Part shown: positions 1 through 40,016 of the stretch, piece by piece
Layout: each line of letters opens with the position of its first letter
Position numbering within the stretch: position 1 is the stretch's first letter
Made by a program: the position numbers and the translations under genes
The notes under the pieces: generated by a model
Databases searched by the model: none
The model's input: the letters and a program-made list of their open reading frames with translations, nothing else
Told to the model about the DNA's origin: nothing
Assembly: GCA_028817875.1 (NCBI GenBank)
Contig: JAPPOO010000083.1
Span: forward strand, 1-40,016
Direction of reading: 5' to 3'
Length of the DNA stretch: 40,016 bases
Origin: Alphaproteobacteria bacterium
Lineage (GTDB): Bacteria; Pseudomonadota; Alphaproteobacteria; UBA2136; JAPPOO01

Positions 1-994
1 GAAACGAGATAAATTCTTTTTGATTTTCGTAAGTTATCTGAGCGTCAATAGCTATGTAAAAGCCATTCTTTATGACCCAGTCAAAACTATTCTTGCAAGA
101 CAGCGGATTTGTCCAAATAGCAATGAGTTCATCTTTTTGAGGAAATTCTTCAATCGTACTTCTTAGTAAGTCAGCAGCACTGCTATGGCTAAGCAAGACA
201 GGAACAAAAAAATCAACAGCAATTTCAAGTTGCCTCTTAAGCAAAGCTTTTTGCTGAGGCAGGCTTTCTTTATCTAGCCGAACAACATCCAATCCAATGG
301 GGCCGATAGCAACAAGTTCTTCATAAGTATTAAATGCTTCAGTTAAAGTTCTATCGATGTCATCAAGAGGTCTATTACAAAATGATGGAGCATAACCAAG
401 TGCCCCGTAACAGTTATCTTTTTCAGATAAATAAGAAGTTAGAATTTCCGCCTCCCCTCCTTGCATTGCAATAACTGAAATAGGTTCTGGTTCAGAATGG
501 TTATCCACTGGATTTTTTAGTAAGTCTTTTTGCTTTTTTTCATAAAGTTTACGCCAACGTTTTAAGCCATGCTGGTCTTCCACGTTGTAACAAGCATCTG
601 CAATAAATGCAGGAGGAAGAGAGGCATCTCTTTGTTCCATTTCTTTTAGTTGAGCTTCAAATAAAAGATCGGCATCGTACATAGCTTCTGCCTCACTTAA
701 TACCTCCTCTCCCCTTCCTGCTTTTTCCATAACAGCTTTTTTTGCATAAGCTAGAGAGGATGGGTTCACAATATGGTCGCGAGGAATGGTGCTAGGGTCA
801 AATTCTCTAGAAGGTTGTGTTTCCTGAGCTCCAAAAAGCATATTTTTAACAAAATTCCCAACACCTGATGAATTATCTTCTTGCGCGGGCTCCATACTCT
901 TTTGAAACCCTTTAACGGTTTTGTGTGCTTTACGCAGGTCTTTTTGCAGGCTTTTAACCTGACGTTGAAGTTTCTGAACGTGACGGTCTTTCAC
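1..994 (-). CDS. TatD-like pseudoenzyme with coiled-coil N-terminus (3' end off window)
   Basis: A GTG start at 994 (AGGA about 9 bases upstream, in-frame stop just above it) opens a reading frame of 331 codons that runs off the left edge. Residues 1-35 are charged and heptad-like, probably a coiled coil. From about residue 128 it aligns with the neighbouring TatD: F130..C135 with its H-x-H site, YAPS (201-204) with GIHPH, IGPIGLD (230-236) with LGESGLD, and VIKNG (307-311) with AIKNG. The TatD metal ligands are gone: H-x-H has become A134 and Y136, the Glu is P232, the HSRDA His is S269, and the HCF region reads WTNPL. This looks like a non-catalytic TatD paralogue of unknown role, possibly a binding or scaffold protein. 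It starts 27 bases after tatD and so is probably in the same operon. The last metal site lies beyond the window. Confidence 0.8.
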   Translation of the reverse strand, partial: MKDRHVQKLQRQVKSLQKDLRKAHKTVKGFQKSMEPAQEDNSSGVGNFVKNMLFGAQETQPSREFDPSTIPRDHIVNPSSLAYAKKAVMEKAGRGEEVLSEAEAMYDADLLFEAQLKEMEQRDASLPPAFIADACYNVEDQHGLKRWRKLYEKKQKDLLKNPVDNHSEPEPISVIAMQGGEAEILTSYLSEKDNCYGALGYAPSFCNRPLDDIDRTLTEAFNTYEELVAIGPIGLDVVRLDKESLPQQKALLKRQLEIAVDFFVPVLLSHSSAADLLRSTIEEFPQKDELIAIWTNPLSCKNSFDWVIKNGFYIAIDAQITYENQKEFISF

Positions 995-1021
995 ACCGCA
1001 AATTCCTGTTTATTTAAGTAT

Positions 1022-1813
1022 TTATTCTTCTTTTACTTTTGGAAATAGGCGCAAGAAGTTAGCTGACGTTATTTCAGCAACTTCCTGTAAGCTTTGCCCA
1101 CGTGCTTCCGCTAAGCATTCTGCCACATAAGGCACGTAACTTGGTTGGTTAGGTTTACCTCGATACGGCACAGGCGCTAAGTAAGGACTATCCGTCTCAA
1201 TTAAGAGCAAATTATTTGGAACTTCTGCAAAAATATCCCGTAGTTCTTGGCTTTTTTTGAATGTAATAACACCAGTTGCACCTAAATACAGTCCATTTTT
1301 TATAGCAAAATCGGCTAATATTTTTTTACTGGTAAAACAATGGATTACCGCCTGTAACACTCCCCTGCTCAAGGCTTCTTCTAGCAAAGCAATTGTGTCT
1401 TCTTCAGCATCGCGGCTATGAATAACCAATGGCAAATCAAGCTCTTGAGCAAGCTCTAAATGAACACGAAAACTCTCTTTCTGCTTATCTCTTGGCGCGT
1501 TATCATAATGGTAATCTAGCCCGCTTTCTCCAAGGCCTACAACCTTAGTAAGCTGAGCTGCTTTCCTAATTTCTTGAGCTAGTGCCTGAGGTTCTAGTTC
1601 TCCCCCTGCATAGTGAGGATGAATACCATACGTACAAAAAACCCCTTCTTGCTCTGTTGTAAAAGCATGCATTTCAGCAAATGAGCGATGCGTTGTTCCA
1701 ATTGTTAGTAAAGTATTCACATTTTCTGCTTGAGCATTAGCGACCAAGTCAGAAGGAGTGAGTCCATCATCCCGTGGATATGTAAGGTGGCAATGGGAAT
1801 CAGTAAAGTCCAT
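1022..1813 (-). CDS. tatD: TatD family metal-dependent DNase/hydrolase
   Basis: Cytoplasmic TIM-barrel metallohydrolase, 263 residues, usual length for the family, whose members act as 3'-5' exonucleases in DNA repair. Visible metal-site motifs are DSHCHL at the N-terminus, GIHPH, GESGLDYH, VIHSRDA, VIHCF and ETDSPYLAP near the C-terminus. All expected His/Glu/Asp ligands are present, unlike in the paralogue just downstream. The ATG at 1813 overlaps the metG TGA stop by one base (TGATG), so translation is probably coupled. A TTG three bases earlier is a less likely start. It is the fourth gene of tmk-holB-metG-tatD, a common alphaproteobacterial order. Confidence 0.95.
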   Translation of the reverse strand: MDFTDSHCHLTYPRDDGLTPSDLVANAQAENVNTLLTIGTTHRSFAEMHAFTTEQEGVFCTYGIHPHYAGGELEPQALAQEIRKAAQLTKVVGLGESGLDYHYDNAPRDKQKESFRVHLELAQELDLPLVIHSRDAEEDTIALLEEALSRGVLQAVIHCFTSKKILADFAIKNGLYLGATGVITFKKSQELRDIFAEVPNNLLLIETDSPYLAPVPYRGKPNQPSYVPYVAECLAEARGQSLQEVAEITSANFLRLFPKVKEE

Positions 1814-3333
1814 CAAGCTGCCTTTTCAACATCAATACGAGGAAATATACCTTGTGGTACAGGTAGTTCAGTCCCCTCTTTTAGGTTTGGTAACGCAGAT
1901 AAATCAGAAATGCATGTTCCACTTATACCTAATTGAGACAGTAATTTTTCCCCACTTTCGGGCATAAAAGGCGTTACTAATACTGCAATAATTTGGAAGC
2001 TCTCCATAAGTACGCGTAAAACATGCGCCATCTGGGCTGGGTTTGTTTTTTTGAGCTCCCACGGCCGTACAGCATCCATATACTTATTCCCTGCGTCAAT
2101 AACTTCCCAAATAGCATCTAAAGCCTTGTGAAAAGCAAGCGCTTCAATCTCTTGCTGTGTAGCATCTAAAGCTTTCTGTGCAAGTTCTAATAGGGCTTTG
2201 TCTTCGTTGGAAAGTGTTCCTAGTGCAGGTGTTTTACCATCACAGTTTTTTTGAACCATTGACAACACACGCTGAAATAAGTTCCCTAAATCATTGGCTA
2301 ATTCCGTATTGATACGGTTAATCATACGCTCTCGGCTAAAATCACCATCGTTACCAAAAGGCACTTCCCGCAACATAAAGTAACGGACGGCATCAATTCC
2401 AAATTCTTCTGTAATCTCTTTAGGATCAACCACATTACCGAAGGATTTACTCATTTTTTTGCCTTCGCTCGTCCACCAACCATGGGCAAAAACTTTACGA
2501 GGTGTATCAATATCCGCTCCCATCAACATAGCCGGCCAGTATATGGCATGAAAACGTAAAATATCTTTTCCGACCAAATGCACAGCTGGCCAGTAGTTTA
2601 GTTCGTTAGGGTAGCCATCTGCCGTTAAGTAGTTAGTGAGTGCATCAATCCAGACATACATAACGTGCTTATCATCATTAGGGACGGGAATTCCCCAATC
2701 AAATGTTGTGCGAGAAATTGAAATATCCGCCAGTCCACTTTTTACGAAGGAAATCACCTCATTACGTCGGCTGTTTGGTTGAATAAAGTCAGGTTGTTCT
2801 TCATAAAGTGCCAACAATTTATCTTCAAAAGCAGAAAGTTTAAAAAAGTAGCTTTCTTCTTCCATCCACTCAACTGGATGCCCTGAAGGAGCAATCTTTT
2901 TGCCGTCTTGCTCGGTTAGTTCACTCTCATCGTAGTAAGCTTCATCAGAAACACAGTACCAGCCGCTATAAGTATCCTTATAAATATAGCCATTTTGTGC
3001 TAGTTTTTGCCAAATAGCTTGCGCAGCTTTGTGGTGTCGAGGTTCTGTTGTACGAATAAAATCATCGTTAGACAAATTCATGATATCTGTTAGCGCTCTA
3101 AATTGAGTAGACATATCATCCACATAATCTTGCGGTGTTAGCCCTGCCTCTTCCGCTTTTCGTTGGAGTTTTAAGCCGTGTTCATCCGTTCCTGTAAGGA
3201 ACTTAGTATCAAAACCGTCTGACCGTTTAAAACGCGCCCAAACATCGGCTGCGGTGCTTGTGTAGGCACTTCCCACATGTGGTGCACCACTTGGGTAGTA
3301 AATGGGTGTTGTTATATAAGCTTTTTGAGTCAT
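1813..3333 (-). CDS. metG: Methionyl-tRNA synthetase
   Basis: Class I aminoacyl-tRNA synthetase that charges tRNA-Met, about 506 residues. It has the HIGH-type motif as PHVG near residue 18, the TGTDEHG segment, and KMSKS in GKKMSKSFGNVVDP. The region WYCVSDEAYYDESEL lacks the four-cysteine zinc knuckle, matching the shorter zinc-less MetG subgroup. There is no C-terminal EMAP/tRNA-binding domain. I chose the ATG at 3333 because AAGAGA lies 6-8 bases upstream. An in-frame TTG at 3366 has no better site. About 108 bases separate it from holB, so it may have its own promoter, but none is clear. Confidence 0.96.
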   Translation of the reverse strand: MTQKAYITTPIYYPSGAPHVGSAYTSTAADVWARFKRSDGFDTKFLTGTDEHGLKLQRKAEEAGLTPQDYVDDMSTQFRALTDIMNLSNDDFIRTTEPRHHKAAQAIWQKLAQNGYIYKDTYSGWYCVSDEAYYDESELTEQDGKKIAPSGHPVEWMEEESYFFKLSAFEDKLLALYEEQPDFIQPNSRRNEVISFVKSGLADISISRTTFDWGIPVPNDDKHVMYVWIDALTNYLTADGYPNELNYWPAVHLVGKDILRFHAIYWPAMLMGADIDTPRKVFAHGWWTSEGKKMSKSFGNVVDPKEITEEFGIDAVRYFMLREVPFGNDGDFSRERMINRINTELANDLGNLFQRVLSMVQKNCDGKTPALGTLSNEDKALLELAQKALDATQQEIEALAFHKALDAIWEVIDAGNKYMDAVRPWELKKTNPAQMAHVLRVLMESFQIIAVLVTPFMPESGEKLLSQLGISGTCISDLSALPNLKEGTELPVPQGIFPRIDVEKAA

Positions 3334-3441
3334 ATTAGTCTCTTTTCGTCTGCTGTTATTTATCAAGTCGTTAAAATTTATATATTAAGAGGTCCACAAA
3401 AGCGGAAAGAATAGTAAAAAATCACATTCGCATTAAAGAAT

Positions 3442-4356
3442 TCATGAGCCTAGCCTACGCGATGCCTGCGCAAGATGCAATGCTTCTTCTAAAACCCAGT
3501 TACCTGTAAGATTATGCGTTTGGCTACGTTGGTAAAGTGCAGAAACCTTTTCATACGTTTCAGCTATTGAGAATGTTGGCTCTTTCTTGAGTGTGCTTGC
3601 TAGTTCTTGCAACAGAAGAGAAAAGACTGTACCTACCTGTTTGCTTTGCTGCCGTTTATCTGCAACCGCCGAAGCTTGAAGCTCACCCCGTAAAACGGAC
3701 TGAATTTCTTGCTGAATTTCCAACCCTTCTTGCCCTAATTTCAAAGCTTCGCCAGGGCTACCATTAGCCTGTTTAGCTAATTCTGCCGCCGTGATAGCAT
3801 CTATGTCATCCTGCCTTTGAAGTACTTGTATTGTTTCATCTTCATTCAAATGTCCTACGCGCATTTTCCGACAACGGGACAAAATAGTTGGTAGTAAACG
3901 AAAAAGATTGTGTGCTACCAAAATAAAATGGATGCGTACCCCTGGCTCTTCCAGTGTTTTAAGGATTGCGTTAGCGGCTTCTACGCCTAAATCATCTGCC
4001 GCATCAACAATTACAACACGTCGTCCATCACTGGTAAGGGATAATTTTTCCAACAAGTTACGTACGGCATCCACTTTGATTGTTGCGTCCCCTTCTGCTT
4101 TTTCAAGCAGCAAATAGTCAGGGCAAGCACCAGCTTCTATCTGTGGATGCAAAACATGGTTTTCATTCACCATAATACGGCCGCTCATCATATTTCCACC
4201 ACACAGTAGGTATCGCCCAATGGTTTCTGCTAGCAAACGTTTGCCAACACCTTGGGGGCCGTGTAGTAGTACCGCATGTGGAAAACGCCCCTCCTCAGCA
4301 AGGGTTGTAAGGCTTTTTTGAACTTCGGTATGTCCAACAAGAGGCGCTAAGCTCAC
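3442..4356 (-). CDS. holB: DNA polymerase III delta' subunit (clamp loader)
   Basis: AAA+ clamp-loader subunit, 304 residues, that helps load the beta clamp. It shows the P-loop GPQGVGKR (about residues 34-41), a Walker B-like VVIVDAADDL, the helix AANAILKTLEEPG, and the SRC motif ILSRCRKMR (sensor region) as in delta'/DnaX proteins. It starts at GTG 4356, whose bases overlap the tmk TGA stop (GTGA), so the two are likely translationally coupled. The C-terminal collar region is less conserved. Its place after tmk supports delta' rather than tau/gamma, which would be much longer. Confidence 0.93.
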   Translation of the reverse strand: MSLAPLVGHTEVQKSLTTLAEEGRFPHAVLLHGPQGVGKRLLAETIGRYLLCGGNMMSGRIMVNENHVLHPQIEAGACPDYLLLEKAEGDATIKVDAVRNLLEKLSLTSDGRRVVIVDAADDLGVEAANAILKTLEEPGVRIHFILVAHNLFRLLPTILSRCRKMRVGHLNEDETIQVLQRQDDIDAITAAELAKQANGSPGEALKLGQEGLEIQQEIQSVLRGELQASAVADKRQQSKQVGTVFSLLLQELASTLKKEPTFSIAETYEKVSALYQRSQTHNLTGNWVLEEALHLAQASRRLGS

Positions 4357-5015
4357 GCCGCGGCAGCCTTTGTTAGGTAGTTTGTCAGGGCGTCCCGCAG
4401 TCTTTGCTGTACTTCATCAATGCTACCGCGTGCATCAATTAAATGGCAGCGTTCTGGCGTTTCTGTAGCAATTTGCTGGTATCCTTGCCGTACTTTTTGG
4501 TGAAATTCCGCGCCTAAACTTTCCATACGGGTCTCTTGTAATCCTTCTTCAGCTTGGGCTTGCTTGCGTGCCAGCCCTTCTTCGTAGGAGATATCTAAAA
4601 TGAACGTTACATCAGGCCAGTGTTGGCCTACAGCCAGTTGGCTAACTTGTTGAACAACCTCCCGAGGGAGGCCGCGGGCGACAGACTGAAAAACCGTGGT
4701 AGAGTCCGCAAAACGGTCGGTTATAACCCATTGGCCGTTTGAAAGAGCTGGCAAAATAAGCTGCCGCAAGTGTTCGTGTCGGTCAGCTGAGAATAAGAAC
4801 AGCTCCGACAAGCCATCAAACTTGTCCCCATCCCCTTCCAGCAAGAGTTTGCGGATGGCCGTACCAACCTCAGTGCCGCCCGGTTCGCGGGTTCTGATGA
4901 AATCTACATTCTCTGCCATCAGCCACTCGCAAAACAAGTTGAGCTGGGTTGTTTTTCCGCTTCCATCAACGCCTTCAACGGAGATGAATAATGGTTTATT
5001 GCTTACTAAAGTCAT
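4353..5015 (-). CDS. tmk: Thymidylate kinase
   Basis: Phosphorylates dTMP to dTDP for dTTP synthesis, 220 residues. It has the P-loop GVDGSGKTT near residues 15-23, the RTREPGGTEVG segment, ITDRFADST (DR-Y/F motif), and a LID segment near ARKQAQAEEG. First gene of the tmk-holB-metG-tatD operon. Its 3' end overlaps holB by four bases. No strong Shine-Dalgarno is visible before the ATG at 5015. Upstream on the minus strand, TATATT around 5040 may be a -10 box, and behind it lies an A-tract repeat array. Confidence 0.96.
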   Translation of the reverse strand: MTLVSNKPLFISVEGVDGSGKTTQLNLFCEWLMAENVDFIRTREPGGTEVGTAIRKLLLEGDGDKFDGLSELFLFSADRHEHLRQLILPALSNGQWVITDRFADSTTVFQSVARGLPREVVQQVSQLAVGQHWPDVTFILDISYEEGLARKQAQAEEGLQETRMESLGAEFHQKVRQGYQQIATETPERCHLIDARGSIDEVQQRLRDALTNYLTKAAAA

Positions 5016-5044
5016 GGGCGAAGTCTAACAAATCCGCGGCTAAA

Positions 5045-5213
5045 TATAAACTGAATAAAAAAGAAGAATAAAAAAAGTACATGAAAAAAAATCCGACGTA
5101 AAAAGCGTCAAAATCAGTGATAAATGAGGGTGAATAAGGCTTAATTCAGTATTAAAAAGTGATGTTTGAGGTCAAAAAAGTGTAAATTTGGGTGCAAAAG
5201 AGTAAAAACACAA
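5045..5213. repeat. Degenerate 21-bp A-tract tandem array
   Basis: Between tmk and the next gene the plus strand carries degenerate units of the form AAAAAAGTGTAAATTTGGG. AGTG cores at 5116, 5158 and 5179 are spaced 42 and 21 bases apart, and weaker units fit positions 5137 and 5200. Short A-runs recur near multiples of 10.5 bp. Stops in most frames argue against coding. Helically phased A-tracts often bend DNA, so this may be a curved upstream element of the tmk promoter. That role is inferred. Confidence 0.5.
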
Positions 5214-5250
5214 CAAAACGGACATAGGTTTTTACACCTACGCCCGTTTC
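5212..5250 (-). terminator. Intrinsic terminator of the cysteine protein gene 5254-5646
   Basis: A 12-base stem (5218-5229 with 5236-5247, two G-U type pairs) and a six-base loop start seven bases after the stop codon. On the minus strand it is followed by a T-rich stretch. The left arm and loop are identical to the terminator at 9021-9050. Confidence 0.85.
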
Positions 5251-5253
5251 ATT

Positions 5254-5646
5254 TTAGTTGGAATTATTTTTCTGTTGCGCTGCTGAGTTGGCAGCTTTAA
5301 TACCAGCTTGATATATTAAGGCAATATTCTTCCTTGCTTTATTAAGTTCAGCATCCATCTCTGCCTGTGTTTGACCAGTTACACAGTTCAGTGTTTCTCT
5401 AGTATCAGGATGTTTAATGCAAGATGTAAAGTTCCTATCTTTTGTAGCTTCCTTCTTTACTAGGTTAAGGTAAGCTCCATTGTCCCTATAGTCTACTTCT
5501 GTTGATCCGTCTTTGTACGGCAAGGTATAAGTGTATTTACACCCTTCGTCACATTTAATCTCCTTCAACTCTTCAGCAACAGCTGAAGAAATGGCGATAA
5601 AAGAGAATACAATTGCAGTAGCGAAAGAAAGCAACTTAGTTTTCAT
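5254..5646 (-). CDS. Small exported four-cysteine protein, unknown function
   Basis: 130 residues with a clear signal peptide (MKTK, hydrophobic stretch, cleavage near SAVA/EE at 24). The mature part has CDEGC (C32, C36), then C76 and C88, so two disulfides are possible in the periplasm. The C-terminal third is helical and charged. AGGGAAC sits seven bases before the ATG. It is a paralogue of the protein at 8584-9015: same signal start (MKT), a C-x3-C near the mature N-terminus, and a FxxCI...CV pair. I recognise no family. The gene has its own candidate promoter, a 5' hairpin and a terminator, so it is probably a single-gene unit. Confidence 0.85.
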   Translation of the reverse strand: MKTKLLSFATAIVFSFIAISSAVAEELKEIKCDEGCKYTYTLPYKDGSTEVDYRDNGAYLNLVKKEATKDRNFTSCIKHPDTRETLNCVTGQTQAEMDAELNKARKNIALIYQAGIKAANSAAQQKNNSN

Positions 5647-5665
5647 AGTTAAAGTTCCCTAGTTT

Positions 5666-5716
5666 GAAAAAATAGTAGATATCCTCTTCTTTTTAAAGAA
5701 AGAAGAGGATATCTAC
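5666..5716 (-). terminator. Perfect 18-bp hairpin plus T-run between uvrD and the cysteine protein gene
   Basis: 5675-5692 pairs perfectly with 5699-5716 around a six-base loop. On the minus strand it is followed by CTATTTTTTC. It can be the uvrD intrinsic terminator, 60 bases after the uvrD stop. It also lies just 5' of the gene starting at 5646, so it could double as that gene's leader hairpin or attenuator. Confidence 0.8.
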
Positions 5717-5721
5717 ACCGT

Positions 5722-5749
5722 AAAATAAAGATACGTGCTTTTAAGTCAA
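5722..5749 (-). promoter_or_regulatory. Candidate promoter for the gene 5254-5646
   Basis: On the minus strand, TTGACT (5749-5744), a 16-base spacer, then TATTTT (5727-5722). Predicted transcription would start near 5715, at the first bases of the 18-bp hairpin. Confidence 0.4.
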
Positions 5750-5774
5750 GCTAAATATGTGAGGCGAAGTTAAA

Positions 5775-7976
5775 CTAAGCCCGTTGTAGTTTAGCCAAGC
5801 TGGCGACTAGTTGCTTTTGGCCGGCTTTATCAAAGGCGATGGTCAGGCGCGCATTGTCGCCTTCACCTTCAGTGCCTCTAATATTTCCATAACCAAATTT
5901 TTGGTGAAATACCCGCTCGCCGATATCCCACTCGCTACTGGTGGAGACCGATGTATAAGGCATCAACGGCTCGGCAGGCTTGCGCCAATCACTTGTTGCG
6001 CGGGCATCAGTACGGCTACCCCATTCCGGCCGCAGAAGGGAAGCCCCCACGGTAGCGTGAATTTCCAAACATTCTTCAGGAATTTCCTGCAGAAAGCGGC
6101 TGGCAGTGCTAGGCTGAAACTGCCCGTACATACGGCGGCTGGCAGTGTAAACAATCACCAATTTGCGTTTGGCGCGAGTAATCGCCACGTAGGCAAGGCG
6201 GCGTTCTTCTTCAATGCCTTTCACCCCTGTTTCATTTAGGCTGCGCTGATGGGGAAACAAACCATCCTCAAACCCTGGCAGAAATACCGTATCGAACTCC
6301 AATCCTTTGGACGCATGAACAGTCATTAAACGCACAGCATCCTCGTTTGCGTCTTCACCATCCATCACAAGGGAAACATGCTCTAAAAAGCTGCCAACGT
6401 CACTATAATCCTGCATAGCGCGGACAAGCTCTTTCAGGTTATCCATGCGCGCTTTAGTTTCATCAGGCGGAGCCGCTTTATCCTGCCGCAGCATTTCTAA
6501 ATAGCCAGATTCCTCTAAAATCAACTCCATCAAACGGTCTGGCGTATGAGCTGCCCCAAGGTTTTTCCAAACGGTAAGTTGGTCAATAAACGTGGTGAGT
6601 GCACCCTTAGCTTTGCCGGAGAGCATATCCTGCCCCAGTGCAATTTCCGTTGCGGCCAACAGGGGCATGGTACGTTCCCGCGCAACATCTGTAATGGTTT
6701 GAAGAGCAGCATTACCCACCCCACGGCGCGGAACATTAATAATCCGCTGGTAGGCTAAATCATCTTGCGGGTTATGGAACAAGCGCAGGTACGCAATAGC
6801 ATCGCGGATTTCCTTCCGCTCATAGAACTTCATGCCGCCAATCACTACATACGGCACGCCAACTTTAATAAACTGCTCCTCCAAACTACGGGTTTGGGCA
6901 GCAGTACGGAAGAGTACGGCACAATCCGTATAACTACCGCCATCCCGCTGGTGGCTATCGCACGCATCAGCAATTAAGCGCGCTTCTTCGCGGTCATCCA
7001 CCACAGGGTGAACATGGATTTTCTCCCCGTCGTCATCAGATGTCCACAAGGTCTTGCTGTGTCGTTCATCATTATGGGAAATCACAGCGCTGGCGGCTTT
7101 TAAAATCGTCCCCGTAGAGCGGTAGTTTTGTTCTAGCCGCACCACTTTCGCGCCGTCAAAATCTTTCTCAAACTTTAAAATGTTGGCCACTTGGGCGCCG
7201 CGCCAACCATAAATAGATTGGTCATCATCCCCCACCACGCAAATGTTTTTGTGCGCCATAGAAAGCAACCGCAGCCATAGGTATTGCACGGTGTTGGTGT
7301 CTTGGTACTCATCCACCAAAATATGGGTGAGGCGGTTTTGGTACTCGGCCAGTATGTCATTATGTTGTTTTAGCAAGTAAACGGGGAGCAGTAGCAAATC
7401 CCCAAAGTCGCAAGCATTAAGCGCCTGTAAGCGGTTTTGGTAGGCACGGTACAGGCTAATGCCACGCCCGCCTGCAAACCCATCTTCTGCAGTTGGTACA
7501 TCGCTTGGCAACCACGCTTTGTCTTTCCATCTGGAAATAATATGCGCTAACTGGCGGGCGGGGTAGGCAGTTGCATCAATGTTTGCCTCTTTAATAAGAG
7601 CATCCAACAACCGTTTTTGGTCGTCTGTATCTAAAATGGTAAAGTCAGGGCGCAACCCCATGCGTTCTGCATGGCGGCGCAAAATACGGGCGCCAAGAGC
7701 GTGGAAGGTTCCCAGCATCATGCCTGCGGTGCTGCTACCAATCAACTGTTCAACCCGTTCGGCCAGTTCCTTCGCAGCTTTGTTGGTAAAAGTGACCGCC
7801 ATAATATTGTGCGGTTGGGCTGTTCCGGTTGCAATCAAATTAGCTAGGCGGGTTGTAAGTACGCGGGTTTTACCTGTACCTGCACCGGCCAGCACCAACA
7901 AAGGGCCTTGTAGGTGGTTAACGGCTTCGGCTTGGGGCGGGTTTAGGGAATCAATAATACTTTGGATATTCTGCAT
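5775..7976 (-). CDS. uvrD: ATP-dependent DNA helicase UvrD/PcrA
   Basis: SF1A 3'-5' helicase, about 733 residues, acting in nucleotide excision and mismatch repair. Helicase motifs appear in order: Q-motif region LNPPQAEAV, GAGTGKT (Walker A), VDEYQDTN (II), GDDDQSIYGWRGA (III), LEQNYRST (IV), VRLMTVHASKGLEFD (V) and EERRLAYVAITRAK (VI). The last 50 residues (FHQKFGYGNIRGTEGEG) form the usual UvrD C-terminal domain. I chose the ATG at 7976 because AGGA lies eight bases upstream. The reading frame extends further up without homology. Monocistronic, ending in a strong hairpin. Confidence 0.96.
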   Translation of the reverse strand: MQNIQSIIDSLNPPQAEAVNHLQGPLLVLAGAGTGKTRVLTTRLANLIATGTAQPHNIMAVTFTNKAAKELAERVEQLIGSSTAGMMLGTFHALGARILRRHAERMGLRPDFTILDTDDQKRLLDALIKEANIDATAYPARQLAHIISRWKDKAWLPSDVPTAEDGFAGGRGISLYRAYQNRLQALNACDFGDLLLLPVYLLKQHNDILAEYQNRLTHILVDEYQDTNTVQYLWLRLLSMAHKNICVVGDDDQSIYGWRGAQVANILKFEKDFDGAKVVRLEQNYRSTGTILKAASAVISHNDERHSKTLWTSDDDGEKIHVHPVVDDREEARLIADACDSHQRDGGSYTDCAVLFRTAAQTRSLEEQFIKVGVPYVVIGGMKFYERKEIRDAIAYLRLFHNPQDDLAYQRIINVPRRGVGNAALQTITDVARERTMPLLAATEIALGQDMLSGKAKGALTTFIDQLTVWKNLGAAHTPDRLMELILEESGYLEMLRQDKAAPPDETKARMDNLKELVRAMQDYSDVGSFLEHVSLVMDGEDANEDAVRLMTVHASKGLEFDTVFLPGFEDGLFPHQRSLNETGVKGIEEERRLAYVAITRAKRKLVIVYTASRRMYGQFQPSTASRFLQEIPEECLEIHATVGASLLRPEWGSRTDARATSDWRKPAEPLMPYTSVSTSSEWDIGERVFHQKFGYGNIRGTEGEGDNARLTIAFDKAGQKQLVASLAKLQRA

Positions 7977-8057
7977 GGCGGGCATCCTACCGAATTTTCC
8001 AAAACCATAACAGAGGGGATTGCTTTTTTTATTTGATGGTTTTTGCCAAAGCAAAGC

Positions 8058-8087
8058 TTGACAGGCAATTAATTATTTATGTATACG
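8058..8087 (+). promoter_or_regulatory. Candidate sigma-70 promoter of the small RNA unit
   Basis: TTGACA (8058-8063), an 18-base spacer, then TATACG (8082-8087). The -35 is perfect, the -10 matches four of six. Predicted start near 8094. Confidence 0.55.
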
Positions 8088-8093
8088 AATTCT

Positions 8094-8398
8094 GCTAAAT
8101 ATAAAGCAGACAGTTTTACTGGAAACAATCAGAGGAAATGAAGCTCTCAGAAAATAAAGATTGGTTATTACACTTGGCTGAGAAAGGCTGAGAGGGAACG
8201 CCACCTTTATCAGACGGGCATGGAGATTCTTGAGTAGGTGTTTTGCAACACAGAAAACAGAAAATCCTGTAAAAAGCAGAGTTTGACTACTGAGATTGAA
8301 AGAGGAATCCCGAACTTGTTTTCTTACAATCCTTCAAGTTTCGGTTGAAGCTCTTAACTAAAGGACCTGTTGGACTCTCCAAGGCAGGTTCTTTTTTT
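8094..8398 (+). ncRNA. Candidate structured small RNA of about 300 nt, unassigned
   Basis: A segment with no convincing reading frame is bounded by a promoter-like sequence and a strong intrinsic terminator. It contains several local hairpins: GTGTT/AACAC near 8238-8252, CTTCAA/TTGAAG at 8332-8350, and a direct repeat GGCTGAGA near 8176-8195. The only small frame, MKLSENKDWLLHLAEKG at 8138-8191, has GAGG just two bases before its ATG, so it could be a leader peptide but is not convincing. I compared it by eye with RNase P RNA, tmRNA, SRP RNA, 6S RNA and TPP riboswitch signatures and found none that fits. It could also be a long leader for the gene at 8584, but the terminator lies 185 bases before that start. 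Confidence 0.55.
8363..8398 (+). terminator. Intrinsic terminator of the small RNA unit
   Basis: GGACCTG (8363-8369) pairs with CAGGTTC (8385-8391). An inner TTGG/CCAA stem closes the ACTCT loop, and seven T's follow. Confidence 0.9.
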
Positions 8399-8439
8399 AT
8401 ACTAAGAAAATTTTGTTGTTTTTAAGAAGCCCCCTCCTC

Positions 8440-8469
8440 TTGATTTTTACTTCATACATCCCATATTAC
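8440..8469 (+). promoter_or_regulatory. Candidate promoter for the gene 8584-9015
   Basis: TTGATT (8440-8445), an 18-base spacer, then TATTAC (8464-8469). A transcript would begin just before the hairpin at 8483, mirroring the arrangement upstream of the paralogue at 5646. Confidence 0.35.
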
Positions 8470-8482
8470 CTTTATACACGTA

Positions 8483-8534
8483 CCTTCCTTTAAAGGAAGG
8501 AGTGAGAAATACCTATTTTTTCCTTTTTCTCACT
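8483..8534 (+). promoter_or_regulatory. Two leader hairpins before the gene 8584-9015
   Basis: 8483-8500 is a perfect 18-base palindrome made of CCTTCCTTT and its complement. 8501-8509 pairs perfectly with 8526-8534 around a loop holding a T6 run. The order hairpin, TATTTTTTC, GGAACTT, ATGAAAACTA resembles the leader of the paralogue at 5646. Possible roles are 5' mRNA protection or attenuation. Confidence 0.6.
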
Positions 8535-8583
8535 ATATCCTGTTACGTGTGTTTTTTCCAGAAAATCAAGATCGGAACTTACC

Positions 8584-9015
8584 ATGAAAACTATTTTGGC
8601 TATTCTTTTTTCTGCATTTTTTTCTTTTTCGGCTCTTGCAGCTGAACCGTCCAAACCTAAAGAGTGCAGCGCAGGCTGTACTATTACGTTCGGTACGTTC
8701 AAGAAGGGAGTAATTCAGTTTCAACCTAACTCGGAACTTTTTTTAGTCTCGGTTAAAACAGCTAAAAAAGGCTCTTTCAAAGGTTGCATCGAAGTCCTGA
8801 ACGAATGCGTTCAAGCAAAAAGTTTTCCAGAAATGACCAAAAAACTGCGTCAAAAACTGACGCAGGTCAGAGAAGGATTCAGATCAGGCTTTGTACACAA
8901 GCAAATAAAAAAGTACGCTTGTGCACCCACACTGAAATCATCAGCATACTGCAAAGGCTGGAAAGCAGGGAAAGGGCAAAATGCTAAAGCCCTTCACGAA
9001 GGGCAAATCAAATAA
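8584..9015 (+). CDS. Small exported six-cysteine protein, unknown function
   Basis: 143 residues with a signal peptide (MKTILAILFSAFFSFSALA, cleavage near 19-20). Cysteines are at 28, 32, 68, 75, 113 and 123. The pattern C-x3-C, then a GCI...CV pair, parallels the protein encoded at 5254-5646, and the C-terminal lysine-rich part adds two more. Expected to be periplasmic or secreted with disulfides. The ribosome site is weak (GGAAC before the ATG), as expected if the structured leader matters. The terminator begins six bases after the stop. No known family recognised. Confidence 0.85.
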   Translation: MKTILAILFSAFFSFSALAAEPSKPKECSAGCTITFGTFKKGVIQFQPNSELFLVSVKTAKKGSFKGCIEVLNECVQAKSFPEMTKKLRQKLTQVREGFRSGFVHKQIKKYACAPTLKSSAYCKGWKAGKGQNAKALHEGQIK

Positions 9016-9020
9016 ACGAA

Positions 9021-9054
9021 ACGGACATAGGTTTTTACACCTGTGTCCGTTTTG
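9021..9054 (+). terminator. Intrinsic terminator, twin of 5212-5250
   Basis: ACGGACATAGGT (9021-9032) pairs with 9039-9050 (perfect apart from G-T pairing) around TTTTAC, followed by TTTT. The left arm, loop and inner right arm are the same as at 5218-5239. Confidence 0.9.
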
Positions 9055-9107
9055 ATGTTTTAAGAAAAGGTTTTGTTGGTTGGCTGGCTATCCCGTACAC
9101 TAGCACC

Positions 9108-10082
9108 ATGTTATTTTATTTGATAAAGCGGTTATTTGGCATAGTGCCGATGATTATTGGGATTACGTTGGTATCTTTTTTAGTGATGCAGCTTGCCCCC
9201 GGTGACCCCGGCAGTGTAGCGGCTGATTTAAACCCAAAAGTTTCGCCAGAGATGATTCAAAAAATGCGCGCCCATTATGGGTTGGATCAACCTGTTTACA
9301 TCCAATATTTTACATGGCTTAAAAAACTGGCTGTACTGGACTTCGGCAAAAGCTTTCAGCCCGATGGTGGTGCCGTATTGGATAAAGTAGCCAAGGCCCT
9401 CCCCGTGACGCTGGTCATGAATGTTATCGGCTTATTTGTTGTGCTGTTATTGGCTATTCCCATTGGCGTTGCAGCCGCCCGTTGGCAAAATGGTGTGTTT
9501 GACCGCACCTCCACAATTCTTGTTTTTCTTGGTTTTGCTGCCCCATCTTTTTGGTTGGGTCTTATGGCGATGATGTACTTTGGTGTTTATTTGGGATGGC
9601 TGCCAATTTCAGGGATTTCATCCTACGGGGCGGAAACGTGGCCTTGGTGGCAACGTGTGGGTGATTGGGCTATCCACCTCACCTTGCCTATTACCATTGG
9701 CATTATTGGAAGTCTTGCAGGTATGAGCCGCTACATGCGCACAACCATGTTGGAAACAATCCGACAGGATTATATTACCACCGCCCGTGCCAAAGGGTGC
9801 GGTGAATTCCGTGTTTTAACTCGCCATGCACTGGCAAACGCGCTGCTGCCCGTTATTACAATTTTAGGTTTAAGCCTACCGGGGCTAATTGGCGGCTCTG
9901 TCATTATGGAATCCATGTTTGCTATCCCTGGTATGGGCAAGCTGTTTTATGATGGTGTAATGATGCGGGACTACCCGCTCATTATGGGCATTTTAACATT
10001 AGGTGCCGTCTTAACTTTATTAGGTAACCTATTGGCAGACATTGGTTATGCCCTTGTTGATCCACGAATACGGTATGCGTAA
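9108..10082 (+). CDS. Dipeptide/oligopeptide-type ABC transporter permease (DppB/OppB-like)
   Basis: Inner-membrane permease, 324 residues, six hydrophobic segments. It starts with the classical MLFYLIKRLFGIVPMIIGI helix and the QLAPGDPG motif typical of DppB/OppB. The cytoplasmic EAA-type loop that contacts the ATPase is in TTARAKGCGEFRVLTRHALANALLPV (about residues 223-248). It ends with LVDPRIRY, also typical. The natural partner is the DppC-like permease at 11033, but an antisense gene separates them. No binding protein or ATPase gene is in the window, so the substrate (peptide, nickel or microcin-like) cannot be assigned. Confidence 0.93.
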   Translation: MLFYLIKRLFGIVPMIIGITLVSFLVMQLAPGDPGSVAADLNPKVSPEMIQKMRAHYGLDQPVYIQYFTWLKKLAVLDFGKSFQPDGGAVLDKVAKALPVTLVMNVIGLFVVLLLAIPIGVAAARWQNGVFDRTSTILVFLGFAAPSFWLGLMAMMYFGVYLGWLPISGISSYGAETWPWWQRVGDWAIHLTLPITIGIIGSLAGMSRYMRTTMLETIRQDYITTARAKGCGEFRVLTRHALANALLPVITILGLSLPGLIGGSVIMESMFAIPGMGKLFYDGVMMRDYPLIMGILTLGAVLTLLGNLLADIGYALVDPRIRYA

Positions 10083-10085
10083 ATA

Positions 10086-10123
10086 CGTTAAGGGTCACCT
10101 ATTGGCAACCCTTAACGATTTTT
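10086..10123 (+). terminator. Intrinsic terminator after the DppB-like gene
   Basis: CGTTAAGGGT (10086-10095) pairs perfectly with ACCCTTAACG (10108-10117), followed by ATTTTTG. The last codons and the stop of the antisense HNH gene lie inside this hairpin. Confidence 0.85.
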
Positions 10124-10868
10124 GAAGAAAGTTCATCCAAACAGGTGGAATATTTGCCTGATGAACATGCAGGTAATTTCCCACCATATGAGAAGAGTTA
10201 GGGGCATAAGGTGCTTCATATTGTAGTTCGACCTCAGCAGAGCCTATAGAGTGAGGCCCTTTTTTGGCATTACAATTTTTACAAGCTGCTACTGCGTTTT
10301 CCCAGTTAAGAGGTAAGGCGGGAAATTTAGAAAAATCAAATTTCAACAAGGTTGGTTCTAACTCTTCACAAATGCAAGAAGCGTTCTTCCATGTCAACGG
10401 CTGTCGCAAAAGATTTACGATAATATCTGAAGCTATCTCCATATCTTGTAAAATATGTATTTTGCCGTCCTCAATAATCCGCATAATCCTCGTAAACCAC
10501 TTTGGAACAAAATGGTCTACTGTTTTGGGGACACTCCCGCAATATTGACATTGGTTATAGTCTCTTATCAGTAGATTAGGATATGAATAATGCGGTACTG
10601 TATTAGATATTTTGCACGACTTATTCATTCGGATAACGGCTGGCGCTAGCGTCGCAAAATATCGGGAACGCACAAGCAGATTTCCATAGTACTTAACAAC
10701 AACTGCTCGCTGCATAAATACTAGCTCTATGGCTTTATGCCATGCCACTGTTTCAATTGGAAAAAGCATTCTAAGCAAGCCATTAGAACCTAACACCAAC
10801 GTCCGAGTAGAGCTATTTGGCCCTTCTAAGTTAAGGTCAGGATTCACCCGAACCAATTGTGAAAGCAT
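10095..10868 (-). CDS. HNH-endonuclease-like protein with a large insertion in the HNH fold
   Basis: 257 residues. The N-terminal part (TLVLGSNGLLRMLFPIETVAWHKAIELV) matches the start of a widespread HNH family whose members carry LPLSVVSWQRAV-like text. The HNH core has CQYC (C107, C110), VDHFVPK (D118, H119) and NWENAVAACKNCN (C196, C199, N200), the usual zinc knuckle and catalytic His-Asn layout. In relatives about ten residues separate the DH and NW parts. Here there are about 65 (123-187), including PLTWKNASCIC, which resembles the later PLNWENAVAAC. I chose ATG 10868 because GGAG lies seven bases upstream; the frame extends to 10913 without a ribosome site. It lies antisense between two permease genes and looks like a late arrival. 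Activity is unproven. Confidence 0.8.
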   Translation of the reverse strand: MLSQLVRVNPDLNLEGPNSSTRTLVLGSNGLLRMLFPIETVAWHKAIELVFMQRAVVVKYYGNLLVRSRYFATLAPAVIRMNKSCKISNTVPHYSYPNLLIRDYNQCQYCGSVPKTVDHFVPKWFTRIMRIIEDGKIHILQDMEIASDIIVNLLRQPLTWKNASCICEELEPTLLKFDFSKFPALPLNWENAVAACKNCNAKKGPHSIGSAEVELQYEAPYAPNSSHMVGNYLHVHQANIPPVWMNFLQKSLRVANR

Positions 10869-11009
10869 TTTGAATCTCCAGAAAAAATTAGAGGGCATGT
10901 GAGTATCCATCAAAAAAGTTATAAGATAGACCTCAAGAAAAACTTGTTGGCTTGAACTTACAACAGGTTATAAATGTATTCAACCAAATGACTTAGTAGC
11001 GCAATATTT

Positions 11010-11028
11010 TGTACTGTGGCACAGTACA
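11010..11028. promoter_or_regulatory. Operator-like 19-bp palindrome just before the DppC-like start
   Basis: TGTACTGTGGCACAGTACA: two perfect 9-base arms around one G, ending four bases before the ATG at 11033. It could be a regulator binding site, or an RNA hairpin limiting ribosome access, since no good Shine-Dalgarno is seen. Confidence 0.5.
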
Positions 11029-11032
11029 GCTA

Positions 11033-11848
11033 ATGAAACGCATACTCACCAACCCGCTTGTGCTGGCAGGCTTAATTTTAACAAGCATTTTAGGTTTGTT
11101 GGCCTTGTTTGCCCCATGGGTAGCACCCTACTCCCCTGCTGAGATTAACCTTATTGACCAACTGCTTCCTCCTTCAACAATGCATCTGTTAGGGACGGAT
11201 AGCTTGGGGCGGGATGTTTTCAGCCGTATGGTTTATGGGGCAAGGGTCAGTTTGTTGGTTGGGTTTGTTGCTGTGGGTATTGCAACGCTTGTTGGCGTTG
11301 TATGTGGTGCTTTTGCAGGGTTTTACGGAGGCTGGGTGGACAGGCTCCTCATGCGCTTTGTGGATGTTATGCTCGCCTTCCCTGCGTTTTTTCTGATTTT
11401 AGCAGTTATTGCCTTTTTAGACCCATCCATCATCAATATTATGGTGGTGATTGGCCTTACCAGTTGGATGGGCACGGCACGGCTAGTACGGGCTGAATTT
11501 TTGCGCCTCAAAACATTAGATTATGTGGCCGCCGCCCGTTTGGCTGGCACAACAGACATTAACATTATGTTGCGCCATTTGCTTCCCAATGCTTTGGCGC
11601 CTGTGTTAGTTACAGCCACATTGGGTATTGCTGGTGCTGTGTTGGTAGAAAGCGGCCTTTCCTTTTTGGGCATTGGCGTACAACCTCCAACACCAAGCTG
11701 GGGCAATATTCTGCTAGAGGGTAAAGCCAATATTGAAATCGCGTGGTGGCTGAGCCTTTTTCCCGGACTTGCTATTTTGCTGGCTGTACTAGGTTTTAAC
11801 CTGCTGGGCGAAGGCCTGCGCGACGCCCTAGACCCCCGCCTGCGTTAA
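11033..11848 (+). CDS. Dipeptide/oligopeptide-type ABC transporter permease (DppC/OppC-like)
   Basis: 271 residues. The sequence has LAPWVAPYSPAEINL and HLLGTDSLGRDVFSRMVYGARVSLLVG, the signature start of DppC/OppC permeases. The EAA loop is in AARLAGTTDINIMLRHLLPNALAPV, and the end is GEGLRDALDPRLR. Several hydrophobic membrane segments are visible. It should pair with the DppB-like permease at 9108-10082. The ATG at 11033 aligns with family starts; an in-frame TTG at 11009 would run through the palindrome and is less likely. The 164 bases between the HNH gene start and this ATG must carry its promoter, but no clear boxes are seen. Confidence 0.93.
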   Translation: MKRILTNPLVLAGLILTSILGLLALFAPWVAPYSPAEINLIDQLLPPSTMHLLGTDSLGRDVFSRMVYGARVSLLVGFVAVGIATLVGVVCGAFAGFYGGWVDRLLMRFVDVMLAFPAFFLILAVIAFLDPSIINIMVVIGLTSWMGTARLVRAEFLRLKTLDYVAAARLAGTTDINIMLRHLLPNALAPVLVTATLGIAGAVLVESGLSFLGIGVQPPTPSWGNILLEGKANIEIAWWLSLFPGLAILLAVLGFNLLGEGLRDALDPRLR

Positions 11849-11945
11849 ACACTTGCATTTCCTCCAAAAATCCCTATGTTTAGGGCTTAACTACAATAAC
11901 GTTTTAACAGGGACTGAGTTTTGTATTAACTACGGAGTTAAGTCT

Positions 11946-12419
11946 ATGAGTATTGTTGTCGCGCAAACATTTAAACCTGATGTGAAATTCCTAAAAAAAG
12001 GTAAAGTTTCTACTACTGCAACATTATCTTCTGGAGCAGTAATATCAGTTTGTGTTGATGGACTTGATTTGTCTCGTAATGAGTTTCTAACAGCAATCAG
12101 TTTATCTCCTGAAGCCTCGTATGAGGAAGTAATTTGCGCTGAGATTGGCTTACTGCAAGCTGTTCTTGAAGACCTCAAATTTAATTTTGCAGAAATTGAA
12201 GAACTCCCTCCAGCAAAAATTGGCTACGGCTGGGTTGTTTTCTTCAAAGTCAACAGTAGTGATGACACTATTTTATCTTTTGAATTGAAAAAACGTAACG
12301 GTACTTATAGCGCCTTTTTACGTAGAAGCAGTTCTGAGAGAGCAGTTATCACGCCATTTCCTAAGACAGGCAAAACTATTACCGAGGTTGTTACAGCTCT
12401 GTTTGCTCAATCTTCCTAA
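11946..12419 (+). CDS. Hypothetical cytoplasmic protein
   Basis: 157 residues from ATG 11946, chosen because GGAG lies eight bases upstream; the frame extends up to 11853 without a ribosome site. No signal peptide or membrane segment. The middle (ASYEEVICAEIGLLQAVLEDLKF) is helical and acidic, followed by beta-rich text with GYGWVVFFKV and ILSFELKKRNG. I recognise no family or catalytic motif. It lies 97 bases after the DppC-like gene on the same strand and converges on the ABC exporter gene. Confidence 0.75.
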   Translation: MSIVVAQTFKPDVKFLKKGKVSTTATLSSGAVISVCVDGLDLSRNEFLTAISLSPEASYEEVICAEIGLLQAVLEDLKFNFAEIEELPPAKIGYGWVVFFKVNSSDDTILSFELKKRNGTYSAFLRRSSSERAVITPFPKTGKTITEVVTALFAQSS

Positions 12420-12435
12420 GAATGCAACAAAGCTG

Positions 12436-12474
12436 CACCGCTTAGCTTTCCTTAACGGGATAAGTTAGGCGGTG
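12436..12474. terminator. Hairpin between convergent genes
   Basis: CACCGCTTAGCTT (12436-12448) pairs with AAGTTAGGCGGTG (12462-12474) with two wobble pairs. Neither strand has a clean T-run after it, so terminator function is likely from position only. Confidence 0.5.
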
Positions 12475-12496
12475 TACGCATTTGGAAGGCCTTTAC

Positions 12497-14257
12497 TCAC
12501 CCCAAAAACTGAAGTTCAGCAAGTTTTTTATAGAGGTCGCAGGTTTTGATGAGTTCTTTATGCGTTCCCTCGGCGACGATTTTTCCACCATCCAACACAA
12601 TAATACGGTTAGCCGCTTGCACGGTACTTAAACGGTGCGCCACCACAAGGGTGGTACGGTCTTGGCGCAATTCTTCCAACGCCTGCTGAACGGCGTGCTC
12701 GCTCTCAGCATCCAAATGGCTGGTCGCCTCATCCAACAGCAACACGGAAGGATTTCGTAAAATAGTACGCGCCAATGCAACCCGCTGTTTTTGCCCGCCA
12801 GACAAACGTACACCTTTTTCCCCTACCTCCGTTTGGTAACCTTTAGGCAGAGCCATAATAAAATCATGCGCGTGGGCAGCCTTAGCTGCTTGGATAATGT
12901 CTTCCTCCGTCGCCTCTGGCCTACCGTAAGCAATATTTTCCCCCACAGTTGTGGAGAACACCGTTGCATCCTGCGCAACAAGGCCAACGGCATTGCGTAA
13001 ATCCGCAAAGGAAAGCTCTTTAATCGGCAAGCCATCTAACAAAATTTGACCTGTTTGTGGGTCATAAAAGCGCAAAAGCAGGCTTAACAAAGTAGACTTT
13101 CCTGCACCACTTGGCCCAACAATAGCAACTGTCTCTCCTGCTTGTACCGTTAGGTTAAGGTTACTTAAGGCTGCACTATCTGGTCGGCTTGCGTAGTGAA
13201 AGCCAACTTTTTGGAATTCAACCTGTCGGCCTTTTTCTGCTTTTGGTAAATTCCGCGTTGTTTCAACTTCTGTAATGTGAGGTTTTTCAGCCAATAGCTC
13301 AAACACTCGTTCTGTTGCCCCTGCTGCATTTTGTAAAGCAGGCCAAAATTGCCCTAAGCTACCAACGCCATCCCCTAAAAAAGCGAGATATAACAAGAAT
13401 GACATCATATCTCCTAAAGACATATTCCCTTGGATGACGTCCCGCCCACCAAGCCACAATACAAGTAAAATGCCTGAAAAAGCAATCAACAGACTAAAAG
13501 AGAAAAAAGCTCCTTCTGATAAAATAAGCCGCTTGGCTACTGCAATCGTCTCGTTCATTGTAAGGTGGTACTTTTGTTCAGTGGCATCTTTTTGGTTACA
13601 TGCCCGCACAGTACGAATGGCATAAATAGCCTCTTCCGCCTGCCCTGAAAGATTTGCTGCAAAATTTTGAATTTGTTTGGAATACTGCTTCCATGTTTTT
13701 CCTAAAACAAACGCTGTAATAACAATAGGAGCGCCCACTAAACATAGTATCAACATAAGCTTAGTATTTGTAAAAAAGAGTAAAATCGAACTGCCGAAAG
13801 CTAGTAAAACGCCACGCAACAAAGCTGGTAAAGCAAACTGAATAAACTGCCTGATAACAACAATATCACCCTGCAACCTTGAAACAACCTCACCTGTCCC
13901 AAACGTTTCAAAAAAACTAATATCAAACCTTAGAATATGGCTAAATACCCGCTCTCGAAAACGTCCTACAACAACACCACCTGTATATTGTATAAAAAAT
14001 GTCCGTGCCAATACGCCAGCAGAAAGCACAAGTACTGTTCCAAAAGATACAAGTATAAGCTGGTTGAGATTTTCTAAACTTCCTGTTTGCAAGGATTCGT
14101 CAAACACCTGTTTTAAGTACTGCGGCAAGGCAAGCATACAAGCCGTTGTCACAAACAGCGCTAGAAAACCGCAAGACAAGTAACCTTTATAAGGCCAGAT
14201 AAGTTTAAAAATTTGAACAAGTTGGCGTGTATTTGTTTTAGAATTTTGCTTCATCAT
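12497..14257 (-). CDS. ABC exporter half-transporter, MsbA/LmrA-like (membrane domain fused to ATPase)
   Basis: 586 residues. The N-terminal part (about 20-310) has six hydrophobic helices of the type I exporter fold with the coupling text FFETFGTGEVVSRLQGD. The C-terminal nucleotide-binding domain has Walker A GPSGAGKST, the Q-loop VAQDATVF, the signature LSGGQKQR, Walker B VLLLDEATSHLD and the H-loop VAHRLST. It should work as a homodimer exporting lipid-like or drug substrates; the substrate cannot be told from sequence. It resembles the alphaproteobacterial ABCB-type MsbA-like family more than heavy-metal or peptidase-bearing exporters. Two ATGs in a row open the frame, with AGGT just before them. 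Confidence 0.93.
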   Translation of the reverse strand: MMKQNSKTNTRQLVQIFKLIWPYKGYLSCGFLALFVTTACMLALPQYLKQVFDESLQTGSLENLNQLILVSFGTVLVLSAGVLARTFFIQYTGGVVVGRFRERVFSHILRFDISFFETFGTGEVVSRLQGDIVVIRQFIQFALPALLRGVLLAFGSSILLFFTNTKLMLILCLVGAPIVITAFVLGKTWKQYSKQIQNFAANLSGQAEEAIYAIRTVRACNQKDATEQKYHLTMNETIAVAKRLILSEGAFFSFSLLIAFSGILLVLWLGGRDVIQGNMSLGDMMSFLLYLAFLGDGVGSLGQFWPALQNAAGATERVFELLAEKPHITEVETTRNLPKAEKGRQVEFQKVGFHYASRPDSAALSNLNLTVQAGETVAIVGPSGAGKSTLLSLLLRFYDPQTGQILLDGLPIKELSFADLRNAVGLVAQDATVFSTTVGENIAYGRPEATEEDIIQAAKAAHAHDFIMALPKGYQTEVGEKGVRLSGGQKQRVALARTILRNPSVLLLDEATSHLDAESEHAVQQALEELRQDRTTLVVAHRLSTVQAANRIIVLDGGKIVAEGTHKELIKTCDLYKKLAELQFLG

Positions 14258-14281
14258 ACCTGCAATGTAGCAGAATTAAAC

Positions 14282-14818
14282 CTAAGCGTCTGCCATATTT
14301 TGGCTTAACGCTTTTAAAGATTCATCGGTACTAAAACCACGGCGCAAAAGGAAGTCTAGCCGTCGTTTTTTTTCTTTTTTCCGCTGTTTCAGCCATTGCT
14401 GTTTTTCTTCAAATTCTGTGGGAGATTCCGTTTGCTCCAACAGCCCAAACCGACGCTCCAGCAGTTGGGTTGCGCTTTCTTGGAAATCGTGTGGTTGGTC
14501 ATAACTTGGGTCGGCAGGTTCTTTAATTTCAGCCAACGCTTTATCAATAAGGGAAGATGCGATGCCTTTTTGCATGAGTTCTTGCCGAATTCGCTGCGCT
14601 CCCCACTTGCTGATTTCAGCCCTGTAACGGGTTTTGTTCAAAGCAAACTTTTCATCATCCAGCCATCCCTTTCCTTCCAAACGGTCAATGGTCTCGGCAA
14701 TGGTATGACCTTCGTAGCTTTTCTCTTTTAGCTTACCAGCCATTTCCTTCACACTGTAATCACGTTTGCTGAGTAATTTGATAGCAGCATCAAAGCAGGA
14801 CATTTTTTGGGCACACAT
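14282..14818 (-). CDS. recX: RecX regulatory protein
   Basis: 178 residues. RecX binds RecA filaments and limits their activity. Typical text: AIKLLSKRDYSVKEMAGKLKEK, IDRLEGKGWLDDEKFA and KWGAQRIRQELMQKGI, the three-helix repeats of the family. The C-terminus is long and charged (KQRKKEKKRRLDFLLRRGFS) but still family-like. It lies directly downstream of recA, after a terminator-like hairpin, so it is probably made only by read-through. The start at 14818 is uncertain; MSCFDAAI at 14803 is possible. Confidence 0.9.
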   Translation of the reverse strand: MCAQKMSCFDAAIKLLSKRDYSVKEMAGKLKEKSYEGHTIAETIDRLEGKGWLDDEKFALNKTRYRAEISKWGAQRIRQELMQKGIASSLIDKALAEIKEPADPSYDQPHDFQESATQLLERRFGLLEQTESPTEFEEKQQWLKQRKKEKKRRLDFLLRRGFSTDESLKALSQNMADA

Positions 14819-14835
14819 AGGTGGAAACCTTACTA

Positions 14836-14862
14836 CAAAAATACCCCGCTGTAGCGAGGTAT
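14836..14862 (-). terminator. Hairpin with T-run between recA and recX
   Basis: On the minus strand ATACCTCGC pairs with GCGGGGTAT (one wobble) and runs into TTTTTG. It lies 23 bases after the recA stop and 18 before the recX start, consistent with partial termination controlling recX. Confidence 0.8.
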
Positions 14863-14884
14863 TTTAGGCATATTGAATAAAAAT

Positions 14885-15910
14885 CTATGCGGCTTCTTCA
14901 GTTTTCTCCGCTTCGGAAGATGCCTCCGCTTGGTTTTCCCCACGAATTTTATTTTCAATTTCCTGCATAATTTCAGGGTTTTCTTTCAGCCAATTCTTAG
15001 CGTTTTCACGCCCTTGGCCAATACGGGTACCGCTATAGCTAAACCAAGCCCCAGCTTTTTCAATGACATTCTGGTTTACACCCATATCAATAATTTCGCC
15101 TGTTTTGGAAATACCCTCTCCATACATAATGTCAAAAATAGCTTCACGGAACGGCGGGGCAACTTTGTTCTTCACAACCTTCACACGGGTCGTGTTACCA
15201 ATAACTTCATCCTTATCCTTAATGGCACCTGTACGGCGGATGTCCATCCGCACAGAACTGTAGAATTTCAGTGCGTTACCACCTGTTGTTGTTTCAGGAT
15301 TACCGAACATCACACCAATCTTCATCCGGATTTGGTTGATGAAGATAACCATGCAATCGCTACGGGCGACTGTTCCTGTAAGTTTACGTAAAGCTTGAGA
15401 CATCAAGCGTGCTTGCAAACCAACATGAGAAGCCCCCATCTCCCCTTCTAGTTCAGCTTTAGGCGTTAAAGCGGCAACAGAGTCAACAACCACAACGTCT
15501 ACAGCACCGCTGCGTACGAGTGTATCAACAATTTCTAAGGCTTGCTCACCGCTATCCGGTTGGGAAATCAATAAATCAGAAACTTGTACACCCAGCTTTT
15601 TCGCATAGTCTGTATCCAACGCGTGTTCTGCATCCACAAACGCGCAAGTTCCGCCCATTTTTTGAGCCTCCGCCACAGTGTGCAATGTTAGCGTTGTTTT
15701 ACCTGAGGACTCAGGCCCGTAAATTTCAATAATACGTCCTTTAGGAAGACCGCCTATGCCAAGTGCAACATCCAACCCCAAAGAACCTGTGGAAACGGCT
15801 GTAATTCCTTCTTGTACAGCTGTTTCATCCATTTTTAGAATGGCTCCTTTACCGAATTGGCGTTCAATTTGACTTAGCGCAGCATCTAACGCTTTTTGAC
15901 GGTCACTCAT
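14885..15910 (-). CDS. recA: Recombinase A
   Basis: 341 residues. RecA drives strand exchange in homologous repair and triggers LexA cleavage. It begins [22 protein letters not shown] as in alphaproteobacteria. The Walker [10 protein letters not shown], the VDAEHALD segment, [10 protein letters not shown] (Walker B), loop L1 [10 protein letters not shown] and L2 [21 protein letters not shown] are all intact. The upstream frame extends to 16003, but the ATG at 15910 matches the family and has AAGGGG upstream. The 280 bases upstream contain neither a GTTC-N7-GTTC alphaproteobacterial LexA box nor a CTGT-N8-ACAG box that I can find. Confidence 0.97.
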
Positions 15911-16190
15911 ATAGGTTTTTCCCCTTTTCCTTCTTATAAAATGTGAAGGCACTTTAGCACTCCAAGGCTCTGTATGGCAATAAATCAAATGGGATAAATA
16001 CATTGAAACATCCGATGATTTCAGTAACTATTAAAATAAGATTTAAAATACTTTCCTATAAAAAACAAATAGATAAACCTATTATAGCAAAAGTTAGTCG
16101 TATAAATTCCATTTGCAAACCTATGGCAGCATGCCAGTATTTTATACAAGTTTGTATATACATAAAAAGGCAAAACAAAAGGAATACTGT

Positions 16191-16601
16191 ATGAGTAAAG
16201 TAATTTTAACCGTTGATGACTCTATGACAATTCGCCAAATGGTTGGATTTGTCTTGAAGAATGCGGGGTACACAGTAGTAAGTGCTGTAGATGGCATTGA
16301 CGGCTTAAACAAGGCAAAATCCCAACATGTTGATCTCATCTTAACAGATTTAAATATGCCAAATATGGATGGCTTAGTATTAACACAATCCCTCCGTACC
16401 GAAACAAACTATGCAACAACACCTATTTTTATGATGACGACAGAATCTGACGATGAGAAAAAAACAGCAGGACAACAGGCTGGTGTGACTGGATGGATTG
16501 TAAAACCCTTTAACCCTGATCAACTACTAAAAGTTATTGAACAGGCTTTAAATTCTGAAAAAAGTGCGACAGCAACAGTAACGGAGTTAGCTACAGGTTA
16601 A
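16191..16601 (+). CDS. CheY-like single-domain response regulator
   Basis: 136 residues, a lone receiver domain. The acidic pair is D9-D10, the phospho-acceptor D53 (LILTDLNMPNMDG), the switch Thr in MMTTES (83-84) and the conserved Lys in VKPF (105). VDDSMTIRQMVGFVLKNAGY resembles chemotaxis-type CheY. AAGGA lies seven bases before the ATG. There is no output domain, so it acts through protein contacts. It is the first gene of a three-gene run with a STAS protein and a kinase-receiver-phosphatase fusion. No CheA or other histidine kinase is encoded nearby, so its phosphodonor is unknown. Confidence 0.93.
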   Translation: MSKVILTVDDSMTIRQMVGFVLKNAGYTVVSAVDGIDGLNKAKSQHVDLILTDLNMPNMDGLVLTQSLRTETNYATTPIFMMTTESDDEKKTAGQQAGVTGWIVKPFNPDQLLKVIEQALNSEKSATATVTELATG

Positions 16602-16726
16602 TTTTCAATAGGTATGATGCCCTATGGCGAAATTGCCATAGGGATATCACATATTTCATCTTTTTTTCTTTCCAAGAAAATACCCAGCTTTCATAATTTT
16701 TGCCAAACGAACAAAAGGATTTTTTT

Positions 16727-17038
16727 ATGCTAACAGTTACAGAGCCCGTTTCAGGGGAATTTGAACTTAAATTTGACAAAACATTTGATTTTGAGTCTCA
16801 CAAAGAGTTTCGTCAGCACATTAAAGATATTATGGACAAGAATCCTCAACGCTTGAGCCTCAATTTTGCTGATGTAGAGTACTTAGACTCCTCAGCTTTA
16901 GGTATGCTGATGCTTGCTAAGCACGAAGCTGATGCAAAATCGGCACAGATTGTGATTACTCAGCTTAAAGAGGGACATGCACGAAAAGTACTGGAACTTG
17001 TAAAGTTTGATCAGTTATTTGCAATTGAATATGCCTAG
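16727..17038 (+). CDS. STAS-domain anti-sigma-factor antagonist-like protein
   Basis: 103 residues, a single STAS domain. The phosphorylation loop is VEYLDSSALGMLML with Ser55/Ser56 after D54, as in SpoIIAA/RsbV-type proteins. AAGGA lies six bases before the ATG at 16727. The next gene carries both a serine-kinase-like HATPase and a PP2C phosphatase, which are the two enzymes expected to phosphorylate and dephosphorylate this serine. It is therefore the likely substrate and output of the cassette. The downstream target (a sigma factor, secretion or motility component) is not seen. Confidence 0.92.
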   Translation: MLTVTEPVSGEFELKFDKTFDFESHKEFRQHIKDIMDKNPQRLSLNFADVEYLDSSALGMLMLAKHEADAKSAQIVITQLKEGHARKVLELVKFDQLFAIEYA

Positions 17039-17086
17039 GTAATTGGCTGTGTATGTTTCCCCTGCAATGCAAGGAAGGATTTTATT

Positions 17087-19003
17087 TTGAAGCTTGCTTT
17101 TCAAGATATCTTTTGTGGTGCAGGGGTTGCTGCTGAGGCCAAAAAAACTTTTACGAAATTTATTGATCCTAAATCTTTAGATGGTTCTTTATTCGTTGGA
17201 ACAAATAGTGAAAGTCTTTTAGAGGGTATTGCTGAAAAGCATAGTGCTTTTTTAATTGGTTCTTCTTACGAAAAACTTGCCTCTAAAATAACTTGGCCGG
17301 ATGAAAACCAAACAGGACAGCTTGCCTTACTTATTGTTGCAGAATGCAGGTTTTTATATGGTAATCACATTTCAGAGCATTTAGCGGAATATTTAGCAAG
17401 CCAAAACTTGCTAGGAGACGAGCAACGCCCAACATTTCACCTTATTTTACAGGAAGCGTTAGCCAACGCCATTGAACATGGTAACCTTGGTCTCTCCAGT
17501 CTCAAAGACCGTAAAGTAGACGAGTATACATGGCTAGATAAATATTACGCACGCGTAAAAGATATGCTAGCGAATACGGATAACGGCCGTAGGACTGTAA
17601 CCATCTCCATTATATTACAAAATGACAGCCTACTGGTATGGGTGGAAGATGAAGGTGGTGGTTTTGATATTAATAAGACCAGCCAAGCTGTACAGTTTAC
17701 AAAGGTGTATAACCGAGGACTAGGCCTTTCTATGCAGCTCTCAGAAGAAATTAAACATGACAAAGGTGGCAGGCGCTGTTTCTTTAAAATACCTTGTTAT
17801 ACTCAACATACTAAATTTGCCCCGCCAACTCGCTCAACAGCTAAAGAAAAGGGTAAAATCCTTATTGTTGACGATCAAAAAATTAACCGCGACCTTGCAC
17901 GACACTTTTTAACATCAGCCGGCTATAAAAATGTCGAAACAGCGGTTGATGGAAAAGACGCTATGGATAAGGTAGAAATATTCAACCCTGACCTGATCTT
18001 ATTAGATATTATTATGCCGGAAATGGATGGATTTGAAACTTGTACAGCCCTCAAAGCAAACCCTGAAACATCCAATATTCCCGTCCTATTTTTATCAGGC
18101 CTCACCGATGCCAATAGCCGAACTCAAGGCTACCGCTTAGGTGCTGTAGACTACGTTAATAAACCTATTGACCGTAACGAAATGGTAGCACGGGCCGATG
18201 TCCATATTCTGAACGGTATGATGTTGAAAGCAACGCAGGTTTTCTCTCAGAGGCTTGTGGATGATCTTAAACATGCTCAACGTTTTCAAGCCAGCCTTCT
18301 TCCCTCTGCTCAAGTACTAGAACAAGCGTGTGAACGGTATGATATTTCTATCCATGCGCACTTTAACCCATGTGATGAATTAGCAGGAGACTACTGGCAT
18401 TTCTTTCCTATTGATGATGAAAATATTGCTTTAACACTTGCTGATTTTACAGGGCATGGTGTTTTAGCAGCATTAAACACTGTTAATTTACACGCTCTTT
18501 TTAATGAATTTGAACAGATTGTTCACGACCCTCTAGAAATAGTGAATAAACTAAATGACCGTTTATACAAAACGCTGAAAATTGAGCATTTCGCAACACT
18601 TTTCTATGGCGTGCTCAATATTAAAACAGGCAAACTGCGCTATGTATCTTGTGGCGCTCCCGCCCCTATCATTATACCAGCTGACACTGATAAAAAGCCA
18701 ATTTTATTAGATTCAGCAGGTTTGCCTGTTGGATTAATGGATAGCACAGTATTTTCAACGACTGTACAAGAAGCTAAATTGGATAAAGGGGACAGACTCT
18801 TTTTATATAGTGATGCTTTAGAAGAAAGTTTGCATGCAGAAGATACGATTTGGGAGGAAGATATTTTAATCGAAAAGCTGAGCCAATGCAGCCAAAATAA
18901 AGAGGATAGCCTAACCCTTATTAACAACATTTTACGGCAATTTAACCGCACTGTACAAAAACCACTTAAGGATGATTTAACGCTTGTAAGTATCCAACTT
19001 TAA
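17087..19003 (+). CDS. Fusion of anti-sigma-type kinase, receiver and PP2C phosphatase (SypE-like)
   Basis: 638 residues with three domains. About 110-240 is an RsbW-like HATPase with N-box E123/N127 (LQEALANAIEHG), a DEGGGFD loop (188-194) and GLGL (211-214). About 256-375 is a receiver with D262-D263, phospho-acceptor D307 (LLDIIMPEMDG), S337 and K359. About 395-638 is a SpoIIE-type PP2C with GDYW (434-437), DFTGHG (453-458), YSDALEE (D576) and KDDLTLV (D629, D630), so all metal sites look intact. The order matches SypE of Vibrio, which controls the STAS protein SypA; here the STAS gene is just upstream. The start is TTG with GGAAGGA seven bases before it. The first 100 residues match nothing I know. 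Its stop overlaps that of the convergent gene. Confidence 0.93.
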   Translation: MKLAFQDIFCGAGVAAEAKKTFTKFIDPKSLDGSLFVGTNSESLLEGIAEKHSAFLIGSSYEKLASKITWPDENQTGQLALLIVAECRFLYGNHISEHLAEYLASQNLLGDEQRPTFHLILQEALANAIEHGNLGLSSLKDRKVDEYTWLDKYYARVKDMLANTDNGRRTVTISIILQNDSLLVWVEDEGGGFDINKTSQAVQFTKVYNRGLGLSMQLSEEIKHDKGGRRCFFKIPCYTQHTKFAPPTRSTAKEKGKILIVDDQKINRDLARHFLTSAGYKNVETAVDGKDAMDKVEIFNPDLILLDIIMPEMDGFETCTALKANPETSNIPVLFLSGLTDANSRTQGYRLGAVDYVNKPIDRNEMVARADVHILNGMMLKATQVFSQRLVDDLKHAQRFQASLLPSAQVLEQACERYDISIHAHFNPCDELAGDYWHFFPIDDENIALTLADFTGHGVLAALNTVNLHALFNEFEQIVHDPLEIVNKLNDRLYKTLKIEHFATLFYGVLNIKTGKLRYVSCGAPAPIIIPADTDKKPILLDSAGLPVGLMDSTVFSTTVQEAKLDKGDRLFLYSDALEESLHAEDTIWEEDILIEKLSQCSQNKEDSLTLINNILRQFNRTVQKPLKDDLTLVSIQL

Positions 19004-19926
19004 AAGGGTACTTCTTGATAAGAATACTTACCTGCCTTCAGATATTTTTCAGATTTTTCTTCAACTTCTCCCAAAAGACTGAGCCCCGGACCAGTAGGGT
19101 CTAATAAAATAAAATTCTCTCCTCCAAGACGGATGCTATAGTCTCCTTTTTGTGGTCTCATTTGAATCCCAACAAAAGCGTGTTCTGGCACATAAACAAT
19201 AACACTACGCAAGTGTGGGTACAGCTGCCGCAACATAGCAGCTAGCGTTACGCTTTTTGTATCACAATCACCGCGATTATTTAGCAATAAACCGTAAGGC
19301 GTTTGAAAACCAGCGCCGTTAGAGGTTTCGCGGTTAACAAGCTGGTCATACGGAATTGTTTGTAACCATCCTAACATATAGTTAATGGTAGCACGCTGGT
19401 TATACCCTCTGGTTTTAGAACGAATTGCCCGTACAACAGGCTCCATAGGAGTAACATAACGTTTAGCAATATGCCTATGGTCAGGCATTACATAATCTCC
19501 GTAACGCATATAAAAGTTCTGTTTAGTGTACTCTTCCATTGCCTGTTCTTGAGCAGCTTTTATTTTTTTGGCATATACTGCCTGCTCTGATGACGACATA
19601 TTGATGTAAATTACATCAAATCCATAAGAGTTTTCCTCAACCCGCAACCGAGGAAATTTTTTAACAAACTCTTGCACTTTTTTAAAAGCATAATCATTTG
19701 CCTTTTGGTTATCAAACCCCTTAAATTCGCTATTGCCCTTAGCAACATCTTTTTTAGAAAGCCTAAAAACAAGGGTGCGATTTTTGCGACTTCTATCTTG
19801 CCAACGGTAACTGAGTACAACATCTGCTCCTGCATACTGCCGTTTAAATAGTTTTTGCTCTGCATGGGCAGAAAAGCCAATGCTGACAATATACAAACAA
19901 AGGATAAAAAAGAAATATCTTAGCAA
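19000..19926 (-). CDS. Secreted transglutaminase-like cysteine protease family protein
   Basis: 308 residues with a signal peptide (cleavage near AHA/EQ, 22). The transglutaminase-like catalytic triad is visible: C221 in NRGDCDTKS, H249 in VPEHAFVG and D276 in LLDPTG. The N-terminal half (25-170) is unassigned and charged. Periplasmic transglutaminase-like proteins cleave or cross-link peptides; the substrate here is unknown. The start is TTG (19926), three bases after the stop of the upstream secreted-protein gene, so the two form a unit. The 3' end overlaps by four bases the convergent SypE-like gene. Confidence 0.85.
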   Translation of the reverse strand: MLRYFFFILCLYIVSIGFSAHAEQKLFKRQYAGADVVLSYRWQDRSRKNRTLVFRLSKKDVAKGNSEFKGFDNQKANDYAFKKVQEFVKKFPRLRVEENSYGFDVIYINMSSSEQAVYAKKIKAAQEQAMEEYTKQNFYMRYGDYVMPDHRHIAKRYVTPMEPVVRAIRSKTRGYNQRATINYMLGWLQTIPYDQLVNRETSNGAGFQTPYGLLLNNRGDCDTKSVTLAAMLRQLYPHLRSVIVYVPEHAFVGIQMRPQKGDYSIRLGGENFILLDPTGPGLSLLGEVEEKSEKYLKAGKYSYQEVPF

Positions 19927-19929
19927 AAT

Positions 19930-20832
19930 CTACTTATTCCCTTGATAAAATGGATGTGACGGGGGTAAATCAGGCAATTTCTTATTAGGTTGATCTAATA
20001 ATTTTCTGATTTGTTGAAAATCCATAGTTTTTCCGCCTGATTTAAAAGTTTTCCCACCAAAAAAGCGGGTCATAAGCGACAAACGCGCCTCTGGCGTAAA
20101 AGGAACAATATTTGTTGGCTGAACAAGATCTGGGAGCTTTTTCTCATCCATAATAGGAACAATACCCGTCAAACGAAAACTCCGTTTATCAGGAAAATCT
20201 ATAGCAATTGGTACAGGAGACCACCCTTTAATATTTTTGGCGACCTTCCCGCCTTTACTATCTTTCCCCCATTCAAAAAGGCGTACATCATAAAATTCAC
20301 AACTATTAACAAATAAGCCACCAATCGCAAGACGAATACTCTCGGTAAACCTAATCAAATCCACCAAACGAACTCCCGTCAAATAACTTGTCACGCTACT
20401 TACCGTCATTTTCCCACAGTCATTCATAGCAATGTCTTTAACTTCCAATACTTTTGTAGGAAATTGTAGAAAATCAGGGCCTTTTGCTTTTTTGTCTACA
20501 AACGCAGGTAAAAGGTACAACCTTTTTTTAACGGCAGAAACAGGTAAAGAGTACCAGTTTTCATCATCAGGAAAACGAAGAAAAGCCTTTTGATGCTGTA
20601 TATCAAACATATACTCAACGCCGCTGTCATTTTCTAAAGCTTGGATTCTTTTACCCGGTATAACAAGGATTTTCCCCTGCTCGCCATTCCAGTTGTACTG
20701 GACAACCCAAGCAGCAGCTGTTTTAAGCATAGCAAGCTCTTCTTGCCTCTTGGCATCTAACTTTTCGGTTTGCGCCACCACTAAAAATGGCCACAAAACC
20801 GCTAAAAACATAAAAAACACTAAATTCTTCAT
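19930..20832 (-). CDS. Secreted protein of unknown function, partner of the transglutaminase-like gene
   Basis: 300 residues from ATG 20832, with AAAAGAGAG just upstream. A signal peptide (MKNLVFFMFLAVLWPFLVVAQ) is followed by a soluble, mostly beta-rich body with few cysteines (about C149 and C188) and a proline-rich tail (PDLPPSHPF). No family recognised. Its tight spacing to the transglutaminase-like gene suggests a shared periplasmic job, for example as substrate or cofactor; this is inference. It is divergent from efp with about 86 bases between starts. Confidence 0.8.
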   Translation of the reverse strand: MKNLVFFMFLAVLWPFLVVAQTEKLDAKRQEELAMLKTAAAWVVQYNWNGEQGKILVIPGKRIQALENDSGVEYMFDIQHQKAFLRFPDDENWYSLPVSAVKKRLYLLPAFVDKKAKGPDFLQFPTKVLEVKDIAMNDCGKMTVSSVTSYLTGVRLVDLIRFTESIRLAIGGLFVNSCEFYDVRLFEWGKDSKGGKVAKNIKGWSPVPIAIDFPDKRSFRLTGIVPIMDEKKLPDLVQPTNIVPFTPEARLSLMTRFFGGKTFKSGGKTMDFQQIRKLLDQPNKKLPDLPPSHPFYQGNK

Positions 20833-20918
20833 TTGCTCTCTTTTATGGGACTTGGTACAAACAACACTCAACAGGCACATATTTTTTAAAACAGTTAACA
20901 GGTTAAGGGTACCACTTC

Positions 20919-21479
20919 ATGAAAATCAACGGTAACGAAATCCGCCCCGGTATGGTGTTAGAACACCAAAAAAAGCTGTGGCGTGTCGCTAAAATCTCTC
21001 ATACACAACCGGGTAAAGGCGGTGCTTATACGCAAGCTGAAATGAAATGTATCACTGACGGTACAAAACTAAATGAACGTTTCCGCTCCGCTGAATCCGT
21101 TGAGCGCGCCGTTTTGGAACAACGCCCTATGCAATATTTGTATGATAGTGGCGATAGCCTTGCCTTTATGGATAATACAACGTTCGAACAAGTTGAAATC
21201 AACTACGACCTTATGGGCGACCAAAAAGTTTGGCTGCAAGAAAATATGGACGTTTCCGTAGAATTTCACCAAGGCAGCCCCATTGGTGTAGAGCTTCCTG
21301 CAACAGTGGATATGGAAGTTGTAGAAGCCGACGCTGTAGTAAAAGGGCAGACCGCCTCCTCTTCTTACAAGCCTGCTAAGCTTGAAAATGGCGAAACTGT
21401 ACTTGTACCGCCTTACGTTGAATCAGGCATTAAAATTACCGTCAATACAGCTGATGGTACATTCAGCGGGAGAGCCTAA
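20919..21479 (+). CDS. efp: Elongation factor P
   Basis: 186 residues. EF-P helps ribosomes pass polyproline stretches. KINGNEIRPGMVLEH at the N-terminus, the loop TQPGKGGAY with the modifiable Lys33, and C-terminal YVESGIKITVNTADGTFSGR are typical. AAGGG lies about ten bases before the ATG. Lys33 occupies the position modified by beta-lysylation in E. coli, but no epmA/epmB lies in the window. The next gene begins two bases after its stop, so it is co-transcribed with the inositol-monophosphatase-like gene. Confidence 0.96.
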   Translation: MKINGNEIRPGMVLEHQKKLWRVAKISHTQPGKGGAYTQAEMKCITDGTKLNERFRSAESVERAVLEQRPMQYLYDSGDSLAFMDNTTFEQVEINYDLMGDQKVWLQENMDVSVEFHQGSPIGVELPATVDMEVVEADAVVKGQTASSSYKPAKLENGETVLVPPYVESGIKITVNTADGTFSGRA

Positions 21480-21480
21480 C

Positions 21481-22227
21481 ATGAAAGCCCATTACAAACG
21501 CCTACTACAAGAAGTTATCGAAAAAAACGCTTCTAACTACTATCGTGCTTTTTGCGAAATTAAACAGCAACAAGTAACACCTGAAAAAGCTGAGGTCGCT
21601 GCTAAAAACTTGATGAGCAATACCTTGCATAGTGTTTTGGAAGTTCTGAACAAAACTAACTTTACGGCACACCCAATGCCGGAAGCTCTGCCTCAAACAG
21701 GTTGGGCTGTAGGATTTTCAGATTTACGCAACCTCAGCCACGGACGTTCCAGCGGTGCTTACGCGGTATTACTAGAAAATGACCAGCCTACATGGGGTGC
21801 TTACCTTGATTTCGCAAACGGCCAGCTTACTTGGGCAGCCCCAGGCGAAGGTGTGCATTCTCAAAGCAAGCTGCGTGTAGCTAATCGTCAAAAATTAGAG
21901 CATGGCTTGCTTTCCTTACCTTGGCGCACGGGTGATACTATTCGCCTTAACATGCTAGATGTTGCAGCAACCGCAGGCCTACACACCCGCAAAACCAGCC
22001 AACCCGTGCAGGATGCTTTGGCCGTTGCAGCTGGTGAAATTGATGTGATGCTTCAAGCAAGCCTTACCCCTGCTGAAGCCATGCTGATCAGCCTATTTGT
22101 TCAGGAAGCTGGCGGCGTTGTGAGTACCCTGAAAGGGCAAGCAGTTACCCCCCAAACAAAAGAACTTATTGCTGCTAACAGCAAATTACATGGTCAGTTT
22201 TTAAAACAGCTTAGAAATATGTCATGA
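21481..22227 (+). CDS. Degenerate inositol-monophosphatase-like protein, probably non-catalytic
   Basis: 248 residues. Inositol-monophosphatase/SuhB-type genes commonly follow efp in alphaproteobacteria. The fold text is recognisable: WAVGFSDLRNLSHG (75-88) aligns with WIVDPLDGTTNFVHG, LENDQPTWGAYLDF with ENGEPVLGVVYDP, and LTPAEAMLISLFVQEAGG (195-212) with KPWDIAAGLLLVEEAGG. Of the metal ligands, the first Asp of DPLD is G78 and the WD Asp is A198. The second Asp may survive as D81 and a Glu as E68. Activity is doubtful; RNA binding or regulation, as shown for SuhB, is possible. GGGAGAG precedes the ATG at 21481; upstream in-frame codons overlap efp and are unlikely. Confidence 0.8.
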   Translation: MKAHYKRLLQEVIEKNASNYYRAFCEIKQQQVTPEKAEVAAKNLMSNTLHSVLEVLNKTNFTAHPMPEALPQTGWAVGFSDLRNLSHGRSSGAYAVLLENDQPTWGAYLDFANGQLTWAAPGEGVHSQSKLRVANRQKLEHGLLSLPWRTGDTIRLNMLDVAATAGLHTRKTSQPVQDALAVAAGEIDVMLQASLTPAEAMLISLFVQEAGGVVSTLKGQAVTPQTKELIAANSKLHGQFLKQLRNMS

Positions 22228-22445
22228 GCGACTTGATATCCAATCTCACGCAAACAGCACTTATTATTTGGTTGGATATTAAAACCTTCTTGCTAGTTTG
22301 GTTTTTGGCTATTTTAGCTACTAGCTTGTTCTACAGGGTCATTCAAGCTAAAGGAAAAAGCGATAGCTTATTCTGGCTTGTATGGCCTTTTTTAGTAGCC
22401 ACCTTCATCGTTACACCTTTTCTTTATTTTATTGCAAGGTGGTAG
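22224..22445 (+). CDS. Small membrane protein of unknown function
   Basis: 73 residues with two hydrophobic segments (about 13-36 and 48-70) joined by a short polar loop (YRVIQAKGKSDS). The ATG overlaps the stop of the inositol-monophosphatase-like gene (ATGA), so it is translationally coupled and belongs to the efp group. No family recognised. Confidence 0.75.
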   Translation: MSDLISNLTQTALIIWLDIKTFLLVWFLAILATSLFYRVIQAKGKSDSLFWLVWPFLVATFIVTPFLYFIARW

Positions 22446-22499
22446 TTGATTATCGCAGCAAGTTGCATTAAAGTGCCGCTCACTGGTGGTTAAGCATAT

Positions 22500-22576
22500 G
22501 CCCATGTAATCCAATCGGTAGAGATAGAGGACTTAAAATCCTTCCAGTGCCAGTTCGAGTCTGGCCATGGGCACCA
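22500..22576 (+). tRNA. tRNA with Leu(UAA) anticodon but short variable loop
   Basis: 77 bases with encoded CCA. The acceptor is GCCCATG/CATGGGC with discriminator A. The D-arm is weak (ATC/GAT, three pairs) and its loop carries AATCGGTAG. The anticodon stem is GAGGA/TCCTT with loop CTTAAAA, giving anticodon UAA. The T-arm is GCCAG/CTGGC with TTCGAGT. The variable region is only five bases (CCAGT), whereas bacterial tRNA-Leu normally carries a long variable arm. A terminator follows. It may be an unusual functional tRNA or a decayed copy. Confidence 0.85.
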
Positions 22577-22586
22577 CTAAAAATTC

Positions 22587-22616
22587 AAGGCTGAACAACG
22601 GTTTTAGCCTTTTTTT
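22587..22616 (+). terminator. Terminator after the tRNA
   Basis: AAGGCT (22587-22592) pairs with AGCCTT (22606-22611), followed by a T-run to 22616. It lies 11 bases after the encoded CCA. Confidence 0.75.
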
Positions 22617-22692
22617 ATATCCTATGCCCAAACTTCTATTTTACATACATATGTATTTATGTTGATATATATGTATAGTTATTTAAAGCATA

Positions 22693-22728
22693 ACTGTAAC
22701 CAAAACTGTGACTAAAATCGTGACAGAA
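22693..22728. repeat. Three imperfect 12-bp direct repeats
   Basis: ACTGTAACCAAA, ACTGTGACTAAA and ATCGTGACAGAA lie head to tail, just before the terminator of the convergent gene. Function unknown; they could be regulator sites or chance. Confidence 0.5.
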
Positions 22729-22757
22729 AAAAAGAAGGTCCCTAAAAAAAGACCTTC
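22727..22757 (-). terminator. Intrinsic terminator of the gene 22792-23169
   Basis: On the minus strand GAAGGTC and GACCTTC pair perfectly around a ten-base loop and run into seven T's. It is 35 bases after the stop codon. Confidence 0.9.
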
Positions 22758-22791
22758 AATTTCGTAATAATGTTCGTAAAATGGCTTAAGC

Positions 22792-23169
22792 TTATACTAT
22801 AGTGAATTCTATTGCTGTTGGAATCCAATAATTCTTGATAAGCCGTCCGTCCTCTCGCTGCCTTGGCAAAGTTATTCGAGGATCCCGAATTTGATCACTT
22901 TTAAATTCAATGGTTTTTCCTGCTTCGACTATTCTAAAACCATTTAAATGGCGAAGAGTACAAGCAAGAACCCATAGAGCCAGCAAAGTTGGCGATACGA
23001 TACCCACAACAGAAAAAAAGATATCATATTCCAAATCAAATAACTTTAACACCGTTACTAAGATTGCAGCAACAGAACAGACTACAAGAGTAAAAAGAAC
23101 CAATCTAAAACGAAAATTTTTCGCCATTGCTTGGTCAGTTACTTCTATCAGTTTTTTTTCTAGTGACAT
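22792..23169 (-). CDS. Two-helix membrane protein of unknown function
   Basis: 125 residues from ATG 23169, chosen because AGGAGG lies seven bases upstream. A charged N-terminus is followed by two membrane helices (about 22-44 and 51-75) and a soluble C-terminal tail of about 45 residues rich in charged residues (QIRDPRITLPRQREDGRLIKNYW). No family recognised. A single-gene unit with its own terminator, downstream of icd on the same strand. A 7-bp hairpin at 23243-23265 lies between the two genes. Confidence 0.8.
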   Translation of the reverse strand: MSLEKKLIEVTDQAMAKNFRFRLVLFTLVVCSVAAILVTVLKLFDLEYDIFFSVVGIVSPTLLALWVLACTLRHLNGFRIVEAGKTIEFKSDQIRDPRITLPRQREDGRLIKNYWIPTAIEFTIV

Positions 23170-23286
23170 ATTTTTGCCTCCTAACAAAAAAAGTGTAAAA
23201 AAGTTACGTTAGAGCAAAAATTACTACATGATTATTTAAACTAAGTACAATAAAAAAGTGTACTTCGATTTTAACACATAGAAAAA

Positions 23287-24537
23287 CTACATATTTGCCG
23301 TAATAGCCTCAGCAAAGGCAGAGCATTTTACTTCCGTCGCATCGTCCATCAAGCGGGCAAAGTCATACGTCACAGTTTTTTCCTGAATGGTTTTCTCCAA
23401 ACCTTTGACAATAAGGTCTGCCGCCTCGTTCCACCCCATATGGCGAAGCATAAGCTCTCCGCTCAAAATAAGGGAAGATGGATTCACTTTATCCTGATTC
23501 GCATACTTCGGCGCTGTGCCGTGAGTCGCTTCAAACACAGCATGGCCGCTGGTGTAATTAATATTCGCCCCCGGCGCAATACCAATACCGCCTACCGTCG
23601 CCGCTAAAGCATCTGATATATAATCCCCATTCAAATTCATCGTCACAATAGCGCTGTACTCGGCAGGACGTGTCAAAATCTGCTGCAAGAAAGCATCCGC
23701 AATCACGTCTTTCATCACAATTTTGCCTTCAGGTACGTTCCAGTTTACGTCCTCAGCTACACAAATACTATCTGAGTATTCTTTCCGCGCTACATCGTAA
23801 GCCCAGTTCTTAAAAGCGCCTTCCGTATACTTCATAATGTTACCTTTATGAACAACAGTGACGGACGGCAATTTGTTCTCAATCGCGTAATCCAACGCAG
23901 CGCGCGTAATACGTTCCGTCCCCTCTTTACTAATAGGCTTAATGCCAATACCTGAACTTGCAGGAAAACGGATTTTATCCACCCCCATTTCATCTTGTAA
24001 AAATGTTGTAAATTTTTTCGCCTCAGCTGACTCGGCAGAAAATTCAATTCCCGCGTAAATATCTTCACTATTTTCCCGAAAAACCACCATGTTGGTTTTA
24101 TGTGGTGCCTTAACAGGGCTTGGTACACCTTCGTACCACCGTACAGGACGCAAACAACTGTATAAATCAAGCTCCTGCCGCAATGCTACATTTAAAGAGC
24201 GGAAACCGCCCCCCACAGGTGTTGTTAACGGCCCCTTAATACCAACACGGTATTCCCTAAAAGCCTCTAAGGTTTCATCAGGCAACCAAATTTCTTCGTT
24301 GTACACATCATTAGCTTTTTCTCCGGCAAATACTTCCATCCAAGAAATACGTCTACGACCTCCATAAGCCTTCATAACAGCTACATCAAAAACACGCTGG
24401 GAAGCCTTCCAAATATCAGGCCCCGTACCATCCCCTTCAATAAAGCAGAGAATCGGGTTATCCGGCACCTGTAACTTGCCATTCTCAAACGTTATTTTTT
24501 CACCGGATTCGGGTTTTTGAATTTTATTAAAGTCCAT
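23287..24537 (-). CDS. icd: NADP-type isocitrate dehydrogenase, E. coli family
   Basis: 416 residues, the length of E. coli Icd. It oxidises isocitrate to 2-oxoglutarate in the TCA cycle. Matching text includes [35 protein letters not shown] with the regulatory Ser of RSLN that AceK phosphorylates in E. coli, [41 protein letters not shown] and [15 protein letters not shown]; the last carries the Lys-Tyr pair linked to NADP preference. AAGGAGG lies six bases before the ATG. Many alphaproteobacteria use a different, eukaryote-like monomeric or dimeric Idh, so this type is notable. No aceK lies in the window. Confidence 0.95.
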
Positions 24538-24704
24538 AACAGGCCTCCTTCGCCCCTATTTGTGTGCGGAGAATGCACCTCAAAAAGAAAAAAAACAATC
24601 TTGACAGGTTATTTTTTGAGTAATTTGGCTAAATATGTCTTACAAAACATTATTTTTCCTGAATAATTAGGAAAAAATAGTTTTAAGTAGGAGAGCTAAC
24701 GTTT

Positions 24705-24974
24705 ATGGCACATACAATGACATTAAATGGCTTTAAGGTCGAAAGCTTCACTTACCCTATTACTGCTAATGAAGGGTGGCGTAAAAATGCTGTTATCATA
24801 AAGGCTGGCCCTAATCCAAAGTACCCCCTTGCTTGGTGTGAAATCACGCCAAAAGGCTTATGTGGCGCCAATTTCCCTATTCGCCCTGGTGAGAAAGACT
24901 GCACAGTTCTCAGGTTTAAAGGCCGTTTTATGGAAGATGGTTTGGAAGAAATTTTCCGTATTTCCGCCGCTTAA
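24705..24974 (+). CDS. Small protein of unknown function (89 residues)
   Basis: No signal peptide or membrane segment. It starts MAHTMTLNGFKVESF with AGGAGAG about ten bases upstream. WRKNAVIIKAG, YPLAWCEITPKGLCGANFPIRPGEKDCTVLRFKGRFMEDGLEEIF is mostly beta-like, with three cysteines. No family recognised. It is divergent from icd, with a TTGACA at 24601-24606 that lacks a well-spaced -10. The next small gene follows on the same strand after 96 bases. Confidence 0.75.
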   Translation: MAHTMTLNGFKVESFTYPITANEGWRKNAVIIKAGPNPKYPLAWCEITPKGLCGANFPIRPGEKDCTVLRFKGRFMEDGLEEIFRISAA

Positions 24975-25070
24975 AATACTTATTTATTTTTCTTTTTGCG
25001 CTTGCAATTCTTTAAATCATAACTATATCAGCTTTTTATTAAACTTAGCCTTTTTATATGAGGATGAAAG

Positions 25071-25331
25071 ATGTCTGTAAAAGCTATTATAGAAACTATA
25101 GAAGCACAATTTACCGGAGCAAATCCTATGAAACATGCGATTGGTCCGTTGAAAAAATTTCAACAGGGCGAAACGCTAACAAGTGAGGAGAAAGCAAAAA
25201 TTACTCCCACTTTAGATCTCTTCCAAAAGATGTTCAGAGGGACTATCGGAAAAGCTTCAGAAACGCCTTTAGATAAACTAGCCGCAGCAGCTCGAGAAGA
25301 GCTGGGATTACCAGCCTTTTCAGATAAATAG
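25071..25331 (+). CDS. Small helical protein of unknown function (86 residues)
   Basis: Likely all-helical and cytoplasmic: VKAIIETIEAQF, then HAIGPLKKFQQGETLTSEEKAKITPTLDLFQKMF and a C-terminal LDKLAAAAREELGL. AGGATG lies a few bases before the ATG. No cysteines and no known family. It is convergent with tolB, in the place where pal would not be expected, so it is not a Tol component by position or sequence. Confidence 0.75.
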   Translation: MSVKAIIETIEAQFTGANPMKHAIGPLKKFQQGETLTSEEKAKITPTLDLFQKMFRGTIGKASETPLDKLAAAAREELGLPAFSDK

Positions 25332-25347
25332 TTAGGTTTATCTGCTC

Positions 25348-25377
25348 TCCCCCTTTGAAGTAGTATTCAAAGGGGGA
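25348..25377. terminator. Bidirectional hairpin between convergent genes
   Basis: TCCCCCTTTGAA (25348-25359) pairs perfectly with TTCAAAGGGGGA (25366-25377) around a six-base loop. No T-run is strong on either side, but its place between the 25071 gene and tolB suggests termination for both. Confidence 0.7.
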
Positions 25378-25386
25378 AAGCTTTGT

Positions 25387-26718
25387 TTACTCACTCCGTA
25401 TCAATGGGCTCCAAGCTGGGTCACTCGCATCTCGTGGTGTTTTAAGTTCCCGCAAGTTATGCCCTGTTAAGTCAATACTCATAATTTTAGTACGCCCTGT
25501 TCGGCGGTCCTGCCGTGCAAAAGCAATCACCCGACCATTTGGCGACCATGTAGGCGATTCATCCAAAAAGCTGTCTGTCAATAAACGCTCTTCATTCCCT
25601 TCTACATCAATCACACCAATATGGAATGTCCCATTTAAAGATTTTACAAACGCAATCAGGTCACCGCGTGGACTCCACACAGGGGCAAAGTACTTACCTT
25701 TTCCAAAGGTTAAGCGGCGTACATTCGTCCCATCACGGTTCATAACGTACAAAGAAGGCTTACCACCACGGTCAGAGTTAAACACAATCTGAGTTCCATC
25801 AGGTGAGAATGACGGAGACGTATCAATCGCACGGTGACGCGTCAAACGGTTCAACTTACGCGTATTTAAATCCATCGTATAAATTTCTGGGTTTCCTTCA
25901 TGGCCTTGGGTCAAAGTCATAGCAACCGTTTGGCTATCTGGCGCAAAACGCGGTGAACTATTCAACCCTTTGTAGTCACCCAATAGTGTTTGCTGCCCCG
26001 TTGGTAAATCTAACAAATACAAACGCGGTACACCTTTTGCGTAAGACATATAAATAATTTTCTGTACTTCACGGTTATAGCGCGGTGTAAGCACAAGATG
26101 AGAACCATCCGTCAAGCACAGGTAACCAGCACCGTCTTGGTCCATCACACACAATTTTTTAACCGTATGGCCGTTTGGTTTTTGCTCTTCCCCAATATGA
26201 ACAATACGTGTAGCAAAGTACCCCTCTTCCCCCGTCAACGCTTGAAAGATATCATCAGAAATACGGTGTGCAACATGGCGCCAATCCTTAGATTTCGCCG
26301 TGTAGTAACGCCCTACCAACGGCTTTTCATCATGAACATCATACAAATGGAAATCCACACGGATTTTCTCTTCACCACCCACAATAACACGCTTAACAGC
26401 CGCACTTAATACGGCATCTACATTAATCAAACGCCAGTCTTTATATACAGGTCCGCCTGCAAATAGGCTACTACTATCCTGCAAATAGGCTTCTTTATCC
26501 GTTACCTCAAATAATGCACTGTTATTAAAATTATTGGTGATAACATTCATAATATCGCTGGCCATATCGGCATCAGTGGGAGAATCAGCATGCAACACAG
26601 GAATAGCCAACGGAATAGGATCTGCATTCGGGTTTGTAATATCAATCCGAATCCGCGCGTGTGCCTGCCCTACAATAAGCCCACAAACAACCAATAGCCC
26701 CAGTACTTTTTTTAGCAT
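25387..26718 (-). CDS. tolB: Tol-Pal system protein TolB
   Basis: 443 residues, periplasmic. It links Pal and outer-membrane proteins to TolA to keep the envelope intact during division. A signal peptide (MLKKVLGLLVVCGLIVGQAHA) and N-terminal domain are followed by a six-bladed propeller with repeats like SPDGTQIVFNSDRGG, SPRGDLIAFVKSL and SPNGRVIAFARQD. GAGGGG lies seven bases before the ATG at 26718; the longer frame to 26745 has no support. Last gene of tolQ-tolR-tolA-tolB. Unlike in many relatives, pal does not follow. Confidence 0.95.
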   Translation of the reverse strand: MLKKVLGLLVVCGLIVGQAHARIRIDITNPNADPIPLAIPVLHADSPTDADMASDIMNVITNNFNNSALFEVTDKEAYLQDSSSLFAGGPVYKDWRLINVDAVLSAAVKRVIVGGEEKIRVDFHLYDVHDEKPLVGRYYTAKSKDWRHVAHRISDDIFQALTGEEGYFATRIVHIGEEQKPNGHTVKKLCVMDQDGAGYLCLTDGSHLVLTPRYNREVQKIIYMSYAKGVPRLYLLDLPTGQQTLLGDYKGLNSSPRFAPDSQTVAMTLTQGHEGNPEIYTMDLNTRKLNRLTRHRAIDTSPSFSPDGTQIVFNSDRGGKPSLYVMNRDGTNVRRLTFGKGKYFAPVWSPRGDLIAFVKSLNGTFHIGVIDVEGNEERLLTDSFLDESPTWSPNGRVIAFARQDRRTGRTKIMSIDLTGHNLRELKTPRDASDPAWSPLIRSE

Positions 26719-26752
26719 ACGTTTCCCCTCTTTTACTTTCATCAAAAATTAC

Positions 26753-27658
26753 CTATTTTCCAGCAAAGTGCAATTCCAATTCACGGAAAACATCATACTT
26801 TCCTTGCGGTATTGGTAATGGCACGGCCTTACGAATCGCTCTCAGCAAGGCGTTATCAAAAAATGGATGCCCTGAAGATTGTAATATTCTTAACCTACCA
26901 ATACTTCCATCTTGCTTTACAGTCAGTTCAACAGAAGCAACCATATTTTCTGCATTTTCTACCCCTGGTGGTAAAATCCAGTATTTGCGAATATGTTTTT
27001 GCAAAAAGGCAATTTCAGATTGATCTGCCAACGTTAGCTCATCATTACTTTCTATTTCCGTCTCTGTTGGCTGCTCTTCTACAGGCTTTTCTTTAGGCTG
27101 ACTTTTCTCTAAATCCTTCACAAAATCAAGCGCTGCCAAAAAGTCATCCGCATCTGCCACAGTTTTTGCTTTCGGGTTTTGTGAACGCAGCGCCTTTGCT
27201 TTATCAGGTGTTTTGTCTAACTTGGGTGGGCGCGGCTTCGCCTTCTCTTTTTCGTTTTCAGTCTTTTGAGTCGCTTTTTTATCTGCTTCTTTCGGCTTTG
27301 GTTTAGGTTTCTCTTTTGGCTCAGGCTTTTTAATTTCTGGCGCTTTTACCTTTGGTGCTTGTGTTTTTAGTTTGGGTTGAGATTTAGCAGGCTTTTTAGG
27401 TGCCTCTTTTGGTGCAGCTGAAGCCTGTGTTTTAATTTCATCTAATTTTGCTTTAGGAGCTTCAGTTTTGGGCTTTTCTTTTTCTGGCGCTTTTTTAGAA
27501 GCCAACTGCGCGGCACTTACAAGCTGAACTTTCAAAACCTTTGCTTCTGGCTTTGGAAACAAGCTACCAAAAACCCCCGCTAACAAAAGCAGCGCAACGG
27601 CATGTAACACTGCCGACCAAAACAGACCGTCCTTTAGGTTAAAGTGGCTGCGCTTCAT
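26753..27658 (-). CDS. tolA: Tol-Pal system protein TolA
   Basis: 301 residues. One N-terminal membrane helix (about 12-32), then a Lys/Pro/Glu-rich extended stretch (about 40-190, repeats such as KPEPKEKPKPKPKEADKK), then a C-terminal TonB/TolA-type domain (IRKYWILPPGVEN, VELTVKQDGSIGRLRILQSSGHPFFDNALLRAI). It spans the periplasm from TolQR to TolB/Pal. The N-terminal helix has SAVLHAVALLLL, the region that meets TolQ. No strong ribosome site, so coupling with tolR, 23 bases upstream, is likely. Confidence 0.94.
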   Translation of the reverse strand: MKRSHFNLKDGLFWSAVLHAVALLLLAGVFGSLFPKPEAKVLKVQLVSAAQLASKKAPEKEKPKTEAPKAKLDEIKTQASAAPKEAPKKPAKSQPKLKTQAPKVKAPEIKKPEPKEKPKPKPKEADKKATQKTENEKEKAKPRPPKLDKTPDKAKALRSQNPKAKTVADADDFLAALDFVKDLEKSQPKEKPVEEQPTETEIESNDELTLADQSEIAFLQKHIRKYWILPPGVENAENMVASVELTVKQDGSIGRLRILQSSGHPFFDNALLRAIRKAVPLPIPQGKYDVFRELELHFAGK

Positions 27659-27681
27659 ACGGTTTTTGTGCCCACTCTTTT

Positions 27682-28116
27682 TTATTTAGGCGGCTCAGTA
27701 ACCAAGCCTACATTAACAAGCCCTGCTTCCTGTAAAGAGGCCATCACATTCATAACCTGCCCATACGGCACACGCTTGTCCGCCCGTACCAAAATCATGG
27801 TTTTATCCCGCACTTTGGTAATGGCTTTTAACCGAGCCGGCAAATTCCCTAAATTAACCTGTCGTGCTTCTAAGTAAATTTCCCCATTGGCCTTTAAACT
27901 CACCGTCAAAGGTTCAGCACTATCACTCATGGGATTTGTTTCTACTTCGGGTAGCGAAACGTCCACCCCTTGTGTCATCATCGGTGCTGTAATCATAAAC
28001 ACAACCAATAGCACCAACATCACATCCACAAAAGGCGTTACGTTAATATCATGCATGGGAGGGCGACGGTAGCTAAAGCGCGCGTTCCGTCCGCCGGGTA
28101 GAAGGCCTCCTGCCAT
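27682..28116 (-). CDS. tolR: Tol-Pal system protein TolR
   Basis: 144 residues, ExbD/TolR family. One membrane helix with the proton-path Asp in INVTPFVDVMLVLLVVFMI (about residues 24-42), then a periplasmic domain ending LVNVGLVTEPPK. It uses proton flow with TolQ to energise TolA. AGGAGA lies seven bases before the ATG. It follows tolQ by 11 bases. Confidence 0.96.
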   Translation of the reverse strand: MAGGLLPGGRNARFSYRRPPMHDINVTPFVDVMLVLLVVFMITAPMMTQGVDVSLPEVETNPMSDSAEPLTVSLKANGEIYLEARQVNLGNLPARLKAITKVRDKTMILVRADKRVPYGQVMNVMASLQEAGLVNVGLVTEPPK

Positions 28117-28127
28117 GGTTGCGTCTC

Positions 28128-28856
28128 CTATTTAACGGCTTTAATCTTTTTTACGCTTTGCTGGCGGTCTTCTTCCCGTTTTTCCAGCAAGGCCAAAAAC
28201 TCCGTAGCAAAAGCTTCCAAACGGCCTGTGTAACGGCTTAATTGCGTGGCAATACGGTTGTAAGCAACCACAGCAGGAATCGCCGCGAACAGCCCTAATG
28301 CTGTGGCCAGCAAAGCTTCCGCAATCCCAGGGGCAACAATGGCAAGGGATGTATTTTTAGCAGCACTAATGCTTGTAAATGCATTCATAATTCCCCAAAC
28401 GGTTCCAAGCAAACCAATAAACGGCGCTGTGGAACCAACTGTCGCCAAAAATGGCATCCAAGATTCACACTGTTCCAATTCACGCGTCAAGGTCGCATCC
28501 ATTCTACGGCGAATACGGTTCAAAATCCCAACCCGCAAAGCATTATCTTCCGCTTCGCCTTTTTGTTGAGATTCCTGCCATTCTTGCAAACCAACAACAA
28601 ATACTTTTGCCATAGGGTGGTCGGCATCTTCAGGGCGGGTATTGGCGTATAAACTCTCAAGGTCTTCTCCACTTAAAAAAGCCTCTTCAAAATTATGCCC
28701 TTTACGACGCAAAGCAGCCATCTGGCGGCTTTTAGAAAACCATAACGCCCAAGACATAATAGAAAGCCCAAAAAGCAGCAGCATAATCGCTTTTACGAAT
28801 AAATCGGCTTCCCCAAAAAGCGCAAAAATAGATAAATTCGGCGTGGTTGCCTCCAT
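28128..28856 (-). CDS. tolQ: Tol-Pal system protein TolQ
   Basis: 242 residues, ExbB/TolQ/MotA family. Three membrane helices: near 20-40, then GSTAPFIGLLGTVWGIMNAF (about 141-160), a family signature, and IAPGIAEALLATALGLFAAIPAVVAYN (about 175-200). It forms the proton channel with TolR. AGGGG lies eight bases before the ATG. It heads the tol group; ybgC, its usual upstream neighbour, is absent here. Confidence 0.96.
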   Translation of the reverse strand: MEATTPNLSIFALFGEADLFVKAIMLLLFGLSIMSWALWFSKSRQMAALRRKGHNFEEAFLSGEDLESLYANTRPEDADHPMAKVFVVGLQEWQESQQKGEAEDNALRVGILNRIRRRMDATLTRELEQCESWMPFLATVGSTAPFIGLLGTVWGIMNAFTSISAAKNTSLAIVAPGIAEALLATALGLFAAIPAVVAYNRIATQLSRYTGRLEAFATEFLALLEKREEDRQQSVKKIKAVK

Positions 28857-28939
28857 AGTAGAATCCCCTTATTGGCTTATGAATATCACGTGCCCCATAA
28901 TGTATGGCAGCAGCGTTTGAATGTCTACCGACTTGGGTG

Positions 28940-28975
28940 AAAAAATACAAAAGCACCACCAAATGGCAGTGCTTT
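28940..28975 (-). terminator. Intrinsic terminator of the MOSC gene
   Basis: On the minus strand AAAGCACTGCC pairs with GGTGGTGCTTT around ATTT, followed by TGTATTTTTTC. It separates the MOSC gene from tolQ, so tolQRAB should have its own promoter in 28857-28940. Confidence 0.88.
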
Positions 28976-28999
28976 CGTACTTTTCGTTAATAGCTTAGT

Positions 29000-29788
29000 T
29001 TATTGGCAGATAACAAGCTTATCACCCACATAAATTCTACCTGAGTTTAAAGGCTTCAACAAAACGCCCATAACATCTCCTCTATTACGTTGAGGAGATT
29101 CATATCCCGCATGCCCGCTTCTCACAGACAAATGTGACAAAAGGCTTCCATCTCGCTCACCTGTCTCTGGGTTTGCTTCTATAGCTTTACAGCGCTCACA
29201 GGCGTCAAAAACCTTAAAGCGAACTTCACCAATACTGATTTCAGCATTTTGTGTACCCATTGGGTTTCTAGCATCAAACTCCTGCGCCCAATCTAGTTCT
29301 TGCCAAGCTGCCAAGCCATCAACCACGATGTTCATTCGGAATCGACGGAAATCAACAGAAGTTCCCATTTGTCCGCCCAAACTCCGCAAAGAAGCTGCAT
29401 TTAACAGCGATACTGTCGGTGTTTCTGCTGGGTCAGTATCCGTTAGATTAAAAGCAGCATCCCTATAATCCAGCAATTTAGTTCCAATCGGCAAATCAAG
29501 ATTTGTAACCAAACGCCACAGCAACTCTTCAGTAATTTCTTCCCCATCAGGAATTTGAGGAATTTGAATTGCTGCCATTTCAGGTGTATTCATGGCAACA
29601 AAAAAGGCTCCTTTTCGCTGCCATCCTGCAGAGTATACCTTTTCATCTGTTTTATTAACAGGTTTTGCAAAAGCAAACGTACGGTCACCTATAATGCCGT
29701 AGCTTGGGTTAATCATAATAGAATTTCTAGGAATTCCCTGCAAACCTTTACAAGGGTAAATAGTAGTAGATTGTACAGTTATTGCCAT
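29000..29788 (-). CDS. MOSC-domain protein, probably a sulfur- or molybdenum-cofactor-linked carrier
   Basis: 262 residues. An N-terminal MOSC_N-like beta domain (VQSTTIYPCKGLQGIP...YGIIGDRTFAF) is followed by a MOSC domain with the conserved Cys in FDACERCKAIEANPETGERD (about 203-222). Family members (YcbX, mARC, the C-terminus of molybdenum cofactor sulfurase) bind Moco or carry sulfur. Here there is no fused ferredoxin domain. AGGAGG lies five bases before the ATG. It sits between ruvB and tolQ, where ybgC is common, and has its own terminator. Confidence 0.88.
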   Translation of the reverse strand: MAITVQSTTIYPCKGLQGIPRNSIMINPSYGIIGDRTFAFAKPVNKTDEKVYSAGWQRKGAFFVAMNTPEMAAIQIPQIPDGEEITEELLWRLVTNLDLPIGTKLLDYRDAAFNLTDTDPAETPTVSLLNAASLRSLGGQMGTSVDFRRFRMNIVVDGLAAWQELDWAQEFDARNPMGTQNAEISIGEVRFKVFDACERCKAIEANPETGERDGSLLSHLSVRSGHAGYESPQRNRGDVMGVLLKPLNSGRIYVGDKLVICQ

Positions 29789-29850
29789 TATAACCTCCTA
29801 GGTTAGGCAAGTAAGTCATGGCGGCAGTATACTAAATATAAAGTAAAAAT

Positions 29851-30831
29851 CTACTCAAACATTTTGCGGGAGGTTGGCGTTGCTAAACGCCCCCGTGGCG
29901 TACGCTGAATAAGCCCCTGCTGAATAAGGTACGGCTCCACCACATCTTCCAGCGTATCCTTGCTTTCCCCTGTTGCGGCAGCCAAAGTCTCTACGCCCAC
30001 AGGCCCCCCTGCAAATTTGGTTACAAGTGTTTCTAAATAGCGGTGGTCGTTTTGGTCAAGCCCGTTGGTATCTACTTCCAAGCGGTTAAGAGCGTGGTCA
30101 GCTAAGGCATTGGTAATTGTTGCCATGTCTTCCACCTCGGCAAAGTCCCTCACCCGTCGCAGCAAACGGTTGGCAATCCGTGGTGTCCCGCGGGAACGCT
30201 TGGCCAGCTCCCACGCAGCGTCATCTTCTATCTGAATCCCCAACAAAGCGGCCGAACGGTTAACAATATGCACAAGGTCTTCCGTGCCATAGAATTCCAA
30301 ACGGCACTGCACTCCAAAACGGTCACGCAGCGGGTTTGTAAGCAGCCCCGCCCGTGTTGTTGCCCCCACCAGTGTAAACGGTGGAACATCCACCTTCACT
30401 GTACGCGCAGCAGGGCCTTCACCAATAATAATGTCCAACTTAAAGTCTTCCATCGCTGGGTAAAGCACTTCTTCCACCTGCGGAGACAAACGATGAATTT
30501 CATCAATAAACAAAACGTCATGCGGTTCCAAACTGGTTAAAATCGCCGCCAAATCGCCCGATTTTGCAATGACCGGCCCTGATGTTGACCGCAGCCCTAC
30601 GCCCAACTCTTTTGACAAAATGTGAGAAAGCGAGGTTTTCCCCAGTCCCGGAGGGCCAAATAGCAGAACGTGGTCTAACGCCGTTCCGCGCTTTTTAGCC
30701 GCTGTAATAAATACAGTTAAATTGTCCCGTATTTTTGGCTGACCGACAAAATCCTGCAACCGCTCGGGCCGCAAGGCATTGTCTAACTCTTCAGGCATGG
30801 CAGGGTCTACCAAGCGTTCTACAACCGCCAT
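29851..30831 (-). CDS. ruvB: Holliday junction DNA helicase RuvB
   Basis: 326 residues, AAA+ motor that drives branch migration with RuvA. Walker [11 protein letters not shown], Walker [11 protein letters not shown], sensor 1 in LVGATTRAG, and arginine-finger region LRDRFG are present. The C-terminal winged helix ends [24 protein letters not shown] lies before the ATG. It lies 25 bases after the PF03640-type gene that separates it from ruvA. Confidence 0.97.
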
Positions 30832-30856
30832 AAACTTTCCTTTTCCCTCTAAATCT

Positions 30857-31243
30857 CTAATATTCTAACTGTTCCAACGGCTGGGCAGCACGCCATACGC
30901 CACCAACGCCATGCCCTGTAATCTGCCCGGGTTCCATATCCATCACCCATACATATAAAGGTTTGCCACGGTATGCCCATTGCTTTTTACCGTTTGGCCG
31001 CGTAATCGCTGTAAATTCACCTGAGTCCGCACGCCCCTTAGCTGCTAAAGGCATCCAGCGGTTTGCACAATTCCCCGTACAAGCTGACTGCCCAAGCGGG
31101 TCGTTATCAAATGTATAAAGGGTCATGCCGTCCAAATTTTGAAAAATAGGGCCAATGTCTGATTTGCCAATACGAATATTTGATGGCTGCGCCCATGCTG
31201 AACTTGCGAGTACAACCAGCAATGTTGTAATCAATAACTTCAT
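30857..31243 (-). CDS. Secreted protein of the PF03640 (lipoprotein_15) repeat family
   Basis: 128 residues from ATG 31243 (AAAGGGG just upstream). A signal peptide ([18 protein letters not shown]) precedes two repeats typical of PF03640: [25 protein letters not shown] and [14 protein letters not shown]...GVGGVWRAA. The Cys pair (TGNC) is conserved. Function of the family is unknown; it is secreted or periplasmic. There is no lipobox. It lies between ruvA and ruvB, an unusual place, with 16 bases to ruvA, so it is read with the ruv genes. Confidence 0.88.
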
Positions 31244-31259
31244 TTTCCCCTTTCTCCTC

Positions 31260-31853
31260 TTAACGCAATGCTTGTAATGATGTTTTAAACAGCTGGTCAA
31301 ACGGGGCATCAGGCAGCTCTTTACTGGCACTGGCAACCGCTTGTTGTACGTCTGTTTCCTTAAAGCCCATGTTCGTCAAAGCCGATAGAACATCTGCCGC
31401 AACACTACTGGTTGGCATACTTTCAACCGTTCCGCCTGTAGCAATAGTAGGTAATGTACCTACTTTGTCTTTCAATTCCCGCACAATCCGTTCGCCCAGT
31501 TTGGGGCCAACACCATTTGCTTGTGCCAACGTTTTGCCAGACTGCGTAATAATCGCATCAATAATCTGGTTAGGCTGCAAAGCCGATAAAATCGCCAACC
31601 CTACTTTAGGGCCAACGCCTGAAATTTGAATTAACTGGCGGAACATCGCCCGCTCACCTTCTTCCGCAAAGCCGAACAACGTGTGTTCTTGCTCGCGGAT
31701 GTGTAAATGTGTAAGCAATTTCATTTGCTGCCCAACAGAGCATTGGGTTAATGTACGCATACTGCACAAAACCTCATACCCAACACCATTTACGTTAATA
31801 ACGGCGCTGTCTGCCGCCGTGCTATCTAAAGTCCCAATCAAAAAAGTAATCAT
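31260..31853 (-). CDS. ruvA: Holliday junction branch migration protein RuvA
   Basis: 197 residues, tetramer that binds four-way junctions and recruits RuvB. N-terminal OB-fold (MITFLIGTLDS...VNGVGYEV), HhH motifs (ISGVGPKVGLAILS, ANGVGPKLGERIV), and the C-terminal RuvB-binding domain (ADVLSALTNMGF). I chose ATG 31853; a GTG two codons earlier is also possible. No good Shine-Dalgarno, yet the sequence matches family starts. The 16-base gap to the PF03640 gene suggests one transcript. Confidence 0.96.
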   Translation of the reverse strand: MITFLIGTLDSTAADSAVINVNGVGYEVLCSMRTLTQCSVGQQMKLLTHLHIREQEHTLFGFAEEGERAMFRQLIQISGVGPKVGLAILSALQPNQIIDAIITQSGKTLAQANGVGPKLGERIVRELKDKVGTLPTIATGGTVESMPTSSVAADVLSALTNMGFKETDVQQAVASASKELPDAPFDQLFKTSLQALR

Positions 31854-31899
31854 GTGCACATACTACATAATCGCACTTAAACCGTACAGTTAAACGTTT

Positions 31900-31932
31900 A
31901 AAAGGAGGTGCTATGGCTAAGCCCCTCCTTTT
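31900..31932. terminator. Hairpin between the 31939 gene and ruvA
   Basis: AAAAGGAGG (31900-31908) pairs perfectly with CCTCCTTTT (31924-31932), with an inner GGCT/AGCC stem. It lies seven bases after the stop of the minus-strand gene, but no T-run follows on that strand. Confidence 0.65.
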
Positions 31933-31938
31933 AATATT

Positions 31939-32469
31939 TTATGCATTACCTTCAGTTGTGCTACCATTGCCAATCATTGCAGTGTAATACTTTACTGTAG
32001 CGTTAACGCCGTTTTCTTCAATAAGATCTTTAGCCATTGACGATAAACCAATAACGTTTTCCCCTTCTGGGGCTTTAAACCCAAGGTCTGTATACCAGAC
32101 CCCAGCTAAATCCATAGCTGCTTGAAGAATTGTTCTGCTGTTCCGAATTTGAACATAATCTCCATCAAATTCCAGAAGACCGTACACCTCATCAGAACAC
32201 AGAATATCCAGCACGCGGTTTTTGGATTCTTCATCCTGCAAAAATCTGAACAAATCAAACCAATGGAGCTTTTCAACCCCCTCAGTAAAAAAATACTCGA
32301 GAAGATCCTCCAATACAGCCGCTCTCAGAAACTCTGCCTCAAGAGCTTCGACCCCGACGTACCCGATAAATACACAGTCTTTATCACCATGCCTAACGCG
32401 AAAATTATACTCATCGTTAAACCAGTTAGGCTGAGACAATTTTGTAGTTTCAAGTTGAGAAAGTACCAT
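31939..32469 (-). CDS. Hypothetical acidic protein between ruvC and ruvA
   Basis: 176 residues with no signal peptide or membrane segment. It is acidic and mostly helical in the middle (VEALEAEFLRAAVLEDLLEYFFTEGVEKLHWFDLFRFLQDEESK), then has VYGLLEFDGDYVQIRNSRTILQAAMDLAGVWYTDLG, and ends with a polar tail GNGSTTEGNA. AGGGAG lies seven bases before the ATG. I recognise no family. It breaks the usual ruvC-ruvA adjacency and ends in a hairpin, so it may be a separate unit. Confidence 0.78.
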   Translation of the reverse strand: MVLSQLETTKLSQPNWFNDEYNFRVRHGDKDCVFIGYVGVEALEAEFLRAAVLEDLLEYFFTEGVEKLHWFDLFRFLQDEESKNRVLDILCSDEVYGLLEFDGDYVQIRNSRTILQAAMDLAGVWYTDLGFKAPEGENVIGLSSMAKDLIEENGVNATVKYYTAMIGNGSTTEGNA

Positions 32470-32569
32470 CCCCTCTCTCCCTTTCTAAAGTTTTGTAGCT
32501 AAAAGAAACAAGTTTTGTTTATTCTAGGTCTAATTTGCCTTGTTTCAAGGCTATAATAGAAAGAAAAGC

Positions 32570-33064
32570 TTACCCCGCCAACCTTTTGAAGCTTGCCATA
32601 TGGGCATGAGTAATGGCAATGGCCAAAGCATCAGCAGCATCTTCTGTTTCAGGTTTGGCAGTAGGCAGCAATGTTTTTACCATAAAACCGATTTGCGTTT
32701 TATCTGCCCGCCCTGTTCCAACAAGGGATTGCTTCACTTCAGACGGCGTGTATTCCATAACTTCCAACCCCGCCTGAGTAGGAACCAACAGGGCAATGCC
32801 CCGTGCTTGCCCCAAACTCAGGGAACTCCGTGCGTTATTATTCACGTAAACTTCTTCAACTGCAGCCGCCATAGGGTGGTACTGGTTCACAATATCTTTC
32901 AAGCCTTCGTACAACTGCTTTAACCGTTGTGGGTTAGGAAGGCTTGCTTTGGTTTTTATCGTCCCGCAAGCAATATACTGTAGGTTGCTTCCCTCAGTTT
33001 GAATAAGCCCCCACCCTGTTTTGGCAAGGCCTGGGTCTATGCCTAAAATAGTTTGTTTTCGCAT
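32570..33064 (-). CDS. ruvC: Holliday junction resolvase RuvC
   Basis: 164 residues, cuts Holliday junctions. Catalytic acidic residues lie in ILGIDPGLAKTGWG (D10), AAVEEVYVN (Glu pair), and ETEDAADALAIAITHA (D and D). AGGG lies eight bases before the ATG at 33064. Divergent from the SPFH gene. Two possible alternative hairpins (CCTAGC/GCTAGG) lie in the 88-base gap. Confidence 0.96.
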   Translation of the reverse strand: MRKQTILGIDPGLAKTGWGLIQTEGSNLQYIACGTIKTKASLPNPQRLKQLYEGLKDIVNQYHPMAAAVEEVYVNNNARSSLSLGQARGIALLVPTQAGLEVMEYTPSEVKQSLVGTGRADKTQIGFMVKTLLPTAKPETEDAADALAIAITHAHMASFKRLAG

Positions 33065-33152
33065 AGTTGGTACCCTAGCAAAAAGCCTTGTAATGGGCTA
33101 GGCTTACGGTGTTTTTTAAACTTTGAATAACAAATAAACGAAAGAAAACCCT

Positions 33153-34085
33153 GTGGAAGCCTACACAACTTTAATTGTTCTAGCTGTTGTCGCCTTTTTA
33201 TTGCTGCGTACTATGGTACACATTGTTAACGGTAAAACAGCCATGATTGTTGAAACCTTTGGTAAACCGGAACGCCGTGCCCGTATGCCCGGCCTACAAA
33301 TTACATGGCCGTGGCCCATTCAAACTGTTGCTGGACGCATCAACCTCCAACAACAGGAAATCAAAGCCAATGTTTCCGTTAAAACGAGCGACAACGCCTT
33401 TATGAGCGTACCTGCCACCGTGCAATTCCGCGCCAGTAGCGACCCTACGGGCGCTATTAAGGCTTTTTACGAGTTGGAAAACCCAGAACAACAAATCACC
33501 AGTTACATTCTTAATAATGTGCGCCAAACTGTTTCGGGCATGGAAATGTCAGAGCTTTACGCAAACCGAGATGGCATTAAGAAATCAGTTGAAGAAGCTT
33601 TGACAGAAGAATTTACAACATTTGGTTTTATCATCAATACAGTGTTGGTAGATGAACCTCAACCAAGCGCCGAAGTGCAAGATGCCTTTAACCGCGTTAT
33701 CGCCGCCAAGCGGGAAGCAGAGGCCGCCCAAATGGAAGCAGAAGCGCAACGCATCCGCCTTGTGGGGGTTGCCCAAGCTGAAAAAGAAAGTAAGCGCCTG
33801 CAAGGGGAAGGTATTGCCGAACAGCGGGAAGCCATCGCCAAGGGGATTCAGGCCGCTATGGAAACTTGCCGCACGGCTATGCCGGGCATGACCGATAAGG
33901 ACATTATGGATTTTCTGCTGGAAACCAACCGACAGGACATGGTGAGCGATGCCGCCTCCCACGGTAATGTGATTTTGACGGATACCACAAAGCGAGACCA
34001 CTTTAGTGATACTTTGTTAGCCATTGGTGCAAATGATGCTTTAGTCAAAAGCCCGGCGTCCACAGCTAAGAAAAAATCCGCCTAA
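33153..34085 (+). CDS. SPFH/prohibitin-family membrane protein (HflC/stomatin-like)
   Basis: 310 residues. One N-terminal membrane helix (about 6-24), then an SPFH domain (VNGKTAMIVETFGKPERRARMPGLQITWPWP... and SVKTSDNAFMSVPATVQFR), then a long helical stretch rich in Ala/Glu/Lys (about 183-232, AKREAEAAQMEAEAQRIRLVGVAQAEKESKRLQGEGIAEQREAI), as in stomatins. These form large ring assemblies on membranes, often controlling proteases. No hflK or ftsH is nearby. The start is GTG 33153 with GAAAG upstream. It is followed after four bases by the TPR-SGNH gene. Confidence 0.9.
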   Translation: MEAYTTLIVLAVVAFLLLRTMVHIVNGKTAMIVETFGKPERRARMPGLQITWPWPIQTVAGRINLQQQEIKANVSVKTSDNAFMSVPATVQFRASSDPTGAIKAFYELENPEQQITSYILNNVRQTVSGMEMSELYANRDGIKKSVEEALTEEFTTFGFIINTVLVDEPQPSAEVQDAFNRVIAAKREAEAAQMEAEAQRIRLVGVAQAEKESKRLQGEGIAEQREAIAKGIQAAMETCRTAMPGMTDKDIMDFLLETNRQDMVSDAASHGNVILTDTTKRDHFSDTLLAIGANDALVKSPASTAKKKSA

Positions 34086-34089
34086 ACAC

Positions 34090-35334
34090 ATGGTTGCCCC
34101 TGCTGATGCACAAAAGATTAAATCTCTCTTGCAGCAGGGGCAAATTTTAGCCGCCCAAAAAAACTGGGCACAGGCCACAAAAGTTTATACGCAAATTGAT
34201 AAACTTCTGCCCAAAAACGCCGATGTTCTTAATATGCTTGGCAGCACCTATTTTTACCAAAAAGAGTATACCAAAGCAGCCCAATATTACCGTAAAGGTT
34301 TAACATGTTCGCCTAATCATCAGCCAATTTTGAATAATTTAGGAAATTCTCTCTTCTCACTAGGAGACGCCGACGCCCTCGTATCCCTCCTCACAACGCG
34401 CCAAAATCTTTCTGCTGAACAACAGCTACTCCTAGCGCAAGCTCACTGGGTTTTACAGCAAACGGATAAAACCCTTGCCCAACTTGAGGCCATATTAACC
34501 ACGGAAGAACTAACGGAACTCACCCGCGCCAAAACCACCATCATGCAGGCATTGCTACAGTACGCGGCATTTCCAGATATTCAGACCGTACAAAAAACCC
34601 TTCAACCTTTAGCAGAAACCTATAAAACTTTTCCTGCCCCTGATGGCGTATGGATTGGCGGGTACTATCGCTTTTTAAGCAAATTATGCGCCCTTCCCAT
34701 TCCTACTTCTCCTACCAATAGCCTCCCCATGTACGCCATTGGAGACAGCCATACCCTCAGCTATGCCCACCATAGTATTGAATTAAACGGCCAAAGCTAT
34801 ACCATCCAACCGCGCATTCTATTTAATGCCATGGCTTTTCACTTTTCAGCGGAACGCCCCAGCCCCGCCAAAACAGCCATGCGTACCCTCGCCAAACAAC
34901 TCCCGAAGAACACCCCTCTGCTTTTCAGTGTTGGAGAAATTGACTGCCGACAAACTGCGGGTATTCTTCCCTACCTTCTTAAAAACCCTGATAAAAAAGC
35001 AGAAGACATCGTCGCCCAAACCGTTGCCGCGTACATCTCATTCATCGCCCAAGCTTTTAATAAACACGAAGCTCCTGTTTTCATTCACGGCGTGCCTGCC
35101 CCGCTGGCAGAAAACCAAAAGCTTGAGAACGACCAGTGGCAAACGCTTTTACAAATTATTGCGTTATTTAACGAATCCTTACAAAAAGAAGCCGAAAAGC
35201 ACGGTTTCACCTTTGTAGATATCTACAAAAAAACCGTTAATAACCAAATGGTTGCGCAGGAAAATATGCACCTCGATACTTCCCATATTCATCCTGATAT
35301 CGCTGTCAGTTGTTTGAAAGACACAATCACCTAA
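34090..35334 (+). CDS. TPR repeat plus SGNH-hydrolase-like fusion protein
   Basis: 414 residues, no signal peptide. Residues about 8-100 hold TPR units (AAQKNWAQATKVYTQIDKLLPKNADVLNMLGSTYF, KAAQYYRKGLTCSPNHQPILNNLGNSLF). From about 213 the SGNH blocks appear: AIGDSHTLSYAH (Ser220), SVGEIDCR (282-287) and DTSHIHPD (D396, H399). Such a fold acts on acyl or glycan esters. The oxyanion Gly/Asn positions look altered (VGEID instead of GxND). It follows the SPFH gene by four bases, so the two are probably co-expressed. The substrate is unknown. Confidence 0.82.
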   Translation: MVAPADAQKIKSLLQQGQILAAQKNWAQATKVYTQIDKLLPKNADVLNMLGSTYFYQKEYTKAAQYYRKGLTCSPNHQPILNNLGNSLFSLGDADALVSLLTTRQNLSAEQQLLLAQAHWVLQQTDKTLAQLEAILTTEELTELTRAKTTIMQALLQYAAFPDIQTVQKTLQPLAETYKTFPAPDGVWIGGYYRFLSKLCALPIPTSPTNSLPMYAIGDSHTLSYAHHSIELNGQSYTIQPRILFNAMAFHFSAERPSPAKTAMRTLAKQLPKNTPLLFSVGEIDCRQTAGILPYLLKNPDKKAEDIVAQTVAAYISFIAQAFNKHEAPVFIHGVPAPLAENQKLENDQWQTLLQIIALFNESLQKEAEKHGFTFVDIYKKTVNNQMVAQENMHLDTSHIHPDIAVSCLKDTIT

Positions 35335-35480
35335 AAAACGTGTCAGTTTCGCCACGCTATGCTGCACTGCACACACCTTTAACTGCTTTATCGCTTATTT
35401 AGCCCCCTATGCTCTTTTCAGGATATTTGACTATTATTTTAGCTTTATTGCGTAGCAACAATTTTGGATACCGCGCCGCC

Positions 35481-35497
35481 GAAAACCAGCGGTTTTC
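35481..35497. promoter_or_regulatory. Short perfect hairpin in the 218-bp gap before the GlsB-like gene
   Basis: GAAAACC and GGTTTTC pair perfectly around AGC. The rest of 35335-35552 shows only AT-rich text with a strong AGGAGGG site at its end; no clear promoter boxes. Confidence 0.4.
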
Positions 35498-35552
35498 TCA
35501 CCTATTTTCCCAATAAGCACCATAAGTATATACCTAAAGAGGAGGGAAAAAT

Positions 35553-35789
35553 ATGGAACTACTTACATATGTTGTAATCGGTCTTATCACCGGTTTTATC
35601 ACAGGTAAACTGCTGAAAACCACGCACGGCATTCCGTCCGATGTTATCATCGGTATTTTGGGTGCTTATGTTGGTGGCACTATGCCAGGTGTGTTGGGAG
35701 TAACCGTATCAGGCCCATTTGTACCGTTATTACTGCCTGTACTTGGTGGTTTTATCATGCTGTGGGTACTGCACACTCTTAAAAAGTAA
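35553..35789 (+). CDS. GlsB/YeaQ/YmgE-type small membrane protein (transglycosylase-associated family)
   Basis: 78 residues, almost all hydrophobic with a Gly-rich pattern: LITGFITGKLLKTTHGIPSDVIIGILGAYVGGTMPGVLG, then VPLLLPVLGGFIMLWVLHTL. The GKLLK and DVIIGILGAYVGG parts match the transglycosylase-associated (PF04226) family, whose members are stress-linked inner-membrane proteins. The Shine-Dalgarno AGGAGGG is strong. Monocistronic with a perfect terminator. Confidence 0.9.
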   Translation: MELLTYVVIGLITGFITGKLLKTTHGIPSDVIIGILGAYVGGTMPGVLGVTVSGPFVPLLLPVLGGFIMLWVLHTLKK

Positions 35790-35810
35790 GCAGGTAGGTA
35801 CATAACCGCT

Positions 35811-35836
35811 ACCCCCTGCCACGGCAGGGGGTTTTT
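35811..35836 (+). terminator. Strong intrinsic terminator of the GlsB-like gene
   Basis: ACCCCCTGCC (35811-35820) pairs perfectly with GGCAGGGGGT (35823-35832), followed by five T's. Confidence 0.92.
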
Positions 35837-35878
35837 AGCTAGCTCCCAGCCGATGAAGTTGCTATCCTCGCCAAGGTT

Positions 35879-36565
35879 ATGCATTATTTCTTATTTATTT
35901 TACTAGCTCTCGCATTTACCTGTAAAGGCAACACTCAACCCAACCAAAATTTCTTTGAGCAATACCCGAATGTACATGAACAACAAAAGAAGTTATTCGA
36001 ATATTTTCCTCTTGGGTCAGATTCAAAATATCTTGTACAATTCCTATCCCAGCACGCCAGTATTTCAGCCCCTAAACCATGTAAATCAGAAAAGTGTAAA
36101 GAGGGAGACCAACACATCCCCTTTTCTAGAGAAGTTAGAAAAAACGACCACTTTTTGTGGATAAACCTAGGAGAACAATGGCGGCATAATTACGGAACCA
36201 TTACCGTCACTAAGGGTAGAAAAATTAAAGATATTCAAATGTCTAAAAAATTTACAGCCCCCTTTATACCTACTACCGTGCAAACAACTAACGCAGAAAC
36301 TAGCTTTTTCAAGCAGCATATCTATAAAACAGAGCAAGAACTGCAAGAGCTACTTATAACAAAATTCCCGCTAAACAGCTTTCTCTCCAGTATAGAAAAT
36401 TTCCTAGAATTACATGCAGACACTATAGATACTTCAAAACAAGGCATCATAACAGCAACTGTTATTCAGGAAAATATTGAATCCCACTCACACATAACAG
36501 TTTTAGTTACCCACAACGACAGAAAAATATCCAATATAGAAGTCTCTAAGAAAGAAATTTTCTAA
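35879..36565 (+). CDS. Secreted protein of unknown function
   Basis: 228 residues with an N-terminal signal (MHYFLFILLALAFTCKGNTQ). The C15 in LAFTC is close to but not a standard lipobox, so lipoprotein status is uncertain. The body is polar and beta-rich with CKSEKC (two Cys) near 70-75 and a repeated feature: NYGTITVTKGRKIKDIQMSKKF near the middle and SHITVLVTHNDRKISNIEVSKKEIF at the end have the same ITV..-RKI-x-I-x-SKK layout, suggesting an internal duplication. No family recognised. The ribosome site is weak (AAGG two bases away). Its stop overlaps the convergent yebC stop. Confidence 0.78.
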   Translation: MHYFLFILLALAFTCKGNTQPNQNFFEQYPNVHEQQKKLFEYFPLGSDSKYLVQFLSQHASISAPKPCKSEKCKEGDQHIPFSREVRKNDHFLWINLGEQWRHNYGTITVTKGRKIKDIQMSKKFTAPFIPTTVQTTNAETSFFKQHIYKTEQELQELLITKFPLNSFLSSIENFLELHADTIDTSKQGIITATVIQENIESHSHITVLVTHNDRKISNIEVSKKEIF

Positions 36566-37308
36566 AGCTGTTCAGCCAACTCGTCGGAAATATCCATATT
36601 ACTGATAGCCTCTTGCACGTCGTCGTCATCTTCTAACGCAGCAACAACCTTCATCACTTTTTGCGCTGTCTCAAGGTCTGTCACTTCCTGAGTTTGGGTT
36701 GGCGTATAAGTTAAATCACCCTCTTCTGCCTTGCCGTAAATTTCAGCCAGAGCATCCCGCACAGTGCCGAAATCTTCCACGCTAGTAGAAATACGGTACC
36801 CCTCTTCTTCTGCCACAAAATCATCAGCGCCCGCTTCAATGGCTTTCTCCATCACATCGTCTTCTTCGCCGATGTCTTTCGGGTAGTACAAAAAGCCTTC
36901 TTCTTTAAACATCCACGCTACAGCACCATCGTTCCCCATGTTACCGCCGTTTTTGTTGAAAGCCGTACGTACGTTTGTCACCGTGCGGGTACCGTTATCC
37001 GTCAAGGCCTTCACAATAACCGCCACACCGCCCGAGGCGTAACCTTCGTACGTGCGCTCTACGTAATCTTCGCCTTTAATTTCACCCGTACCACGTTTAA
37101 TGGCACGTTCAATCACATCCTTCGGCATGTTAACACTTTTGGCGTTGGCCAACACGGTACGCAAAGAGGCGTTCATGTTCGGATCACCCCCGCCGGAACG
37201 ACAAGCCACCATAATATCCCGAATAATCGGCGTAAAAACTTTGGCACGCTTGGCATCCTGCGCGCCTTTACGGTGTTTGATGTTTGCCCATTTACTATGT
37301 CCTGCCAT
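36562..37308 (-). CDS. yebC: YebC/PmpR family protein
   Basis: 248 residues, typical length. MAGHSKWANIKHRKGAQDAKRAKVFT is the family start, followed by GGGDPNMNASLRTVLANAKSVNMPKD and GYASGGVAVIVKALTDN. Family members are described as transcriptional regulators and, more recently, as factors easing translation of proline-rich stretches. AAGGAAG lies six bases before the ATG. It is part of the ymdB-like, NUDIX, yebC minus-strand run and is commonly found near ruvC in this group of bacteria. Confidence 0.95.
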   Translation of the reverse strand: MAGHSKWANIKHRKGAQDAKRAKVFTPIIRDIMVACRSGGGDPNMNASLRTVLANAKSVNMPKDVIERAIKRGTGEIKGEDYVERTYEGYASGGVAVIVKALTDNGTRTVTNVRTAFNKNGGNMGNDGAVAWMFKEEGFLYYPKDIGEEDDVMEKAIEAGADDFVAEEEGYRISTSVEDFGTVRDALAEIYGKAEEGDLTYTPTQTQEVTDLETAQKVMKVVAALEDDDDVQEAISNMDISDELAEQL

Positions 37309-37368
37309 GTAATTCTTCCTTCTCTCGTCGTTTAAACCCCTTACTGAAAACGTAGGAGTATCAATCTT

Positions 37369-37938
37369 TTATGCTGCCCGCAGTTTAGCCAATTTCATTG
37401 TTTTTTCAAGAAAACGTTGGCAATTGTTGTCTTCAGGGCGGATATAATCCTTTACTTCCCCCAACGGCACCCATTTCAACCGTTCGGATTCCCGCTCTGA
37501 GTGCTGTAATAGTTGGTTCATATCAGCGATACATATAAAGCAAACATCCAAATGCACGTGCTCAGGCACACCACTATGCTCATGTAAAAAGCGTAGCCCT
37601 ACATCCAGTGGTTCTTTTTGAAATAATCGTAAACTCGTAAGCCCTGTTTCTTCTTGGCTTTCTTTTATTGCTACTGTGTAAATATCCGGGTCGCCATCTG
37701 CATGGCCACCAAACTGCATCCATTTGTTCAGCTTGCGGTGAAAATTTAGTAAAACGTAGCTTAAATCTTCTGTCACAATCCAACTAGAAGCCGTGACATG
37801 GGCAATTAAATTACTGCGCTCAAAACAATCAGAATTTTCCCGCACAAAGTATTTAAACATATGCAATTCACCCGCTTCATCATGGTTAGACGGCGTATAA
37901 CTGTCTAATATATCCAATAAAGGCTGACGGTGCGGCAT
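37369..37938 (-). CDS. NUDIX hydrolase
   Basis: 189 residues. The NUDIX box is a variant: GGHADGDPDIYTVAIKESQEETGL (77-100), where KES replaces the usual REV/REL and the first Glu position is Pro/Asp. The E96-E97 metal pair and G99 are kept, and the same variant (GGHADGD) exists in a known subfamily, so activity is plausible. N-terminal FERSNLIAHVTASSWIV and C-terminal SERLKWVPLGEV fit the fold. Substrate unknown (nucleotide diphosphate derivative). It begins five bases after the ymdB-like stop, so they are co-transcribed. Confidence 0.9.
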   Translation of the reverse strand: MPHRQPLLDILDSYTPSNHDEAGELHMFKYFVRENSDCFERSNLIAHVTASSWIVTEDLSYVLLNFHRKLNKWMQFGGHADGDPDIYTVAIKESQEETGLTSLRLFQKEPLDVGLRFLHEHSGVPEHVHLDVCFICIADMNQLLQHSERESERLKWVPLGEVKDYIRPEDNNCQRFLEKTMKLAKLRAA

Positions 37939-37943
37939 TTTTT

Positions 37944-38765
37944 TTATTCTTCTGTCTGGCTTAACACACCACCCACGCGGATAGGCCGTACAGCCGTAGC
38001 AAGCCCTTTCGTGTCTTTTTCTTCGGAAACTTCTACCAGCACACCGCTTAACGTACCTGCGCCACTAGCAGGCTGCATGGCAAACCGCCCTGCCCGCTCA
38101 AACCGTTTAATAACCGCCTCAAAATCCATCCCCAATGAACTCTCGTAGTATCCGCACATACCAGCATCACTCTGAAAAGCCGTTCCCTTAGGCTGAATCC
38201 GCGTATCTGCTGTAGGAATATGTGTGTGTGTCCCCACAACCAAACTAGCCTGACCATCCCAAATATGCCCCAATGCAGCAATTTCCGATGTCGCCTCTGT
38301 ATGCGCATCCACAATCATCGCGTCATAATGTTCACCCAGTTTGTGCAACATCATATGCGCACGGCTGGCTTGAAAGGGACAATCAAGGGAATCCCGCATA
38401 AACACGCGCCCCATCACGTTAAACACACCAATTTTCTTGCCGCCAATTTCATAGGTGGCAAACCCGCGCCCTGGCGTGCCATGGGGGTAGTTAATCGGGC
38501 GCACAATCCGCTTTTCCTGCGTCAGAAAAATATCCATATCCTTCTGGTCAAACGTATGGTCACCTAAGGTAATCACGTCTACACCCGCTGCGTAAACTTC
38601 CTGCGCTACTGCATGAGAAATACCAAACCCGCCCGCAGCATTTTCACCGTTGGCAATGACAGCCGTTACGCCTAGTTTTTCTCGCAAATTGGGTAGTAAT
38701 TCTTGCACAGCTGTACGTCCGGGCCGCGCCGCGATATCCCCTAAAAATAGTATTTTGAATGTCAT
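37944..38765 (-). CDS. YmdB-like metallophosphoesterase
   Basis: 273 residues from ATG 38765. MTFKILFLGDIAARPGR, ANGENAAGGFGI, VITLGDHTFDQ, VDAHTEATSEIAALGH and VVGTHTHIPTADTRI are the metal-binding blocks of the YmdB/TIGR00282 family. Bacillus YmdB is a 2',3'-cyclic-nucleotide phosphodiesterase affecting biofilm choice; that role here is inferred only from family. All Asp, Asn, Glu and His ligands appear intact. Leads the ymdB-like, NUDIX, yebC run. Confidence 0.93.
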   Translation of the reverse strand: MTFKILFLGDIAARPGRTAVQELLPNLREKLGVTAVIANGENAAGGFGISHAVAQEVYAAGVDVITLGDHTFDQKDMDIFLTQEKRIVRPINYPHGTPGRGFATYEIGGKKIGVFNVMGRVFMRDSLDCPFQASRAHMMLHKLGEHYDAMIVDAHTEATSEIAALGHIWDGQASLVVGTHTHIPTADTRIQPKGTAFQSDAGMCGYYESSLGMDFEAVIKRFERAGRFAMQPASGAGTLSGVLVEVSEEKDTKGLATAVRPIRVGGVLSQTEE

Positions 38766-38808
38766 GCCCTGCACCCTAGCCCGAAAACAGCGTTGGATAC
38801 AAGGTTTT

Positions 38809-38824
38809 AAAAAGTTGCCAACTT
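38809..38824 (-). terminator. Weak terminator after the gene 38834-39394
   Basis: On the minus strand AAGTT and AACTT pair around GGC and run into TTT. Short stem, so low confidence. Confidence 0.35.
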
Positions 38825-38833
38825 AACTAAAAA

Positions 38834-39394
38834 CTACTGACAACATTTAATAGCCATGTAATTACACTCCCAACGACCACCAATGCGATTACAGTTATGT
38901 ACATTGTAAACTGAAACTGCCTGAATCACACTTCCAACAGGACATTCTATTTGAGATTGACTATGATGGTTACCAGTCTCTACTCCAGTTCTCCAATGAC
39001 AGTTATTCCCCCCTCCTGTAGAAGGCACGTCACAGTTTAGTCTAGTACTATAAGGGCCAGGTTCAGCACGACACATTCTACCATTTTGCAGGGTTCCTAT
39101 CTGTGGGTCATTTTCAACAACAGCCCGTTGAGGATGCACACATGCACCGTTCAATAGTATTTGCCCTGCATTATTGCAGAATTCCAACATATCTAGCTTA
39201 GCTTTTAAAGCGTCAACTGATGCTTTGGATCTGCTCACCAGTATATCAATATTACTTAATAAATCATTAAATCTCGAACTTGATTGCCCTGTTGTAAGCT
39301 CCACTTCTCTGTCAACTGCAACTGTTGTTTGAGCATAACTATGCACTGAAAAAGTAAGAATAAAGCAAGCCGTTAATATTAAAGTCTTTATCAT
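38834..39394 (-). CDS. Secreted coiled-coil plus cysteine-rich protein, paralogue A
   Basis: 186 residues from ATG 39394, with AAAGG seven bases upstream. A signal peptide (MIKTLILTACFILTFSVHSYA) is followed by a heptad-like helix (FNDLLSNIDILVSRSKASVDALKAKLDMLEFC), then a Cys-rich domain: GQILLNGACVHPQR, RMCRAE, NCDVPSTGGGNNCHW, ETGNHHSQSQIECP, VHNCNRIGGRWEC and KCC. It shares this whole layout with the upstream gene 39413-39949. No family recognised. The build, a coiled-coil stalk and disulfide-rich C-terminal domain, suggests an oligomeric extracellular protein; this is inference. Confidence 0.85.
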   Translation of the reverse strand: MIKTLILTACFILTFSVHSYAQTTVAVDREVELTTGQSSSRFNDLLSNIDILVSRSKASVDALKAKLDMLEFCNNAGQILLNGACVHPQRAVVENDPQIGTLQNGRMCRAEPGPYSTRLNCDVPSTGGGNNCHWRTGVETGNHHSQSQIECPVGSVIQAVSVYNVHNCNRIGGRWECNYMAIKCCQ

Positions 39395-39412
39395 TGTCAA
39401 ACCTTTCAATTT

Positions 39413-39949
39413 TTAACGACAACACTTAACAAGAAACCTGTCGCACTCCCAGCTTCCCCCAATACGCTCACAATTATGTACACCATAAATGGACAAACCT
39501 CTCATTTGCCAGCCAAAAGGGCATTCTATCTGAGTTTGATTAAAAGAATTACCAGTCTCTAGCCCTCCATACCAACGGCAACTATTCCCTCCTCCAGCTG
39601 CAGGCCGATCACAAATAATCTGTTGACCATCACTACGACACATCATATTAGGCCACAAAGCACCTACTTTTGGGTCAGTTTCTTGAACAACACGTTGAGG
39701 GTCACGACAACCTCCGGATGCATATATCTGCCCACTCAGATGACAATTTTCAATATTACCAATTCTGTTTTCAAGCTCAGTTTTAACTTCATCAACTTTT
39801 GTATCCAAAGCGTTAAGTACAGACTCAGCCGCACTCAACTTAGTCTCAAGCACAGCATTATCATGTATATTTCCTAACGAAGAAGCCAAACCATGAGGTA
39901 TTGCAGTAAAAAACAGCAACCCCGTAACAACAGTAACTAAAATATGCAA
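39413..39949 (-). CDS. Secreted coiled-coil plus cysteine-rich protein, paralogue B
   Basis: 178 residues. The start is TTG 39949, with AAGGGAG nine bases upstream; no in-frame ATG gives a full signal peptide (HILVTVVTGLLFFTAIPHGLA). A clear heptad region (VLETKLSAAESVLNALDTKVDEVKTELENRIGNIENC) precedes a Cys-rich domain: GQIYASGGCRDPQR, NMMCRSD, ICDRPAAGGGNSCRW, ETGNSFNQTQIECP, VHNCERIGGSWEC and KCC. It aligns with paralogue A along its length, with the ETGN, QIECP, VHNC.RIGG.WEC and KCC blocks kept. Translated just before paralogue A, 18 bases apart. Upstream promoter lies at or beyond the window edge. Confidence 0.85.
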   Translation of the reverse strand: MHILVTVVTGLLFFTAIPHGLASSLGNIHDNAVLETKLSAAESVLNALDTKVDEVKTELENRIGNIENCHLSGQIYASGGCRDPQRVVQETDPKVGALWPNMMCRSDGQQIICDRPAAGGGNSCRWYGGLETGNSFNQTQIECPFGWQMRGLSIYGVHNCERIGGSWECDRFLVKCCR

Positions 39950-39966
39950 CGAATAATCTCCCTTTT

Positions 39967-39981
39967 GCTCTTATAAAGAGC
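39967..39981 (-). promoter_or_regulatory. Small hairpin in the leader of paralogue B
   Basis: GCTCTT and AAGAGC pair perfectly around ATA, directly before the AAGGGAG ribosome site on the minus strand. A T9 run lies further upstream, perhaps the tail of a terminator cut off by the window end. Confidence 0.4.
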
Positions 39982-40016
39982 TACATAAAAAAAAACCGAC
40001 AGTAAATATAAATAAC

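Follow-up and report, generated by a model that had tools for sequence, protein, structure and literature searches.

A SypE-like partner switch beside recA in a UBA2136 alphaproteobacterium as the probable detached output module of a second chemosensory system

Here, we describe a STAS gene and an adjacent SypE-like gene from an alphaproteobacterium (GTDB UBA2136), which probably form an output module for the second chemosensory system of this genome, the non-flagellar one. This module would have become detached from its sensor genes and would be driven by a CheA protein encoded on another contig, C25, acting via Ser55 of the STAS protein. Directly observed are the gene content and domain order, the intact active sites, the operon membership of the pair in relatives, the common flanks, and the type of the accompanying CheY. 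The CheA and the cassette lie on different contigs, and in this genome the link between them is one of homology, not of linkage.

Results

Anatomy of the three-gene cassette

The window, the whole stretch of 40,016 nucleotides analyzed here, carries three forward-strand genes at positions 16191 to 19003, whose extent and reading frames in the initial annotation were borne out by an ORF check and by Pfam, and whose catalytic residues are intact. The first gene (16191..16601) encodes a free CheY-like receiver (Response_reg, E=1.6e-27), the second (16727..17038) encodes a single-domain STAS protein (STAS, E=3.2e-12), and the third (17087..19003) encodes a 638-aa regulator comprising a probable decayed receiver, followed by HATPase, receiver, and PP2C domains. 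The cassette is flanked on the left by the divergent recA gene on the reverse strand (14885..15910; RecA, 9.7e-142), and on the right by a convergent transglutaminase-like gene, likewise on the reverse strand (19000..19926). Its surroundings comprise recA, recX, an ABC exporter, the transglutaminase-like gene, and EF-P (names partly assigned by reading), and the setting of a symbiosis-polysaccharide (syp) locus was not found among these window neighbors. Toward the end of the window (38837-39949), two tandem genes encode putative secreted proteins, which are mutually similar and of which neither has a Pfam match.

The CheY and STAS genes are spaced by 125 bp containing a strong hairpin on the forward strand (16615..16649; z=-2.8), with perfect 9-bp arms at 16620-16643. 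This hairpin is present in a single copy in the genome, which rules out a genome-wide repeat as its origin. An intrinsic terminator was not called in this gap by the terminator scan, and a T-run is present only at a distance downstream, too far for the canonical form. It is possible that the hairpin represents an attenuation or processing site. Relics of other che genes were sought in the recA-CheY and CheY-STAS gaps, and none were found. Considering the hairpin-bearing gap, a single CheY-led transcript is not established; thus, the proposal that a free CheY leads the unit holds for the presence of a CheY-like receiver upstream, but not for one transcript starting with it.

The STAS protein most likely starts at the ATG at position 16727, which places the acceptor at Ser55. 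In the alignment, D54-S55 is invariant across relatives and matches D57-S58 of the Bacillus SpoIIAA chain, whereas Ser56 varies, being S or T in kinase-linked relatives. Therefore, Ser55, and not Ser56, is the predicted acceptor, which narrows the initially suggested pair Ser55/Ser56 to its first member.

The 638-aa protein had been annotated as one polypeptide uniting an RsbW-type kinase, a receiver, and a PP2C phosphatase, and the Pfam matches and intact residues of all three domains agree with this. The RsbW/SpoIIAB-type serine-kinase domain (17378..17767; HATPase_c_2 at residues 98-227, 7.7e-7) retains the catalytic residues E123/N127/E130/D188/G190/G192, with the kinase Asn N127 invariant in the alignment of relatives. 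It is followed by the receiver domain (17858..18196; Response_reg at residues 258-370, 9.3e-29) with intact D262/D263/D307/S337/K359, of which Asp307 is the phospho-acceptor, and by the PP2C/SpoIIE-type serine phosphatase domain (18413..18997; SpoIIE/PP2C at residues 443-637, 1.1e-36) with intact D435/D453/D576/D629/D630. This arrangement of serine kinase, receiver, and PP2C in one protein corresponds to the SypE-like domain order, as noted initially. Kinase and phosphatase domains reside in one protein adjoining its probable STAS substrate, with catalysis predicted, and the receiver probably controls the balance between them, both as the initial annotation had it.

No Pfam match was obtained for the first ~95 residues (17087..17371). 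When residues 1-253 were modeled with AlphaFold2 (pTM 0.78) and compared by Foldseek, the best PDB match was the Leptospira response regulator LvrC (PDB 9qih; receiver-HATPase), over 270 alignment columns, followed by SpoIIAB and RsbW. A SAR324 homolog (L113) possesses an intact receiver at the N-terminal position, in the order REC-HATPase-REC-PP2C. Profile-profile comparison of the 95 residues with CheY was negative. The fold comparison and the intact homolog suggest that this segment is likely a decayed receiver. For the C-terminal half, Foldseek gave Pseudomonas aeruginosa RssB (PDB 3f7a; REC-PP2C) as the best match, and also Rv1364c, RsbX, and SpoIIE. LvrC and RssB are two separate proteins, whereas the window encodes one polypeptide. 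In many other lineages, the halves are separate neighboring genes, encoding REC-PP2C and (REC-)HATPase, so that the window protein can be viewed as both halves fused in one chain. The order REC-PP2C-HATPase was found in L071 and L077.

A second CheA operon in the genome

The window genome (1.58 Mb, 95.9% complete) encodes two CheA proteins, on contigs C51 and C25. The neighbors of the C51 CheA, assigned by reading, include CheY, CheB, and CheZ-like genes together with flagellar genes. The C25 operon has the order receptor-STAS-receptor-like-CheY-CheA-CheW-CheR-CheD and is without the STAS-SypE pair; a truncated cheB at the end of contig C50 is probably its continuation. The C25 CheA contains Hpt, dimerization, ATPase, and CheW-like domains, and shares 52-62% identity with the second-operon CheA proteins of relatives, versus at most 42% with flagellar CheA proteins. 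As a separate observation, a second STAS-only gene of the STAS_2 type lies beside a receptor-like gene at the start of the second che operon, both on C25 (L034:5642-5938) and at L099:2337-2633, which is a CheS-like position.

The window CheY shares 65% identity with the CheY encoded in the C25 che operon, 69% with its G003 counterpart, and 59-60% with those of the f5 relatives, compared with 36-37% with flagellar CheY. In the CheY tree, the C25-operon type, including the window CheY, split from flagellar CheY with a support of 100/100. In this tree, a long branch (0.52) leads to the window CheY, and the topology does not tell which of the two copies, that of the window or that of C25, belongs to the original locus. 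The second CheY may provide a parallel output, act as a phosphate sink, or be a leftover. The initial annotation had stated that no sensor kinase or sigma factor is encoded nearby; this is true of the window ORFs, but a full CheA system is present elsewhere in the genome.

Synteny in relatives and in a wider sample

In three relatives (L041, L042, and L043), CheY-CheA-CheW-CheR-CheD-CheB-STAS-SypE form one run. At the UBA2136 locus L099, the complete che-STAS-SypE operon is situated between recA and the transglutaminase-like gene, which are the flanks of the window cassette. The divergent recA flank is common to L099, L044, L040, L047, and L048, and the transglutaminase-like neighbor was also found at L099/L043 and L041. 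From this synteny and the type of the window CheY, the input, which the initial annotation had regarded as open, is probably a chemosensory array with CheA.

Partial forms of the locus were detected in other relatives, namely, recA-CheD-STAS-SypE in G012/G013 and recA-STAS-SypE in G008-G010. In G008-G010, the SypE receiver is degenerate, having lost D263 and the receiver Lys, and the second CheA is absent as well. This coincidence concerns one genus, approximately one event, and is only suggestive. In G012/G013, the second CheA is also absent and the receiver is intact; presumably, another kinase serves it. At L040 (9105-9662), in a genome without a second CheA, an apparently full-length but divergent CheD stands alone between recA and the STAS gene.

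A genome-contig scan with a SypE-like alignment yielded 80 loci, about 20 of which have che genes directly upstream, including those of Kiloniella, Maricaulis, Hirschia, Curvivirga, Nitrospira, a deltaproteobacterium, and others. In a less biased sample of 20 alphaproteobacterial loci outside the order, picked by STAS similarity alone, an adjacent REC-PP2C gene was found in 12, and 9 of these 12 carry che genes directly upstream. One of the nine, from another alphaproteobacterial family (L181; G058:C16:1-11000), has the arrangement recA-CheB-STAS-REC-PP2C, which adds another partial che operon next to recA.

Discussion

Alternative inputs and fates of the cassette

The cassette might be an ordinary partner switch, with its receiver served by a hybrid histidine kinase via an Hpt relay and its che history reflecting ancestry only. 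Hybrid kinases with receivers are also encoded in the window genome (C54, C85, and C50). In Pseudomonas, HptB, receiving phosphate from hybrid kinases, feeds the partner-switch regulator HsbR (PMC6482189), and the receiver of G012/G013 is intact without a second CheA. However, synteny with CheA in relatives and across the class, and the C25 che type of the adjacent CheY, argue for a CheA input, and we consider a hybrid-kinase input unlikely. As a side observation, a FIST-type gene (named by reading) on C54 (L037:5909-8845) directly precedes a hybrid histidine kinase with a receiver, which is a possible alternative input.

Alternatively, the locus could be a decaying remnant, in which the che operon was broken up, the CheY is a leftover, and the cassette is heading toward an input-free function as in G008-G010. 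The graded series of incomplete operons that relatives show at this locus, the long CheY branch, and the hairpin-bearing gap are consistent with such decay. Considering that no domain has lost a catalytic residue and that the CheA operon has been kept in the genome, with the Hpt, dimerization, ATPase, and CheW-like domains of its CheA, we find this reading rather improbable.

It is very unlikely that the STAS protein and the second CheY tune CheA itself, with Ser55 phosphorylation being secondary, in the manner of CheS and the phosphate-sink CheY1 of Sinorhizobium; the S. meliloti CheS is a STAS-only protein that binds CheA, steers two CheYs, and biases their dephosphorylation (PMC12654446). 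Two CheYs of one type are indeed encoded in the genome, as is a further STAS protein within the C25 che operon. However, the gene of the latter, located by receptor and CheY genes, fits the CheS role better, whereas the window STAS carries the conserved D-S acceptor motif and its counterparts in relatives within the order travel with the kinase/phosphatase gene.

Relation to known partner switches

We regard the window cassette as a chemosensory partner switch of the CrsR-CrsA kind with the SypE domain order, a likeness drawn from gene content and domains. In Shewanella oneidensis, CrsR and CrsA are encoded in the Che1 operon together with CheA1 and control RpoS (PMC9855816). There, a STAS antagonist and a receiver/PP2C/kinase regulator are encoded with CheA, CheY, CheW, CheR, CheD, and CheB, and the gene set and arrangement in the relatives of the window organism are of the same kind. 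The window likewise has the receiver, PP2C, and kinase domains and the STAS partner. In contrast to the linked relatives (L041, L042, and L043/L099), its pair is physically separated from the che genes, which reside on C25. CrsR has the order REC-PP2C-kinase, whereas the window protein has HATPase-REC-PP2C, preceded by the likely decayed receiver, and the sigma factor search of the window genome did not recover RpoS, on which CrsR acts. Beyond the Shewanella Che1 case, we found only general remarks in the literature on CheA-linked partner switches.

The initial annotation had taken SypE-SypA of Vibrio as the natural comparison; the closest studied counterpart is instead CrsR-CrsA. In Vibrio fischeri, SypE has the order kinase-receiver-phosphatase and phosphorylates SypA at Ser56, with N52 as the kinase Asn (PMC3610818, PMC8256260). 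The kinase Asn (N52 in SypE, N127 here) is conserved, and the STAS serine is at the same position (Ser56 in SypA, Ser55 here). However, the window cassette lies outside a polysaccharide locus, the history of its locus is chemosensory, and its regulator has ~75 extra residues before the kinase domain. Nothing in the window indicates the biofilm function that this comparison had evoked.

In P. aeruginosa, phosphorylation of the HsbR receiver favors dephosphorylation of the STAS protein HsbA, and HsbR-HsbA acts on FlgM/FliA, RpoS, and HsbD (PMC6482189). HsbR resembles the window protein in exerting receiver-controlled kinase/phosphatase activity on a STAS protein, and is the source of the polarity considered likely here. 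It differs in its input, HptB instead of CheA, and neither FliA nor RpoS was found in the window genome. The window also shares the HATPase_c_2 kinase fold and the STAS D-S motif with the RsbW/SpoIIAB and RsbV/SpoIIAA pairs. CheS is similar in that it consists of a STAS domain alone and belongs to a che operon in an alphaproteobacterium, but it is not described with a kinase/phosphatase partner, and the C25 STAS is its better counterpart.

Proposed mechanism and candidate targets

In the preferred reading of the pair as the output module of the C25 system, receptors would feed the CheA encoded on C25, which in turn would phosphorylate both the SypE-like protein, at Asp307, and the free CheY. 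Phosphorylation of the receiver is expected to tip the SypE-like protein toward one or the other of its two activities, serine kinase or PP2C, and the resulting balance would set the phosphorylation state of Ser55 in the STAS protein, the two forms of which may bind different partners. By analogy with HsbR, we infer that the phosphorylated receiver favors STAS dephosphorylation. We found no biochemistry on any member of this order in the literature.

The output had been left open in the initial annotation, and our sigma factor search concurs. A Sigma70_r2 search of the genome identified just RpoD, an RpoH-like factor, and two ECF factors, and no RpoS, FliA, or SigB-type (also SigF-type) factor. 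The small genes adjoining the ECF genes look, by reading, like cognate anti-sigma factors. In view of the missing factors, the STAS target would be RpoH, an ECF factor, or a non-sigma protein. The genome encodes nine GGDEF proteins. With a suitable sigma factor seemingly lacking, we tentatively entertain the possibility, itself rather doubtful, that the chemosensory array controls a non-sigma target, e.g., a diguanylate cyclase, in trans via a partner switch of the SypE order. If true, the locus would present a natural series of stepwise dismantling of a sensory operon, in which the kinase/phosphatase-STAS core was kept.

Many chemosensory arrays serve functions other than motility, and few of their outputs are known. 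A chemosensory partner switch as such is known from Shewanella Che1; the window cassette differs from it in the SypE domain order and in its detachment from the sensor genes. Our comparison points to a specific and widely repeated output module, consisting of STAS, receiver-PP2C, and receiver-HATPase, with which such operons end in Alphaproteobacteria and Nitrospira. The order of the locus in relatives names the CheA to pair with an otherwise orphan regulator, and the absence of RpoS and FliA makes the question of the STAS partner directly testable in this genome.
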